A DNA stretch of 64,000 bases, taken from contig NZ_JAHKKG010000002.1 of NCBI RefSeq assembly GCF_018829635.1, positions 1 to 64,000 on the forward strand, read 5' to 3'. Every line of letters begins with the position of its first letter. Within the stretch, counting starts at the first letter, position 1. Made by a program: the position numbers and the translations under genes. Positions 1 to 64,000 of the stretch are shown in pieces. Source of the stretch: Paractinoplanes bogorensis (GTDB taxonomy: Bacteria; Actinomycetota; Actinomycetes; Mycobacteriales; Micromonosporaceae). The notes under the pieces are model-generated. The model did no database searches. It saw only the letters and a program-made list of their open reading frames with translations, and was not told the DNA's origin.

Positions 1-275
1 GACGCGGGCCAGGCGCGGCACTTTCCAGTCAGCGCTGGCCAGGCACGGCACGGGCCAAGCGCGACGCGGCACGGGCCAAGCGCGACGCGGGCCAGGCGCG
101 GCACTTTCCAGTCAGCGCTGGCCAGGCACGGCACGGGCCAAGCGCGACGCGGCACGGGCCAAGCGCGACGCGGGCCAGGCGCGGCACTTTCCAGTCAGCG
201 CTGGCCAGGCGCGGCGCGGCACGGGCCGGGCGCGGCACTTTCCAGTCAGCGCTGGCTAGGCGCGGCGCGGCACTT
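1..275. repeat. 83-bp tandem repeat array
   Basis: The unit begins with gacgcgggccaggcgcggca at 1, 84 and 167. A shortened, diverged copy fills about 205-275, just before the stop codon of the next gene. Inside each unit the phrase cgcgacgcggcacgggccaag is itself partly repeated. The array continues past the left edge of the window. Apparent open frames here are low-complexity and are not called as genes. Confidence 0.85.
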
Positions 276-743
276 CTAGCCGGCGCCGGCCAGGCGGGCG
301 TCGGACGGGCGGCGGCCCAGCTCGGTCAGCACCTCGCGGGCGTCGGCCAGCAGCGGCTCGGCGTCGGTGTGGGTGAGCGGGCCGGTCTCGGCGCCGTCGA
401 TGCGGCCGCCGCGGACATGCAGGCGGAACAGGCCCCGCGAGCCGATGACGACCTGGATGGCGGGCTGCTCGCGGCCCTCGTCGATCAGGCGGTAGGCCTC
501 GGCGATGCGTCCGCGCGCGGTCTCGTGGACGTCGCCCCGCGCGACCAGCGGCACCAGGGCCGCCTGCATGCGGGCCGCCTCGAGCGCCTCGATCAGGCCC
601 GCCGCGACGCGGGCCGGGCCCAGCGCCGGCCACCAGCCGGGACGCAGCCCGATGTCGATGAAACGGCCGACCGGGTCGACGACCGCAAAGGCCGTGCCCG
701 TGCGGTCGAGACCGCTGATCCTCATGTGAAGATTGGCATTCAC
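276..743 (-). CDS. YbaB/EbfC-like small protein, function unproven
   Basis: 155 residues from a GTG start. That start is preferred because GGGGGAGC lies about 6 nt upstream; ATG starts at 725 and 788 are possible. Residues about 12-55 (GTAFAVVDPVGRFIDIGLRP, then a Leu/Ala-rich helix) resemble the strand-then-helix pattern of the YbaB/EbfC nucleoid-associated family, which in actinomycetes is often found in or beside ESX (type VII secretion) loci. The neighbouring upstream sequence is a decayed mycosin-like protease, which fits that context. The C-terminal half (residues about 95-135) looks like a second small beta-rich domain. The family assignment comes from pattern only, so the function is uncertain. 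Confidence 0.6.
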   Translation of the reverse strand: MNANLHMRISGLDRTGTAFAVVDPVGRFIDIGLRPGWWPALGPARVAAGLIEALEAARMQAALVPLVARGDVHETARGRIAEAYRLIDEGREQPAIQVVIGSRGLFRLHVRGGRIDGAETGPLTHTDAEPLLADAREVLTELGRRPSDARLAGAG

Positions 744-832
744 CGGCGCTCCCCCGATCTCCGGTGCCACCGAGCGTAGCTCACACATTCGGTGCGGCGA
801 ATGCCCGAGTCGGGGGATCGACTCGCCACTGA

Positions 833-1087
833 TCAGGAACTTCGGCGTACCCGAAGCACCATCAGCCCGGACAGCCCGGCCACCAGCACGAGCACCCCGC
901 CGATCACGATCAGCAACGAGGGCACGCCACTGTCGTCGGTGGACGTTGTCGCTTTTTGCGCGGCGGCGACGACGCGCGGCGTGGTCAGGGCGGCCGTTGG
1001 AGATGAGCAGATCGTCGTTGACCAGCCGGATCGGCATGACCGTGCTGCGCGGCGCGACCCCGAGCAGTCCCCGCCCGCGTCCGGCGA
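833..1087 (-). pseudogene. mycosin/subtilase (S8) remnant
   Basis: Starting right after the dapC stop, one minus-strand frame reads [20 protein letters not shown] then RLVNDDLLISNGR. This is the conserved segment after the catalytic His of S8 proteases (GVAP..A.V.PIRV). After about position 1000 the frame shifts. The second frame gives a short Thr/Ser linker, one hydrophobic segment (VPSLLIVIGGVLVLVAGLSG) and a basic tail ending at 833, which is the C-terminal anchor layout of mycosins. The Asp, His and Ser catalytic blocks are absent. What remains is an internal fragment joined to a C-terminal anchor by deletion and frameshift. The mycosin identity is inferred; a general anchored subtilase is also possible. 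Confidence 0.6.
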
Positions 1088-2176
1088 TCAGAGGCGGGAG
1101 ACCGCGGCGGCGACCCTCTCGTCGGTGGCGGTCAGCGCGATCCGCACGTGCTGCTCGGCGGCCGGGCCGTAGAAGGCGCCCGGAGCGGCCAGGATGCCCC
1201 GCTCGGCCAGCCACTCGACGGTCTTCCAGCAGTCTTCGCCGCGCGACGACCACAGGTAGAGACCGGCCTCGGAGTGGCTGATCTCGAACCCGGTCCGGGT
1301 CAGCGCCGCTCGCAGTTGGTCACGCCGGGCCGCATAGAGCGCCCGCTGCGCAACCACGTGCTCCTCGTCGCCCAGCGCGGCGATCATGGCGGCCTGCACC
1401 GGTGCGGGCACGATCATTCCGGCGTGCTTGCGTACGGCCAGCAGCTCGGCGATCAGCGCCGGGTCACCGCCGACGAAGCCCGCCCGGTAACCGGCCAGGT
1501 TGGACCGCTTGGACAGCGAGTGCACGGCCAGCACACCGGTGTAGTCGTCGCCGGTGACCTCCGGGGAGAGCACCGAGACCGGCTGCGTCTCCCAGCCCAG
1601 CGACAGGTAGCACTCGTCGCTGACCACCACGGCACCCCGCTCGCGGGCCCACGCGACCACCTTGCGCAGGTGCTCGACGGGCAGCACCTTGCCGGTCGGG
1701 TTGGACGGCGAGTTGAGCCAGACGAGGCGTACGGAGGAATCGGGCCCGACCGACGTCAGCGAGTCGGACCGGACCACCCGGGCGCCGGCCAGCCGCACAC
1801 CGACCTCATAGGTCGGGTAGCCGATCGACGGGATCACCACGGTGTCGGCCGGGCCGAGTCCGAGCAGCGTGGGCAGCCAGGCGACCAGCTCTTTGGAGCC
1901 GATCGTCGGGAGCACGCCGAGCCGTCCCGACGCGCCGCACTCGCGGGCGAACCACTCGGACAGAGCAGTACGCAGGGCCGGCGTGCCCGCGGTGAGCGGG
2001 TAGCCGGGCGAATCCGACGCGTCGGCGAGGGCACGCCGGATCAGCGGCGGCACCGGGTCGACCGGGGTGCCGACCGAGAGGTCGACGATCCCGTCGGGGT
2101 GCTCCGCGGCTCGGGCCTTGGCCGGCTCCAGCAGATCCCACGGGAAGTCGGGCAGAGCGGCCGAAAGACGGCTCAT
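1088..2176 (-). CDS. dapC: succinyldiaminopimelate transaminase DapC
   Basis: Fold-type I PLP aminotransferase of 362 residues, the usual length for actinobacterial DapC. It converts N-succinyl-2-amino-6-oxopimelate to N-succinyl-LL-diaminopimelate in lysine and peptidoglycan synthesis. Visible motifs are [10 protein letters not shown] near the N-terminus, NSPSNPTG in the substrate/cofactor pocket, [10 protein letters not shown], and the Schiff-base lysine in [16 protein letters not shown]. The ATG at 2176 overlaps the stop of the ferredoxin gene by 4 bp (ATGA), so the two are translationally coupled, an arrangement common in actinomycetes. A longer in-frame start further upstream lies inside the ferredoxin gene and is rejected. 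Confidence 0.93.
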
Positions 2177-2493
2177 TCGGCCTTCGGCGGGAGGCCGGTG
2201 ATGAACGGGGTGTCCTTGTCGATCTTGCCGACCTTGGCGGCGCCACCGGGCGAACCGAGATCTTCGAAGAACTCGTAGTTCGCGGTCGTGTAGTCCTTCC
2301 ACTGGTCGGGGACGTCATCTTCGTAGAAGATCGCCTCGACCGGGCAGACCGGCTCACAGGCCCCGCAGTCGACGCACTCATCGGGGTGGATGTAGAGCAT
2401 CCGGTTGCCCTCGTAGATGCAGTCGACCGGGCATTCTTCGATGCATGCCTTGTCGAGCACATCGACGCATGGCTCAGCGATGATGTAGGTCAC
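2173..2493 (-). CDS. fdxA: 7Fe ferredoxin FdxA
   Basis: 106 residues with a GTG start behind a GGAGGG ribosome site. The N-terminal half carries [21 protein letters not shown] and [17 protein letters not shown], the cysteine pattern of [3Fe-4S][4Fe-4S] ferredoxins, followed by the Trp/Tyr-rich C-terminal extension typical of actinobacterial FdxA. It is a soluble electron carrier; partners are not identifiable here. It is the first gene of a two-gene operon with dapC. The 82-bp gap to the divergent acetyltransferase must hold both promoters. Confidence 0.95.
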
Positions 2494-2575
2494 GGGTCTT
2501 TCCCTCCAAAGCCACGCCGCGGGGACCGCCGGCGACAGTTGCAGAGCCTAGTATCCCCGTCGGAGGAGGTGACAC

Positions 2576-3532
2576 GTGCTCCGTCGGCAGGATGTGGGAC
2601 ATCGGGTTGTCGTACGCCGAATTGTAGGCGTTTCTCACGACCGGACGCTCTTCACGGATGCCCTGGGTGAGCTGGTCGACCTCACGGAGACCGATCTCAC
2701 CATCGCGACCGAGAAGGGCACGCTGCGTGTCCCGCTGCGTGAGGTGCACCGGGCCAAGCGGGTTCCGGCCGCCCGGCGCCCGCCCGCGGCCCAGGTCGTC
2801 GCGCTCGAACTGGCCGCCAACGAGGCCTGGCCGGCCCCGATCGAGGCCCGTCTGGGCAGCTGGATCCTGCGGGCCGCGGAGAACTGGACCGGCCGCGCCA
2901 ACTCGGCTCTCGCGGTCGGCGACCCCGACCGTCCGCTCGAGGCGGCCATCGACGCCGTGATCGAGTGGTATTCGGCACACGGCCAGCGTCCGCTGATCAA
3001 TGCGCCGATGCCGCTGGCCGCCCCGGTCAATGCCACCCTCGACGCCCGCGGCTGGGGCGCCCGCCCGCTCACCCTGCTGCAGACCGCGCCCCTGACCGGC
3101 ATCGGCGGCAGCAAGAGCGATCTGCCGCCGGTCGAGCTGGCCGACTCCCCGAGCGACGACTGGTACGCCATGGTGGCCGAGCACAAGGGCACGCTGCCGC
3201 CCGCCGCCGCCCGCATCCTGACCGCGCCCGCCGAGGTCGTCTTCGCCCAGGTCCACGACGCCGGGGGCGAGCTGATCGCGATCGGCCGCGGCACGGTCAC
3301 CGGCCCCGACCGCTGGCTCGGGGTCAGCCTGCTGCAGACCGCTCCGCACGCCCGTCGGCAGGGCCTGGCCCGGCACGTGCTGCACGCGCTCGCGCTGTGG
3401 GGCGCCCAGCACGGCAGCGCCCGCGCCTACCTGCAGGTCGAGGAGCGCAACACGGGCGCGGTCGCGCTCTACGGCCGGGCCGGCTTCACGACCCACCACA
3501 CCTATCTGACGCGGGAAGCGCCTAACAGCTAG
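2576..3532 (+). CDS. GNAT-family N-acetyltransferase
   Basis: 318 residues from GTG, directly after a strong GGAGGAGGT site. The C-terminal 150 residues form a GNAT domain: VSLLQTAPHARRQGLARHVL (motif A, acetyl-CoA pyrophosphate loop) and YLQVEERNTGAVALYGRAGF (motif B). The N-terminal part is the degenerate companion domain seen in two-domain actinobacterial acetyltransferases. The substrate cannot be told from sequence. The gene is divergent from fdxA and its stop overlaps the convergent membrane-protein gene by 4 bp. Confidence 0.85.
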   Translation: MLRRQDVGHRVVVRRIVGVSHDRTLFTDALGELVDLTETDLTIATEKGTLRVPLREVHRAKRVPAARRPPAAQVVALELAANEAWPAPIEARLGSWILRAAENWTGRANSALAVGDPDRPLEAAIDAVIEWYSAHGQRPLINAPMPLAAPVNATLDARGWGARPLTLLQTAPLTGIGGSKSDLPPVELADSPSDDWYAMVAEHKGTLPPAAARILTAPAEVVFAQVHDAGGELIAIGRGTVTGPDRWLGVSLLQTAPHARRQGLARHVLHALALWGAQHGSARAYLQVEERNTGAVALYGRAGFTTHHTYLTREAPNS

Positions 3533-3999
3533 CGGCGGACGACCTTGCGCGGCTTGGCCTGGCGGGTCTGGGTGTAGGCCTTGAGCGACCGCGACCGGTA
3601 GTCACGGCCCATCGCGACCGAGACCCAGTAACCGATCAGCGTGCCGGCGCCGGCGAAGGCGGCGTACAGCGCGATCTGGGCGAAGAAGTGGTCGGACCCG
3701 CCCGAGAACGGCTGGTCGCCGCTGACGAACGGTCCGACCAGGAGCGTCAGGATCATCGCGGCGGCCACCCCGGTGACCCAGTCGGGGGCCAGCCACTGCG
3801 ACGCCGGACGGTGGTGCGAGGCCCAGAAGGCGTAGCCGGCCAGCACGACGCCGATCAGGGCGAACATGATGACCGTGGTACGCGTCTCGGCCGCGTCGTT
3901 GTCGGCGAAGGCGAACCGGGTGACCAGGCGGGCCACCACGTTGATCGCGAACAGCCCGACCGCCAGCGCCGCGATCGGGAACCAGCGCTGCTGCCTCAT
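3529..3999 (-). CDS. four-helix integral membrane protein
   Basis: 156 residues. The ATG at 3999 has GGAGGG 6 nt upstream; a longer frame exists but lacks a ribosome site. Four hydrophobic segments lie at residues about 8-25, 43-62, 75-95 and 108-135, with a basic tail (SRSLKAYTQTRQAKPRKVVR). No enzymatic motif is visible, so it is an uncharacterised inner-membrane protein. It is 31 bp downstream of the VanW gene on the same strand and is probably co-transcribed with it. Confidence 0.8.
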   Translation of the reverse strand: MRQQRWFPIAALAVGLFAINVVARLVTRFAFADNDAAETRTTVIMFALIGVVLAGYAFWASHHRPASQWLAPDWVTGVAAAMILTLLVGPFVSGDQPFSGGSDHFFAQIALYAAFAGAGTLIGYWVSVAMGRDYRSRSLKAYTQTRQAKPRKVVRR

Positions 4000-4030
4000 A
4001 TGCCCTCCCGGGAACCTGCCCGGCGGCCGG

Positions 4031-5923
4031 TCAGTCCTGGCCGCCGCAGACGAATCGTGGCTCGGGATCGTAACGCCAAGTGAACTTCTCGCGCTCGACC
4101 TCCTGGCCATCCTTGCGGATGACGCGCCATGCGTCCTGGGTGAAGCCTGGGAGTCCGCTGGTAGCGATGCATCGGGGCCCGGCCTCGCGGTTGACCGTGG
4201 GCGGGCTGGTGACGTTGCGACGGGGGCCGTAGACGGTCTTCACGCTGTCGTAGACCTTGGTGCTCCACATCGACACGGTCACCGAGCGCCCGGTCGTGGC
4301 GGTGTCGATCAGGATCCCGTACGGCGTGGTGTTCTTGAACTTGAGATCGAGGGTCGGATAGAAGATCGTCGACTCGATGACCGACGGGTAGCGGGAGAAG
4401 TAGAACGAGTGCGGCTTGTGCTCGACGTCCTCGAGACCCGCGTAGTAGGCGGCGTTGAACAGCGTCGTGGTGAACTGCGAGGCACCGCCCCCGACGCCCG
4501 GCTCGAGCACGCCGCCGACGATCACCGGAGCGTCCTTGTAGCCCTTCGCGTACGTCCGTTCGCCGGTGTGCCCGTTCAGCGAGAAAGTGGCGCCCGGCTG
4601 CACGATCGCCCCGTCGACCGCCTTGGCCACCGTGATGATGTTCTGGCTGCGCGGTGAGCTGCGGCCGCCGGTGAAGTAGGTGGTGAAGGTGGAGACCCGC
4701 TCCTTGATGCCGAGCTTGGTCACGGCCGCCTCGTCGACCTCGGAGTCGGTGGTCGCGAGCACGCCGGTGACCGCGCGCGGGGCCGGCTGACCCAGCACGG
4801 CGAGCAACTCGGGGCCGAGCTTGGCCAGGTCGACCAGACGCCCCGGAGCGCCCGCCACGACCTGCGGCCGGCCACTGACCAGGCGTACGGAAGCCGGTTT
4901 GGCCGCCGTCTCGACCGGCCGCAACGCGGTGGCCGCGGCCGTGCGCAACCGGGTGGCGTCGATCGCCGGGGCCAGCTTGCCCGCCGCGTCCGGGCGGAAG
5001 ACCAGGCCCTTCGCGAGGGCGGCCGGGGTCAGCTGCAGCGTCTTCGCGCCGACGGTCACGGCCACCGGTGCGGCCACGGCAGGCTTCGCGACATCGGCCA
5101 CCAGCGTGTCGACCTGGGCGTCGGTCATCTCGGGGGTGCGCGTGGTCAGCGGCACGTCGGCCACGTCGCCGGTCGGCCACGCACCCTTCACCCGATCCGC
5201 GGCCAGACCACGATCAAGATCAAGACCGGGTTTCCCGTACCGGGTCACGGGCTCGGTGCCCTGGAAGGCGATCGCCGGGCGGACCATGGTGATCCGCTCG
5301 GGGGCCACCTGTTTGCGCAGCTCGGACTCGAGTTTGGCGGCGTCCAGGCGTACGGCGGGAAGGATCTGCCTGGTCCCGAAGAGACGCAGACCGCTCGCCG
5401 CCGCGGCTTCGACCGTGGCCGCCACGTCGAAGGCGAGACCGATCGCGTCGGGTTGGACGGCCACATCCTTGCCGTCGAGACGGACGCGGGCCGGCTGGGT
5501 CGACCGGGTCGCCACGTGATCGCCGAGCGCCTTCTCGGCCTCGTCCCGGGTCAGCGCGCCGAGATCGAGTCCGAGCACCTCGGTGCCGCGCGGAATGTCC
5601 CCGGCTGTCGCATAGGCGGCCGAGCCACCCGCGGCGACCACGAGCAGGCTGGCCACACCGGCCGCGACCAGCCACTTGCCGCGCTTCCGGGGCTCGGGAG
5701 CCGGGGGTTCCGGTTCCGCGGCGGGAATGCGCTCGAGAGCCGGCACCTCGCGCGGTACCGGCGGCATGATCATCGTGTGTGAACTGGCCGGCAGGATCAC
5801 TGTGGCGTCGGCCTCATCCGGAACCGCGACGCTGCCGTCGGACAACTCGTTGAGGATGACGGTGTCGTCCGGTCTCGGCCCCTGAGGGGACGGCTTGCCG
5901 AACCAATCGGACCCGGACGTCAC
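4031..5923 (-). CDS. VanW-family cell-wall-associated protein
   Basis: 630 residues. A charged cytoplasmic N-terminus of about 130 residues is followed by one transmembrane helix (WLVAAGVASLLVVAAGGSAA). Then come two repeats of a peptidoglycan-binding-like domain (about 150-260 and 270-390) and a C-terminal VanW domain (about 400-590), seen in NIITVAKAVDGAIVQPGATF and VGGGASQFTTTLFNAAYYAG. The layout predicts a membrane-tethered extracellular protein acting at the wall. VanW proteins occur beside, but are not required for, vancomycin resistance, and no vanHAX genes are present. It is likely expressed with the flanking membrane-protein genes. Confidence 0.88.
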   Translation of the reverse strand: MTSGSDWFGKPSPQGPRPDDTVILNELSDGSVAVPDEADATVILPASSHTMIMPPVPREVPALERIPAAEPEPPAPEPRKRGKWLVAAGVASLLVVAAGGSAAYATAGDIPRGTEVLGLDLGALTRDEAEKALGDHVATRSTQPARVRLDGKDVAVQPDAIGLAFDVAATVEAAAASGLRLFGTRQILPAVRLDAAKLESELRKQVAPERITMVRPAIAFQGTEPVTRYGKPGLDLDRGLAADRVKGAWPTGDVADVPLTTRTPEMTDAQVDTLVADVAKPAVAAPVAVTVGAKTLQLTPAALAKGLVFRPDAAGKLAPAIDATRLRTAAATALRPVETAAKPASVRLVSGRPQVVAGAPGRLVDLAKLGPELLAVLGQPAPRAVTGVLATTDSEVDEAAVTKLGIKERVSTFTTYFTGGRSSPRSQNIITVAKAVDGAIVQPGATFSLNGHTGERTYAKGYKDAPVIVGGVLEPGVGGGASQFTTTLFNAAYYAGLEDVEHKPHSFYFSRYPSVIESTIFYPTLDLKFKNTTPYGILIDTATTGRSVTVSMWSTKVYDSVKTVYGPRRNVTSPPTVNREAGPRCIATSGLPGFTQDAWRVIRKDGQEVEREKFTWRYDPEPRFVCGGQD

Positions 5924-5943
5924 GAGCTCACCTCACCGTGGCG

Positions 5944-6537
5944 TTACTGCGGCAACCGGCCTTTCAAGATCAGCCGATAGGAATAGACAGCGTACGCGAG
6001 GCTGCCGACCAGGATCATCACGAGTGCGATCCAGTTTTCGCCGCCGAGCAGGTAGTCACCCTCGTCGGTACGCACGCCCGCCGCGAACAGCATGAGCAGC
6101 GTCCACAAGGCCCACGGCGGGCCGAGCGACCAGCGGCGACGGGTGGTGGCGACGGCGAACCAGGCGATCGCGTAGTTGAGCACCAGGGCCAGCAGGATCG
6201 ACAGGCCGAGCAGCGGGCCGCCGCCGGAGCCGATCGCGTCGCCCCGCCAGATCGTCACGAGGTCACCGGCGCGCAGGGTGCTCAGGTTGATCTCGAGGAA
6301 GCCGCTGACCAGGGCGGCCAGGATCGAGACCACGACCCCGCCCGTACGGATGATCGGGTCCCAGCCGGCCCATGGCGGTTTCGCCTCGGGCGCCATTCCG
6401 TCGTCGGGCGCCTTCTCGTCAGGCGCCTTCTCACCGGGCGCCTTCTCACCGGGCACCCTGTCGCCGGGCACCCTTTCGCCGGGCGCCGGAAGCTCGTCCG
6501 TTGGCGGGTTGCTCACCGTGGCCTCGTCCGTGCTCAT
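5944..6537 (-). CDS. membrane protein with Pro/Lys/Glu repeat N-terminus
   Basis: 197 residues. The first 60 contain an imperfect five-residue repeat ([28 protein letters not shown]), encoded by a 15-bp coding minisatellite at about 6405-6480. Four membrane helices follow (about residues 70-90, 105-135, 145-160, 172-192). The ATG overlaps the stop of mshB by 4 bp, so translation is coupled to mshB. No function is recognised. Confidence 0.8.
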
Positions 6538-7436
6538 CGGGATGCTTCGTCGGCGCCCGCCGGCTGCTCGAGGCCGAGGCCGCCGAACAGGTCGCTCTCC
6601 CAGTTGTGCGGGCCCTCGCCCGGGCCGCGCTCGCCCTTGGCGATGGTGAAGTATTCGACGCCCATGAACTCGCCGCCGAAGTCGCCCGCGATCCCGTAGA
6701 GCCACGAGTTGTCGGGGATCTGGGTGGCGTGGGCCCGCATGGCCGCCATCTTCTGCTGGTAGTAGTCGGTGCCGTCCATCCGCGCGGCGATCTCGTCGTC
6801 GGCGTGACCGAACGGCAGATCCTCGACGTTCTCGACACCGGCGAACGGGTTGTCGGAGAGCTCGCGGAACGCGTCCATGCCGTCGCGCAGCACACTCAGC
6901 GGCATCGCCGTCCAATAGATCTTCTGCGGGGCGTCGGCGCCGGCCAGCTCGGCCGCGCGCATGGCCACCCGGTGGGCCTGGATGTGGTCGGGATGACCGT
7001 AGAACCCGTTGGGGTCGTACGTGATCATGACCTGGGGTTTGATCTCGCGGATGATCTCGACCAGGTGGGCCGCGGCCTCGTCGAGGTCGGCCCGCCAGAA
7101 CGCCCGCTCGTGGTCGTTGGTCGGCAGACCCATCATGCCGGAGTCGCGATAGCGGCCGGCGCCGCCGAGAAACCGGTGGTCGGTGACGCCGAGCTCGGCG
7201 CACGCGCGGGACAGCTCGACGAGACGGTAGCCGCCGAGCTGATCGGCCTGAGCCGCCTCGAGCTGGGCCAGCTCGGGGACGTGGATCTCGCCCTCTTCGC
7301 CGAGCGTGCAGGTCACCAGCGTCACGTGGGCGCCGGTGGCGGCGTAGTGCGCCATCGTCGCGCCGGTGCCGGTGACCTCGTCGTCGGGGTGGGCGTGCAC
7401 CAGCAGCAGGCGGCGCGCGGGCAGGGCGTCAGTCAC
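6534..7436 (-). CDS. mshB: mycothiol biosynthesis deacetylase MshB
   Basis: 300 residues from a GTG. MshB removes the N-acetyl group of GlcNAc-inositol, the step before cysteine ligation in mycothiol synthesis, in the cytoplasm. Zinc ligands are visible: AHPDDE near residue 16 (His and Asp) and [10 protein letters not shown] near residue 150 (His). The start is chosen so that the protein begins just before [11 protein letters not shown] as in other MshB proteins; longer frames run into the divergent gene. The downstream membrane-protein gene is coupled through ATGA. Confidence 0.95.
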
Positions 7437-7499
7437 GCGCGCAACTCTACGCGCGCGTTTGGGGCGCGCGAACACGCCTTGATCAGCGATGCTGTCCGG

Positions 7500-9323
7500 G
7501 TGGACTTCCCTCGGCTCGTGGAGCGCACCGGCCACTTCCGCTACGGCGCGCCGCATTCGGTGACGGTCGGCGGGGACGGTCGGCGCGTCGCGTTCCTGCG
7601 TTCCACCGGTCCCGAAGATCCGGCGTCGTCGCTGTGGGTGCTCAACGTGTCCACCGCGACCGAGTCCCTGGTGGCGGCGGGACCTCTGCGCGCGTACGCC
7701 ACCGACCGCGACGCCACCGTGGCCGCGTTCACCCGCGAGGGCCGTCTGTTCCGGGCCGACCTGGCCCGGGGCACGGTGACCGAGGTGCCGACCGGCGAGC
7801 CGGCCGAAGATCCGCGACCCGACCCGCTCGGCACCCGCATCGCGTATGTCAGCCGGGCCGCCGGCTCGCCGTCGCTGCGGGTGGTCGGGCCGGACGGCGA
7901 CCGGCTGCTCGCGGGCGAGTCCGGCAACGCGTGGCGCGAGCACGGCGGCACCATCGGCTGGGGCGTGGCCGACGAGGCCGCGCGCCGCTTCGGCCGGGAC
8001 CGCGGCTGGTGGTGGTCGCCCGACGGCACCCAGATCCTGGCCGCGCGCACCGCCGCCTCGACCAGCCTGCACCTGCTCGACCTCGACTTCGGCTGGGTCG
8101 ACGTGCATTGGGACCGAGAGACTTATCCGTACGTGGTCAGCGTGCGCTGGGCCGACGGCGGCGGACCGTTGATCACCGTGCTGCGCCGGATGCAACAACA
8201 CGGTCTGGTGCTGGCGGTCGATCCCCGTACGGGAGAAACGCAGGTCCACGCCGAACTGGCCGACGCGCGCTGGGTCGAACCGGTGGCCGGCACGCCGCGG
8301 CACCTGCCGGACGGGCGCGTGCTGGTCGGCGGCGAACTCGCGCACGACGGTTTCGACGCGCGCTGCCTGTTCGCCGACGGCAGCCTGCTCACCCCGCCCA
8401 CCCTCTATGTACGACGCGTCGTCGGCACGGTGCCGCGGCCCGGCAACCCGGCCCCCGACCTGATCGTCGAGGGCACCGACGGCGACCCGGCGGTGCAGTC
8501 GGTCTTCCGGGTCCGCACATCGCTCGGCGGCGGCGGGGCCGAGGCGCGCAAGGTGACCGGGACACCCGGCTGGCACCGGGCCGAGACCGGCGGCGACGTG
8601 CTGGTCGTGGACGACGTCGTGTGGCGCGGCGAGGCCCGGGTGGCGGCGCTGGGCAACCTGGCCGCACCACTCCCCTACGCCCCGCAACCGATGCTCGAGC
8701 GGGTCACCGACCGGCGACTGCCGGCGGCGGTGCTCTATCCGACCGGGTTCGTCGGCGGCACCAAGATCCCGGTGCTGGTCAGCCTGGGCGACGGGCCCGG
8801 CCGCCAGCAGGTGGTGACCGATCCGGCGGCGTGGCAGGAACGGCAGTGGTGGGCCGACAACGGGTTCGCCGTGGTGAGCATCGACGGGCGGGGGACGCCC
8901 GGGGTGGCGCCGAGCTTCGAGAAGGTGGTGCACCGGCGTCTGGTCGACGTGTCGCTGACCGATCAGGCGGATGCGTTGAAAGCCCTGCTCGGCAAGCACC
9001 CCGACCTGGATCTGGGCGCGGTGGCCGTACGGGGAAAAGGTCTTGGGGGTTGGCTGGCCGCCATGGCTGTGTTGCGCCGGCCGGACGTGTTTCATCGGGC
9101 GGTGGCCCGCTCTCCGATCGTCGACTGGTTCGACGAGCCGGCGCCGTTGGCCGAGCGTTACCTGGGCGATCGCCGCGACTCGGCCGACGTCTATGCCCAC
9201 CACAACCTGGCCGAAGCCGACCCGACCGACGCCGTCCTGCTGGTCGGCGCGACGGTCCCCGGCCTGCCCTCGGTCACCACCGCAAACCTTGTCGAGGAGC
9301 TAGCCTTCCTCCGCGCCAGCTAG
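7500..9323 (+). CDS. S9 prolyl-oligopeptidase-fold protein lacking the catalytic serine
   Basis: 607 residues from a GTG ([11 protein letters not shown]). The N-terminal ~370 residues form a DPP-IV-type beta-propeller; the region from about 430 is an alpha/beta-hydrolase domain ([10 protein letters not shown]-like segment, then [17 protein letters not shown]). At the nucleophile elbow, where S9 enzymes have GxSxGG, it has GKGLGG with Gly514 (codon GGT, one base from the serine codon AGT). The C-terminal Asp loop and the final His are also not recognisable ([18 protein letters not shown]). The fold is clear but peptidase activity is unlikely: a pseudoenzyme or binding protein. It is divergent from mshB with only 63 bp between starts. 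Confidence 0.8.
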
Positions 9324-9494
9324 TCGACAGGCCAGTTGACTCACGCCCACCATGGGCACTCGACCACCAGGGCCGGTGAGTTCCTCCGGCTCAGCGAACC
9401 TGTTGCCATAGATCTCGACCCCGGCACACTGTTGCCGCGGCGGGATTGATCACGCGGTCGAAGTTCTGTCGTACCGGTCCCCTAGGGTCGGTGC

Positions 9495-10931
9495 ATGAGC
9501 CACTTCGATGAGGCGTACTCGGCGGTGCAGGCCGCTCTCGACGCCGGGGCGCGTTATGCCGACTGCCGCATCATGGTGCGCCGCACCGAGTCGATGACCG
9601 CCCGCGACGGTGACGTCGAAGAGCTCGGGTCGGGCGAGAGCGCCGGTCTCGGCGTCCGCGCTCTGGTCGGGTCGTCGTGGGGCTTCTACGCCGTGCCCGA
9701 TCTGTCCGACTCGGCCGCACGGGCGGCCGGGCGCCGGGCCGCCCAGATCGCGCAGGCCAGCGCCACCGTGCCGGGGCCGCCGATCGACCTCGTGCCGACC
9801 GGTGCGGGCGAGGCCAGCTGGGCCAGCGCCTGCGAGGTCGACCCGCTGAGCGTCTCGCTGTCGACCAAGGGCGACCTGCTGGTCGGGGCCACCGCCGCGG
9901 CCAAGGCGGCGGGCGCCGACCTGGCCGAGGGCATCTACCAGATCTGGGACACCCGCAAGTGGTTCGTCTCGAGCGACGGCCACCGCATCGACCAGCACAC
10001 CCGCGAGTGCGGCGCCGGTCTCACGGCCAGCGCGTACGGCGACGGCGAGATCCAGCGGCGGTCGTGGCCGTCGCATCGGGGGCAATACGGCACGAGCGGC
10101 TGGGAACTGGTCGACAGCCTCGACCTGATCGCCAACGCGCCGCGCATGGCCGAGGAGGCGCGGGCCCTGCTCACCGCCCCGCTCTGCCCCAGCGGCGAGA
10201 CCACCCTGGTGCTCGGCGGCGAGCAGCTCGCGCTGCAGATCCACGAGTCGGTCGGCCACGCCATCGAGCTCGACCGCATCCTCGGGTGGGAGGCCGCGTT
10301 CGCCGGCACCAGCTGGCTCGACCTGGAAAAACTGGGTTCGCTGCGCTACGGCTCCGAGCTGATGAACATCACCATCGACCCGGGCCTGCCGGGCGCGCTG
10401 GGCAGCTTCGGTTACGACGACGAGGGCACCCCGGCGACCAGACGTGACGCCGTACGGGACGGCATCTGGGTCGGTGTGCTGGCCGGTCGCGATTCGGCCG
10501 CCGTGGCCGGTCTCGACTACGCGGGCAGCGTGCGTTCCGACGGCTGGGCCCGGCTGCCGATGGTCCGGATGACCAATGTGGGCCTCGAGCCCGGCCCGCA
10601 CACGCTCGACGAGATCATCGCGAACACCGAGGACGGCGTGTTCATGGACATCAACCGCTCCTGGTCGATCGACGACCGGCGGCTCAACTTCCAGTTCGGG
10701 TGCGAGATCGGCTACGAGATCAAGAACGGCAAGCTCGGCCGGATGCTGCGCAACCCGACCTACACCGGGATCGGTCCGAAGTTCTGGCAGTCGATGGACA
10801 TGCTGTCGTCCGAGAGCGTCGCCTGGGGCACACCCAACTGCGGCAAGGGCCAGCCCGGCCAGGTCGGGCACACCGGTCATCCGGCGGCGCCGGCCCGGTT
10901 CACCAACGTGCGCGTGGGGGTGCGGGGATGA
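9495..10931 (+). CDS. tldD: TldD-type metallopeptidase subunit
   Basis: 478 residues. This is the metal-binding subunit of the heterodimeric TldD/TldE peptidase, which in bacteria degrades unfolded peptides and matures some ribosomal peptides and the CcdA antitoxin. The HExxxH zinc motif (HESVGH) is at about residue 250, followed by the conserved region around NITIDPGLPGALGSFGYDDE and a C-terminal FQFGCEIGYEI segment. It overlaps the next gene by ATGA, as expected for subunits made in equal amounts. The 171 bp upstream (9324-9494) contain no gene that I can see. Confidence 0.92.
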   Translation: MSHFDEAYSAVQAALDAGARYADCRIMVRRTESMTARDGDVEELGSGESAGLGVRALVGSSWGFYAVPDLSDSAARAAGRRAAQIAQASATVPGPPIDLVPTGAGEASWASACEVDPLSVSLSTKGDLLVGATAAAKAAGADLAEGIYQIWDTRKWFVSSDGHRIDQHTRECGAGLTASAYGDGEIQRRSWPSHRGQYGTSGWELVDSLDLIANAPRMAEEARALLTAPLCPSGETTLVLGGEQLALQIHESVGHAIELDRILGWEAAFAGTSWLDLEKLGSLRYGSELMNITIDPGLPGALGSFGYDDEGTPATRRDAVRDGIWVGVLAGRDSAAVAGLDYAGSVRSDGWARLPMVRMTNVGLEPGPHTLDEIIANTEDGVFMDINRSWSIDDRRLNFQFGCEIGYEIKNGKLGRMLRNPTYTGIGPKFWQSMDMLSSESVAWGTPNCGKGQPGQVGHTGHPAAPARFTNVRVGVRG

Positions 10932-12391
10932 GTCTCGACATCGTCCGGACGGGGGCCGAGCTCGAACTCGCGGCCCGGGTCGTCGAGCTGGTGCGGTCGG
11001 TCGCCGGGCCGTCGGCCGAGGCCGAGGTCATGGTGCAGCACGACGCCGAGGCGCTGACCCGCTTCGCCAACTCGATGATCCACCAGAACGTGGCCGACGC
11101 GGTCACGACCGTACGGCTGCGGCTGCACCTCGACGGCCGTACGGCGTCGGGGTCGACCACGGTCGTCGGCGCCGACGGGCTGCGCGGCCTGGTCGAGCGT
11201 ACGGTCGCCGCGGTCCGGCTCAGCCCGCCCGACGCGACGTGGACCGGCCTGACCCCGCCGACCCCGCTGCACCACTCGGCCGGCTATCACGGCTCGGGCC
11301 CGCAGTCCGGGCTCGACTTCGGCTTCGACGAGGCGACCGCGCGTGCGACTCCGGCCGAGAGAGCTTCCCGCGTACGCGATTTCGTGCGCGCCGCCGAAGG
11401 ACTGGAAACCGCCGGATACTGCCGCACCACGTACTGCTCGGCCGCCTTCGCCAACAGCGCCGGCCAGGCCGTCGAGGGCCGCACGGCCGAGGCCGCGATG
11501 GACGGCATCGCCCGGGTCAACGGCTCCGACGGCGTGGCCCGCCGGGCGTCCGGGCGGATCACCGACCTCGACGGCGCGGCGCTCGGCGCCCGCGCGGCGG
11601 CCAAGGCCCGGGCCGGCCAGAGCCCGATCGAGCTGGCGCCCGGGCGCTACGAGGTGGTGCTCGAGCCCGAGGCGGTGGCCGACGTGCTCGACAACCTGGC
11701 GCTGTTCGGGTTCAACGGGAAGGCGTACGCGCAGAAGCAGTCGTTCGCCGAGCTCGGCGCCGACCAGTTCGACCCGTCGGTGACGCTGGTCGACGAGCCG
11801 CTCGGCAGCCGGGCCGAGCCCGCGCCCGGCCTGCCGTTCGACGACGAGGGCACCCCGCGTGAGTCGCTGGTGCTGGTGCGCGACGGCGTGACCAGGGCGG
11901 TCACCCACGACCGCACATCGGCCGCCGAGGCCGGAGCCACCTCCACCGGTCACGCGTCGCCGGCCTCGCGCAGCTGGGGCCCCTATCCGACGCACATGCG
12001 GCTGGAGGCGTCACCCGCGGCGACCGAGCCCACCCTGCCGCCGGCCGGCCCGTCGAGCCCGACCGCCGAGTCGGCGCGCCCGCTGGTGGCCCGGATGGAG
12101 CGCGGCCTGCTGATCACCGACTTCTGGTACACCCGGGTGCTCGACCCGAAGACGCTGGTCATCACCGGCCTGACCCGCAACGGCGTCTGGCTGGTGGAAG
12201 ACGGCGAGGTGACCGCGGCGGTGGGCAACATGCGCTTCACCCAGTCCTACGCACAGGCCCTCGGCCCCGGCCAGGTGCTGGGCATCGGCAGCGAGTCGGT
12301 GCTGCTGCCCGACCGCTGGACAGGCACGCGCTACGCGGCCCCGGCCCTGCACCTGGCGTCGTGGAACCTGACCGGAAACGCCTCCGGCTGA
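10928..12391 (+). CDS. tldE: TldE/PmbA-type partner subunit
   Basis: 487 residues; the ATG at 10928 overlaps the tldD stop. It has the TldE/PmbA fold (RFANSMIHQNVADAV near the N-terminus; PFDDEGTPRESLVLVRDGV; DFWYTRVLDPKTLVITGLTR) but no HExxxH motif. That matches the known division of labour: TldE has no metal site and closes the active-site chamber of TldD. A frame extending into tldD exists but is a shadow. Confidence 0.9.
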   Translation: MSLDIVRTGAELELAARVVELVRSVAGPSAEAEVMVQHDAEALTRFANSMIHQNVADAVTTVRLRLHLDGRTASGSTTVVGADGLRGLVERTVAAVRLSPPDATWTGLTPPTPLHHSAGYHGSGPQSGLDFGFDEATARATPAERASRVRDFVRAAEGLETAGYCRTTYCSAAFANSAGQAVEGRTAEAAMDGIARVNGSDGVARRASGRITDLDGAALGARAAAKARAGQSPIELAPGRYEVVLEPEAVADVLDNLALFGFNGKAYAQKQSFAELGADQFDPSVTLVDEPLGSRAEPAPGLPFDDEGTPRESLVLVRDGVTRAVTHDRTSAAEAGATSTGHASPASRSWGPYPTHMRLEASPAATEPTLPPAGPSSPTAESARPLVARMERGLLITDFWYTRVLDPKTLVITGLTRNGVWLVEDGEVTAAVGNMRFTQSYAQALGPGQVLGIGSESVLLPDRWTGTRYAAPALHLASWNLTGNASG

Positions 12392-12433
12392 GTTATCCAC
12401 AGGCCGCCAACGATCTTGCGGGCTGTGTCGTAG

Positions 12434-12457
12434 GCTCGCCCGCGGCCCCGGGCGGGC
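12434..12457 (+). terminator. GC hairpin after tldE
   Basis: Nine-base arms gctcgcccg and cgggcgggc (one G-T pair) around a six-base loop, about 45 bp after the tldE stop. There is no U-run, as is usual in very GC-rich actinomycetes. A perfect DnaA-box-like TTATCCACA lies between the stop and the hairpin (12393-12401). Confidence 0.35.
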
Positions 12458-12544
12458 GGGGGTATGTGGCGGTTGCTCCCGAGATGATCACCAAGCCGGA
12501 TCTTGCGAGCGGCGGCGCATTGACCGGCGTGTTTCACTTGGCCC

Positions 12545-13462
12545 GTGAGCGACACGCCGCGCGACGCTGACCACGACTCCTCCACGACGAGCGCCGGCCC
12601 GCCGACCGGTTCGCCCCGGCCACGCGACACCGGCTGGGCGGCGTCGTCGGCGAGCAACGACTCAGAGCCGAACGACACCGGCTGGGCGGCATCGTCCGCG
12701 AGCAACGACTCAGAGCCGAGCGACACCGGCTGGGCGGCGTCATCCGCGAGCAACGACTCAGAGCCGAACGACACCGGCTGGGCGGCATCGTCCGCGAGCA
12801 ACGAAGCGGAGCCGAACGACAGCCCGCCGGCGAGCGCCACCACGCGGCCCAGCGACCCGCAGGCCGGCGACAGCCCGCAGCCCCGCGACGTCCCGGATCA
12901 AGAGCAAGCCCCGGCGAAGCGTCGGCTGCTGAGCGTCGGCGACTCGCCCAAGACCCCGGAGGACCAGCAACGCCGCCGCCGGCGGTGGTGGGTCGCGGGG
13001 ATCTCGATCGGGGCGGCCGTCGTCGTCATCGCGCTCTGCGTGGGCGGGCTCTCGATCATCAGCGCGGTCAGCGGGATCCGCGACCGCGCCGACGATGCCC
13101 GCGAGGCCCGGGCCCTGCGCGACCAGAACTGCCTCGACCTCGAACGCCGCCTCAACCAACTGGTTCCGCCCGGCGCGACCACCACCCCCAAGGCTCGGGC
13201 GACGGCGATCCGCGACGAGAACGCGGCCGTACGCGTCTATCTGAACGACGTCCGTGACGAGCGCATCCAGGACGCGTGGCGCCGGATCATCGACGCCCGC
13301 ACCGTCTACGGCGACCTGCTCGAGCGGCTGGGCGCCCCCTCGACAGCCTTCTACCTCTACCCCAAGGACGACACCGGCCGCCCGCTGGCCGAGGTGCTCG
13401 CGGACTGGTCGCCCGCCGCCTGCGCCGGCCCGATCCGCCGAATGGCCGCCCCGGATCTCTGA
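12545..13462 (+). CDS. single-pass membrane protein with 16-residue tandem repeats
   Basis: 305 residues from a GTG. Residues 28-91 are four copies of a 16-residue unit (DTGWAASSASNDSEPN and variants). A disordered Pro/Ser/Asp stretch follows, then a basic stop-transfer and a membrane helix (WWVAGISIGAAVVVIALCVG, residues about 150-170), then an extracytoplasmic helical domain of about 125 residues with two cysteines (NCLDLE, SPAACAGP). The architecture suggests an anchored surface or sensor protein; no family is recognised. The nearly identical repeats at the DNA level mark a recently expanding coding minisatellite. Confidence 0.75.
   Translation: MSDTPRDADHDSSTTSAGPPTGSPRPRDTGWAASSASNDSEPNDTGWAASSASNDSEPSDTGWAASSASNDSEPNDTGWAASSASNEAEPNDSPPASATTRPSDPQAGDSPQPRDVPDQEQAPAKRRLLSVGDSPKTPEDQQRRRRRWWVAGISIGAAVVVIALCVGGLSIISAVSGIRDRADDAREARALRDQNCLDLERRLNQLVPPGATTTPKARATAIRDENAAVRVYLNDVRDERIQDAWRRIIDARTVYGDLLERLGAPSTAFYLYPKDDTGRPLAEVLADWSPAACAGPIRRMAAPDL
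12626..12817 (+). repeat. 48-bp coding minisatellite, four copies
   Basis: Four 48-bp units in frame inside the gene at 12545, each starting gacaccggctgggcggc. Unit boundaries keep the reading frame, so copy-number change alters protein length without a frameshift. Confidence 0.9.
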
Positions 13463-13712
13463 GGCCCCCGACCTGCGCGTCCACCTGCTGCCCGGGTGTC
13501 CGTTTCGGATCAGCGCGACCAAGATCCATTAGCGCTTGTCGGCCTATCGATGTGATGGGGGTCGAAATTTGTGATCCATACCCCATCCCTGAGCGCGAAA
13601 CTGCTAGACCTCCGGCGTAACGTGTGCCCCACATCACGGAAACATGGCGGCTGCCGGGCTCCCCCTTCGCTCGCCGGCCGGGTCACTTGAGACAGGCACG
13701 TCAGGAGATCGA

Positions 13713-14537
13713 ATGACGACGACGGCAACGAGGCCGGGCGTGGGGCCCTCCGGTCCGCGACGATCACGCGCGGCGATCACCGCCAAGACGTTGCGCACCG
13801 ACCGGTGGTGGCTCCCCCCGCTGATCACCTTTCTGGGGCTCGGGGCGTGGGTCACCTACGCGACCGTCCGGGTCTTCATGCACAAGTGGTATTTCGTCGA
13901 GGAGTTCCACTACCTCACGCCGTTCTACTCGCCGTGCCTCACCGACCGCTGCGTCGAGGGTTCGTCGCTGTTCGGCACGCCTCTGCCCAGCTTCTGGCTG
14001 ATTCCCGAGGCCGCCTTCACGCTGCCGTTCCTGCTGCTGTTCCGGCTGACGTGCTACTACTACCGCAAGGCGTACTACCGGGCCTTCTGGCTGTCGCCGC
14101 CGGCCTGTGCGGTGCCCGACGGCCACAAGAGCTACTCCGGTGAGACCCGCTTCCCGCTGATCTTCCAGAACGCCCACCGGTACGCGTTCTACGCCGCGAT
14201 GATCATCTCGCTGATCAACACGTGGGACGCGATCATCGCGTTCCGCAGCGGCGACGGTGGCTTCGGCTTCGGGCTCGGCAACGTCATCCTGGTCGGCAAC
14301 GTGGTCATGCTGTGGGCCTACACGTTGTCCTGCCACTCGTGCCGCCACATCACCGGCGGGCGGCTCAAGCACTTCTCGAAACACCCGGTGCGCTACCGCG
14401 TCTGGACCTTCGTGTCGAAGCTCAACGTGCGCCACATGCAACTGGCCTGGATCACGCTCGGCACCCTCGCGCTGACCGACTTCTACGTCATGGCGCTGTC
14501 GGCCGGCTGGTTCTCCGATCTGCGATTCATCGGATAA
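13713..14537 (+). CDS. sdhC: succinate dehydrogenase membrane anchor subunit
   Basis: 274 residues, ATG with AGGAG 7 nt upstream. Five hydrophobic segments (for example WWLPPLITFLGLGAWVTY, AAFTLPFLLLFRLTCYYY, YAFYAAMIISLINTW, GNVILVGNVVMLWAYTL) with several membrane-proximal histidines (FMHKWY, NAHRY, CHSCRH, VRHMQL) suited to haem or quinone binding. This single large anchor upstream of sdhA and sdhB is the actinobacterial type of succinate:quinone oxidoreductase. The 250 bp before the gene contain the operon promoter region but no other gene. Confidence 0.82.
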   Translation: MTTTATRPGVGPSGPRRSRAAITAKTLRTDRWWLPPLITFLGLGAWVTYATVRVFMHKWYFVEEFHYLTPFYSPCLTDRCVEGSSLFGTPLPSFWLIPEAAFTLPFLLLFRLTCYYYRKAYYRAFWLSPPACAVPDGHKSYSGETRFPLIFQNAHRYAFYAAMIISLINTWDAIIAFRSGDGGFGFGLGNVILVGNVVMLWAYTLSCHSCRHITGGRLKHFSKHPVRYRVWTFVSKLNVRHMQLAWITLGTLALTDFYVMALSAGWFSDLRFIG

Positions 14538-14551
14538 GGGGCGCACACACG

Positions 14552-16474
14552 ATGAGCACGACTGCACGAATCGAACGGCACCTGTACGACGTCGTCGTGA
14601 TCGGGGCCGGCGGCGCCGGTCTGCGCGCGGCGATCGAGGCCCGGCTGGCCGGCAAGCGTACGGCGATCATCTCGAAGTCGCTGTTCGGCAAGGCCCACAC
14701 GGTGATGGCCGAGGGCGGCGCCGCGGCCGCCATGGGCAACGTGAACTCCAAGGACAACTGGATGGTCCACTTCCGCGACACCATGCGGGGTGGCAAGTTC
14801 CTCAACAACTTCCGGATGGCCGAGCTGCACGCCAAGGAAGCTCCGGAACGCATCTGGGAACTGGAGACGTACGGGGCGCTTTTCGACCGTACGAAAGACG
14901 GAAAGATCTCGCAGCGGAACTTCGGCGGGCACGAATATCCGCGGCTCGCGCACGTCGGCGACCGCACCGGCCTCGAGCTGATCCGCACCCTGCAGCAGAA
15001 GATCGTCTCGCTGCAGCAGGAAGACTTCGCCGAGACCGGCAGCTACGAGTCGCGCATCCGGGTCTTCTCCGAGACCACGATCACCGAGCTGCTGCTCGAC
15101 GGTGACCGGGTGGCCGGCGCGTTCGGCTACTACCGCGAGTCGGGCGAGTTCCTGCTGCTCGAGGCGCCGGCCGTGATCCTGGCGACCGGTGGCGTCGGCC
15201 GCAGCTACAAGGTCACCTCGAACAGCTGGGAATACACCGGCGACGGTCACGCCCTGGCCCTGCGGGCGGGCGCGACGCTGATCAACATGGAGTTCCTCCA
15301 GTTCCACCCGACCGGCATGGTCTGGCCGCCCAGCGTCAAGGGCATCCTGGTCACCGAGTCGGTCCGTGGTGACGGCGGCGTCCTGCGCAACAGCGAGGGC
15401 AAGCGCTTCATGTTCGACTACGTCCCCGACGTGTTCCGCAAGCAGTACGCGGACACGGAGGAGGAAGCCGACCGCTGGTACACCGATCCCGACAACAACC
15501 GCCGCCCGCCCGAGCTGCTGCCCCGCGACGAGGTCGCCCGCGCGATCAACTCCGAGGTCAAGGCCGGTCGCGGCACCAAGGCGGGCGGCGTGCTGCTCGA
15601 CGTGTCGACCCGGATGCCGGCCGAGACCATCATCAAGCGGCTCCCGTCGATGCACCACCAGTTCAAGGAGCTGGCCGACGTCGACATCACCAAGGAGCCG
15701 ATGGAGGTCGGGCCCACCTGCCACTACGTGATGGGCGGGGTCGAGGTCGAACCGGACACGGCGGCGGCCATGGGCACGGTGCAGGGCCTGTTCGCGGCGG
15801 GCGAGGTGTCCGGCGGCATGCACGGGTCCAACCGGCTCGGCGGTAACTCGCTGTCCGACCTGCTGGTCTTCGGCAAGCGGGCCGGCGAGCACGCGGCGGC
15901 GTACGGGGAAACGCTCTCGAAGCGCCCCAAGGTGAGCACGAAGGATCTCGAGGCCGCGGTCACCACCGCTTTGGCTCCTCTGCAGCGGCAGAGCGGCGAG
16001 AATCCGTACGGGCTGCAGCAGGATCTTCAGGCCGTGATGGGTGACCTGGTCGGCATCATCCGGCGCGAGGGCGAGCTGACCGACGCGCTCAAGCGGATCC
16101 AGGAACTCAAGCTACGGGTGGCCAACGTCGGCGCGACCGGCGGGCGGCGATACAACCCGGGCTGGCACCTCGCGCTCGACCTGCGCAACATGATGATCGT
16201 GTCGGAGTGCACGGCCAAGGCGGCCCTCGAACGGGAGGAGTCGCGCGGCGGCCACACCCGCGAGGACTTCCCGGCCATGAGCCCGCAGTGGCGCCTGGTC
16301 AACCTGGTCTGCTCGCTCGACGACGGCGGCGACGTGCACCTCGAACGCAAGCCGCTGCCCACGATGCGCGACGAACTGATCCAGCTGTTCGACCGCACCG
16401 AACTGTCGAAGTATCTGACCGAGGACGAGATGTCGCGGTTCGACGCGAACGCCGAGAGCACGGAGGCGAAGTAA
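14552..16474 (+). CDS. sdhA: succinate dehydrogenase flavoprotein subunit
   Basis: 640 residues. It oxidises succinate to fumarate and passes electrons to SdhB. Visible are the Rossmann FAD site VVIGAGGAGLRAAIEA, the covalent-FAD histidine in KAHTVMAEGGAAAAMGN (about residue 49), the active-site stretch EFLQFHPTGM, and GEVSGGMHGSNRLGGNSL near residue 415. The start is 14 bp after sdhC; longer frames lie inside sdhC. It overlaps sdhB by one base (TAATG). Confidence 0.95.
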   Translation: MSTTARIERHLYDVVVIGAGGAGLRAAIEARLAGKRTAIISKSLFGKAHTVMAEGGAAAAMGNVNSKDNWMVHFRDTMRGGKFLNNFRMAELHAKEAPERIWELETYGALFDRTKDGKISQRNFGGHEYPRLAHVGDRTGLELIRTLQQKIVSLQQEDFAETGSYESRIRVFSETTITELLLDGDRVAGAFGYYRESGEFLLLEAPAVILATGGVGRSYKVTSNSWEYTGDGHALALRAGATLINMEFLQFHPTGMVWPPSVKGILVTESVRGDGGVLRNSEGKRFMFDYVPDVFRKQYADTEEEADRWYTDPDNNRRPPELLPRDEVARAINSEVKAGRGTKAGGVLLDVSTRMPAETIIKRLPSMHHQFKELADVDITKEPMEVGPTCHYVMGGVEVEPDTAAAMGTVQGLFAAGEVSGGMHGSNRLGGNSLSDLLVFGKRAGEHAAAYGETLSKRPKVSTKDLEAAVTTALAPLQRQSGENPYGLQQDLQAVMGDLVGIIRREGELTDALKRIQELKLRVANVGATGGRRYNPGWHLALDLRNMMIVSECTAKAALEREESRGGHTREDFPAMSPQWRLVNLVCSLDDGGDVHLERKPLPTMRDELIQLFDRTELSKYLTEDEMSRFDANAESTEAK

Positions 16475-17436
16475 TGGGCACCAAGCGCCACTTCCGCGTC
16501 TGGCGGGGCGACGAGTCGGGCGGCGACATCCAGGACTACGACGTCGAGGTCAACGAGGGTGAGGTCGTCCTCGACATCATCCACCGGCTGCAGGCGACGC
16601 AGACGCCCGACCTGGCCTGCCGGTGGAACTGCAAGGCGGGCAAGTGCGGTTCGTGCTCGGTCGAGATCAACGGCAAGCCGCGGCTGGGTTGCATGACCCG
16701 GATGTCCACCTTCGAAGAGGACGAGACGGTCACGATCACGCCGCTGCGCACCTTCCCGGTGATCCGCGACCTGGTCACCGACGTGTCCTTCAACTACGAG
16801 AAGGCGCGGGAGACGCCGGCCTTCGCGCCGCCGCCGGGCGTGGCCCCCGGCGAATACCGGATGCAGCAGGTCGACGTCGAGCGGAGCCAGGAGTTCCGCA
16901 AGTGCATCGAATGCTTCCTCTGCCAGAACACGTGCCACGTCGTACGCGACCACGAGGAGAACAAGGAAGCCTTCTCCGGTCCGCGCTACTTCATCCGCGC
17001 GGCCGAGCTCGACATGCACCCGCTGGACGACCGCGACGACCGCAAGCAGTACGCGCAGGCCAACCAGGGTCTCGGCTTCTGCAACATCACTAAGTGCTGC
17101 ACCGAGGTCTGCCCCGAGCACATCAAGATCACCGACAACGCGATCATCCCGATGAAGGAGCGCGTGGTCGACAAGCGGTACGACCCGCTGGTCTGGCTCG
17201 GTCGCAAGATCTTCCGCCGGGACGAGCTCGAACAGGAGGTCCCGACCCCGGCCGGAGCGGCGGCGCCGTTCTCCAGTGCGCGGCGGGCCGAACTCCCGGA
17301 CATCCGCGAGGACGGCAAGATGAACGTCACCGAGATCACGCTGGACACCCAGGGCGGGCCGTCCCCGTTCGGTGACCAGGAGTTCCCGATGCCGGCCGAC
17401 CGGCTCAGCTATCACAAGCCCGAGCCGCAGGACTGA
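16474..17436 (+). CDS. sdhB: succinate dehydrogenase iron-sulfur subunit
   Basis: 320 residues. The [2Fe-2S] cluster ligands are C53, C58, C61 and about C73 (CKAGKCGSC...LGC). The [4Fe-4S] and [3Fe-4S] sites are in CIECFLCQNTCHVV and CNITKCCTEVCPEH. About 70 residues beyond the last cluster form a tail not found in enterobacterial SdhB. It completes the sdhCAB operon and ends next to a strong hairpin. Confidence 0.95.
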   Translation: MGTKRHFRVWRGDESGGDIQDYDVEVNEGEVVLDIIHRLQATQTPDLACRWNCKAGKCGSCSVEINGKPRLGCMTRMSTFEEDETVTITPLRTFPVIRDLVTDVSFNYEKARETPAFAPPPGVAPGEYRMQQVDVERSQEFRKCIECFLCQNTCHVVRDHEENKEAFSGPRYFIRAAELDMHPLDDRDDRKQYAQANQGLGFCNITKCCTEVCPEHIKITDNAIIPMKERVVDKRYDPLVWLGRKIFRRDELEQEVPTPAGAAAPFSSARRAELPDIREDGKMNVTEITLDTQGGPSPFGDQEFPMPADRLSYHKPEPQD

Positions 17437-17439
17437 TTC

Positions 17440-18177
17440 TCACGGCGCGCCTCGATGGGTCTCGAGCCATGACTCGAGCCCATCGAGGATGCGTTCCAGG
17501 CCGAAGGCGTACGTCTCGTCGATCAGCTTTTCCGGGTCTCGCCGGGTCGCGCTGGTCTCCTGCCGCCACTTCGCATAGTTCGGGTTGTCCGGCGACAGCT
17601 GCTCGAGGTGCGGCTCGATCTCGACGGCGACCTCGGCCGGAGTCTTGCCGCTGCGGGTGAGCGCCGACCGGATCGCCGCGTTGGAGGTCGCCGAGCCGAT
17701 GGCGTGGGAGAACAGCACAGCGCTGGCGTGGGACACCGCCATGCCCTCGAAGCCGGCCGCCGTGAAGAGGGCGACGCACCGCTCGCTCAGGCGCATGGCG
17801 TTCGGCCCCAGCGTCGGATGCCGCCCGAGCAGGCCGAGCACCCACGAATGCCGCATGAAGGCGGTGTGCATCCCGGCGGCAACGATCGAGGCTCCCGTAC
17901 GCCAGCTCGCGTCGCCCGGTTCGGGCACGTAGACCTCGCCCAGCACCTCGTCGACAACCAGTTCGAGCAACTCGTCCTTGTGCGCGACGTGCCAGTAGAG
18001 CGAGGTCGCGCCCGCTCCGAGCCTGGTGCCGAGCCGCCGCATGCTGAGCCCGGCCAGGCCTTCGGAGTCCAGGATCTCCATCGCCGCGCGGACGATCTGC
18101 TCACGGCTCAGTGAGGGCTGAGCACCGCTCTGGGTACGCGGCGGCTTCAACCACACCGAACTGGTGAACGAGTCCAT
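17440..18177 (-). CDS. TetR-family repressor of the adjacent exporter
   Basis: 245 residues. N-terminal helix-turn-helix at about 25-70 (LSREQIVRAAMEILDSEGLA, SMRRLGTRLGAGATSLYWHV) with a C-terminal ligand domain of the TetR_C type found in classic TetR. It is divergent from an MFS exporter gene, with three operator-like palindromes between them, which is the standard arrangement for ligand-induced efflux. The ligand is unknown. Confidence 0.88.
   Translation of the reverse strand: MDSFTSSVWLKPPRTQSGAQPSLSREQIVRAAMEILDSEGLAGLSMRRLGTRLGAGATSLYWHVAHKDELLELVVDEVLGEVYVPEPGDASWRTGASIVAAGMHTAFMRHSWVLGLLGRHPTLGPNAMRLSERCVALFTAAGFEGMAVSHASAVLFSHAIGSATSNAAIRSALTRSGKTPAEVAVEIEPHLEQLSPDNPNYAKWRQETSATRRDPEKLIDETYAFGLERILDGLESWLETHRGAP
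17451..17487. terminator. bidirectional hairpin between sdhB and tetR
   Basis: Arms ctcgatgggtctcgag (17451-17466) and ctcgagcccatcgag (17473-17487) pair over 15 bp with one bulged base and a six-base loop. The hairpin lies 15 bp after the sdhB stop and inside the 3' end of the convergent TetR gene, where it can end both transcripts. Confidence 0.6.
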
Positions 18178-18194
18178 CCAGCGATCTTATCTGC

Positions 18195-18254
18195 TCTCGT
18201 ACAGTGTTCGAGATCAATGGTACGGTGTTCGAGCCAATCGCACACTGTACGAGA
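18195..18254. promoter_or_regulatory. triple TetR operator
   Basis: Three 19-bp sites centred at about 18204, 18225 and 18245, so 20-21 bp (two helical turns) apart. Site 1 is TCTCGTACAGTGTTCGAGA, nearly palindromic. Site 2 (18216-18234) keeps the right half. Site 3 (18236-18254) is the inverse complement, so a perfect 13-bp inverted repeat (18194-18206 and 18243-18255) frames the whole 86-bp divergent promoter region. Confidence 0.75.
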
Positions 18255-18263
18255 GAGGTCGTC

Positions 18264-19874
18264 ATGACCGAGCGGAATCCGCGGCGCTGGCTGATTCTCG
18301 GGGTGCTCTGCCTGAGCCTGCTGGTGGTCGTCGTCGACAACATGGTGCTCAACATCGCGATCCCGTCCCTGATCCGCGACCTCGGCGCCAGCACGGCCGA
18401 GATCCAGTGGATCATCGACGCGTACATCCTGGTCTTCGCCGGGCTGCTGCTCACCGCGGGCAGCCTCTCCGACCGGCACGGACGACGCCGCGGCCTGGTC
18501 ATCGGGCTGGTCGTCTTCGGCGGCGCCTCGGTGCTGGCGACGCTCTGTCAGACCCCTGAGCAGCTGATCGCCGTCCGCGGTCTGATGGGCGTCGGCGCGG
18601 CGTTCCTGATGCCCGGCACGCTCTCGATCCTCACCACCGTCTTCGCCGAAGACGAGCGCAAGAAGGCGATCGCCATCTGGAGCTCGGTGCTGATGCTCGG
18701 CGCGCTCGGCGGCCCCAGCCTCGGCGGACTGCTGCTCGAGCACTTCTGGTGGGGCTCGATCTTCCTGCTCAACGTGCCGATCGCCGCCCTCGGCATCGTG
18801 GCCGCGCTGGCCATCATCCCCGAGTCGCGCGGCACGGCCAGCCGCCCCGACTACGTGGGCGCGCTGCTGTCCACGATCGGCATGGCCGCCCTGGTGTGGG
18901 GCGTGATCTCGTCGACCCACGACGGCGCAAGCTCGGTGGCCGGATTCGCGGTCGCGGCGGTGGCCCTGACGGCCTTCGTCCTGTGGGAACGCCGGGTTGC
19001 CGAGCCCATGCTGCCGATGCAACTCTTCCGCGACCGCAACTTCGCCGGCGCCAGCCTGTCGATCGTCCTGCTGTCCTTCTCAGCCGGCGGCGTCCTGCTC
19101 GCGCTGACCCAATACCTGCAGTTCGTGCTCGGCTACACGCCCCTCAAGGCCGGCACGGCGTTCATCCCCATGCTGGTCACCGCCATGGTCTTCAACGGCG
19201 TCGGGGTGGTGGTCGACAAGAGGTTCGGCACCCGTACGGCGTTGGCCGCGGGCCTGCTCCTGATGGCGGCCGGATTCGGGATCCTGGCCTCACTGGCCCC
19301 CGGCGACGGCTACCTCAAGCTGGCGATCGCGCTGGTCGTCATCGGCATGGGCAGCGGCACCACCGGACCGGCGGCCTACGGCACGCTGATGTCCGCGCTG
19401 CCGCCCGACCGGGTGGGCGTGGGCTCGGCCGTCAACGACACGGTGCAGCAGGTCGGGACGGCGCTGAGTGTCGCCGTGCTGGGCAGCGTGCTGACGGCGA
19501 CCTATCGGGCCGCGATGCCGGCCGACGTCGCCGCCCAGGCTCGCGAGTCCATCGGCGACGCCCTCGCGATCGCAGCCGCGACGGGCGACGCGGCCCTGGC
19601 CCGGGTCGCCCAGGAGTCGTTCGTGTCGGCGATCGCGTCGACCTCGCTGATCGGCGTGTTCGGCGGGATCGCGGCGGCCGTGGTCGCCGTGGCCGTGCTG
19701 CGCCCGAAGCGGCAGGCCGACGTGCCGGCTGCCGCCGCCGAGACGCCGCCTTCGCCGGATACCGAAAATTCCAAGATCGTCGGAGCAGCCACCGCCTCCC
19801 CCGCCCGCCCTGGGACGGGAGACGATGGCGCACACGAAACGGGCGACGCAACCGGATTTGTGGATAACCGCTAG
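18264..19874 (+). CDS. DHA2-family MFS multidrug exporter
   Basis: 536 residues, 14 predicted membrane helices, EmrB/QacA type: a proton-driven drug exporter. Motif A is seen in GSLSDRHGRRRGLVIG (about residue 72). The DHA2-type VVVDNMVLNIAIPSL in helix 1 and the PGTLSILTTVFAEDERKKAI region are also visible. The ATG at 18264 follows GAGAGG; an upstream ATG lies in the operators and is rejected. The last codons overlap the convergent TetR gene. Control by the divergent TetR is very likely. Confidence 0.9.
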   Translation: MTERNPRRWLILGVLCLSLLVVVVDNMVLNIAIPSLIRDLGASTAEIQWIIDAYILVFAGLLLTAGSLSDRHGRRRGLVIGLVVFGGASVLATLCQTPEQLIAVRGLMGVGAAFLMPGTLSILTTVFAEDERKKAIAIWSSVLMLGALGGPSLGGLLLEHFWWGSIFLLNVPIAALGIVAALAIIPESRGTASRPDYVGALLSTIGMAALVWGVISSTHDGASSVAGFAVAAVALTAFVLWERRVAEPMLPMQLFRDRNFAGASLSIVLLSFSAGGVLLALTQYLQFVLGYTPLKAGTAFIPMLVTAMVFNGVGVVVDKRFGTRTALAAGLLLMAAGFGILASLAPGDGYLKLAIALVVIGMGSGTTGPAAYGTLMSALPPDRVGVGSAVNDTVQQVGTALSVAVLGSVLTATYRAAMPADVAAQARESIGDALAIAAATGDAALARVAQESFVSAIASTSLIGVFGGIAAAVVAVAVLRPKRQADVPAAAAETPPSPDTENSKIVGAATASPARPGTGDDGAHETGDATGFVDNR

Positions 19875-20401
19875 CGCGGCCGCACGCTCAACCCGTCGAG
19901 GATCAGGGCCAGGATGGACTCCGTACGCTCCGGAGCAGCCCGCCACAAAGCGCCCGTCAACTGCAGAAAGTCGCCCGGCTCGGCGTCGGAACGAATGACT
20001 CCGTCGCGCTTGCCCGCGTCGAGCAGAGACGTGATGGCCTCGATCACCGGGCCGTAGCTCTGCTCGGTGATCGCCTTGTGCGCGGCCGGGCTGAGCGCGT
20101 CGCCCAGGCCGTTCTTGGCACGCATGGCGGCCACCAGGTCGATCGTCCAGAGCCGCAGCGCCTCGACCGGGGGCGACGCGGCCAGCAACTGGTCGACCGA
20201 GCCGGTGAGCCGCTCGATCTCCTCCTGGTTGATGGCCAGGACGAGCGCGTCGCGGTTCGGGTAGTTGCGATAGAGCGTGCCCGGCCCGACCCCGGCCCGC
20301 TGCGCGATCTGGTTCATCGACGTGTCGCCGTCCTCGGCGAACGCTTCCCGGGCGGCGGCCAGGATGCGGGCCCTGTTCTCGCGGGCGTCGGCGCGGACCA
20401 A
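19871..20401 (-). CDS. TetR-family regulator next to aldo-keto reductase
   Basis: 176 residues. HTH at about 12-55 (RARILAAAREAFAEDGDTSM, AQRAGVGPGTLYRNYPNRDA). It is divergent from the aldo-keto reductase gene with an almost perfect operator between them, so it probably represses that gene and itself. Effector unknown. Confidence 0.88.
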   Translation of the reverse strand: MVRADARENRARILAAAREAFAEDGDTSMNQIAQRAGVGPGTLYRNYPNRDALVLAINQEEIERLTGSVDQLLAASPPVEALRLWTIDLVAAMRAKNGLGDALSPAAHKAITEQSYGPVIEAITSLLDAGKRDGVIRSDAEPGDFLQLTGALWRAAPERTESILALILDGLSVRPR

Positions 20402-20418
20402 TGTCGTCTCCTTGCGAT

Positions 20419-20458
20419 CTGGAGAGGTCTCCGTTAACGTAATCGGAGACCTCTCCAG
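20419..20458. promoter_or_regulatory. paired TetR operator
   Basis: A perfect 15-bp inverted repeat, ctggagaggtctccg (20419-20433) and cggagacctctccag (20444-20458), separated by 10 bp. Each arm is itself a quasi-palindrome GGAGA-ss-TCTCC, so this may be two operator dyads about 25 bp apart. It lies 18 bp upstream of the TetR start and 20 bp upstream of the reductase start. Confidence 0.75.
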
Positions 20459-20477
20459 AACACGATAGGGGACAACT

Positions 20478-21527
20478 GTGCGCTACATCAAGCTCGGAAC
20501 CACCGGCCTCGACGTCTCGCCCATCGCCATCGGCGCCATGACCTACGGCGATCCGCAGCGCGGCCACCCGGTCTGGTCGCTCGACGAGGAGACGAGCCGC
20601 CCGCTGATCAAGCACGCGCTCGACGCCGGGATCAACTTCTTCGACACCGCGAACATGTACTCGTACGGCTCCAGCGAAGAGATCCTCGGCCGCGCCCTGA
20701 AGGACTTCGCCGACCGGGACGACGTGGTCGTCGCCACCAAGCTGCGCCACCCGATGCGCCCGGGGCCGAACGGGCGGGGGCTGTCGCGTAAGGCGATCAT
20801 GACCGAGGTCGAGCACAGCCTGCGCCGGCTCGGCACCGACTACATCGACCTCTACCAGATCCACCGCAACGACCACGAGACGCCGTGGGAGGAGACCCTC
20901 GAGGCGTTGCACGACCTGGTCAAGGCGGGCAAGGTCCGCTATCTGGGCGCGTCGTCGATGCACGCGTGGGAGTTCGCCAAGGCCCTGCACCTGCAGAAGC
21001 AGCACGGCTGGGCCCGCTTCGCGACGATGCAGGACCACTACAACCTGCTCGCCCGCGAGGAGGAGCGCGAGATGATCCCGCTCTGCCTGGACGAGGGTGT
21101 GGGCACGATCATCTGGAGCCCGCTCGCCCGCGGCCGGCTGGCCCGCGCCTACGACGAGGCCAAGACGACCGCCCGGGCCGAGACCGACGGCGCGTTCGCC
21201 GACATGCTCTACAGTCCGGCCGAAGAGGCGGCCAACCGCGCGATCATCGACGCCGTCGGCAAGATCGCGGCCGGGCGTGGCGTCACCCGGGCCCAGATCG
21301 CCCTGGCCTGGCTGCACAGCAAGCCGGTTGTCACCGCTCCCCTGGTCGGCGCCAACACAACGGCCCAGATCGACGACGCCGTCGCCTCGCTCGAGATCGA
21401 GCTCACCACCGACGAGCTGGCCCAGCTCGAGCGCCCGTACACGCCCCGCCACGACTTCCAGGGCGTCTCCGACGAGGCCGAGATGCAGAAGATCCGCGAC
21501 AGCATCCCGGGCTACGCCAACGCCTGA
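20478..21527 (+). CDS. aldo/keto reductase
   Basis: 349 residues from GTG. NADPH-dependent carbonyl reductase, (beta/alpha)8 barrel. The catalytic tetrad is recognisable: Asp and Tyr in FFDTANMYSYGSSEEILGRA (about 53-58), Lys in VVVATKLRHP, His in LYQIHRND. The C-terminal NADP site is in VTAPLVGANTTAQIDDAV. Similar proteins reduce diverse aldehydes and ketones; the substrate is not deducible. Regulated by the divergent TetR. Confidence 0.92.
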   Translation: MRYIKLGTTGLDVSPIAIGAMTYGDPQRGHPVWSLDEETSRPLIKHALDAGINFFDTANMYSYGSSEEILGRALKDFADRDDVVVATKLRHPMRPGPNGRGLSRKAIMTEVEHSLRRLGTDYIDLYQIHRNDHETPWEETLEALHDLVKAGKVRYLGASSMHAWEFAKALHLQKQHGWARFATMQDHYNLLAREEEREMIPLCLDEGVGTIIWSPLARGRLARAYDEAKTTARAETDGAFADMLYSPAEEAANRAIIDAVGKIAAGRGVTRAQIALAWLHSKPVVTAPLVGANTTAQIDDAVASLEIELTTDELAQLERPYTPRHDFQGVSDEAEMQKIRDSIPGYANA

Positions 21528-21555
21528 GATCGAACAGGCGTACTAAGATGGCGGC

Positions 21556-22176
21556 ATGAGTTATCAGCCGTCGATGTTCGACACCGTCGCCGCCGGGGTC
21601 GGTGAGCTCGGTGGTCGCGTCACGCGCCATCGGCTCACCGCCGGCGCCTGGGTCGACGTGCTGCCCGGCTGGCTGCACGGCTCCGACGCCGTCTTCGAGG
21701 CGCTGCTGGGCATCGACTGGCGGGCCGACCGCCGCCAGATGTACGACGCCGTGGTCGACGTTCCCCGCCTCCTCCGCTGGTATGACGGCGACGAAGAACT
21801 GCCCCATCCCGCACTGACCGCCGCCAAGCTCGCACTCAACGCGCACTACGCCGACGAGTTGGGCGAAGAGTTCGTCACCGCCGGCATGTGCCTCTATCGC
21901 GACGGCAAAGACAGCGTGGCCTGGCACGGCGACACGATCGGCCGCTCGGCCCGCCACGACACCATGGTCGCGATCGTCTCGCTCGGCTCCCCGCGCTTCC
22001 TGTCGCTGCGCCCGCGCGCCGGCGGTCACGACACGCTGCGCTTTCCTCTCGGCCACGGCGACCTGATCGTCATGGGCGGCTCCTGCCAGCGCACGTGGGA
22101 GCACGCGATCCTCAAGACGGCCAAGCCGGTCGGCCCGCGCATCAGCGTCCAGTTCCGCCCGATCAACGTCGCCTGA
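21556..22176 (+). CDS. alkB: AlkB-like 2-oxoglutarate/Fe(II) dioxygenase
   Basis: 206 residues. It oxidatively removes alkyl groups from N1-A and N3-C in DNA. Iron ligands are in VAWHGDTIGR (His, Asp) and TWEHAI (His); the 2-oxoglutarate arginine is in RISVQFRP near the C-terminus. It lacks the short nucleotide-recognition lid of E. coli AlkB but matches the shorter actinobacterial form. It starts 28 bp after the reductase stop and could be co-transcribed with it. Confidence 0.85.
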   Translation: MSYQPSMFDTVAAGVGELGGRVTRHRLTAGAWVDVLPGWLHGSDAVFEALLGIDWRADRRQMYDAVVDVPRLLRWYDGDEELPHPALTAAKLALNAHYADELGEEFVTAGMCLYRDGKDSVAWHGDTIGRSARHDTMVAIVSLGSPRFLSLRPRAGGHDTLRFPLGHGDLIVMGGSCQRTWEHAILKTAKPVGPRISVQFRPINVA

Positions 22177-22780
22177 CCCGTCAACGCGAAAACCCCAGAG
22201 CACAAAACCGTTTCCCCGTACGCCGGGGAGCCGCCGCCCGCGCCCGCCGCCCGCACCCGGCGCCGGTCCGTTTCAGCTGTCCAGCTCCGCCCGCTTCGAG
22301 CCGCGCCGCGCATCTCGGGAAACAACGAGCCGCTCGGCCCGCCGCCACCGAGCCGCCACCGAGCCGGCATTGAGCCGCTCGACCCGCCGCCACCGAGCCG
22401 CTCGATCCGCGCACCCCGCAAAGCCGAGACGCTCGACCCGCGCACCCGAGACGCTCCACCCGACAGCGCCAAGCCGCTCGACCCGCGCACCCGAGACGCT
22501 CCACCCGACAGCGCCAAGCCGCTCGACCCGCGCACCCGAGACGCTCCACCCGACAGCGCCGCGCCGGTCGGGCCGCGCACCCGAGACGCTCGACTCGACA
22601 GCGTCAAGCCGCTCGAGCCGCACACCGCAAAGCCGGGACGCTCGACCCGACGGCGCCGAGCCGGGCGGGCCGCGGTCCCGCAGTGCCGGCTGTTCGGGCT
22701 GGCCAGGGGCTCCTTCGCCATGTGCTGAACACGCAAGGAAACAACTTGGAAACAGCCGGTTGACGCCTGCGCGGAGAAAG
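22177..22780. repeat. intergenic region with 45-bp tandem array
   Basis: No credible gene in this 0.6-kb gap. From about 22390 to 22650 a 45-bp unit recurs; the phrase acccgagacgctc starts at 22444, 22489, 22534 and 22579, with degenerate copies on both sides. A small hairpin (tccccg/cgggga at 22213-22229) may terminate the alkB transcript. Minus-strand open frames across the array are repeat artefacts. Confidence 0.8.
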
Positions 22781-22797
22781 TTACACTGCCAGTGTAA
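22760..22797 (+). promoter_or_regulatory. promoter and operator of the transporter cluster
   Basis: TTGACG (22760-22765) and TACACT (22782-22787), 16 bp apart, are a good sigma-70-type promoter. A perfect palindrome TTACACTG-C-CAGTGTAA (22781-22797) covers the -10 box and probable start point. It is a typical TetR-family operator geometry, so repression by steric block is likely, perhaps by the TetR encoded at 32020. Confidence 0.7.
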
Positions 22798-22850
22798 ATA
22801 GTTGACCTTCACGCTCCACAGAGGACGCCACCCCGAGCCCCGAGGTGACC

Positions 22851-23552
22851 ATGTCAACGGAATCCGCCGATCCTGGATTGGCCCTGCACCACATCACCGT
22901 CCGATTCGGCGGGCTGCTGGCCCTCGACGACGTCTCGCTCCGCGTACCGCCCGGCCGGGTCGTCGGCATCATCGGGCCCAACGGCGCCGGCAAGACCACG
23001 CTCTTCAACGTCATCTGCGGCTTCGTCACGCCGCAGTCAGGGGCGCTCACGCTCGACGGGCGCCCGTTCCGGCCCCGGCCGCACCAGCTCAGCGGCCGCG
23101 GCATCACCCGCACCCTGCAGGGCGTCGGCCAGTTCAACGGCATGACCGTGCTCGAGAACGTGCAGGTCGGCGCGCGCCGCCGGGACGACGACGCCTGGGC
23201 CGCGCTGGAACGGTGCGAGGTCGCCGAGCATGCGCATCGGAGACCGGGCGAACTCCCGTACGCGAAAAGGAAGCGAGTCGAACTGGCCCGCGCTCTCGCC
23301 GCGCGGCCGCGGATCCTGATGCTGGACGAACCGGCGGGCGGCCTCGACACCGACGAGATCCGCTGGCTGGCCGACCTCATCCGCGACACCGAGAGCACGG
23401 TCCTGCTGGTCGAGCACCACATGGAACTGGTCATGTCGGTCTGCGACGAGATCCTCGTGCTCGACTTCGGCAAACCGATCGCGCTCGGCACCCCGGGCGA
23501 GATCCGGAGCAACGACCGGGTCGCCGAGGCTTACCTGGGAACGGCCGCATGA
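22851..23552 (+). CDS. livG: branched-chain amino-acid-type ABC transporter ATPase (LivG)
   Basis: 233 residues. Walker A GPNGAGKTT (about 43-51), Walker B RILMLDEPAGGLD and H-loop LLVEHHMELV. The signature motif is unusual: LPYAKRKRVELARAL where LivG proteins usually have LSYGQ or LPYG. ATG at 22851 is chosen because GAGGTG precedes it by 5 nt; a GTG 6 nt upstream is part of that ribosome site. First gene of a cluster linked by overlaps. Confidence 0.88.
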   Translation: MSTESADPGLALHHITVRFGGLLALDDVSLRVPPGRVVGIIGPNGAGKTTLFNVICGFVTPQSGALTLDGRPFRPRPHQLSGRGITRTLQGVGQFNGMTVLENVQVGARRRDDDAWAALERCEVAEHAHRRPGELPYAKRKRVELARALAARPRILMLDEPAGGLDTDEIRWLADLIRDTESTVLLVEHHMELVMSVCDEILVLDFGKPIALGTPGEIRSNDRVAEAYLGTAA

Positions 23553-24253
23553 GCGCGCTGCTCGAGGTCGAGGGGCTGACCGCCGGTTACGGAGCCGCCC
23601 CGGTGCTGCACGATGTCAGCCTCACCGTCCAGCCTGGACAGATTGTGGCCGTGCTGGGGGCCAATGGCGCGGGCAAATCCACCCTTCTCCGTACGCTGTC
23701 CGGCCTCCTTCGCGCGCAGAAAGGACGAATCGCGCTCGAGGGTCAAGACCTGACGAAGATCAAGGTCGAGCATCTCGTACGCCACGGCATCGCGCACGTC
23801 CCCGAGGGCCGGGGCGTCGTCACCGAACTCACCGTCGAGGAAAATCTGCGGCTCGGCGGCCTCTGGCGCAAACCGCAGCCCTCCCTGGAACCGATCTACG
23901 AGCTGTTCCCCCGCCTGGCCGAGCGCCGCCACAACGAGGGCCACCAGCTCTCCGGCGGCGAACGGCAGATGCTCGCGCTCGGTCGTGCCCTGGTCGCCCA
24001 GCCGAAGCTGCTGCTGCTCGACGAGCCGTCCCTCGGCCTGGCCCCCAAGATCACGGCGCAGATCATGGCGCTGCTGCGAGACCTGCGCGACCGTACCGGC
24101 CTGGCCGTGCTGCTGGTCGAGCAGAACGTCCGCAGCGCCTTGTCGATCGCCGACGAGGGCATCGTGCTGTCGCTGGGCCGCATCGTCACCCGCCACGACG
24201 CCGCGACGCTGGTCGACGACGCCGACCTCCGGCACGCCTACCTGGGGTTCTGA
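23549..24253 (+). CDS. livF: branched-chain amino-acid-type ABC transporter ATPase (LivF)
   Basis: 234 residues. Walker A GANGAGKST, signature LSGGERQMLALGRAL, Walker B LLLLDEPSLGLAP, H-loop LLVEQNV, and the LivF-specific AHVPEGRGVVTELTVEENL. Pairs with LivG in the heteromeric ATPase. ATGA overlap with livG. Confidence 0.92.
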   Translation: MSALLEVEGLTAGYGAAPVLHDVSLTVQPGQIVAVLGANGAGKSTLLRTLSGLLRAQKGRIALEGQDLTKIKVEHLVRHGIAHVPEGRGVVTELTVEENLRLGGLWRKPQPSLEPIYELFPRLAERRHNEGHQLSGGERQMLALGRALVAQPKLLLLDEPSLGLAPKITAQIMALLRDLRDRTGLAVLLVEQNVRSALSIADEGIVLSLGRIVTRHDAATLVDDADLRHAYLGF

Positions 24254-24254
24254 C

Positions 24255-25133
24255 ATGGACAGATTCGTCTTCCTGACGTTCGACGGCCTCAGCCGGGGTG
24301 CTGTCTACGCCGCGTTCGCGCTGGCCCTGGTGCTGATCTGGCGGGCCGCCCGGATCGTCAACTTCGCGCAGGGCGCCATGGCCGTCGCCACCGCCTACGT
24401 GGGCTATTCGGTGGCCGACGCGACCGGCTCGTACTGGCTCGGGTTCGTCGTCGCGATCGTGGCCGGCCTGCTGCTGGGCGCCGGGGTCGAGCGGGTGGTG
24501 ATGCGCTTCGTCGACCATTCGTCCCCGCTCAACGGCGTGGTCGTCGCGCTCGGGCTCGTGCTGATCATCCAGGGCGTGCTGGGCATGCTCTACGGCAACG
24601 AGTTCCGCCCGGCCGCGGCCCCGTTCAGCCGCGACGCGTTCGAGATCGGCGGGGTCGCGCTGCTGTCCCGCTACGACCTCTTCGTGTTCGCCGCTGTGGG
24701 TGCGGTGGTCGTGTTGCTCACGCTTCTTTTCACCCGTACGCCCACAGGTCTGCGCATGCGAGCGGCGGCGTTCGCGCCCGACGTGTCAAGGCTGCTCGGC
24801 GTCTCGGTCGGCGGCATGCTCACGCTCGGCTGGGCCTTGGCCGCCGCCGTGGGCTCGCTGGCGGGCATGCTCGTCCTCCCGACCGAGTTGGGCCTGCACC
24901 CCACCGCGATGGACGTCGTCTTCATCTCGGCCTTCACCGCGGCCGTGCTCGGCGGTCTCGACAGCCCGATCGGTTCGGTGCTCGGCGGCCTGCTGGTCGG
25001 GTTGCTGCTCTCCTACATCAGCGGCTACCTGGGCGCGACGGTCGCCCCGATGGCCGTGCTGGCCCTGCTCGTGATCGTGCTGCTGAGCCGCCCCGACGGC
25101 TTGTTCGCCCGCTCGAAAGCGAGAACAGCATGA
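24255..25133 (+). CDS. livH: branched-chain amino-acid-type ABC permease (LivH)
   Basis: 292 residues, eight or nine membrane helices; LivH hallmarks are the N-terminal GAVYAAFALALVLIWRAARI, FAQGAMA, and the late AFTAAVLGGLDSPIGSVLGG (EAA-like loop). It starts one base after the livF stop. Its last codons (RSKARTA-stop) are repeated at the end of the following repeat ORF. Confidence 0.92.
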   Translation: MDRFVFLTFDGLSRGAVYAAFALALVLIWRAARIVNFAQGAMAVATAYVGYSVADATGSYWLGFVVAIVAGLLLGAGVERVVMRFVDHSSPLNGVVVALGLVLIIQGVLGMLYGNEFRPAAAPFSRDAFEIGGVALLSRYDLFVFAAVGAVVVLLTLLFTRTPTGLRMRAAAFAPDVSRLLGVSVGGMLTLGWALAAAVGSLAGMLVLPTELGLHPTAMDVVFISAFTAAVLGGLDSPIGSVLGGLLVGLLLSYISGYLGATVAPMAVLALLVIVLLSRPDGLFARSKARTA

Positions 25134-25492
25134 GCGCCTCCGCAGCCCAGCGCCCGATCCGGGCCGGCGCCTCCACGAGCCGGCGCCCGATCCGGGCCAG
25201 CGCCTTCACGGTCCAACGCCCGATCCGGGCCAACGCCTTCACGGGCCGGCGCCCGATCCAGGGCGAGAGCAGCACAAGTGCATCCCACGACCGACGCGCG
25301 ATCCGGGGCGTGAACAGCACGAGTGCATTCCACGGCCGACGCCCGATCCAGAGCGAGAACTACACAAACGCTTTCCGCGGCCGACGCGCCATCCGGGGCG
25401 AGAACAGCACAAACGCTTTCCGCGGCCGGCGCCCGGCCCAGGACGAGAACAGCACGAGCCCGACCGCCCGATCGGAAGCGAGGACCGCGTGA
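25130..25492 (+). CDS. repeat open reading frame bridging livH and livM
   Basis: 120 codons, ATG overlapping the livH stop (ATGA) and stop overlapping the livM GTG (GTGA). It encodes three 11-residue units of the RRPIRANAFTG type, then about five 15-residue units (RRAIRGENSTNAFRG), ending TARSEARTA. Many Arg and no hydrophobic core, so a folded protein is unlikely. The nucleotide unit copies the livH 3' end and downstream bases, with the stop TGA turned into CGA or CAA. Because frame is kept, ribosomes could travel from livH to livM. Whether the product accumulates is unknown. Confidence 0.5.
   Translation: MSASAAQRPIRAGASTSRRPIRASAFTVQRPIRANAFTGRRPIQGESSTSASHDRRAIRGVNSTSAFHGRRPIQSENYTNAFRGRRAIRGENSTNAFRGRRPAQDENSTSPTARSEARTA
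25131..25480 (+). repeat. 33/45-bp tandem array in the livH-livM junction
   Basis: Units carry the pattern GCGAGAACAGCA followed by CGATCCGG-type sequence; the same words occur at the livH stop (25117-25133). A copy of the livH tail (28 bp, about 23 identical) closes the array immediately before livM, which indicates expansion by tandem duplication of the gene junction. Confidence 0.75.
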
Positions 25493-26511
25493 CTGTGATC
25501 GGAGATCGGGTCGCCCGAGCCACCAGAACGGCCGCGCCGCGGAGGAGCCGGCTCAGCCCGTTCATCGTCGTGGTGGTCGGGGCGGTGATCGTGGTGGCGC
25601 TGACCTACACGTTGCCGCCGTTCCGCACCTATCAGCTGGCGACCGTCGGCGCCTACCTCTGTGTGACGGCGGGGCTGACCGTCCTCACCGGACTCAACGG
25701 GCAACTCTCGCTGGGCCACGGCGCGCTGATGGCGACCGGGGCATACACGCTGGCGCTCTGGCAGAACAAGTTCAACCTGCTGCTCCCCGGCATCCTGGTC
25801 GCGATCCTGGTCACCACGGCCGTCGGGGCAGTGATCGGGCTGGCCGCGGCGCGACTCCGGGGGCCCTATCTGGCCGGTCTGACGCTGGCCGTCGCGGTCG
25901 TCGTCCCCAGCATCACCAGCACGTTCGACGAGACGTTCAACAGCGACCAGGGCCTGTCGGTCATCCTCAATCCGCCGCCCGACTCGATGACCGTCGAGCA
26001 GTGGCAGGCCTGGGTGTGCTGGGGCGGCGCCCTGATCACGGTGCTGGCCCTGGCGCTGCTGACGCGCGGTCGTTTCGGGCGGGACATGCGGGCCGTACGC
26101 GACGACGAAACCGCGGCTCGTCTTGCGGGTATCAGCGTCGCCCGTACGCAAGTAACCGCCTTTGTCATCTCCGCTGCCTGCGCCGGTCTCGCGGGCGCCC
26201 TGTTCGCGATCATCGCCCAGAGCGTCTCTCCCGGCGCCTTCCCGCTCACCCTGTCGCTGTTCCTGCTGATGGCAATCGTCATCGGCGGGCTCGGCCGGCT
26301 CACCGGCGCCCTGCTCGGCGCGGTGCTGCTGGTCGCGCTACCCGCGGTCGCCCACGAGATCGGCGTGGCGGCCGGCTCGCAGCGCCTCGAGGGCAACCTC
26401 GCACTCACGTTCTTCGGCGTCGTCCTGGTCGTCGTCATGCTCGCCGCCCCCGGCGGGCTCGCCTCCTTGCGACTCCCCACCCGTCGCAAACGCGTGGAAC
26501 CGCCGCCGTAA
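25489..26511 (+). CDS. livM: branched-chain amino-acid-type ABC permease (LivM)
   Basis: 340 residues from GTG, about ten membrane helices. LivM hallmarks: GLNGQLSLGHGALMATGAY near residue 75 and the cytoplasmic loop GRFGRDMRAVRDDETAARLA followed by GISVARTQVTAFVIS. It pairs with LivH. Its start overlaps the preceding repeat frame. Confidence 0.92.
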   Translation: MTVIGDRVARATRTAAPRRSRLSPFIVVVVGAVIVVALTYTLPPFRTYQLATVGAYLCVTAGLTVLTGLNGQLSLGHGALMATGAYTLALWQNKFNLLLPGILVAILVTTAVGAVIGLAAARLRGPYLAGLTLAVAVVVPSITSTFDETFNSDQGLSVILNPPPDSMTVEQWQAWVCWGGALITVLALALLTRGRFGRDMRAVRDDETAARLAGISVARTQVTAFVISAACAGLAGALFAIIAQSVSPGAFPLTLSLFLLMAIVIGGLGRLTGALLGAVLLVALPAVAHEIGVAAGSQRLEGNLALTFFGVVLVVVMLAAPGGLASLRLPTRRKRVEPPP

Positions 26512-27001
26512 GCCCGCGCAGCATCCACCCCCGTAAGCCGCGCGGCATCCACCTCCATAAGCCCGCGCGGCATCCAGCCCCGCAAGCCCGCGCAGCATCC
26601 ACCTCCATAAGCCCGCGCGGCACCTGCCGAAGCCCTTACTGCGATTGCCGACGTAAGCCCCGTGGGCCCGCCGCGCAAAGCCCGACCCGGCCTCCCGACC
26701 ACCATCCGACCGTCCAGGGCACTCGACACCGAAACCCGGCCGTCCCCACACATACCCAGATCACAAGCCAACCGCCCGCACCGCGAGTCGGCCGTCTCAC
26801 ACACCCGCACCGCGAGTCGGCCGTCTCACACACCCGGGTCACAAGCCAACCGCCCCCCATACGCGCACCAACCGCCGTCGCCAGCGCCGAATCGCGCGAG
26901 CGACGCACCCACCCCGCCACCCCCAGGCGGCCCGAAATGTTCCAACAGTCCCGATCGAACAGGTCGGCATCCCGGATAGACACCGCGCAGAAAGGCCGAT
27001 G
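26512..27001. repeat. intergenic region with 25-bp and 29-bp arrays
   Basis: No gene seen in these 490 bp. From 26512 to about 26625 a unit of about 25 bp recurs (gcatcc at 26521, 26545, 26570, 26595). A second array of a 29-bp unit (cgcaccgcgagtcggccgtc at 26777 and 26806) follows, flanked by two copies of tcacaagccaaccgccc. The region sits inside the transporter cluster, between livM and the binding-protein gene, so that gene may need its own promoter. Confidence 0.75.
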
Positions 27002-28267
27002 ATGAAACGCACCGCGACCATCCTCACCGCCGTGCTGCTGGCCGCGGCCGGCTGCAGCAACTCGGGCGGCAGCAGTGGCGGCAGCAGCAGCGCCGACACC
27101 CCGGGCGTGACCGACACCGAGATCGTGGTCGGCACGCACATGCCGCTCACCGGTCCGGCCGCGGCCGGCTACTCGAAGATCGCGCCGGCCACCAAGGCCT
27201 ACTTCGATTACGTCAACGCGAACGGCGGCGTGCACGGCCGCAAGATCACCTACAAGATCATGGATGACGGGTACAACCCGGCGAACACGCAGCAGGTCGT
27301 ACGGCAGCTGGTGTTGCAGGACAAGGTGTTCGCGATCCTCAACGGCCTCGGCACCCCGACCCACAGCGGCGTGCTCGACTTCCTCAAGACCAACCGGGTG
27401 CCCGACCTGTTCGTGGCCAGCGGCAGCCGCAGCTGGAACCAGCCCGACAAATATCCGGGCACGTTCGGGTTCAACCCGGACTACACGGTCGAGGGCAAGA
27501 TCCTGGCGACGCACATCAAGGAGGCGTACGCCGGAAAGAAGGTCTGTTTCCTCGGCCAGGACGACGATTTCGGACGGGACAGCCTGGCCGGCGTCGAGAA
27601 GGTGCTCGGGGCGGTCGCGGCGAAGCAGACCTATGTGACCAGCAACCCGAACGTCGGCCCGCAGATCGGTGCGCTCAAGGCGGCCGCGTGCCAGGTCGTC
27701 GTGCTGGCCACGGTGCCCGGTTTCACCGCGCTGTCGATCGGCACCGCGGCCAAGATCGGGTTCAAGCCGCAGTTCGTGGTGAGCAACGTCGGTTCCGACC
27801 CGACCACGCTGGCCAAGACGCTGGGTGACGCGGCTCCGCTGCTCGAGGGGGTCGTCGCCGCGAACTATCTGCCGCTGGCCAACGACACTCAGAACCCGTG
27901 GATCCAGCTCTACACCAAGGTCAACACGCAGTACAACGCCGGCGCCGAGATGGACAACAACGTCGTGTACGGCATGTCCGTCGCCTATCTGTTCGTCCAG
28001 GCTCTGCAGGCGGCCGGCAAGGATCTGACCCGCGACGGCATCACCGCTGCGGTGGCCAAGGGTGGCTTCACCGGACCGGGTCTGGTGCCCGTCCGCTACT
28101 CGGCGACCGACCATTCCGGGTACGCCGGCGAGCAGCTGACGACCATCGAGAAGGGCGTCGCCAAGTATTTCGGCAAGCCGTACCGCACCGACGACGGTGA
28201 CGGCGCGGTCGAGGCCTACGAGGCGGCGGCCGTGGCCCCGCCTGCAAACGGCATCCCCGCTGCTTAG
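27002..28267 (+). CDS. substrate-binding lipoprotein of the transporter
   Basis: 421 residues. A lipoprotein signal (LLAAAGC, Cys at about residue 18) is followed by a Gly/Ser linker and a type I periplasmic-binding domain (Peripla_BP_6): TEIVVGTHMPLTGPAAAGY, FLKTNRVPDLFVASGSRSW, VCFLGQDDDFGRDSLAGV. It captures the ligand outside the membrane for the LivGFHM importer. An ATG 3 bp earlier is equally in frame; AGAAAGG spacing favours the second. These proteins also take up aromatic acids and short-chain acids, so the amino-acid label is only a family name. Confidence 0.9.
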   Translation: MKRTATILTAVLLAAAGCSNSGGSSGGSSSADTPGVTDTEIVVGTHMPLTGPAAAGYSKIAPATKAYFDYVNANGGVHGRKITYKIMDDGYNPANTQQVVRQLVLQDKVFAILNGLGTPTHSGVLDFLKTNRVPDLFVASGSRSWNQPDKYPGTFGFNPDYTVEGKILATHIKEAYAGKKVCFLGQDDDFGRDSLAGVEKVLGAVAAKQTYVTSNPNVGPQIGALKAAACQVVVLATVPGFTALSIGTAAKIGFKPQFVVSNVGSDPTTLAKTLGDAAPLLEGVVAANYLPLANDTQNPWIQLYTKVNTQYNAGAEMDNNVVYGMSVAYLFVQALQAAGKDLTRDGITAAVAKGGFTGPGLVPVRYSATDHSGYAGEQLTTIEKGVAKYFGKPYRTDDGDGAVEAYEAAAVAPPANGIPAA

Positions 28268-28277
28268 GGTGTAAGAA

Positions 28278-28294
28278 GTTAACTGATCAGTAAC
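28278..28294. promoter_or_regulatory. palindrome upstream of the SDR genes
   Basis: A perfect 10-bp palindrome ACTGATCAGT (28282-28291) inside the imperfect gttaactgatcagtaac, about 20 bp before the first SDR start. The ACTGATCAGT core resembles TetR-family operators of fatty-acid regulators. The sequence differs from the operator at 22781, so it may serve a different regulator. Confidence 0.5.
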
Positions 28295-28312
28295 CGACTC
28301 GAGGGAGCGTCG

Positions 28313-29056
28313 ATGGCGGACCAAGTGGCGATCGTGACCGGGGCCAGCAGGGGGATCGGGTTCGCCATCGCGCAACGCTTCGTGGCCGACGGATACAAGG
28401 TCTGCATCACCGGCCGCGACGCGGCGGCGCTCGACTCGGCGGCCAAGGATCTGGGCGGCGCCGAGGTGGCGATCGGGGTGGCCGGCAAGGGCGACGACCC
28501 CGATCACCGGGCCGCCGTCATCGACACCGTGCTCGGCCAGTTCGGCCCGGTCACCGCGCTGGTCAACAACATCGGCATCAACCCGGTCTACGGGCCGCTG
28601 GCCGAGCTCGACCTGGCCGCGGCCCGCAAGATCTTCGAGGTCAACGTCGTCGGCACGCTCGGCTGGGTGCAGGAGGGGCTGCGCGGCGGGCTGTCCGAGG
28701 GCGGCTCGATCGTCAACATCTCGTCGGTCTCGGGCGTGCGGCCCGCGCCCGGCATCGGCTTCTACGGGGTCACCAAGGCCGCGTTGATCCACCTCACCGA
28801 GGAGCTGGCCGTCGAGCTGGCCCCCAAGGTGCGGGTCAACGCGGTCGCCCCGGCCGTGGTGAAGACGAAGTTCGCCAGTGCGCTGTTCGAGGGCCGCGAG
28901 GAGAAGGTGTCGGCGGGCTATCCGCTGGCCCGGCTCGGCGTCCCGGAAGACGTCGCGGGCGCGGTCGCGTTCCTCAGCTCGCCCGACGCCGCCTGGATCA
29001 CCGGGCAGACCCTCGTCATCGACGGTGGCGTCACGTTGACCGGGAAGATGCAGTGA
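28313..29056 (+). CDS. short-chain dehydrogenase/reductase
   Basis: 247 residues, classical SDR: TGASRGIG cofactor loop near the N-terminus, NNIG where NNAG is usual, catalytic Ser in NISSVSG and YxxxK in FYGVTKAA, C-terminal WITGQTLVIDGG. Oxidises or reduces a hydroxyl/keto group, probably of a CoA or acid substrate given the neighbours. Coupled to the next SDR by GTGA. Confidence 0.9.
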   Translation: MADQVAIVTGASRGIGFAIAQRFVADGYKVCITGRDAAALDSAAKDLGGAEVAIGVAGKGDDPDHRAAVIDTVLGQFGPVTALVNNIGINPVYGPLAELDLAAARKIFEVNVVGTLGWVQEGLRGGLSEGGSIVNISSVSGVRPAPGIGFYGVTKAALIHLTEELAVELAPKVRVNAVAPAVVKTKFASALFEGREEKVSAGYPLARLGVPEDVAGAVAFLSSPDAAWITGQTLVIDGGVTLTGKMQ

Positions 29057-29832
29057 AGCGGGTCGTGGTCACCGGTGCCGGCGGCGGGATCGGCGCGGCC
29101 CTCGCCCGCCGGTTCGCGGCCCAGGGCGCCGAGGTCATCGTCAACGACGTCGACCCGTCGGCGGCCGAGGCGGTGGCCAGCGAGATCGGCGGCCTGCCGG
29201 TGCCCGGAGACGCGGCGAACGAACAGGACACCCAGCGCCTGATCGACACGGCCTGGAACGAGCTGGGCGGCATCGACCTGTTCTGCGCCAACGCGGGCGT
29301 GCTGACCGCCGGCGACGAGAGCACCCCGGACGAGGTGTGGACACGCGACTGGAACGTCAACGTGATGTCGCACGTCTACGTCACCCGCGCGCTGCTGCCC
29401 CGCTGGCTGGACAAGGGCGACGGGCCGAAGCGCCTGGTCATGACGGTCAGCGCGGCCGGGCTGCTCACTCTGCTGGGCAGCGCGCCCTACGCGGTCACCA
29501 AGCATGCCGCCCTCTCGTACGCGGAATGGCTGCGCGCCACCTATCACCACCGCGGGATCACCGTGCAGGCGTTGTGCCCGCAGGGCGTCCGCACCGACAT
29601 GCTGACCCGGGGCAGCGAGCGCGGCAGTGCCAGCGCGGCCCTGCTGGCCGACGGTGCTCTCGAGCCGGACGAGGTCGCGGCCAAGGTGGGCGAGGCGCTC
29701 GAGGGCGACAGCTTCCTGATCCTGCCGCACGCCGAGGTGGCCGACTTCTATCAGTTGCGGGCGACCGACCCGGACCGCTGGCTGGGCGGCATGAACAAGA
29801 TGCAGCGGGCGTTCGAGGGTGGCCCGCGATGA
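29053..29832 (+). CDS. short-chain dehydrogenase/reductase
   Basis: 259 residues from [18 protein letters not shown] cofactor site, CANAGV, catalytic Ser in VMTVSAAG and YAVTKHA. Different enough from its neighbour to suggest two successive steps rather than a duplicated activity. Start and stop both overlap adjacent genes by 4 bp. Confidence 0.88.
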
Positions 29833-30820
29833 AGGGCCTCGACCTCGCCCGCCTGCAGGCCTATCTGAAGAGCGGCGAGCTCACCGGGCGGATGTTCGCC
29901 GGCGGAAGATCCAATTTGACGTACGCCATAACCGATGGCGACCAGCGCTGGGTGCTCCGCCGTCCCCCGCTGGGCCATGTGCTGCCGACGGCCCACGACA
30001 TGGCGCGCGAACACCGCGTGCTGGAGGCCCTGTCCAAGGCCGGCTTCCCGGCACCGCGCCCGGTGCTGATGTGCACCGATCCCGACGTGATCGGCGCCCC
30101 GTTCTATCTGATGGAGCACGTCGACGGCACGATCTACCGCGACGTCGCGGCACTGGAGGCGCTCGGCCCGGACGCGATGCGCACGCTCACCCTGTCGCTT
30201 GTGGACACGCTGGCCGACCTGCACGCGCTCGACCCGGCGGCGATCGGGCTGGCCGACTTCGGCCGCCCCGAGGGCTTCAACCAGCGGCAGGTCAGCCGGT
30301 GGAAGAAGCAGCTCGACGCGTCCCGCAGCCGCGACGTGGCCGGCATCGACGAGCTGCACGCCCGGCTGGCCGTCGACATCCCGGCCGGCGGACCGGGCAC
30401 CGTGGTGCACGGCGACTTCCGCCTCGACAACGTGCTGATCGGCGACGAGCTGCAGGTCAACGCCGTGCTCGACTGGGAGATGTCGACGCTGGGCGACCCG
30501 TTGAGCGACGTCGCGCTGATGTTCGTCTACGCCGACCTGCCGCTCAACGTGGGGGCCGGTGGCCGTCCGACCGCTCCGCTGCGGGTGCCCGGGCATCCCA
30601 GCCTGACCGAGCTGGGCGCCCGGTACGCCGAGCGCAGCCGGCGCGACGTCAGCGATCTGCATTGGTACGTGGGATTCGCCGCCTTCAAGCTCGCCGTGAT
30701 TCTCGAAGGCGTGCATTACCGATACGTTCAGGGCCAGACCGTGGGTGGGGGTTTCGAGTCGATCGGCCAGATGGTCGGCCCACTGGTCATGCGCGGCCAC
30801 GAGGCGCTGGAGGGACACTG

Positions 30821-30821
<1 letters not shown>
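29829..30821 (+). CDS. APH-type phosphotransferase of the ACAD10/11 group
   Basis: 330 residues, kinase-like fold: [10 protein letters not shown] (nucleotide loop), [10 protein letters not shown] (catalytic Brenner motif), [11 protein letters not shown] (metal site). Such proteins beside an acyl-CoA dehydrogenase correspond to the kinase half of ACAD10/ACAD11, which phosphorylate 4-hydroxyacyl-CoA so that the dehydrogenase-like half can remove phosphate. The same chemistry is plausible here, but not shown. Confidence 0.83.
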
Positions 30822-32019
<1,198 letters not shown>

Positions 32020-32023
<4 letters not shown>

Positions 32024-32607
32024 CCTCATCTGGCCAGCCGCGGGTCGACGGCCGTACGGCCCGATCCGAACGCACCCGCACCGCGATCGTCGACGCCCAC
32101 CTGCAGCTGATCGGCGAGGGTGACCTGCGCCCGACGGCCGACCGCATCGCCAGGACGGCCGGGGTGTCGCTGCGCGCGCTGTGGAGCCACTTCGCCGACA
32201 TGGAAGCGCTCTTCACCGCGAGCGGCAAACGCGTGCTCGAGGTGCGCGACGCCGCCCACCGGCCGATTCCGGTCGAGCTGCCGCTGGCCGAGCGCATCGA
32301 CGCCTACTGCCGGCAGCGGGCCCGCCTGCTGGAACAGATCGGCCCGACGGCCAAGGCAGCCGCGATCAAGGAGCCGTTCTCCGAGACGCTGCGCCGCTAT
32401 CGCCGCATGCACGTCAAACGCGTGCGCGACGAACTGTCGGTGCTGTTCGCGGCCGAGGTGAAGGGCAACGACGAGCTGCTGGACGCCCTGACCGCGGTCA
32501 GCATGTGGCCGACCTGGGCGACGTGGCGGGAAAACATGGATCTGCCGGTGAACGCGGCCCGGGCCACGCTGCAGCGGACGATCACGGCGCTGCTGGCCGG
32601 CGCTTAG
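32020..32607 (+). CDS. TetR-family regulator closing the catabolic cluster
   Basis: 195 residues from GTG. HTH at about 18-62 ([40 protein letters not shown]). It is the last gene of the overlapping series and is the natural candidate to bind the palindrome at 22781-22797 and/or 28278-28294. Ligand probably an acyl-CoA or related intermediate (inference). Confidence 0.85.
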
Positions 32608-33124
32608 CGTTGCGCAGGCGGATGCCGCTGAAGCCGAGCGTGCTGCCGACGACCTGATCCCAGAACGGCCACAGGTTGTCGAGCACGCGCAGCTGAATGC
32701 CGGCCTCGGCGTGATGCGCGAACAGGTCGCCGACCGGATCGGGCGGGCCCAGTGGCTCGACCGGTTCGGTCGCGACCAGCGCCTGCGACTCGGCTCCGAT
32801 CGGTTGGAACGGCGCGGCCGGCAATCGATAGGCGTAGAGCCGGGTCGACCGGATCCGGTCGAGCCACGCGTATTCGACCGCGTGCACCCGCACCCCGCAC
32901 CCGGCCCCGACGATGCGGTCACGGTCTCTGTCGGACGTGCCGTCGACCACCCAGGCCATCGCGCGCGGGCACTGCCGGGGAAACCAGTAGTCCGGTGCCC
33001 GATCGGGACCTACGGCCCAGACGTACGCCCCGGCCTCGCTCGACGTCGGCGCGACGTGCGGCACGAAACGGGCGATGGTCGGGTCTTCGCTGAAATGCAG
33101 CACCTCACCGTCGCGGGGACGCAT
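32582..33124 (-). CDS. DUF6886-like protein
   Basis: 180 residues. HFSEDPTIARFVPHVAPTS, YVWAVGPDRAPDYWFPRQCP and AMAWV are typical of a conserved actinobacterial and firmicute family of unknown function (DUF6886, from memory). Rich in Trp, Tyr and His; no catalytic motif assigned. Its 3' end overlaps the convergent TetR gene by 26 bp. A 36-residue membrane protein gene ends 3 bp upstream on the same strand. Confidence 0.75.
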   Translation of the reverse strand: MRPRDGEVLHFSEDPTIARFVPHVAPTSSEAGAYVWAVGPDRAPDYWFPRQCPRAMAWVVDGTSDRDRDRIVGAGCGVRVHAVEYAWLDRIRSTRLYAYRLPAAPFQPIGAESQALVATEPVEPLGPPDPVGDLFAHHAEAGIQLRVLDNLWPFWDQVVGSTLGFSGIRLRNAKRRPAAP

Positions 33125-33127
33125 CGC

Positions 33128-33238
33128 TCACATCTGCTCGATGTTCTCGCGCCCGTCCGGCCCGATGATCCGCTCGCCGCACCAGAACAGGACCGCGGCC
33201 AGGACCATCACGGCGGCCACCAGCATCCAATCGACCAT
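33128..33238 (-). CDS. 36-residue single-helix membrane protein
   Basis: The frame begins MVDWMLVAAVMVLAAVLFWC and ends in the polar tail GERIIGPDGRENIEQM. An excellent ribosome site (GGGGGAGGGG) lies 6 nt upstream of the ATG. One transmembrane helix of about 18 residues, cytoplasmic-like charged tail. It sits 3 bp upstream of the DUF6886-like gene, so the two are probably one transcript. No homologue is recognised. Confidence 0.6.
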   Translation of the reverse strand: MVDWMLVAAVMVLAAVLFWCGERIIGPDGRENIEQM

Positions 33239-33377
33239 GCTCGCCCCTCCCCCACGTCCGACCCCATCCTCGAACGGGAAGAGTCGGCAGAGGTCGCACT
33301 CAGAGTCCGGTTTCCCGTACGCGGCGTGTCGACCACAGGGATGATAGCGCTCGACATAGACGATCGTCAGTCCCGAT

Positions 33378-33611
33378 TCAGCCCACCAGGGCGCGCTCGT
33401 AGCAGACCGAGAGGTCGGACCCGGCGTACGCGCCGAAGAGGGGGATCGGGCGGTAACCCTCCCGCTCGTAGAAGCGCATCGCGTCGGGCTGGGCGGTGCC
33501 GGTCTCCAGGCGCAGCGTGGTCCAGCCGCGGGTCACAGCGGCCTGCTCGAGGGCCCGCAGCACGGCGGTGGCGACGCCGCTGCCCCGTGCCGCCGGGATC
33601 CTCGATGGTCG
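33378..33611 (-). pseudogene. N-terminally truncated GNAT acetyltransferase
   Basis: The frame after the marR stop reads IPAARGSGVATAVLRALEQA (GNAT motif A) and later DAMRFYEREGYRPIPLFGAY (motif B). The first half of the domain (roughly 70 residues) is missing and the fragment begins directly at the marR stop codon. A 61-codon piece could start at ATG 33563 but would lack the acetyl-CoA loop. Decayed gene, probably by deletion. Confidence 0.65.
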
Positions 33612-34100
33612 TCATCGCGACTCCGCGTCGCCGGCGATCTTGTTGAGCACGGTGGCCAGGTCGCCGAGGTCGAGGCCGCCCAGGTGGTCGAAGATGTGCC
33701 GCCGCACGCTCGCCAGGTGGGTCGGCCAGGCCTCGCGCAGGCGGGCCAGGCCGGGATCGGTCAGCACCGCGTTCCAGCCGCGGGCGTCCTCGTCGCACTT
33801 GACGCGCTCGACGTAGCCGAGCGACTCCAGTTTCGCGGCCAGCCGGGTCATGCCACTCAGCGACATGTCGCAGGCCTGGGCCAGTTCGCTCATCCGCATC
33901 CGCCGGTGCGGCGACTCGGACAGGTGACGCAGCACGCTGTACTCGCTCAGCGACATGCGCTGCTCGACCTCGAGGTCGGCGTTCATGGCGCGGGGCAGCA
34001 CCATCAATATCCGGCCGAACGCTCGCATGACCGCCTCCTCGGAGCCGGAGAGCGCGGTGAGACCCGGCGGGAGGGCCGGATCGGGTGATGTGGCGGACAT
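33612..34100 (-). CDS. MarR-family regulator
   Basis: 162 residues, winged-helix: MSLSEYSVLRHLSESPHRRM, ELAQACDMSLSGMTRLAAKL, wing VKCDEDARGWNAVLTDPG. Divergent from an NAD(P)H:FMN-reductase-type gene with a palindrome between. Similar MarR/reductase pairs respond to quinones or electrophiles; that is inference here. Longer upstream starts lie across the operator and are rejected. Confidence 0.88.
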   Translation of the reverse strand: MSATSPDPALPPGLTALSGSEEAVMRAFGRILMVLPRAMNADLEVEQRMSLSEYSVLRHLSESPHRRMRMSELAQACDMSLSGMTRLAAKLESLGYVERVKCDEDARGWNAVLTDPGLARLREAWPTHLASVRRHIFDHLGGLDLGDLATVLNKIAGDAESR

Positions 34101-34133
34101 GACGTTGATCGTAGGCTGCCTGTGCCGGAATAG

Positions 34134-34149
34134 TTGCTTGACGAAGCAA
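34134..34149. promoter_or_regulatory. MarR operator palindrome
   Basis: TTGCTT-GACG-AAGCAA, perfect 6-bp arms, midway in the 142-bp divergent region. Downstream lies a perfect 16-bp tandem duplication, cgagcacggacacacc at 34155-34170 and 34171-34186. Confidence 0.65.
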
Positions 34150-34242
34150 GTTAGCGAGCACGGACACACCCGAGCACGGACACACCCGAGTTGCGGAAGC
34201 ACACCACAGGCCGCGGCTACCCCCCACAGGCAAGGAACTGAC

Positions 34243-34806
34243 ATGACCAAGATCGGAATCATCCTCGGCAGCACCCGCCCGGGCCGCAACGGCGAGGCGG
34301 TGGCCAAGTGGGTCTACGACGTCGCCGCCAAGCGCACCGACGCCGAGTTCGAGCTGGTCGACCTCCTCGACTACAACCTGCCCCACCTCGACGAGGCGAT
34401 CCCGCCGTCGATGGGCCAGTACTCCCAGCCGCACACCATCGAGTGGGCCAAGAAGATCGACTCGTTCGACGGCTTCGTCTTCGTCACCCCGGAGTACAAC
34501 CACTCCACCTCGGGCGCCCTGAAGAACGCGATCGACTTCCTCTTCAAGGAGTGGAACAACAAGGCGGTCGGCTTCGTCGGGTACGGCTCGATCGGTGGCG
34601 CCCGCGCGGTCGAGCACCTGCGCCTGATCGCCGGCGAGCTCATGCTGGCCGACGTGCGGGCCCAGGTCCTGCTGTCGCTGGCGACCGACTTCGAGAACTA
34701 CAGCACGTTCCTGCCGAGCGAGCGTCAGGAGCAGGCCCTGGCCACCGTGCTCGACCAGACGGTGTCGTGGAGCAAGGCCCTCGAGACCGTCCGCAAGGCC
34801 GCCTGA
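34243..34806 (+). CDS. NAD(P)H-dependent FMN reductase family oxidoreductase
   Basis: 187 residues, flavodoxin-like fold: IGIILGSTRPGRNGEAVAKW (FMN phosphate loop), VFVTPEYNHSTSGALKNAID (flavin contact), FVGYGSIGGARAVEHLR. Likely reduces quinones or azo/nitro compounds with bound FMN. Start has AAGGA 8 nt upstream. Followed by a strong hairpin. Confidence 0.9.
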   Translation: MTKIGIILGSTRPGRNGEAVAKWVYDVAAKRTDAEFELVDLLDYNLPHLDEAIPPSMGQYSQPHTIEWAKKIDSFDGFVFVTPEYNHSTSGALKNAIDFLFKEWNNKAVGFVGYGSIGGARAVEHLRLIAGELMLADVRAQVLLSLATDFENYSTFLPSERQEQALATVLDQTVSWSKALETVRKAA

Positions 34807-34859
34807 GGCATCGGCCAAGAAGTAACGCAAGACCGTCCGAAAAGGGCGTAATGCACAAA

Positions 34860-34892
34860 CGGCCCCCGGAGGTGCTTGCATCCCGGGGGCCG
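34860..34892 (+). terminator. strong hairpin after the FMN reductase
   Basis: Perfect ten-base arms cggcccccgg and ccgggggccg with a 13-base loop, 54 bp after the stop and just before the next gene. Confidence 0.6.
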
Positions 34893-34909
34893 CGGCGCAC
34901 AATGCTTGG

Positions 34910-35821
34910 GTGCAAACCACGACAACTAGTGACTCTCTTCAGCAATTGCTCGAAATGCCACGAAAGTCTTGGTGGGCCCGTCTGCCGTTCGGCGTCCGGA
35001 TGACGGCCGGGACCAGCGCGCTGCTCATCGCGATCGGCGGCGTCGCTGTGGGTGTCGGCATGCTCACCGGCGACGACCCGGCCGCGCCACGGATCGTGAC
35101 GGCGATCGGCCAGGCGGGCGGGGCGCCGCCGGTCGACCCGCAGGCCAGCTACGAGACGCGTCCACCGGGATCGATGGGCCTGGGGGCCGACTCGGCCGGA
35201 TCGGTTCCCGTGCCCGCGGGTGCGGTGGCCGGAGCCGCCGGGCCTGCGCATCGGGCCGCCGGGACGACCACCCCGGCCGGGACGACCCCCCGCACGTCGG
35301 ACAAGGCGGACCGCACGGGAACGCGCGCGCCCCGGCCTCCGGCGAAGGCATCGCAGGCCGGGTCGCCGGGCCGGCCGGGCTCGGAGGCGCCGACCGCCGC
35401 CATCCCCCCGGGACCTCAGGTCACCACGCGGACGGATGTCGAGACGCGCGAGGTTCCGTTCCAGACCCGGTTCGTACGGGATCCCTCTCTTCCCCGCGGG
35501 ACTCGGAAGGTGCAGGCCGAGGGTGTGGCCGGCGAGGAAACGCTGCGCTATCTGGTAACCCTGACCGACGGCCAGGAGACCAGCCGCAAGCTGATGGACA
35601 TCGTGGTGACCCGGCAACCGCAACACCGGGTGATCGCGTTCGGGGGACGGCGTGGCTTCGACGGCCGGTGTGACGACAAGGGCCTCGACCTCTGCGTGCC
35701 GCTCGGTCGCCAGGCCTGCTCACCCGAGAGCGGCTCGATCAACGTGCTCGACCAGGACGTCCAGCTGCTCAACGGCGGCTCGGTGGGTGAGCTGCCACAA
35801 ATGAATTGCGGCCGGCGCTGA
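34910..35821 (+). CDS. membrane-anchored protein with a G5 domain
   Basis: 303 residues from GTG. One membrane helix at about 36-54 (ALLIAIGGVAVGVGML), then a disordered Pro/Ala/Thr region to about 165. A G5 domain follows (about 170-245: TRTDVETREVPFQTRFVRDP, GVAGEETLRYLVTLTDGQE). A C-terminal ~55 residues contain four Cys (GRCDDKGLDLCVPLGRQAC and the final NCGR) likely in disulfides. G5 domains bind N-acetylglucosamine-containing or wall polymers, so a wall-facing role is likely. Confidence 0.82.
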   Translation: MQTTTTSDSLQQLLEMPRKSWWARLPFGVRMTAGTSALLIAIGGVAVGVGMLTGDDPAAPRIVTAIGQAGGAPPVDPQASYETRPPGSMGLGADSAGSVPVPAGAVAGAAGPAHRAAGTTTPAGTTPRTSDKADRTGTRAPRPPAKASQAGSPGRPGSEAPTAAIPPGPQVTTRTDVETREVPFQTRFVRDPSLPRGTRKVQAEGVAGEETLRYLVTLTDGQETSRKLMDIVVTRQPQHRVIAFGGRRGFDGRCDDKGLDLCVPLGRQACSPESGSINVLDQDVQLLNGGSVGELPQMNCGRR

Positions 35822-35840
35822 CCGATCGCAGACTGCGCGG

Positions 35841-35996
35841 GTGACGACCGACTTCGGCCCGGTCCCCGGCTTCACGGCCGGGAAATATCGGGAACAGTTG
35901 CGCGCGGTGCACGACCGGATCACCGTGGAGGGCATGTCCGTCTCGCACGCCACCCGGGTTCTGATCGAGGCCCGCTCCCTCGGGGCGCGCACGTGA
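35841..35996 (+). CDS. 51-residue protein coupled to nucleotidyltransferase
   Basis: GTG start, 51 residues (VTTDFGPVPGFTAGKYREQL then a helix rich in Arg, His and Val, ending EARSLGART). Its TGA overlaps the GTG of the next gene (GTGA), which argues for real translation. Predominantly helical, no known motif. Confidence 0.45.
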   Translation: MTTDFGPVPGFTAGKYREQLRAVHDRITVEGMSVSHATRVLIEARSLGART

Positions 35997-36826
35997 GCCT
36001 GAGCGACGCCCGGCTGGGTGAGATCGCGGCCGAGGTGGCGCGGGTGCCCGGCGTGGTCGCCGTGGTGCTGGGCGGCAGCCGGGCCCGGGGCACGCACACG
36101 CCCGACTCCGACACCGACCTCGGCCTCTACTACCGCCAGCCGCTCGACATCGGCCGGCTGGGCGAGGTGGCGCGCTCCTTCGCGGGCGAATCGGCTCAGG
36201 TCACCGGGCCCGGTGGCTGGGGGCCGTGGGTCGACGGGGGCGGGTGGCTCGAGGTGGACGGCGGCGCGGTGGATTTCATCTATCGCGACCTCGACCGCGT
36301 ACGCGGGGTGGTGGCCGACGTCGAGCAGGGCCGTTACGCGTTCCACGAGCAGGCGGGGCATCCTCTCGGGTTCGGCTCACACGCGTACGCGGGGGAACTT
36401 GGTCTTTGCCGTGTTCTGAGCGACCCGACCGGGGAGGTCTCGAAACTGCGGAGCCGGCTCCGGGTCTATCCCCCGGCGCTGGCCCAGGCCCTGGTCGCCG
36501 GGCTGTGGGAGGCCGACTTCCTGGTCGCCAATGCGCGTAAGGGGGTGAGCCGCGGCGACACCCTCTATGTCGCGGGCTGCCTGTTCCGGCTGATCGGGGT
36601 GTGTGCGCACGCGCTGCACGGCGCGGCCGGCCAGTGGCTGATCAACGAGAAGGGTGCGGTGGCCGCGACCGACCGACTGCCGGGTGCGCCGGAGCGGTTC
36701 GCCGAACGGGTCGACCAGGCGTTCGGCGCGCTCGAGGGCGATCCGCTGCGATTGCGCCTGGCCATCGACATCGCGGCCGACCTCGTGCTCGACACCGCGG
36801 ACGCGTGCATGATGATGGTCCGGTGA
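35993..36826 (+). CDS. nucleotidyltransferase-domain protein (MNT type)
   Basis: 277 residues from GTG. N-terminal nucleotidyltransferase motif GGSRARGTHTPDSDTDLGLY (GS...DxD metal site, about 27-46) and a third acidic position in VDFIYRDLDRV. The C-terminal ~150 residues are helical (GLWEADFLVANARKGVSRGD), like aminoglycoside-modifying or DUF4111-type enzymes. Could transfer AMP to a small molecule or protein. Coupled upstream to a 51-residue gene and downstream to peptidase E. Confidence 0.75.
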   Translation: MSLSDARLGEIAAEVARVPGVVAVVLGGSRARGTHTPDSDTDLGLYYRQPLDIGRLGEVARSFAGESAQVTGPGGWGPWVDGGGWLEVDGGAVDFIYRDLDRVRGVVADVEQGRYAFHEQAGHPLGFGSHAYAGELGLCRVLSDPTGEVSKLRSRLRVYPPALAQALVAGLWEADFLVANARKGVSRGDTLYVAGCLFRLIGVCAHALHGAAGQWLINEKGAVAATDRLPGAPERFAERVDQAFGALEGDPLRLRLAIDIAADLVLDTADACMMMVR

Positions 36827-37551
36827 CCGCCGACCAGCCCACGATCCTGGCCACCAGCGCGTTCTTCGAGGTCGGCCGGTTCGGCGGCCACGACTGGCGG
36901 CCCGGCCGGATCCATCGGCTCGCGGCCGAGCTGGCTCACGCCGAGCGGCCGCGGATCTGCGTGCTGACCCAGGCCACCGGCGACCCGGAAGAGGTGATCG
37001 GTGCGCACTACCGGGCCTTCGCGGGCACCGAGTTCGTCGCGTCCCACCTGCAGCTCTTCCCGATGCCGAACGTCGCCGACATCCGCGCCCACCTGCTCGG
37101 ACAGGACATCATCTGGGTGCACGGCGGCAGCGTGGCCAACCTGTGCGCGGTGTGGCGGGTGCACGGCGTCGACCGGATCCTGCACGAGGCGTGGCAGTCC
37201 GGCGTCGTGCTCGGCGGGGTCTCGGCCGGTTCGATCTGCTGGCACCAGGGCGGCAGCACGGACAGCTTCGGGCCCGAGCTGCGCGGCTTCACCGACGGGC
37301 TGGGCTGGCTGCCCTATTCGAACGGCGTGCACTACGACGCCGAGGAGCAGCGCCGGCCCAAGATGCACGAGCTGATCGGCGACGGCACGCTGGGCGACGG
37401 TTACGCGACCGACGACGGTGCCGGGCTGGTCTATCACGGCACCACCCTGGCCGAGGTGGTGGCCGACCGGCCCGGGCCGCTGGGCTACGCGCTGACGCGC
37501 TCGGCGGACGGCTCGGTGATCGAGACGCCGCTGCCGACCCGTGTTCTATGA
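36823..37551 (+). CDS. peptidase E-like (S51) serine peptidase
   Basis: 242 residues from GTG. Nucleophile serine in GVVLGGVSAGSICWHQGGST; the preceding WVHGGSVANLCAVWRVHG corresponds to the G-G-N-T-xx-L block of S51 enzymes. Family members cleave Asp-X dipeptides in the cytoplasm. GTGA overlap with the nucleotidyltransferase gene; stop overlaps the convergent PH-domain gene. Confidence 0.85.
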   Translation: MTADQPTILATSAFFEVGRFGGHDWRPGRIHRLAAELAHAERPRICVLTQATGDPEEVIGAHYRAFAGTEFVASHLQLFPMPNVADIRAHLLGQDIIWVHGGSVANLCAVWRVHGVDRILHEAWQSGVVLGGVSAGSICWHQGGSTDSFGPELRGFTDGLGWLPYSNGVHYDAEEQRRPKMHELIGDGTLGDGYATDDGAGLVYHGTTLAEVVADRPGPLGYALTRSADGSVIETPLPTRVL

Positions 37552-37908
37552 CGCGTAATGCAGGATCACGTTGTGGACGTGGTGGGTCTTCTCCGACCCG
37601 CGGAACTCCACCTCGTACGTGTGGGTGCCGACCGTGATCGCGATGGTGCCGGTCGAGAAGAACTGACCGGCCCAGCTCTTGTTGCTGACCACGCTGACGC
37701 TGCTCACCTTGGAGTACGGGATGCTGGTGATCGCGAACCGCTTCCCGACGAACGACTTGTCCTGGATGATGACGCGCCGGTTGGTGAGCCCGATGAAGCC
37801 GGTGCCGGCGCCGATCGCGTCGTAGACCGCGATGATCTGCTCACCCTCGAGCAGGCCGCTCTCGATCTGCTGGAGCTGGCCCTTGTTGTCGTAAACCACT
37901 TCGCTCAT
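37546..37908 (-). CDS. bacterial PH-domain protein
   Basis: 120 residues making up a single pleckstrin-homology-like domain: LLEGEQIIAVYDA, FIGLTNRRVIIQDKSF, ITSIPYSKVSSVSVVSNKSW and TGTIAITVGTHTYEVEFRG, the usual strand order of bPH proteins. No membrane helix. Function of this soluble subfamily is unknown. Confidence 0.85.
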   Translation of the reverse strand: MSEVVYDNKGQLQQIESGLLEGEQIIAVYDAIGAGTGFIGLTNRRVIIQDKSFVGKRFAITSIPYSKVSSVSVVSNKSWAGQFFSTGTIAITVGTHTYEVEFRGSEKTHHVHNVILHYAS

Positions 37909-37924
37909 GGCCCGAGGGTAGCGA

Positions 37925-38242
37925 TCAAGGGCTATGCGGACTTGTCACCGTGCGGTAGAAATCCTCGATCCGGGCGGCCAGGGTGACCTCACCGTCCGTG
38001 AGGGCGTCGCCGTCGCGGTCACCCAGACAGATCTGAGTGTGACCGTCGGTTCGCCGGATGCTGGGGCGTATGCGCAGTGTGTCCGCCGCCACCTTGATCC
38101 GTTCCGTCAATGCGGCATGCTGACTGTCGTCGCACGCCAGCTCACGCTTGAGCTGGACGCCGTCGCGTTCCCAGCCGCTCAGCAGCGTCAGCGCGTCGCT
38201 GAGGTAATCGGAGCGGTTTCCCCGCTGTTTTCTGACCCGCAT
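37925..38242 (-). CDS. pterin-4a-carbinolamine-dehydratase-like protein
   Basis: 105 residues from ATG 38242 (MRVRKQRGNRSDYLSDALTL). Pattern of helix, Trp (LSGWERDGVQLKREL), helix (ALTERIKVAADTL), strand (HTQICLGDRDGDALTDGEVT) and a final helix is that of the PCD/DCoH fold. The catalytic HHP region is replaced (RIRPSIRRTD), so dehydratase activity is doubtful. Assignment is by pattern, moderate confidence. Confidence 0.5.
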   Translation of the reverse strand: MRVRKQRGNRSDYLSDALTLLSGWERDGVQLKRELACDDSQHAALTERIKVAADTLRIRPSIRRTDGHTQICLGDRDGDALTDGEVTLAARIEDFYRTVTSPHSP

Positions 38243-38424
38243 CGCCGCACCCCCTAGGCGTCGTTGCCGGCTTGTGGCCAAACTGTCGCCGTGTCGTCAT
38301 GGTCGGTGCCCACAGTCTTGCCTTCCATGACAAACATGTCCACGCCCACATATCCGTGTTTGCGTGACGATCGGGACGCCTCGGGCACCATGAACGGTAA
38401 ACTTTTGTGGGAAGCTTGTGAATC

Positions 38425-38847
38425 ATGCCGCCAAAACAGCACGTCAAGGCACAGAGGTCACGCAAGGTAATCGTGGCCGCGGTGATCATCGCCGATGGAC
38501 GGGTTCTGGCCTGCGAGCGCTCGGCCCCGCCCGAGGTGGCCGGCCGGTGGGAGTTTCCGGGCGGCAAGGTCGAACCGGGCGAAACCGATCAAGAGGCACT
38601 GGCCCGCGAATGCTCCGAAGAGCTGGGCGTCCGCGTCGAGGTCGGTGACCGGGTCGGCCCCGACGTCCCCCTCGCGCACGGCCGGGCCGTGCTGCGCGTC
38701 TTCGCCGTACGCCTTCTGGAGGGCGACGTGCCGCGGGCGCTGGAGCACACGTCCATGCGCTGGCTCGCCAAGGACGAGCTGGACAGCGTGCACTGGCTGC
38801 CCGCGGACAAGCCGATCGTCGCCGAGCTACCCGGTCTGCTGATCTGA
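38425..38847 (+). CDS. mutT: MutT-type Nudix hydrolase
   Basis: 140 residues; complete Nudix box GGKVEPGETDQEALARECSE followed by ELGV (G...E...REcsEElgV). Probably removes pyrophosphate from 8-oxo-dGTP and related oxidised nucleotides. Its 3' end overlaps the convergent acyl-CoA ligase gene by 21 bp. The 182 bp upstream hold no gene that I can see. Confidence 0.88.
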   Translation: MPPKQHVKAQRSRKVIVAAVIIADGRVLACERSAPPEVAGRWEFPGGKVEPGETDQEALARECSEELGVRVEVGDRVGPDVPLAHGRAVLRVFAVRLLEGDVPRALEHTSMRWLAKDELDSVHWLPADKPIVAELPGLLI

Positions 38848-40359
38848 TCCGTACGTCTTCCGCAACTCCCGCTTGAGCACCTTGAAGCTCGGCCCCAGCG
38901 GCAGCGTCTCGGCGAACCGGATCTGGCGCGGATATTTATGCTTGCCCAGCTTCTCGCGCGACCACTCGATGAGCTCCTCGGCCGTCACGCCGCCGGCGTC
39001 GGGCACGACCACCGCGCAGATCTCCTCGCCGTGCACCGGGTCGGGCACGCCGATCACCGCCACCTGCTGCACCGCCGGGTGCCGGGCCAGCGCCTCCTCG
39101 ACCTCGCGCGGATAGACGTTGAAGCCGCCCCGGATCACCAGGTCCTTCTTGCGGTCGACGATCGAGATGAAGCCGTCCGCGTCCTTGATGCCGAGGTCTC
39201 CCGTACGGAACCAGCCGTCGACGACAGCCTCGGCGGTCGCGTCCGGGTTGTTGAGATAGCCGGCGAACACGTTGTGCCCCCGGATCACGATCTCGCCCAG
39301 CTCGCCGTCGTCCAGCAGCTCGATCCGCTCGTCGATCTCGGCCCGCGCGATCTCCACGTCCACGCCCCAGATCGGGTGCCCGACGCTGCCCGGCTTCGCG
39401 CCGAACGCGGGCTGGTTGGTGGTCGCGGTCGGCGAGGTCTCGGACAGCCCGTAGCCCTCGTAGATCGTCGCGTGGAACGTCTCGGTGAACTTCTCCAGCA
39501 CCGCGACCGGCAACGACGCCCCACCGGAGACGCAGATCCGCAGATCGGGCAGGGCGTCCGCCTTGGCCGCGGCCTCGAGCAGGCCGATGTACATGGTCGG
39601 TACGCCGTGGAAGATGGTCACGTTCTCCTTGACCATCAGCGGGATCGCGGCCTCGCCGCTGAACCGGGCCATCAGCACGATCGTGCCGCCGAGCCGGAAC
39701 GTGCCGTTCATGCCCACGGTCTGGCCGAATGTGTGGAACAGCGGCAGGCAGCCCATCACCACGTCGTCGTCGTACAGCTCATGGACGTCGAACACGTTGA
39801 CGATCGTGTTCATCACCAGGTTGAGGTGGGTGAGCAGGGCGCCCTTGGGTTTTCCGGTGGTGCCGCTCGTATAGAAGACGACCGCGACGTCTTCGGCCTC
39901 GCGGCTCACATAGGTCTTGAGCGGCGTCCCGCCCCGCAGCGGTTCCACTCCCGGCACCTCGGGGCCGACCGAGACGACCGGGATGCCGGCGATCTTGGCG
40001 GCCGCGGTGGCCCCCTCCAGCTGGCTGGCGTGGGCCACCAGCAGTTTCGCGCCGCTGTCCTTCAGGACGTACGCGTTCTCCTCGGGCGTCAGGAGCAGGT
40101 GCATCGGGACGATCGTGCCGCCGGCCGCCAGCACGGCGTAGTAGACCCGGGGGAAGTCGGCCAGGTTGGGGATCTGGACGGCAACCACGTCACCGGGCTG
40201 GATGCCTTTGTCGCGCAGGCTTCCCGCGTACGCGAGGGTCTGTCGCCAAAGGTCTTTATAGGTGACTCGTTCGGTGGTGGCCGAGTCGATCACGGCAAGT
40301 TTGTCGGGATACTTCCGGGCCGACTCCGCCAGGACGGTGGCGAGCGACAACTGGGTCAT
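38827..40359 (-). CDS. acyl-CoA synthetase (AMP-forming)
   Basis: 510 residues, ANL superfamily: P-loop YTSGTTGKPKGALLTH, YEGYGLSETSP, GWFRTGDLGIKDADGFI, hinge VDRKKDLVIRGGFNVYPREV and catalytic Lys region LGPSFKVLKRELR. It activates a fatty acid through an acyl-AMP. ATGA overlap with the acyl-CoA dehydrogenase gene upstream: an activation-oxidation pair. Confidence 0.93.
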   Translation of the reverse strand: MTQLSLATVLAESARKYPDKLAVIDSATTERVTYKDLWRQTLAYAGSLRDKGIQPGDVVAVQIPNLADFPRVYYAVLAAGGTIVPMHLLLTPEENAYVLKDSGAKLLVAHASQLEGATAAAKIAGIPVVSVGPEVPGVEPLRGGTPLKTYVSREAEDVAVVFYTSGTTGKPKGALLTHLNLVMNTIVNVFDVHELYDDDVVMGCLPLFHTFGQTVGMNGTFRLGGTIVLMARFSGEAAIPLMVKENVTIFHGVPTMYIGLLEAAAKADALPDLRICVSGGASLPVAVLEKFTETFHATIYEGYGLSETSPTATTNQPAFGAKPGSVGHPIWGVDVEIARAEIDERIELLDDGELGEIVIRGHNVFAGYLNNPDATAEAVVDGWFRTGDLGIKDADGFISIVDRKKDLVIRGGFNVYPREVEEALARHPAVQQVAVIGVPDPVHGEEICAVVVPDAGGVTAEELIEWSREKLGKHKYPRQIRFAETLPLGPSFKVLKRELRKTYGSDQQTG

Positions 40360-41528
40360 GCCAAGTGCCCTCCGATCTTGGTGTACCCGCGGAGCAGGTC
40401 GCGGGAGATGATCAGACGCTGCATCTCATCCGTACCCTCATAGATACGCATAAGTCGCACCTGGCGGTACCACCGTTCGATCGGAAGCTCGCGGGTGTAC
40501 CCCATGCCGCCGTGGATCTGCATGACCCGGTCGACCACGTCGTTGACCATCCGCGCGCCGAACAGCTTGGCCATCGACGACGAGTGCCGCGGGTCCCAGC
40601 CCTGGTCAACCGTCCACGCGGCGCGCAGGATGAGCCAGCGGGCGGCCTCGATCTCGACCTCGGAGTCGGCGATCATCCACTGGATGGCCTGATTCTCGCC
40701 GATCTTGCGGCCGAACGTCTCGCGCGTGTTGGCATAGTCGACGGCCATGCCCAGGGCCCGCTCGGCGATGCCCAGCGCGTTCGACGGGATCAGGTAGCGA
40801 CCCTTGCCGATCCACTTCATGCCCAGCTCGAAGCCCTGACCGATCTCGCCGAGGATGTTGCGCGCGGGGACGCGGACGTCCTCGAAGATCAGCGACGCCG
40901 GCCCGCCCTCCCCCATGGTCTGGATGAACTCGGAGCGCCAGCCCATGGCCCGGTCGACCAGGAACGCCGTCGTGCCGCCGCCGCGTACGCCCTTCTCGCG
41001 ATCGGTCACCGCGACCACGATGACGAAGTCGGCGTCGTTGCCGTTCGTGATGAACGTCTTCTCGCCGTTGAGGATCCAGTCGTCGCCGTCCGGGCGTGCG
41101 CTGAGCTTGATATTGGCCGCGTCCGAGCCGGCGCCGGGCTCGGTGATCGCGAAGCAGGAGATCCGGTCGCCCTCGATCGTGGGGATCAGGAACTCCGCCT
41201 TCTGCTGGTCATTGGCGTAATAGAGGATGTTGTCGGCCTCGCCGCCAAACTTGAACTGCACGAACGTGCGGCCCACCTCGGTCCAGATCAGCGATTGCAG
41301 TACGGCGGGCAGGTTCATGCCGCCGTACTCCTCCGGTGTGGACAGGCCCCAGAAGCCGAACTTCTTGGCCTTTTGCTGCAGCTCGCGCAGTTCGCTGTGG
41401 TCGAGGCCGGGCTCGTGCCGGCGCTCGCGGAGCAGCGCCTCCTGCTCCAGCGGCATGACCTCGCGGGTGATGAACTGGCGGGCGGTGTCGCGAATCGCGC
41501 GTTCCTCGTCGGTGAGCTCGAAGTCCAT
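40356..41528 (-). CDS. acyl-CoA dehydrogenase
   Basis: 390 residues: CFAITEPGAGSDAANIKLSA, WILNGEKTFITNG, GRYLIPSNALGIAERALGMA, MQIHGGMGYTRELPIERWYR and the C-terminal IYEGTDEMQRLIISRDLLRG. The last block is typical of true beta-oxidation dehydrogenases. Divergent from TetR-ALDH-ADH across an operator-rich gap. Confidence 0.93.
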   Translation of the reverse strand: MDFELTDEERAIRDTARQFITREVMPLEQEALLRERRHEPGLDHSELRELQQKAKKFGFWGLSTPEEYGGMNLPAVLQSLIWTEVGRTFVQFKFGGEADNILYYANDQQKAEFLIPTIEGDRISCFAITEPGAGSDAANIKLSARPDGDDWILNGEKTFITNGNDADFVIVVAVTDREKGVRGGGTTAFLVDRAMGWRSEFIQTMGEGGPASLIFEDVRVPARNILGEIGQGFELGMKWIGKGRYLIPSNALGIAERALGMAVDYANTRETFGRKIGENQAIQWMIADSEVEIEAARWLILRAAWTVDQGWDPRHSSSMAKLFGARMVNDVVDRVMQIHGGMGYTRELPIERWYRQVRLMRIYEGTDEMQRLIISRDLLRGYTKIGGHLA

Positions 41529-41535
41529 GTCTCGT

Positions 41536-41611
41536 AAACTAGCGGTGTAAGTTTTTACACGTCCAGTGCTAGTTTTCGCTCAGTCCGCCTCGCTTTTCGC
41601 TCAGTCCGCCT
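41536..41611. promoter_or_regulatory. nested palindrome and direct repeats between divergent operons
   Basis: Inner palindrome GTGTAA-GTTT-TTACAC (41545-41560) lies inside outer arms AAACTAGC (41536-41543) and GCTAGTTT (41568-41575). Two perfect 18-bp direct repeats ttttcgctcagtccgcct follow (41573-41590, 41594-41611; period 21 bp). Together they fill most of the 117-bp gap; likely binding sites of the TetR encoded at 41646. Confidence 0.65.
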
Positions 41612-41645
41612 AGCCAAGATCGACTGCGACCCCGAGGAGACCCGC

Positions 41646-42272
41646 ATGGCCCGCCCCCGACAAGCCCTTCTCACCCGGGAGCGGATCGTCGAGGCAGCCG
41701 CGTCTCTGGTCGATGCCGAGGGGTTGGACGCGCTGTCCACCCGACGGCTCGCCACCGAACTGGGCGTGCAGGGACCGTCTCTCTACAACCACTTCGCCAC
41801 TAAATCCGACATAGTGGACGCGGTTGCCGACGCCGTGATCGCCGACGTCGACGTGTCGGCGTTCGGGCTTTGTGAGTGGCCGGAGGCGCTGCGACGCTGG
41901 GCGCGCTCCTACCACGCGGTGCTCGTCGCCCACCCGAACATCGTGCCCGTGCTGGCCCAGGGGCCCGGGCGCCGGCCGGGCGGTCTGGCCATGGCCGAGG
42001 CCGTGTACGGCGCCCTGGTCGACGCCGGATGGTCCTACGCCCGCGCCACCCACATCGGTGCCCTCATGCGTTACCTGGTCACGGGCTCGGCGCTGGGGTC
42101 GTTCGCGCTCGGGTTCGCCGCCGATCCACAGCTCTACGAACGTTATCCACACCTCGGCCACGCGCCCCGGCTCGCGGAGCATCATGAAGCCGTGGACGAG
42201 GGCGCCTTCGAACTCGGACTGGACCTGCTGATCACCGGCCTCACGGCCCGATACGAGATGGGGACCCGCTGA
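41646..42272 (+). CDS. TetR-family regulator of the ALDH-ADH operon
   Basis: 208 residues; HTH TRERIVEAAASLVDAEGLDA, RRLATELGVQGPSLYNHFAT. C-terminal TetR_C-like ligand domain. First gene of the plus-strand operon (TGATG overlap with the aldehyde dehydrogenase) and divergent from the acyl-CoA operon, so it may regulate both. Confidence 0.88.
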   Translation: MARPRQALLTRERIVEAAASLVDAEGLDALSTRRLATELGVQGPSLYNHFATKSDIVDAVADAVIADVDVSAFGLCEWPEALRRWARSYHAVLVAHPNIVPVLAQGPGRRPGGLAMAEAVYGALVDAGWSYARATHIGALMRYLVTGSALGSFALGFAADPQLYERYPHLGHAPRLAEHHEAVDEGAFELGLDLLITGLTARYEMGTR

Positions 42273-43669
42273 TGACATCGCTCGACCGACCACACCTCTA
42301 CATCGGCGGGGAGTGGGTCTCGTCCTCCTCCCCCGCCACGATCGCGGTGGAAAATCCCGCCACCGAGGAGGTGCTGGCCCACGTGCCCGAGGGCACGGAG
42401 GCCGACGTCGATCGAGCGGTCGCCGCCGCCCGGGCCGCCTTCCCGGCGTGGGCTGTTTCCTCCGAGCGGGCTGCCGTCCTCGACCGGCTCCATTCCTCTT
42501 TGAGCGCACGAGCGGCCGAGATCGCCCGGGTCGTCGGGCTCGAGCTGGGCACGCCACTCAAGGTCGCCAAGGCGGTCCAGGCCGGACTTCCGCTCACGGT
42601 CCTTCGCTCGTACGCCGATCTCGCCCTGCCCGGTCCGGAAACGATCGGCAACTCCACGGTCGTCCGAGAGCCCATCGGCGTGGTCGGCGCGATCACCCCG
42701 TGGAACTATCCGCTGCACCAGGTCGTGGCCAAGGTCGCCGCGGCGATGGCGGCCGGCTGCACGGTCGTGCTCAAGCCGAGCGAGCTCACCCCGCTCGTCG
42801 CGTTCCTGCTGGTCGACGCGGCCGCCGAGGCCGGGGTTCCGGCCGGGGTGCTCAACGTCGTGACCGGCACCGGGCCGGTCGTCGGCGCCGCGATCGCCGG
42901 GCATCCCGACGTCGACATGGTCTCGTTCACCGGCTCGACGGCTACCGGGCGGGCGATCACACACGCCGCGGCCGACCGGATCGCCAAGGTGGCGCTCGAG
43001 CTCGGCGGCAAGTCGGCCAACATCATCCTGTCCGACGCCGACGTGACCCGAGCCGTGAAGGTGGGGGTCGGTAATGCGTTCCTCAACTCCGGCCAGACCT
43101 GCACGGCGTGGACCCGCATGCTGGTGCACCGCAGTCTCTACGACGAGGCGGTGGCCCTGGCGGCCAAGACCGCGGGCGGCTACACCGTCGGTGATCCGTT
43201 CGACGAGTCGACGCGTCTCGGGCCGCTGGTCTCGGGCGCCCAGCTTTCTCGCGTGCGCGGCTTCATCGAGCGGGCGTCCGCGCGGCTGGTCGCCGGCGGC
43301 CTTGACGTCCCGTTGCCACCAAAGGGACATTTCGTCGCTCCGACCGTGTTCGCCGACGTCGACCCGGACAGCGAACTCGCCCAGGAAGAGATCTTCGGGC
43401 CGGTGCTGTCGATCATCCCGTTCGGCGACGACGACGAGGCGGTCGCGATCGCCAACAACTCGAAATACGGACTGGCCGGCGGTGTCTGGGGCTCCGAGGA
43501 ACGCGCGCTGTCGGTGGCGCGGCGGATGCGTACGGGCCAGGTCGATATCAACGGCGGCGCGTTCAACCCGCGGGCACCGTTCGGTGGTTACAAGCAGTCA
43601 GGTGTCGGACGTGAGCTGGGCGAGCACGGCCTCGCCGAGTTCCAGCAGGTAAAGGCGATCCAGCGATGA
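42272..43669 (+). CDS. aldehyde dehydrogenase
   Basis: 465 residues, NAD(P)-dependent: [20 protein letters not shown] (cofactor), [15 protein letters not shown], catalytic Glu in [14 protein letters not shown], nucleophile Cys in [27 protein letters not shown]. Oxidises aldehydes to acids, the product of the adjacent alcohol dehydrogenase. Confidence 0.95.
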
Positions 43670-44757
43670 CTGCTTTCTTCAACGGCCTGGTGCTGCGCGA
43701 CTCGGGCGCGCGTCCCGAGGTGACCGAGCTGCATCGGCCCGAGGTGGGTCCCGGCCAGGTTCGCGTACGGGTCCGTGCGGCCGGCGTCTGCCACTCCGAC
43801 CTGTCCATGGTCAACGGAACCATTCGCCCCTCGTTTCCCTTGGTGCTGGGGCACGAGGCGGCCGGCGAAGTGGTCGAGGTCGGTGCGAACGTTACCCGCG
43901 CCGCCGTCGGTGACCACGTGGTGCTCAACTGGCAGCCGGCCTGCCGCACCTGCTGGTTCTGCGCGAACGGCGAACCGTGGCTGTGCTCGACCTCGTCGGG
44001 CGTCGCCTCCCTGGAGAACGGCATGACCCTGGACGGCGCGCCGGTGCACGTGGCCCTCGGCCTGGGCGCCTTCGCCGAGCAGGTGGTGGCTCCGGAAAAT
44101 GCGGTCATCCGGGTGCCGACGGCCCTGTCGCTCGAGCTGGCCGCCCTGCTGAGCTGCGGCGTGCTGACCGGCGCGGGCGCGGTCCGCAACACGGCCCAGG
44201 TGCAGCCCGGCGAGTCGGTGGTGGTGATCGGCCTGGGCGGCGTGGGCCTCTCGGTCGTGGCGGCGGCCCGCGCCGTCGGCGCCGCCTCGGTGATCGCCGT
44301 GGACGTCAGCGAGGCGAAGAAGGCCCTGGCCGAGTCGGCCGGCGCCACCGACTTCGTCGTCTCGTCCGACACTCTGTCCAAAGAGATCCGCACCCGCACC
44401 GCGGGCCGGGGCGCCGACCACGCCTTCGAATGCGTCGGCCGCTCCACCACCATCCGCGCCGCATGGCGAGCCACCCGCCGAGGCGGCAAGGTCACCGTGG
44501 TCGGCATGGGCTCGAACGACGACCAGGTGTCGCTCTCCGCGCTCGACATCTTCTCGTCGGCCCGCACCCTGCGCTCCTCGGTCTACGGCTCAGCCGACCC
44601 CGACCTGGAGATCCCCCGCCTGGCCGACGACGTGCTGTCCGGCCGCCTGTCCCTGGACCACCTGATCACCGACCGCATCACGCTGGCCGAGGTGCCCGAC
44701 GCGTTCGACCGCATGTCCCGAGGCGAGGGCGCCCGCTCGGTGGCGTTGCTACCGTGA
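43666..44757 (+). CDS. zinc-dependent alcohol dehydrogenase
   Basis: 363 residues, MDR family: catalytic zinc Cys in AAGVCHSDLSMV, GHEAAGEVVEVGANV, structural-zinc cysteines CRTCWFCANGEPWLC, Rossmann VVVIGLGGVGLSVVAAARA. Similar to the mycobacterial mycothiol-dependent or class III-like branch. Feeds aldehyde to the upstream ALDH; acid then suits the divergent acyl-CoA ligase. Confidence 0.93.
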   Translation: MTAFFNGLVLRDSGARPEVTELHRPEVGPGQVRVRVRAAGVCHSDLSMVNGTIRPSFPLVLGHEAAGEVVEVGANVTRAAVGDHVVLNWQPACRTCWFCANGEPWLCSTSSGVASLENGMTLDGAPVHVALGLGAFAEQVVAPENAVIRVPTALSLELAALLSCGVLTGAGAVRNTAQVQPGESVVVIGLGGVGLSVVAAARAVGAASVIAVDVSEAKKALAESAGATDFVVSSDTLSKEIRTRTAGRGADHAFECVGRSTTIRAAWRATRRGGKVTVVGMGSNDDQVSLSALDIFSSARTLRSSVYGSADPDLEIPRLADDVLSGRLSLDHLITDRITLAEVPDAFDRMSRGEGARSVALLP

Positions 44758-44762
44758 CAGCC

Positions 44763-45350
44763 ATGACCGCGGTGCCCGAGTGGATGCGCCCGCCCCGCCC
44801 CGAGGGCTGGTTCGCCGACGACCTCGACCACCTCCCCGAAGCACCCCGTCATACCGAATTGATCGACGGAGCCCTCGTCTTCATGATGTCCCCCCAGCGG
44901 AACTGGCACGGTCGGCTCGTCACTGCCTTGACGCTCGCTCTGGCCGAACAGGCACCCCCGGGCATTGAAGTCGAGCGTGAGATGACGATCCGACTCGACT
45001 CACGAAATCGCCCCGAAGCAGACCTCCTGGCCACGACGGCGCCGTACGAGCCTGACCGGACCTTCTTCACACCCGATCAGGTGCTGCTCGTCGTAGAAGT
45101 GGTCTCTCCCGAGTCGGCGCACCGCGACCGGACCGTCAAGCTTCGCAAATACGCCGAGGCGGGCATCCCCAACTATTGGCGGGTTGAGGATGAGGAGGGA
45201 GAGCCGGTAGTTCACGCCTACGGGCTCGACGGGCCTACTCGCCTCTACGCGCCGACAGGAATCCATCGCAACGAACTGCACGCCGCGAAGCCATTCACGA
45301 TCGAGCTTGAATTGGACCGGCTGTTGCCCGCTCGCCGCGACCGAGGCTAG
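44763..45350 (+). CDS. Uma2-family (DUF820) putative endonuclease
   Basis: 195 residues; PD-(D/E)xK-type pattern: RPEADLLATT and LLVVEVVSPESAHRDRTVKL followed by KYAEAGIPNYWRV. The family is common in cyanobacteria and actinomycetes and is predicted to cut nucleic acid, with no settled role. It ends in a 4-bp overlap with the convergent deoxyribosyltransferase-like gene. Confidence 0.85.
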   Translation: MTAVPEWMRPPRPEGWFADDLDHLPEAPRHTELIDGALVFMMSPQRNWHGRLVTALTLALAEQAPPGIEVEREMTIRLDSRNRPEADLLATTAPYEPDRTFFTPDQVLLVVEVVSPESAHRDRTVKLRKYAEAGIPNYWRVEDEEGEPVVHAYGLDGPTRLYAPTGIHRNELHAAKPFTIELELDRLLPARRDRG

Positions 45351-45799
45351 GAGCGGCCAACCAGCTCGTTGGCGGCGGTGCAGGTCGACTCCAGATCGGC
45401 GTGCACCGTCAGCTCCGGACGGGCCAGTCCGAGCTGCTCGACCACGTCGAACCGCCGCTCGTAGCCCGGATCAGCTCCAACGGCGAGCGGCTTGTCCGAG
45501 GCCGCCCAGCGCCCCAACTCGTACAGAACAATGGGTTGGATCGTCTCGAACGAGAACCAGAACAGCACGGCATCGGCCACCGCGAGCTGCTCGAACTCCC
45601 ACCGGATCTGCCGAGCGCCCGCGTCGTCATCCCCCATCGGAAAATCAGCACGACGCGGGTTGTAGACAACAGGCCAGACCGGTTTCAGCCACTCGATCGC
45701 GTCCCGCTGCCAGTCACGGACACCACTGATGCCCCCGGCCAGAAAAATCCCCGGCCCGAGCGGTGAGGCCGGTCGCTCCGGCGCCACCACCTCGATCAC
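45347..45799 (-). CDS. nucleoside 2-deoxyribosyltransferase-like protein
   Basis: 150 residues from GTG 45799, which overlaps the vapC stop (GTGA). IFLAGGISGVRDWQRDAIEW, ADAVLFWFSFETIQPIVLYE and LGRWAASDKPLAVGADPGYE match the DRTHG type, including the conserved Glu in LYELG. May transfer deoxyribose or hydrolyse a nucleotide derivative. Third gene of the vapBC operon. Confidence 0.78.
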   Translation of the reverse strand: MIEVVAPERPASPLGPGIFLAGGISGVRDWQRDAIEWLKPVWPVVYNPRRADFPMGDDDAGARQIRWEFEQLAVADAVLFWFSFETIQPIVLYELGRWAASDKPLAVGADPGYERRFDVVEQLGLARPELTVHADLESTCTAANELVGRS

Positions 45800-46191
45800 A
45801 CCGCCACCAGCCGAACGCGAGCACCGCATAGTTTGGCCATGTCATCGACGTCAGAGGTCAGCATCACCACCGGCCCGGGCAAACGTAGCGCCACCTCGGC
45901 GACCATGGCATCGATGGCGTATTTGTGGCCGTGCAGTCCTGCCGCTTTCAGGAGCCCCGCACTGCGCCGGGCACTTTCCTTCGTCACCGCCTCGACCCGG
46001 ATCTGGGACAGCAGCCAATTCAGTCGGGCCATGTCCACACCGGAGTGGGAAACCTCGATGATCGTTGCGGCCGAGACAGCAAAGTCAGCCCCGTCCCGCT
46101 CCGCCTGCTCCAGCAGCCGCATCACCTTGCGGTCGCGATCGATCCACGACGACAAGCCCTGCGAGTCGAGCACCAGTGACTCGAGACTCAC
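45796..46191 (-). CDS. vapC: PIN-domain toxin (VapC type)
   Basis: 131 residues from GTG. PIN acidic residues: D9 (LVLDSQGLSSW), Glu in ATIIEVSHSG, Asp in HKYAIDAMVAEVA and Asp in LTSDVDDMAKL, a metal-dependent RNase active site. GTGA overlap with the antitoxin gene, the usual VapBC coupling. Confidence 0.85.
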   Translation of the reverse strand: MSLESLVLDSQGLSSWIDRDRKVMRLLEQAERDGADFAVSAATIIEVSHSGVDMARLNWLLSQIRVEAVTKESARRSAGLLKAAGLHGHKYAIDAMVAEVALRLPGPVVMLTSDVDDMAKLCGARVRLVAV

Positions 46192-46427
46192 GCCGCGCGC
46201 CCGGTCTCCTCGACGCCGTGCAGGAGCGCCCGAGCCTCAGCCATCTCTTCGTCGCTGAACGCCCCGAACTCACTCTGGTAGAGGTCAAGCTCTTCGCGCA
46301 GAGCCCGGCGACGCTCGGCCCGCTCAGCCAGCTCGGTGAGATAGCCGGAGACGTTGTCGGTGTGCGACTTCATGCTTTCCAGCAGCTCCACCGGCAACGT
46401 GATCGTCACCTTCTTGGTCCTAGCCAC
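46188..46427 (-). CDS. vapB: ribbon-helix-helix antitoxin (VapB/CopG type)
   Basis: 79 residues. KKVTITLPVELLESMKSHTD is an RHH DNA-binding segment; the acidic C-terminus (FSDEEMAEARALLHGVEE) would wrap the toxin. A palindrome 10 bp upstream of the start suggests autorepression. The operon is vapB-vapC-deoxyribosyltransferase. Confidence 0.83.
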   Translation of the reverse strand: MARTKKVTITLPVELLESMKSHTDNVSGYLTELAERAERRRALREELDLYQSEFGAFSDEEMAEARALLHGVEETGRAA

Positions 46428-46436
46428 AAGTCGACC

Positions 46437-46448
46437 ATACCACGGTAT
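46437..46448. promoter_or_regulatory. putative vapB operator
   Basis: ataccacggtat, symmetric at 10 of 12 positions, 10 bp upstream of the vapB start, in the position expected for autoregulation. Confidence 0.45.
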
Positions 46449-46535
46449 TACCGCCGTCCAAGGCCACGCATACCGCCGCCGGAACTCGGACTACGGCCGT
46501 CGAGTTGCAGTCGGCGACGTTGATTCACAACTCAG

Positions 46536-46550
46536 ACGTTGAAGCGGAAC
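46536..46550. other. attL core
   Basis: Left copy of acgttgaagcggaac; its complement plus the next bases reads Arg-Phe-Asn-Val-stop, presumably the original YchF end. Confidence 0.8.
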
Positions 46551-46788
46551 GTCGCGTACCGATTCCCTGGCCTGGCCATTCTCACCGACGCCCTACCTGA
46601 GCTGCGCTTACTACGTTTGGTTGCGTTGAGCAACGTTGACCGTCTTCGAGCACTCTGCGGACCACATGCGGACTGCCGCGGACCACCCCGGTCGGCGTGC
46701 CACCCCCTCACAGACCCCAAACCAGGCGAGCCCGGACGCGGTGATCGCAACACCGGCCGGGCTCATGAATCGCCCCAGGAGGCGACCC

Positions 46789-47256
46789 ATGAGCATCATG
46801 CCCGAATACAACGGCGACCGGATCAACGACAGCAGGCCACCCGTCCGCTGCGCCGTGACCGAGCCGCACGAGCCGCACCGCACGACCTTCGCCCCCGCGA
46901 CCGGCCTCCCGAACGGCCCGTGCCCCGGCGTCAGTGGCCGCCCCGAGAGCTGCCCCGACTGGTGCATCGAGGACCACGGCACCGACGACCCGAGCGACCC
47001 GTTCAACGGCCTGGTCCTGCACATGGGCGGCGACCACACCGACAGCCACGTCCGCAAAATGCTCGACCTCCACCCCGGCGGCGGCACCAACCTCGACCTG
47101 CGCGTGACCCGCACCGACAACCGTGACGAGGGCACGGTGGGCGTGCCGAACCTGTACGTCCGCATCGAGCTGGAGCTGACGACGTGGGAGCAGGCAGCCG
47201 AGCTGGCCCGCACGATCCTCGACGGCTTCGGCTACCTGGACGGGGCCGACCGATGA
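46789..47256 (+). CDS. DUF6907-like protein of the element
   Basis: 155 residues; ATG at 46789 has a perfect AGGAGG 7 nt upstream. ESCPDWCIEDHGTDDP with later HMGGDHTDSH suggests a Cys/His metal site, as in a family common in Streptomyces elements (DUF6907, from memory). Role unknown. ATGA overlap with the next gene. The 238 bp between attL and this start contain no other gene I can support. Confidence 0.65.
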   Translation: MSIMPEYNGDRINDSRPPVRCAVTEPHEPHRTTFAPATGLPNGPCPGVSGRPESCPDWCIEDHGTDDPSDPFNGLVLHMGGDHTDSHVRKMLDLHPGGGTNLDLRVTRTDNRDEGTVGVPNLYVRIELELTTWEQAAELARTILDGFGYLDGADR

Positions 47257-47840
47257 GCGGCCGGCGCCCGCAAGACCTGCCCGGGCGGGGCTCGCGGGTG
47301 GTACTGGTGACCAGTCGCGACGGCTCAGCGCCGGAAGGTCGCCTGGCCGCGGCGCTCGACAGCATCGCCGCGTACGGCTGGACGGTGTCGGCGATCATCG
47401 ACCCGGAGCAGCACCTCGACGCTCTGAGGATGGTGCTGGACGGCATGGCCGACCTGGTCGTGGGGATCGAGCCGCAGGACGTGCCCGTGCTGCACCTGGC
47501 CGCTGACCTGAGCCACCGGACGCGATCCGGGGAGTTCGGACCGCCGGAACGCCGCACGCGCATGTTGCCGAGGGCTGCCGCCGTACCCGCTCTGGATCAC
47601 CCATGGCGGGAGCCGATCAGCGAGGGCCAGCGTGATCTTGCACGACAGGTCGAACCCTTGCCGGACGTCGAATCCTTGCCGGACGGTCGGACGCGGGTGA
47701 TCCGCACCGAGCGGATCCCGGCCGAGTCCCGGCGGCCGCGACTGATTCGCCGCGGCGACGACGCGTCGGCGGACGAGGGCCGAGCCGACGAGAGGTCGGC
47801 CCGCGACGCACGCACCCGACCGATCCGCCGGACGGGCTGA
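47253..47840 (+). CDS. hypothetical protein of the element
   Basis: 195 residues. The first 85 (SRVVLVTSRDGSAPEGRLAA, GWTVSAIIDPEQHLDALRMV, MADLVVGIEPQDVP) look like a small alpha/beta domain reminiscent of the serine-recombinase N-terminal fold, but without a clear catalytic Ser-Arg set. The C-terminal 90 residues are Arg/Asp-rich and disordered. Function unknown. Confidence 0.6.
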   Translation: MSGRRPQDLPGRGSRVVLVTSRDGSAPEGRLAAALDSIAAYGWTVSAIIDPEQHLDALRMVLDGMADLVVGIEPQDVPVLHLAADLSHRTRSGEFGPPERRTRMLPRAAAVPALDHPWREPISEGQRDLARQVEPLPDVESLPDGRTRVIRTERIPAESRRPRLIRRGDDASADEGRADERSARDARTRPIRRTG

Positions 47841-47933
47841 AGTCCGTCACCGCCCGTTCGCATTTGCGGCCCGCTCCCCAGCAGGGGGGCGGGCCGCATT
47901 CTTGTGCGGCACGATTCGGCATGCGGTTGCCGA

Positions 47934-47963
47934 ATTGCGCAAGCGCCTGCGCGATTTCTGCAG
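47934..47963. repeat. hairpin repeat, copy 1
   Basis: aattgcgca-agcgcc-tgcgcgatt, nearly perfect inverted repeat between two convergent genes, probably a terminator. Two relatives lie at 48723-48750 and 48790-48817. Confidence 0.55.
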
Positions 47964-47969
47964 CCCGAG

Positions 47970-48548
47970 TCACCACACCCAGCGAGCGCTGGTGGTCCCC
48001 TCGATGCGGTACTCGATGCCGTCGGGCGAGCCAGTGGCCGGCGCCTCGAAGGCGATCCAGCCCTTGGCGCACTTGCCCTCAGCCAGGGACCGCTCGACGA
48101 ACGCGGGCGAGGGCAGGCCGCCACCGATGACGGTCACGTCGACGAGCTGCTCGCCGTCGTCGTACGACAGCAGCCACGGCCGCTCCGAAGCCGTGAACGG
48201 GATCTTGCCGCGGTTGCAGGTCCGCACCTGCACACCCTCGACGTCATCGGCACGGCGATGCGCGAGCGCCGTGACGGCCGCGACGTATCCCTCGCTGTCG
48301 GTGAAGCTGTGGGTCTGGCCAAGCTTCAGCGCCTTCGTTGCCGGCGGCGTAGTCGGCGACGGTGAGGCGGCCGAGCTCGCGGCCGACGGTGACGAGGGGG
48401 CGGTGACGACCTGAGCGGCGGGGACCGCCTCTGAGCGGCTCGAGGCGGCCGCCCAGCCGCCGGCGGCACCGACGCCGAGGGCGGCGACCAGGGCGAGCAG
48501 CCAGGGCCAGATCGGGCGTCGTACGGACGGTGCTCGGAACTCGGTCAT
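47970..48548 (-). CDS. membrane-anchored DUF4352-like protein
   Basis: 192 residues from ATG 48548. An N-terminal membrane helix (PWLLALVAALGVGAAGGWAA) is followed by a Ser/Pro/Thr linker of 40 residues. The extracytoplasmic domain resembles DUF4352 (Ig-like: GYVAAVTALAHR, GVQVRTCNRGKIPFTASERP, GKCAKGWIAFEAP), with two cysteines. Similar proteins are frequent cargo of actinobacterial elements. Confidence 0.7.
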   Translation of the reverse strand: MTEFRAPSVRRPIWPWLLALVAALGVGAAGGWAAASSRSEAVPAAQVVTAPSSPSAASSAASPSPTTPPATKALKLGQTHSFTDSEGYVAAVTALAHRRADDVEGVQVRTCNRGKIPFTASERPWLLSYDDGEQLVDVTVIGGGLPSPAFVERSLAEGKCAKGWIAFEAPATGSPDGIEYRIEGTTSARWVW

Positions 48549-48722
48549 GCGGGGATCCCAGGGGCGGTGGAGGGTTGGGACCACAGGGTGAGGGCTGCGT
48601 GCCACCGTGCGCACGCCTCGGAGAGCTAATTGGATGATCGGCGGCGAACCCCGACCGATGGCCTCAAGCCGTCCGGGGTTGACTCAGCCGTTCGGCCTCC
48701 AGGATTCCGCCAACCACGTGGC

Positions 48723-48750
48723 GGGATTGCGCACGCGCCTGCGCAATCTG
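48723..48750. repeat. hairpin repeat, copy 2
   Basis: gattgcgca-cgcgcc-tgcgcaatc (48725-48748), perfect 9-bp arms, between two minus-strand genes. It is a near match to copy 1. Confidence 0.55.
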
Positions 48751-48789
48751 AAACCCGTGAGCGGCGCACGGATTCGGCCATGACGTGGC

Positions 48790-48815
48790 CGAATTCCGCC
48801 AGCGGCTGGCAGGAT

Positions 48816-48817
<2 letters not shown>
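48790..48817. repeat. hairpin repeat, copy 3
   Basis: aattccgcca-gcgg-ctggcaggatt, a diverged third copy reaching into the stop codon of the excisionase-like gene. Confidence 0.4.
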
Positions 48818-49040
<223 letters not shown>

Positions 49041-49050
49041 ACCGGGCAGC

Positions 49051-49266
49051 CTAGGCCCAGAAGATGCGGTGCTCGGGGTCCTTCTCGGCGTACCAGACGC
49101 CGTCACCGAGTTGGACCAGGTCCGGGGTCGCTTCGAGGATCTGGCGGACGAAGGTGCGCCGCTCGGCGGTCTCCTCGTCGACGTCGACGTAGCTCCGCCG
49201 CTCGTCCTCGCACCACTCCCGGGCAGCCTCGACTGCGCCCTGGTGCCGCTCTTCGGGTGTCGTCAC
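49051..49266 (-). CDS. 71-residue hypothetical protein of the element
   Basis: GTG start, acidic (EERHQGAVEAAREWCEDERR, ending WYAEKDPEHRIFWA). Ends 10 bp before the excisionase-like gene, so probably co-transcribed. No family recognised. Confidence 0.6.
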   Translation of the reverse strand: MTTPEERHQGAVEAAREWCEDERRSYVDVDEETAERRTFVRQILEATPDLVQLGDGVWYAEKDPEHRIFWA

Positions 49267-49367
49267 GGTCCGCCTCCCCAGGTCGCACGGCTCCGATCAG
49301 CAGGTCGGGACCGTGGGCGGCGACGGCCCCCGTCCTCCCCGACAAAAGAGCCGCCGCCGTGATCGCG

Positions 49368-49387
49368 ACTGGTCCAAACGGACCAGT
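49368..49387. promoter_or_regulatory. 20-bp palindrome upstream of the excisionase operon
   Basis: ACTGGTCC-AAAC-GGACCAGT, perfect 8-bp arms, 102 bp upstream of the 71-residue gene; candidate operator for the element's XRE regulator. The surrounding 49267-49507 shows no gene. Confidence 0.5.
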
Positions 49388-49507
49388 TGGGCGGCGGCGG
49401 CCACCGTGCGTCCACGGGGGAAACGAGTACCCGCTGTCTCAGTAGCCGCCGCCGTTACACAGAAAGCTAGGACGGCCACAGGGACACGGCGGGGACAGTT
49501 TCTCCCC

Positions 49508-50731
49508 CTAGCCGACGTATCCCCGATCTCCCTCGAGGCCGATCACGAGGGCGAGTTCTCGGGCGTCTTCGCCGACCACACCGGGCCGGCCGACGAGCTC
49601 GACGACCGCGGCCCGGGCGATCGGGTGATGGCGGGTCGTGTCGAGCGACTCCCGCAGCGCCTTGCCGAGGAAGTACACGACGCCCACGTCGTCCTGCTTG
49701 CCCCGGCACCGGCGGGCCTGCTCAATCAGGAAGAAAGCCCGTCGGGTGTGCGACGGCAGCGCCCGGTAGTCGGCGTTCCTGGCCACCTGCTCGGCCTCAC
49801 CGAACCGGCACAGGTCGGCCTCGACGGTGATCCGGTAGACGTCCACGGCCGCGACGCCGAACAGCAGCCACGGATGGGTGTAGCCGGCCGGGAGACGACG
49901 CGCCACATCGGAGGCGGTGTCCCAGTGGCCCAGAGCGGCGCCGGCACGGCCGGCCTTGGCGTGCGCCAGGGCGAGGCCGAGGTGCACGATCCCCAGAACG
50001 GAGCGGGAGGCGGGGTCGTCGCCGGGCGCCAGGCGGCCGAGTGCCTCGGTCAGCATGTCGACGGCCATGTCCGCCTGGCCGGCCGACCGGTAGAGGTGCG
50101 CGTAGTACCAGGCGGCGATGGCCTGAGCGTCCGGGTCGTCGGCCTCCTGCGCCGCGGTGTACGCCCGGTCCGCGGACAACCAGGACAGCTGCTCGGCGGG
50201 CTGGTAGGCGTTGACGAGCTGGACGAGGTGGTACACGCGGGCCAGCTCGGCGCGGGCGCGGCGCCGGTCGAGGCCTTCGGTCGCCTGGGTGGTGGCGCGG
50301 GCGGTCCCGACGAGGTCGGGCAGCACGGCGGCGATCGCGGTGCGCTCGGTGGTGGATCCGTGCCACACACCCCACGCCATGTCGACGCGGCCGACGAGCT
50401 CGTCCACGACGATCGGGTGCGTGGCCGTGGTCGGCTTGAGCAGCGCCTGCGTGACCGCGTCCATCCCGGGCACCGGGGCCTTCGTGATGCTGCCGAGCGG
50501 GATGCGGTGGCTCCCGGTGAGCTGGGAGAGGTCCTGCACGTCGAGCGCCTCGGCGAGCCGGACCAGCATCGGCATGCGGGGTGTGAGCAGCCGGCCGTTC
50601 TCCAGCGCTTTCACCCAGTCGCTCGACCGGCCGACGAGGCCGCCGAGGACAGGTCTGCTCTTCCCCGACCGTTCGCGTAGGGCGCGCAGGCGTGCGCCGA
50701 ATGCCAGCTCGGACAGTTCCGGTTCGGACAT
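49508..50731 (-). CDS. XRE-type regulator with TPR-like C-terminus
   Basis: 407 residues. N-terminal helix-turn-helix (ARLRALRERSGKSRPVLGGL, SSDWVKALENGRLLTPRMPM). The remaining ~330 residues are helical TPR-like repeats (AAWYYAHLYRSAGQADMAVD, IVHLGLALAHAKAGRAGAAL). Such proteins control conjugative elements or bind signal peptides. Presumed master regulator of the element. Confidence 0.82.
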   Translation of the reverse strand: MSEPELSELAFGARLRALRERSGKSRPVLGGLVGRSSDWVKALENGRLLTPRMPMLVRLAEALDVQDLSQLTGSHRIPLGSITKAPVPGMDAVTQALLKPTTATHPIVVDELVGRVDMAWGVWHGSTTERTAIAAVLPDLVGTARATTQATEGLDRRRARAELARVYHLVQLVNAYQPAEQLSWLSADRAYTAAQEADDPDAQAIAAWYYAHLYRSAGQADMAVDMLTEALGRLAPGDDPASRSVLGIVHLGLALAHAKAGRAGAALGHWDTASDVARRLPAGYTHPWLLFGVAAVDVYRITVEADLCRFGEAEQVARNADYRALPSHTRRAFFLIEQARRCRGKQDDVGVVYFLGKALRESLDTTRHHPIARAAVVELVGRPGVVGEDARELALVIGLEGDRGYVG

Positions 50732-50760
50732 GTCGTGCTCCCCTGGTAGCGGTCAGGGTG

Positions 50761-50787
50761 GGCGGCCGGCCGCTACAACCGGCCGCC
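50761..50787 (-). terminator. hairpin after the tape-measure fragment
   Basis: ggcggccgg and ccggccgcc, perfect 9-bp arms with a 9-base loop, 33 bp past the stop at 50820 in the direction of transcription and upstream of the XRE gene. Confidence 0.5.
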
Positions 50788-50819
50788 AGACATCGACGGT
50801 ACTCCGAGACGATGAACTA

Positions 50820-51398
50820 CTAGGTAGTCCTGATTTCCACGCCGTCCCTGCCGACGATGGATCCGCCAGCCCTGAAGTACGGTTCCAGTGCTCTCGCGAT
50901 AGCAGCCCCGACCTCGACCGGGTGCGAGCCGACGGGGATCTTCGGCTCGATCCGGATGTTGTAGACGCTTCCGCCGCCGGACCCGGCACCCGGGCCCGCG
51001 CCCATCGGGACGACCCGCTCCGGCCGGTAGCCATCGCCGAAGCTGTAGCTGCGTCCGCTCGCGCCGATGCCCAGCACCGGCTCGCGGATGACGCCGCCGT
51101 TCTGCATGGCGATGTGGATGTGGTTGCGGTGCGCGTTCATCAGGGCCTCGTTGAAACTGCCCTTGTTGACGCCGCGGGTGTAGGCGTAGTCACGTCGGCT
51201 GGTGCGGTGGATCAGCTCGAGAGGGCGCTTGCTGGCGAGGAACGATGCGAGGGCGTCCTGGTTGTAGCCCATCCAGTCGACGGCCCTGCCGCTCCCGTGC
51301 CATTTCGGGTCGCCCGGCCTGTACCCGTTTCCGAAGCTGCCGGACAGCGGGCCGGTGCCCTTGATCAGCTGCACGACCTTGCGCCACGCCGCCGCCAA
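50820..51398 (-). pseudogene. C-terminal remnant of a phage tape-measure/peptidase protein
   Basis: About 190 residues: LSGSFGNGYRPGDPKWHGSG, RAVDWMGYNQDALASFLASK, HRNHIHIAMQNGG (M15/M23-like peptidase region with His residues), then YNIRIEPKIPVGSHPVEVGA and a C-terminal FRAGGSIVGRDGVEIRTT as in actinophage tail tape-measure proteins. The frame is closed by TGA just upstream of a TTG at 51398, so the N-terminal bulk (normally over 1000 residues) is lost. Confidence 0.65.
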
Positions 51399-51567
51399 AC
51401 TGGGCGCTCACCTGAAAGAGCACCCCGAGACCCAGCGCGCCATCAAGGAAGTCACCGACTGGGATCTCTCCGCCGACCAGGACATCCGCGCGTACGCCGA
51501 GAACCAGATCGCAATCGCCGAAGGCCTTGGCCTCGACGAGAAGGCGGCAGACCGTGGCAAGCGTTAA
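51355..51567 (+). CDS. short helical protein upstream of integrase, possibly truncated
   Basis: 70 codons; from about residue 12 it reads AAAKLGAHLKEHPETQRAIK and DLSADQDIRAYAENQIAIAE. Overlaps the integrase start by 14 bp and, on the other strand, the tape-measure fragment. The first dozen codons look like read-through of the opposite gene, so this is probably the surviving C-terminal part of a longer gene cut by the same deletion. Confidence 0.4.
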   Translation: MPLISCTTLRHAAAKLGAHLKEHPETQRAIKEVTDWDLSADQDIRAYAENQIAIAEGLGLDEKAADRGKR

Positions 51568-52684
51568 GAAGCGCCCTGACGGCAAGTGGCGAGCCCGGTA
51601 CCGCGACGAGGCTGGCAAGGAGCACGCGCGCCACTTCGCGCGCAAGGTCGACGCCCAGCGCTGGCTCGACGAGGTCACCGCGGCCACCGTCACCGGGACG
51701 TACGTCGACCCGAAGGCCGGGCTGATGACGTTCGCTCGCTACTTCGCCGAGTGGTCGGAACGGCAGGTGTGGGCGACGGGCACCGGCCGAGCGATGCGGC
51801 TGGCTGCGGGGTGCGTGACGTTCCCCGACGTGCCGCTGAAGGCACTGCACAGGTCGCACGTCGAGGCCTGGGTCAAGGCGATGGAGGCCCGCGGCCTGGC
51901 ACCGGGCACGATCAAGACCCGCGTGCAGAACGTCCGCACGGTGCTTCGCGCGGCGGTCCGTGACCGGCTGATCGCCAGCAACCCGAGCGACGGCGTGAAG
52001 CTGCCCCGCCAGCGCCGGGCCGAGGCGGCGATGGAGATCCCGACGCCCGACCTGGTGCGCGCGATCCTCGAGGCGGCGCCCGCCTGGTTCCGCGTGTTCA
52101 TCGCGCTGGCCGCGTTCGCCGGCCTGCGCCTGGGCGAGCCGCCGCCGTTCAGGTGCGCGACATCGACTTCCTGCGCCGCACGCTGCGGGTGACCCGGCAG
52201 GTTCAGCGCGGCGACGGTGGCACGATCGAGATCACGCCGCCGAAGTACGGCAGCGAGCGCACAGTGTTCCTCGCGACCGGGCTCGTCGAAGCGCCTGTCC
52301 GTCCACGTCGGCAGCATGGCCGCGAGCACGCCCGGGTGGCTGTTCCTCGGCGAGGGCGAGAACCCGCCGCACCAGAACACGATCGGCTACTGGTGGCGCA
52401 AGACGTGCAAGCTGGCCGGCGTCGAGGGCGTGACCCTGCACGACCTCCGGCACTTCTACGCCTCGGGCCTGATCGCCGCAGGGTGCGACGTGGTGACCGT
52501 CCAGAAGGCGCTCGGCCACGTGAAGGCGACCACGACGCTCAACACGTACGCGCACCTCTGGCCGATGACCGAGGACCGCACCCGCAAGGCCGCAGACGAG
52601 CTGATCGCCGAGGTGACCGTGGCGGTGGCCGCCGCGGCGCTTGCGGACTCCTCGCGGACCGCCGCTCCGGTGAAGGTGGGCTGA
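51554..52684 (+). pseudogene. int: tyrosine-recombinase integrase with two frameshifts
   Basis: Starts GTG (VASVKKRPDGKWRARYRDEA, arm-binding domain), then SAM-like core-binding and catalytic domains. Arg of the active site is in FAGLRLGE; HxxR in LHDLRHFYASG; nucleophile Tyr in LNTYAHL near the end. At about 52140 the frame shifts (gcgagccgccgccgtt) into the frame reading VQVRDIDFLRRTLRVTRQVQ. At about 52287 (gtcgaagcgcctg) it returns to the first frame. Unshifted reading hits TGA at 52190. Either a decayed gene or two sequencing errors; all catalytic residues are otherwise present. Confidence 0.78.
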
Positions 52685-52704
52685 CCTGCGATGGAATGCC
52701 TGAA

Positions 52705-53790
<1,086 letters not shown>

Positions 53791-53812
53791 GGAACGCCAG
53801 TCTACGCAAGCC

Positions 53813-54631
53813 TCACCCGAAGAACTTCCGCAGTTCCGCCGCGACCAGTTCCGGCTTGCCCCGATCGTCCGCCGCGAGGTGGCCGACACCGTGCAGGGTC
53901 ACGCGACGCACCTGCGGCAAAACCCCTTCCAGGCCGGTCAAGACCCGTTTCAGGTACGCCGGTGAGCGGTCCCCGCCGAGCAGCAACGTCTCCGCGCCGA
54001 CGCCGGCGAAACGGGTCAACGGCCCGGCCGCCTCTTCGACCACGGTGGCGTCCTGACTCATCGTGGGCACGAGCCGCCCCAGCGACGTGTAGTCGGCGGG
54101 CCGGTTGCTGCGCCCGTCGAGCCGGATCCCCAGGCGCACCAGGGGCGTGATCGCGGCCCGCGGCACCCCGCGCAGCCCGCCCGCCCCCTTCACCGTGGTG
54201 ACGAAGGCGGACGCCGTACGCCCGGCCGCCAGTTCTTTCTCGAAGCGGGGACGCCACGCCACCGGGTTGGTGGTGTCGTGCCAGATCGGCGGCTCGTACA
54301 GGGCCAGGCGCCGGATCTGCGGCAGCTCGAGCGCGGCCTGCAGCGCGATCACGGCGCCCGAACTGAGCCCGAAGATGTATCCGGCCCCGGTCTCGTCGAG
54401 CACCGCCCGCAGATCGTCGACCTCGCCGTCCAGGCCGTAGCCGGCGAACACCGGGCCACTCAGGCCACGCCCGCGACGGTCCGGGACGTACACGGTGAAG
54501 GAACTGGCCAGTGCTTGCGCGAGCCGTCGGAAGTTGCGGGACGTCTGCAGCCCGCCGTGCAGCAGCACGATCTTGGGCCCGCCGCCCCCGAAGGTCCGGT
54601 ACCGGATGTCGAGCTTCGCCGAAGTCTCCAT
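53813..54631 (-). CDS. alpha/beta hydrolase
   Basis: 272 residues. Nucleophile elbow GLSSGA (Ser about 91), oxyanion segment LLHGGLQTSRNF, acid position in LLLGGDRSPAYL, final His in LHGVGHLAADD. Substrate unknown. Divergent from alkA; the gap contains three gttgac half-sites. Confidence 0.87.
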   Translation of the reverse strand: METSAKLDIRYRTFGGGGPKIVLLHGGLQTSRNFRRLAQALASSFTVYVPDRRGRGLSGPVFAGYGLDGEVDDLRAVLDETGAGYIFGLSSGAVIALQAALELPQIRRLALYEPPIWHDTTNPVAWRPRFEKELAAGRTASAFVTTVKGAGGLRGVPRAAITPLVRLGIRLDGRSNRPADYTSLGRLVPTMSQDATVVEEAAGPLTRFAGVGAETLLLGGDRSPAYLKRVLTGLEGVLPQVRRVTLHGVGHLAADDRGKPELVAAELRKFFG

Positions 54632-54739
54632 GCGTCAACCGTAGTTGACATCGAGCGACCCGTCAACCAAAGTTGACACGCCATGGCCATGTCCGAATCC
54701 CGCCAGCCACGCGAACGGAAACGCAGCAGAATTCAGGGC

Positions 54740-56158
54740 ATGGAACTGGACTTCGAACGGTGCTACCGCGCCGTGGACAGCCGGGACCAGCGCTTCGACG
54801 GCTGGTTCTGCACCGCGGTGACCAGCACCGGCATCTACTGCCGGCCGTCCTGCCCGGCGATGACCCCGAAGCGGGCGAACGTCCGCTTCTATCCGAGCGC
54901 GGCCGCCGCCCAGCGGGCCGGGTTCCGCGCCTGCAAGCGCTGCCGTCCCGACGCGGCACCCGGGTCGCCCGAGTGGGACGTACGGGCGGATCTGGTCGGA
55001 CGCGCGATGCGGCTGATCGGCGACGGCGTGGTCGACCGCGAGGGCGTGCCCGGCCTGGCCGGTCGCCTCGGCTACACCGAGCGGCACCTCAACCGGCTGC
55101 TCACGGCCGAACTCGGGGCCGGTCCGCTGGCCCTGGCCCGGGCCCAGCGCGCGCAGACCGCCCGCATCCTCATCGAGACCACCGACCTGGGCCTGGCCGA
55201 GATCGCGTTCGCGGCCGGGTTCGGCAGCGTCCGCCAGTTCAACGACACGATTCTCGAGGTGTACGCGCAGGCGCCGAGCGGGCTGCGCGAGCGCCGCAAG
55301 GTCACGCCGAACGAGGCCGGGACGATCAATCTCCGGCTCGCCTACCGGTCGCCGTTGCACGCCGCGTCGCTGCTCGATTTTCTCGAGACGCGGGCACTCC
55401 CGGGTGTGGAGGAGCGCGTCGGGAACACGTACCGGAGAGGTCTGTCTCTGCCGCACGGAAGCGCGACCGTCTCGCTCAGCCCGGCCGACCGCTGGGTCTC
55501 GGCCACGCTGCGGCTCAGCGACGTGCGTGACCTGGCGCCGGCCGTGGCCCGCGCCCGGCGACTGTTCGATCTGGACGCCGACCCCGAGGCGGTCGACGCG
55601 ACGCTGGGCGCCGATCCGGCGTTCGCCGAGATGGTGCGGAACGAGCCCGGCGTCCGCGTGCCGCGTTCGGTCGACGGCTTCGAGATCGCCGTCCGGGCGA
55701 TCGTCGGGCAGCAGGTCAGCGTGGCCGGCGCACGCACCACGCTGGGCCGGATGATCCGGTCGTTCAAGAAGCCGGGCGAGCTGATCGGGTTCCCGGCCGC
55801 GGCCGAGATCGCCGAACTGCCGGACGACGCGTTCGGGATGCCGGTGGCCCGCCGCGACACGATCCGGGCGCTGGCCGGCGCGGTCGCCGACGGCAAGATC
55901 GACCTCGACCCGGGTGCGGATCGCGACGAAACGGTCGCCCGCCTCACCGAACTGCCCGGCATCGGCGCCTGGACCGCGGGTTACGTGGCCATGCGGGCGA
56001 TCGGCGATCCGGACGTCTTCCTGCCCACCGACCTGGCGGTTCGCCGGGGCGCCAAGGCTCTCGGGCTGCCCGACGACCCCAAGACCCTTTCCGCGTACGC
56101 CGAGAGGTGGCGCCCGTGGCGGTCGTACGCCCTCATCCGCCTGTGGAAAGCGGCGTAG
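54740..56158 (+). CDS. alkA: bifunctional Ada-like/AlkA DNA-3-methyladenine glycosylase
   Basis: 472 residues. N-terminal Ada zinc domain with the four-Cys set in IYCRPSCPA and RACKRCRPD; AraC-type HTH (about 85-185: GLAGRLGYTERHLNRLLTAE, EIAFAAGFGSVRQFNDTI); AlkA glycosylase with HhH LPGIGAWTAGYVAMRAIGDP and catalytic Asp in the following LPTDLAVR. It senses and/or excises alkylated bases. Start chosen to match the family (MELDFERCYRAV); an ATG at 54683 would add 19 unconserved residues. Confidence 0.92.
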   Translation: MELDFERCYRAVDSRDQRFDGWFCTAVTSTGIYCRPSCPAMTPKRANVRFYPSAAAAQRAGFRACKRCRPDAAPGSPEWDVRADLVGRAMRLIGDGVVDREGVPGLAGRLGYTERHLNRLLTAELGAGPLALARAQRAQTARILIETTDLGLAEIAFAAGFGSVRQFNDTILEVYAQAPSGLRERRKVTPNEAGTINLRLAYRSPLHAASLLDFLETRALPGVEERVGNTYRRGLSLPHGSATVSLSPADRWVSATLRLSDVRDLAPAVARARRLFDLDADPEAVDATLGADPAFAEMVRNEPGVRVPRSVDGFEIAVRAIVGQQVSVAGARTTLGRMIRSFKKPGELIGFPAAAEIAELPDDAFGMPVARRDTIRALAGAVADGKIDLDPGADRDETVARLTELPGIGAWTAGYVAMRAIGDPDVFLPTDLAVRRGAKALGLPDDPKTLSAYAERWRPWRSYALIRLWKAA

Positions 56159-56232
56159 TTATCCACAGGCCGTCCCCACGCCCGGCGCGAACGGGCCAAG
56201 CTGTGCCGCAACCAAACTCCCTGGAGGACATC

Positions 56233-56733
56233 ATGTTGAAGTACCGCACCCTCGACACCAACGCCGGCGCGTTCACTCTGGTCATCGCCCCGACGGGCGC
56301 CGTACGCGCCGCCGGCTTCACCGAAAACGTGGGCGAACTGCTCGACCTCATCCATCCCGAGTTGCAGGCCCCGGCCGAACAGGCCGACGACGTGGGACCG
56401 GCGGCCGGGCACATCCGGTCCTATTTCGACGGTGACCGCACGGCCCTCGACTCGATCGTGGTCGAGCAGCACAGCGGCGGCGAGTTCATGCGCCAGGCCT
56501 GGAAGGTCATGCGGGACATCAAGCCGGGCGCCCCGGTCACCTACACCGAGTTCGCCCGGCTCAGTGGCCGCCCGGCCGCCGTGCGGGGTGCGGCCTCGGC
56601 CTGCGCGCGCAACCCGGTCGCGCTGATCACGCCGTGCCACCGGGTGCTGCGTTCCGACGGGTCGCTCGGCGGCTACCGCTGGGGCCTGGCGGTGAAGCGG
56701 TTCCTGCTCGACTTCGAAGAGGCGAAGGCTTAA
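56233..56733 (+). CDS. ogt: methylated-DNA-protein cysteine methyltransferase
   Basis: 166 residues; GGAGGA 5 nt before the ATG. Acceptor Cys in LITPCHRVLRSDGSLGGYRW; HTH region YTEFARLSGRPAAVRGAASA. Transfers the methyl group of O6-methylguanine to itself. Follows alkA by 74 bp, forming an alkylation-repair pair. Confidence 0.93.
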   Translation: MLKYRTLDTNAGAFTLVIAPTGAVRAAGFTENVGELLDLIHPELQAPAEQADDVGPAAGHIRSYFDGDRTALDSIVVEQHSGGEFMRQAWKVMRDIKPGAPVTYTEFARLSGRPAAVRGAASACARNPVALITPCHRVLRSDGSLGGYRWGLAVKRFLLDFEEAKA

Positions 56734-56772
56734 TCACAGGTCGAAATCGGCGGGTGGACCTAACATTCAGCC

Positions 56773-59310
56773 ATGACTGATACGGGAACGACCGGACGCG
56801 CCGGTCTCCCCGAGCGGCCGTCGCTCGACGGCCTCGAGGACAAGTGGGCGCGGACCTGGCAGGAGGAGGGCACGTATGCGTTCGACCGCTCGAAGGAGCG
56901 GGCGGACGTATACGCGATCGACACGCCTCCGCCGACCGTATCGGGCGAGCTGCACATGGGGCATGTCTTCTCCTACACGCACACCGACACGGTCGCGCGG
57001 TTCCAGCGCATGCGCGGCAAGGCCGTCTTCTATCCGATGGGCTGGGACGACAACGGCCTGCCGACCGAGCGGCGGGTCCAGGTCGTCTACGGCGTCCGCT
57101 GCGACCCCGCTCTCCCTTATGACCCCGACTGGCAGCCGCCGGCCAGTCCGCCGAAGCAGGCGATCGCGATCTCGCGGCGCAACTTCGTCGAGCTGTGCGG
57201 GCGGCTGACCGCCGAGGACGAGAAGGCCTTCGAGGCACTGTGGCGGCGGCTCGGCCTGTCGGTCGACTGGGGCCTGACCTACACGACGATCGGGCGGCGG
57301 GCGCAGTCCGTCTCGCAGCGTGCCTTCCTCAACAACCTGGCGCGCGGTGAGGCGTACACGGCCGAGGCCCCGACATTGTGGGACGTCGGATTCCGTACGG
57401 CGGTGGCGCAGGCCGAGCTGGAAGACCGGGAACGCCCCGGCGCCTACCACCGGCTGCGCTTCCACGGCCCCGACGGCCCGGTCGAGATCGAGACGACCCG
57501 GCCCGAGCTGCTGCCGGCCTGTGTCGCGCTGGTCTACCATCCGGGCGACGAGCGCTACGAGGACCTAACCACGGTCCGCACGCCGTACTTCGACGTCGAG
57601 GTCCCCGTCCTGGCCCATCCGATGGCCGCGAAGGACAAGGGCACCGGCATCGCCATGGTCTGCACGTTCGGCGACGTCACCGACGTCACGTGGTGGCGTG
57701 ACCTGCAGCTGGAGACGCGGGTCGTGCTCGGGCGCGACGGCCGGTTCCTGCCCGACCGCCCGGCCGGGGTCTCCGACGCGGCCTATCGCGACTTCGCCGG
57801 GCTGACCGTCAACGGGGCCCGGCGCGAGATCGTCCGGATCCTCACCGAGACCGGTGACCTGCTGGGCGAGCCCCGGCCGATCACGCATCCGGTCAAGTTC
57901 TACGAGAAGGGCGACTCGCCGCTCGAGATCGTCACCAGCCGGCAGTGGTTCTTCCGCAACGGCGGGCGCGAGCCACGCATCCGGGAGGAGATGATCGCCC
58001 GCGGGCGTGAGCTGCGCTGGTTCCCCGAGCACATGCGGCACCGCTACGAGCACTGGGTCAACGGCCTGACCGGCGACTGGCTGGTCAGCCGGCAGCGGTT
58101 CTTCGGCGTGCCGATCCCCATCTGGTACCGGCTCGACAACGCTGGCGAGCCGGATTACGACAAGTTTCTCATACCGGATGAATCATCACTGCCGGTTGAC
58201 CCGTCCTCGGAGTGTCCGCCCGGCTTCGACGAGTCGCAGCGCGACGTCCCGGGCGGCTTCACGGCCGACCCCGACGTCATGGACACCTGGGCCACGTCGT
58301 CGCTGACACCGCAGATCGTGGGTGGCTGGCACGACGACGAAGACCTGTTCCGCCGGGTCTTCCCGATGGACCACCGCCCCCAGGCCCACGAGATCATCCG
58401 TACCTGGCTGTTCTCCACGGTCCTGCGGGCCGACCTGGAAAACGGCGTGCTGCCGTGGCGCTCGGCCGTCCTGTCGGGATGGATCCTCGACCCCGACCGC
58501 AAGAAGATGGCCAAGACCAAGGGCAACGTCGTCACCCCGGTGGCCCTGCTCGAGCAGAACGGGTCCGACGCGGTCCGCTACTGGGCGGCCAACGGACGGC
58601 CCGGCGCCGACCTGGCGTTCGACCCGGCCCAGATCAAGGTCGGGCGGCGGCTGGCGACCAAGCTGCTCAACGCGTCGAAGTTCGCGCTCGGCCTGGGCGC
58701 GGCCGAGGCACTGCGGCAGCCGGTGACCGAGCCGCTCGACCGGGCGATGCTGGCCCGGCTGGCCACGGTGGTGACCACGGCGACCGAGGCGTTCGACCGC
58801 TACGACCAGACCGACGCGCTGCAGGCGACCGAGACGTTCTTCTGGACGTTCTGCGACGACTACATCGAGCTGGTCAAGGAGCGGGCCTACGCGACCGGTC
58901 CGGCGGCCGACTCGGCGCGGGCGGCGCTGGCGGCCGGGCTGTCGGTGCTGCTGCGGCTGTTCGCCCCCTTCCTGCCCTACGTGACCGAAGAGGTCTGGTC
59001 GTGGTGGCGTTACGGGTCGGTGCACCAGGCGACCTGGCCCACGCCGTACGAACTGACCCGGGTCGCCGGCGAGGGTGACGCCGAGCTGCTCGACCTGGCC
59101 GGGGAGGCGCTGCGGCAGGTCCGCCGGGCCAAGTCGGACCGGAAGCTGTCGATGAAGGCGGACGTTCCCCTGGCCGAGGCGCTCGGGCCGGCCGAGTTGC
59201 TGGAACGGCTGGCGCTGGTCGAGGGCGACGTCCGATCGGCCGGCCGGATAGCAAAGCTCGACATGCTGCCCGGCCGCACGACCGAGTTGGTCATCGCCAG
59301 CGCGTTCTGA
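56773..59310 (+). CDS. valS: valine-tRNA ligase
   Basis: 845 residues, class I synthetase: HIGH-type motif HMGH (about residue 62, PPPTVSGELHMGHVFSYTHT), editing domain, KMSKS-type KKMAKTKG (about 577), tRNA-binding helical C-terminus. Shorter than the enterobacterial enzyme because the C-terminal coiled coil is absent (ends ELVIASAF), as in one actinobacterial ValS type. Ends before a small repeat array and hairpin. Confidence 0.93.
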   Translation: MTDTGTTGRAGLPERPSLDGLEDKWARTWQEEGTYAFDRSKERADVYAIDTPPPTVSGELHMGHVFSYTHTDTVARFQRMRGKAVFYPMGWDDNGLPTERRVQVVYGVRCDPALPYDPDWQPPASPPKQAIAISRRNFVELCGRLTAEDEKAFEALWRRLGLSVDWGLTYTTIGRRAQSVSQRAFLNNLARGEAYTAEAPTLWDVGFRTAVAQAELEDRERPGAYHRLRFHGPDGPVEIETTRPELLPACVALVYHPGDERYEDLTTVRTPYFDVEVPVLAHPMAAKDKGTGIAMVCTFGDVTDVTWWRDLQLETRVVLGRDGRFLPDRPAGVSDAAYRDFAGLTVNGARREIVRILTETGDLLGEPRPITHPVKFYEKGDSPLEIVTSRQWFFRNGGREPRIREEMIARGRELRWFPEHMRHRYEHWVNGLTGDWLVSRQRFFGVPIPIWYRLDNAGEPDYDKFLIPDESSLPVDPSSECPPGFDESQRDVPGGFTADPDVMDTWATSSLTPQIVGGWHDDEDLFRRVFPMDHRPQAHEIIRTWLFSTVLRADLENGVLPWRSAVLSGWILDPDRKKMAKTKGNVVTPVALLEQNGSDAVRYWAANGRPGADLAFDPAQIKVGRRLATKLLNASKFALGLGAAEALRQPVTEPLDRAMLARLATVVTTATEAFDRYDQTDALQATETFFWTFCDDYIELVKERAYATGPAADSARAALAAGLSVLLRLFAPFLPYVTEEVWSWWRYGSVHQATWPTPYELTRVAGEGDAELLDLAGEALRQVRRAKSDRKLSMKADVPLAEALGPAELLERLALVEGDVRSAGRIAKLDMLPGRTTELVIASAF

Positions 59311-59319
59311 CCCGACGCC

Positions 59320-59395
59320 GTTTCTGCCGGCGGGGCGGCTCAGCTCTGCCGGCGGGGCGGCTCTGGTTTTGCCGGCGGGCGGCTCAGTGCTGAAC
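59320..59395. repeat. short tandem array after valS
   Basis: Three copies of tgccggcggggcggctc-type units, about 22-24 bp apart. Confidence 0.6.
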
Positions 59396-59401
59396 AGGGG
59401 T

Positions 59402-59431
59402 CCCGGCTCTGGCCAAACGGCCGGAGCCGGG
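59402..59431 (+). terminator. hairpin after valS
   Basis: Arms cccggctctggcc and ggccggagccggg pair at 12 of 13 positions around aaac; 92 bp after the valS stop. Confidence 0.6.
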
Positions 59432-59456
59432 GGCCTCGACAGGGCAGCATGAGGGC

Positions 59457-60017
59457 ATGCCGATCGCGCCCGAGCAGGTCGAGGCGCCCGCCCGCGATGC
59501 CGTGCTGTTCAAGTCGTCGCCCGTGCGGACGTTCGTCGCCCTCTTCTTGTTGCTGATGATGTCGTTCGCCCTGGTGTCGCCGATCGTCGCGCTCCTCGGC
59601 GAGGGCGGGGCGGGCAACCGGTGGTGGCAGACGGCGCTGCAGGCCGTCGTGGTGGCGGCGCTCGCGGCCGGCGCCTACGCCTATTCGACCCGCGGCTCGC
59701 TGCGCACCTGGGTGCGCGTCTCGGCGGGCGGGCTCGAACTCGCCTCCCAGGAGAGCGACCCGATCCTGCTCGACTGGGCCGACATCAAGCACGTGACCGT
59801 ACGCCGGGAGGGCTTCAAGAACCTGCTCGAGGTGACCCCGATCGACATGGACACGGTGCACCCGGTGCAGGGCGAGGAGGCCGGGCCGCCCGCCCTGGCC
59901 GAAACGCCGGACGGGCAGTCCTTCACCGCCGACCTCAGCGAGGTGTGGCCCAGCCCGCGACGCCTGCGCCGCGAACTGGCCAAATATTTGCCGGCTGACG
60001 GAACAGCCGCGAGCTAG
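59457..60017 (+). CDS. two-helix membrane protein with PH-like cytoplasmic domain
   Basis: 186 residues. Two membrane helices (about 23-47 and 57-77), then VRVSAGGLELASQESDPILL, WADIKHVTVRREGFKNLLEV, a strand pattern like bacterial PH domains. Function unknown. Confidence 0.75.
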   Translation: MPIAPEQVEAPARDAVLFKSSPVRTFVALFLLLMMSFALVSPIVALLGEGGAGNRWWQTALQAVVVAALAAGAYAYSTRGSLRTWVRVSAGGLELASQESDPILLDWADIKHVTVRREGFKNLLEVTPIDMDTVHPVQGEEAGPPALAETPDGQSFTADLSEVWPSPRRLRRELAKYLPADGTAAS

Positions 60018-60031
60018 CCGGCCTCGGTTCG

Positions 60032-60202
60032 GTGGTGAGCCGGCTGCGCGATGAGATCTCCCGCCGCGCCGACTTCAGCGGAGCCGACGTGCCCACCCGG
60101 GTGGCCCGGGTGCTGCTGGCGCCCGCCGACCGGCACGCTGCGACGCTCAGGCGAACCCCCGCCCGAGCTAACGCCGCGCGGTCGAGCCGTCGCCCGAGCT
60201 AA
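60032..60202 (+). pseudogene. CRP/FNR-family fragment
   Basis: The frame reads VVSRLRDEISRRADFSGADV then PTRVARVLLAPADRH, matching the hinge between the cAMP-binding domain and HTH of actinobacterial CRP-family regulators (SRRLREADRRR...DVPTRVARLLLELA). Just after this the sequence dissolves into a 31-bp repeat array. No effector domain or HTH is present. Confidence 0.5.
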
Positions 60203-60265
60203 CGCCACGCGGTCGAGCCGTCGCCCGAGCTAACGCCGCGCTGTCGAGCCGTCGCCCGGGGCGAA
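60155..60265. repeat. 31-bp tandem array
   Basis: gcccgagctaacgcc recurs with period 31 (the cgag phase at 60066+99, i.e. 60165, 60196, 60227), followed by a degenerate copy. The remainder of 60018-60321 shows no intact gene. Confidence 0.7.
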
Positions 60266-60321
60266 CCCGCTCCAACGGCGATCCGCGGCCCGAGCGAGCC
60301 CGCCGCCCGGGCGAATCTGGA

Positions 60322-61086
60322 TCAGAAGTCGCCGCCGAAATCGCCGCCGAAGTCTCCGCCGCCGCCCCAGTCGCCGCCGCCGAAGTCGCCGGCCGAGTCA
60401 CCGCCCATGTCGCCACCGTCGCCGCCGAAGTCTTGCGCCGCGTCGGCGTAACCGTCGGAGAAGCCGTCGCCGTAGCCCATGTCGCCGAAGCCGGGCGAGA
60501 GCAGCGCGTCGAAGATCAGCATGCCGCCGAGCACACCCGCGCCCGCGCCGAGGGCCGTCTTCCAGACCGGCGTCGAATACCAGCCCGAGGGCACCGGGCG
60601 CCCCTGCACGCGGCCGCCGGGGTAGTAGTAGGGGGTGTCGGGGCCCGGCTGCGGACCGGCCTTATAGGCGTGGCCCTGCACGTTGACCTCGCGCTCCTTG
60701 GTGATCTGGCCGGTGCCCTGAGCCGAGGCGAGGGCCGGCAGCTCGGGGCCGGGGTCGATGCCCATCGCGACCCGGGCCGCCCGCACGTATTGCAGGCCCT
60801 CCAGCGCCGACTCGCGGGCCAGGGCGAACTGCTTCTCGGTCTTGGCCTGCTGCAACTGACCGCCGGCGGCGTTGTAGCGCTCACCCGCGTCGGACAGCGC
60901 CTGCCGGGCGGCCGCGTCGTCGCCGTGCAGGTTCATCAGCTGGCCGCCGAGGCGCTCGTACCACCGCTGAGCCTCGGCCCGTGCATCCTCGAGCCGGGTC
61001 TTCTGTGAGGCGGCGCCGCCGCGCTGAACCGCGACGATCACCAGAAGGACGACCAGGACGATGCCGATAATCAGCAACACGCTCAT
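60322..61086 (-). CDS. membrane-anchored coiled-coil protein with Gly/Asp-rich tail
   Basis: 254 residues. N-terminal helix (LLIIGIVLVVLLVIVAVQRG), a coiled-coil-like region to about 115 (RLEDARAEAQRWYERLGGQL, QLQQAKTEKQFALARESALE), a second hydrophobic segment (ALGAGAGVLGGMLIFDALL, about 190-208) and a tail of GGDF/GDFGG repeats. Such tails occur in actinobacterial proteins of unknown function (DUF1542-like). Divergent from rmuC, 54 bp apart. Confidence 0.75.
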   Translation of the reverse strand: MSVLLIIGIVLVVLLVIVAVQRGGAASQKTRLEDARAEAQRWYERLGGQLMNLHGDDAAARQALSDAGERYNAAGGQLQQAKTEKQFALARESALEGLQYVRAARVAMGIDPGPELPALASAQGTGQITKEREVNVQGHAYKAGPQPGPDTPYYYPGGRVQGRPVPSGWYSTPVWKTALGAGAGVLGGMLIFDALLSPGFGDMGYGDGFSDGYADAAQDFGGDGGDMGGDSAGDFGGGDWGGGGDFGGDFGGDF

Positions 61087-61140
61087 GTTCCAACGGTACC
61101 CTCGCCGATCACGTCGAGCCCGTCTGGCAGGCTCCGCTAT

Positions 61141-62298
61141 GTGACTGTTTCGACGCTGCTCGTAGTGCTTGTCTGCTTGGTCGTCGGCGCAGCCCTCGGA
61201 TGGCTGGCCGCGCGGCTGCGGGCGGCCGCCGACATCGCGCGGCTCGAGGCCACGGTGCAGGCCCGGGCCGACGGCGAGGAGCGGCTCGAACAATCGCTGC
61301 GCGCGCTGTCCTACGAATCCACGGCGCAGTCGCAGGAAGCCGTCGCGCGGGCCGTCGCGCCGCTGCACGAAACCCTGCGCCGCTATGAGGAAAAGGTCGC
61401 TGACCTGGAGCGGGAGCGGGTCGACGCGTACGCCGAACTGCGCGAGCAGGTGCGCACGATGAGCGCGGTCTCGGGCGAGCTGCGCACCGAGACCCGGCAG
61501 CTGGTGTCGGCCCTGCGGACACCGCAGACGCGGGGGCGGTGGGGCGAGCACCAGCTGCGCCGCATCGTCGAAGCGGCCGGCCTGCTGGAACACTGTGACT
61601 TTGCTGAGCAGGTCACGGCGGCAACCGACAATTCCGGCGTACGCCCCGATCTCGTCATCCGCTTGCACGGCGGCCGGACCGTGGTGGTCGACGCCAAGGC
61701 GCCCCTGGAGGGCTATCTGTCGGCGCTGGAGGCCCGCGACGAGCGCAGCCGCGACGGCTTCCTCGACCAGCACGCCCGGCACCTGCGCGCGCACGTCGAC
61801 GCGCTGGCGGCCAAGGAGTACTGGACGGCGTTCGACTCGTCGCCCGATTTCGTGGTGCTCTTCGTGCCGGCCGACCCGTTCCTCGACGCCGCTCTGCGCC
61901 ACGACCCGACGATCATGGAGCACTCGTTCCGACGGAACGTCGTGCTGGCCACGCCGGCCACGCTGATCGCCCTGCTGCGCACGATCGCCTTCACGTGGCG
62001 GCAGGAAGAGCTGGCCCGCAACGCCGTCGAGGTGCACACGCTGGCCCGCGAGCTGCACGCCCGGCTGGCCACGCTCGGCGACCACGTCGGCAAGCTCGGC
62101 AGCGCACTGGGCGGGGCCGTGACGGCGTACAACCGGGCCGTTGGGTCTTTGGAATCCCGCGTGCTGGTCAGTGCCCGCAAGCTGGCCGACATGGGCGTCT
62201 CGGACGACGAGATCCCGACACCGATCCAGCTCGAGGTCGCGCCCCGCCAGCCCCAGGCTCCCGAGTTCGACGAGCTACCACAGTCGCCGAACCGCTGA
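61141..62298 (+). CDS. rmuC: DNA recombination protein RmuC
   Basis: 385 residues from GTG. N-terminal membrane helix (LLVVLVCLVVGAALGWLAAR), long coiled coil to about 125, then the RmuC nuclease-like core: TRGRWGEHQLRRIVEAAGLL, RPDLVIRLHGGRTVVVDAKA (PD-(D/E)xK-type DAK), FVVLFVPADPFLDAAL. Limits inverted-repeat recombination. Conserved beside ispH in actinomycetes. Confidence 0.92.
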   Translation: MTVSTLLVVLVCLVVGAALGWLAARLRAAADIARLEATVQARADGEERLEQSLRALSYESTAQSQEAVARAVAPLHETLRRYEEKVADLERERVDAYAELREQVRTMSAVSGELRTETRQLVSALRTPQTRGRWGEHQLRRIVEAAGLLEHCDFAEQVTAATDNSGVRPDLVIRLHGGRTVVVDAKAPLEGYLSALEARDERSRDGFLDQHARHLRAHVDALAAKEYWTAFDSSPDFVVLFVPADPFLDAALRHDPTIMEHSFRRNVVLATPATLIALLRTIAFTWRQEELARNAVEVHTLARELHARLATLGDHVGKLGSALGGAVTAYNRAVGSLESRVLVSARKLADMGVSDDEIPTPIQLEVAPRQPQAPEFDELPQSPNR

Positions 62299-62380
62299 CC
62301 GCGTTTCCACAGTCCCGAGTTATCCACAGGGCTGGGCGACGGCCCGTCAGCTCCGTCGCTTTTTCTTGGATAATGGCTGT

Positions 62381-62396
62381 GGGGGCCGCCCCCTTT
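62381..62396. terminator. hairpin with T-run between rmuC and ispH
   Basis: ggggg-ccg-ccccc followed by ttt at 62394-62396; serves the rmuC transcript and possibly ispH on the other strand. Confidence 0.5.
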
Positions 62397-62447
62397 GGGA
62401 GGGCGGGCCCTGACTTGCGGCGTGGCCATGATCGAGGTGGCACGCTC

Positions 62448-63416
62448 TCAGGCCTTGGCCGCTGCCGCCTTCATGTCGCGGCGCAGCTCCTGCGGCAAGG
62501 AGAACGTCAGGCGTTCTTCGGTGGTGGTGAACTCGGTGACCTCGCCGAAGCCGCGGGTCGCGAGATGGCCCAGCACCTCCATGACCAGGTCTTCGGGCAC
62601 GCTCGCGCCGGACGAGACGCCGACCGTGGTCGCGCCCTCGAGCCACTCGTCCTGGATCTCGGAGGCGTAGTCGACCAGGTGACCGGCCCGCGCCCCGGCG
62701 TTGAGGGCGACCTCGACGAGGCGTACGGAATTGGAGGAATTGGTCGACCCCACGACGATCACCACGTCGCACTCGGGGGCGATCTCCTTCACCACGTGCT
62801 GCCGGTTCGACGTGGCGTAGCAGATGTCGTCGCTGGGCGGCGACTGCAGCAGCGGCAGCCGGGTCTTGAGCCGGGCCACCGTCTCCATCGTCTCGTCGAC
62901 CGAGAGCGTGGTCTGCGACAGCCAGACGACCTTGGACGGGTCACGCACGACCACCTGGTCGACCGAGTCGGGACCGTCGACCAGCTGGATGTGTGCCGGG
63001 GCCTCGCCGGAGGTGCCGATGACCTCTTCGTGGCCCTCGTGACCGATCAGCAGGATGTCGTAGTCGTCCTTGGCGAAGCGCTTGGCCTCGTGGTGGACCT
63101 TGGTCACCAGCGGGCAGGTCGCGTCGATCGCCTTGAGGTTGCGCTGCTTGGCCTGCTCGTGCACCTCGGGCGCGACGCCGTGGGCCGAGAAGACCACGGT
63201 CGAACCCTCGGGGACCTCTTCGTTCTCTTCCACGAAGATCGCGCCGAGCCCCTCGAGCGTGCTGACCACGTGTTTGTTGTGCACGATCTGTTTGCGCACG
63301 TAGACCGGGGCGCCGTAGAGCTTCAGCGCCTCCTCGACGGTCTGCACGGCACGGTCGACGCCCGCGCAGTAGCCGCGCGGCTTGGCCAGCAACACACGCT
63401 TCCGGGGTTCGCTCAC
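62448..63416 (-). CDS. ispH: 4-hydroxy-3-methylbut-2-enyl diphosphate reductase
   Basis: 322 residues from GTG. Last step of the MEP isoprenoid pathway, giving IPP and DMAPP. Three [4Fe-4S] Cys: [35 protein letters not shown]; substrate His in SAHGVAP and Thr/Ser/Asn set in [11 protein letters not shown]. An ATG at 63470 would add 18 residues unlike the family. Confidence 0.95.
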
Positions 63417-63513
63417 CCGGCCATGGTACGTGGACCTGGTGAACCCGCACCGGGCTGCGATCAGCGCCACATGGGTGGTCGACCGGATCGGCGTTCATCG
63501 CCATACTCGTCGG

Positions 63514-64000
63514 GTGCTTGCTGAGGATCGACGGGACGAAACCATCGAAAAGGCCCCATGGTGGGCCGCGGCCGGCCGGGCGCTGCGGTTCCTGCTGGGC
63601 GCGCTGTCACTGGTCGGCGGGCTGCTCTGGATCCTGCTGAACCTGCACGCCGCGACCGCGGTGCTCGACCTTGCGGTGGGTGTGGTGCTCGCGGCCGGCG
63701 GCCTGGTGCTGCTCATGCCCCACCGCATCCGCCTGCCACGCGTCGTGACCGGCGTCGTGACGGCCGGGTTCGCGCTGGCCGGCACGGCGGCCGGGTTGCT
63801 GGTGGAGCGTTCCCAGGCGTACGGCCCGAACACGTACGTCATCGACCGCGGTTTTCCGTTCCACTGGGTGCAGCGCGGGGCCGTGGCGGTCGACACCGAG
63901 ACCGCCCACACCGTGGCCCGGTCGGCCTCGCGAACCATCGACCTGCTCTCGATGGCGGCCAACCTGCTGATCTTCGCGTACGTGGGCCTGCTGATCGTCG
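63514..64000 (+). CDS. multi-helix membrane protein, 3' end outside window
   Basis: At least 162 residues, running off the right edge. GTG at 63514 or an in-frame GTG at 63475. Four helices visible (about 22-42, 48-68, 76-98, 145-162) and an extracytoplasmic loop YGPNTYVIDRGFPFHWVQRG. No family recognised. Divergent from ispH. Confidence 0.65.
   Translation, partial: MLAEDRRDETIEKAPWWAAAGRALRFLLGALSLVGGLLWILLNLHAATAVLDLAVGVVLAAGGLVLLMPHRIRLPRVVTGVVTAGFALAGTAAGLLVERSQAYGPNTYVIDRGFPFHWVQRGAVAVDTETAHTVARSASRTIDLLSMAANLLIFAYVGLLIV

Follow-up and report, generated by a model that had tools for sequence, protein, structure and literature searches.

A tandem repeat lies between two permease genes of an ABC transporter operon, and it is open in frame from one gene to the other. 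How could such an insert arise at this position, and could ribosomes pass through it from the first permease gene to the second?

The liv-type operon and its interrupted junction

The window, the whole 64,000-nucleotide stretch analysed here, is part of contig C22; the genome measures 10.2 Mb, and its nearest named relatives are Actinoplanes and Paractinoplanes species. From ORFs and Pfam matches, the operon is ordered livG-like, livF-like, livH-like, livM-like and binding-protein gene. Another 65 genomes of the genus carry livH orthologues, which are 82-96% identical. Both permeases match Pfam BPD_transp_2, and their NCBIfam LivH and LivM scores fall far under the curated cut-offs; the names livH and livM therefore denote a type and not a substrate. 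The genes and the ORF between the permeases are as follows.

22845-23552: livG-like gene, operon member
23549-24253: livF-like gene, operon member
24255..25133, + strand: livH-like permease gene (ORF; Pfam PF02653, E 2e-28)
25130..25492, + strand: bridge ORF of 120 codons, starting inside the livH TGA and ending inside the livM GTGA
25489..26511, + strand: livM-like permease gene (ORF; Pfam PF02653, E 1e-40)
26999-28267: binding-protein gene, operon member

Further GC-rich tandem arrays are found in the window at 1-300, 22326-22626, 26506-26622, 26775-26836 and 60160-60258. The second, third and fourth of these flank the liv operon, in longer gaps and with no NTGA overlap before them.

Anatomy and origin of the array

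The array between the livH-like and livM-like genes was confirmed as ten units of 33 or 45 bp, starting at 25106, 25151, 25184, 25217, 25250, 25295, 25340, 25385, 25430 and 25465. Its 33-bp and 45-bp parts were both recovered by TRF and by a separate repeat search.

25106..25150, + strand: unit zero, 45 bp, comprising the livH tail (last 24 nt plus TGA), the stop-start junction and 17 nt (repeat family, unit phase)
25119..25133, + strand: livH copy of the junction, GCGAGAACAGC-ATGA (sequence)
25151..25249, + strand: three 33-bp units, each 12 nt less than a 45-bp unit (repeat search, unit phase)
25250..25464, + strand: 45-bp units from 25250, 25295, 25340 and 25385, and a 35-bp last step from 25430
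25465..25492, + strand: terminal unit, a near copy of the ancestral livH tail, with GAGGA and the livM GTGA overlap

In the livH copy of the junction, the GAGG-type SD core now reads GAGAA, while relatives read GCGAGGACCGC-ATGA; in the units of 25250..25464, the junction-equivalent is ACAA or ACGA, not ATGA. All units through 25430 are offset from unit zero by a multiple of 3. The terminal copy alone is displaced by 2: it lies 359 nt from unit zero (2 mod 3), and its TGA therefore enters the frame opened at ATG 25130. The array was not found elsewhere in its own genome, where the next-best match had E 0.0017 over about 40 nt, and a plasmid collection yielded no match.

The preliminary description derived the array from the stop-start junction and placed a near copy of the livH tail directly before livM. 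Both statements held up. The terminal copy, cgatcggaagcgaggaccgcGTGA, is identical to the window livH tail at 20 of 24 nt, and none of 716 positions in the livH body matches it as well as that tail does. It also closely resembles the tail of livH in one relative (cgatcgaaagcgaggaccgcatga; cgatcgaaagcgaggaccgcATGA; L003). Unit zero is itself the livH tail, and most relatives have a plain ATGA/GTGA overlap at this place. Clear junction duplications also occur in L003, L132, L143, L159 and L076.

Reading frame of the bridge

The bridge ORF overlaps livH at ATGA (25130-25133) and livM at GTGA (25489-25492), so the insert is indeed open throughout and overlaps both genes, as first described. Openness of the array counts for little by itself, because a second frame on the + strand and one on the - strand are open too. 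The predicted peptide is Arg-rich (23 R, computed pI about 12) and ends in ARSEARTA, where livH ends in ARSKARTA.

The opening of the frame had been attributed to a change of TGA to CGA or CAA in the units. That change is real, but it did not open the bridge frame, because those TGAs lie in the livH phase. Since each inner unit is offset from unit zero by a multiple of 3, any ATGA still present there would encode an in-frame Met and not a stop. The effect of the ATGA change in the inner units is thus the loss of internal start codons, and it may reflect one mutation copied along with the unit.

Differences between units number 10, 27 and 17 at the first, second and third bridge codon positions; counted by codon, 11 differences are synonymous and 34 nonsynonymous. 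They are not concentrated at third positions, and unit divergence gives no sign of peptide constraint. Judged from these sequence comparisons, it is frame and openness that seem to be under selection rather than the peptide, which is probably dispensable.

livH-livM junctions in relatives

We compared junctions at loci that were picked for their similarity to livH or livM, irrespective of junction type, through genus searches and one genome-contig scan. Among 104 distinct junctions, 88 were classed as direct, a class defined by a livH NTGA start in frame with livM that pools direct overlaps with in-frame extensions (class 0 inserts). Fourteen have single-step bridges with ORFs of 6 to 120 codons, and one (L076) has a two-step chain of 20 and then 16 codons (d=59 and 47). 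The last (L173) was set aside; its livM start is homologous apart from what looks like a 1-bp frameshift. None of the relatives compared has an unrelated gene here; they have direct overlaps or short bridge ORFs instead.

In all 15 non-extension inserts, an NTGA overlap is present at every step, giving an unbroken ORF chain, and no bridge step of class d = 1 mod 3 occurs among the 104 distinct livH-livM junctions. When the inserts are mapped as a character on a tree built from both permease proteins, at least 13 changes are required. As a null, random tandem junction duplications of 15-120 bp were simulated in direct-overlap species. One third produced in-frame livM extensions, and an intact chain was obtained in 0.515 of the remainder; 13 chains in 13 would then have a probability of 0.515^13 = 1.8e-4, a figure to be read with the inserts of relatives not being fully independent length draws, because several are related dispersed elements of fixed length. 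Simulated duplications of length 2 mod 3 were all open, because in the new ORF the copied head of livM is read in the livM frame and the copied tail of livH in the livH frame. Every insertion change at this junction, of which the tree counts at least 13, left the ORFs linked by stop-start overlaps, and this lends indirect support to the claim of preserved coupling.

The livG-livF junction

The livG-livF junction, also an ATGA overlap, was direct in 57 cases, a chain in 15, broken in two and without the overlap in 12. The chain is thus kept in 15 of 17 inserts, and the two broken cases (L160 and L176) mean that the rule is not absolute. One relative (L075) has three 35-bp units at livG-livF, each an ATGA-to-ATGA micro-ORF.

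Two further arrangements were observed at this junction. In Micromonospora, a unit of about 62 bp, GTGAGCGCGAGGAGTGAGCCGGGTTTGCGAGCCCCGCAGTCGCGAACGAAAGG, is present at GTGA in one to three tandem copies, the number varying between species (L149, L152, L153, L160, L161, L162 and L170). In loci that no longer have the livG-livF overlap, about 13 codons form a micro-ORF (typically MITRTP...GDSR) with a strong SD and a TGA that overlaps the livF start (L098, L116, L121, L124, L127, L136 and L140); by its arrangement, it is a predicted coupled leader ORF.

Bridges, arrays and dispersed elements elsewhere

The survey of the array's own genome covered 1.66 Mb from two contigs, using a crude gene caller and loose criteria. 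For co-directional pairs with an NTGA stop but no direct overlap, an NTGA-chain link was found in 38 of 118, against 87 of 423 for other stops, a modest excess (Fisher p 0.0096). TRF arrays, after merging, numbered 399, of which 131 are intergenic. A second array bridge lies at C11:723090-723281 on the - strand, where 4.3 copies of a 39-bp unit form 70 codons running from ATGA to GTGA between two genes. A count of arrays behind NTGA stops gave an apparently strong signal (7 bridges in 9 non-extension cases, against 5 of 55) but was set aside. Only the window array and C11:723090-723281 are relied upon as clear array bridges, because several of the others probably represent missed genes or arrays that lie outside the bridge.

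A 57-codon bridge ORF with VTGDACRAFVRVRPRAA is present at C22:264580-264752, in single copy in this genome, and is related to the 3' part of another species' bridge (L231).

Relatives also carry an 89-bp insert (MT(D/A)CTERH...) at both liv junctions, in different species. In the four genomes examined, this element is dispersed: each genome has 8-30 matches, some of them tandem with an 89-bp spacing. Most examined copies consist of ATGA/GTGA, a 30-codon ORF and NTGA, and are sited between long ORFs. The loci of the element are L202-L231, L138, L129, L019, L140, L002 and L004; shorter versions at liv junctions (L002, L004 and L129) seem related to it.

A proposed translational relay and its alternatives

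We propose that a duplication of the livH-livM junction grew into the bridge and that the two genes are coupled through it by a translational relay of termination and reinitiation, an account that we consider probable. The ancestor would have had a 4-nt livH/livM overlap (ATGA/GTGA), with the livM ribosome-binding sequence within the livH tail. A tandem duplication of this junction, of length class 2 modulo 3, would have placed a second full copy, SD and stop-start included, before livM, and the ORF from the first ATG would have been open by construction, with its end falling precisely at the second overlap. The insert could then have grown to 120 codons by slippage or unequal exchange in multiples of 3 (33 or 45 bp), and the inner junction copies would have lost ATGA. 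Ribosomes finishing livH would restart at 25130, cross the bridge and restart at livM, which would preserve the coupling of the two permease genes and the translation of the RNA between them. Such translation may also shield the 355-nt stretch from transcription polarity.

A neutral minisatellite would explain much of the same anatomy: the array would still derive from the junction, livM would start by itself from its retained SD, and the open frame would be a by-product of high GC and of units divisible by three. The GAGGA ribosome-binding core is kept in the terminal copy before livM, and with this ancestral-type sequence in place livM could initiate independently; several frames of the array are open, the genome is rich in arrays, and units diverge without peptide constraint. 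We nevertheless regard this account as unlikely, since all 15 non-extension livH-livM inserts are linked where about half would be expected, and the livG-livF pattern is similar. Retention of the ORF as a small basic protein with a role of its own appears improbable. Its frame is open and its GC content by codon position is 0.61/0.70/0.87, but this pattern is not independent evidence because one unit was multiplied; the 120-codon ORF is absent from relatives, has no Pfam or NCBIfam match and lacks a third-position bias between units. Arrival as a dispersed repeat element, a MIRU-type mobile unit inserted here instead of a self-duplication, is suggested by the 89-bp element that relatives carry at livH-livM and other stop-start overlaps. 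It is highly improbable, given that neither the array units nor the 89-bp element is dispersed in this genome, where the latter finds only a 25-bp match, and that unit zero is the livH coding tail, conserved in insert-free relatives. The relay under selection is accordingly the reading we favour, the passage of ribosomes being what we infer from frame and overlap.

The livH-livM junction is, in effect, a natural experiment on translational coupling: inserts recur only in those frame classes through which a ribosome could continue, and this argues for ribosome passage and restart. Junction duplication of the 2 mod 3 class offers a simple route to new short ORFs that leaves the operon unharmed. 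More broadly, and only tentatively, stop-start overlaps may generate relay ORFs: their 2 mod 3 duplications would be tolerated, because joining the downstream head to the upstream tail makes them open by construction, would recur, and could grow into arrays or short proteins or seed dispersed MIRU-like elements.

Comparison with known systems

MIRUs (Supply et al. 1997, pmid 9426136, as described in PMC12548453) are short repeats at a stop-start site, and the ORF inside them is coupled, at a spacing of -4 nt, to the gene that follows, because of which their insertion scarcely affects expression (PMC12548453). Like a MIRU, the window array sits at a stop-start site, and its ORF shares the -4 nt coupling to the following gene (ATGA 25130, GTGA 25489). 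Unlike MIRUs, it occurs at one locus only and derives from the host junction, and its inner units have no stop-start end of their own (ACAA/ACGA) but form one long ORF. Because it departs from MIRUs both in dispersal and in the ends of its units, we do not file it with them; as read from its sequence, it is a single-locus self-duplication. The MIRU-like inserts are instead the 89-bp and 62-bp ones of relatives, and the 89-bp inserts have the MIRU architecture described in PMC12548453, being dispersed and carrying an NTGA-to-NTGA ORF between long ORFs. In the searchable literature, which excluded most subscription journals, we found no description of MIRU-like elements from either Actinoplanes or Micromonospora. 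MIRU-like elements possibly arise by the same 2 mod 3 junction duplication.

At either end of the bridge a stop codon overlaps a start codon, as in termination-reinitiation at ATGA overlaps (PMC6728339, PMC10666635); unlike that known coupling, a third, new ORF of 120 codons stands between the two genes. The proposed role of the bridge resembles that of short coupled uORFs that hand the ribosome on to the following gene (uORF delivery, bicistronic design; PMC12548453). It differs from these delivery uORFs in lying inside an operon and in being long, repetitive and lineage-specific.
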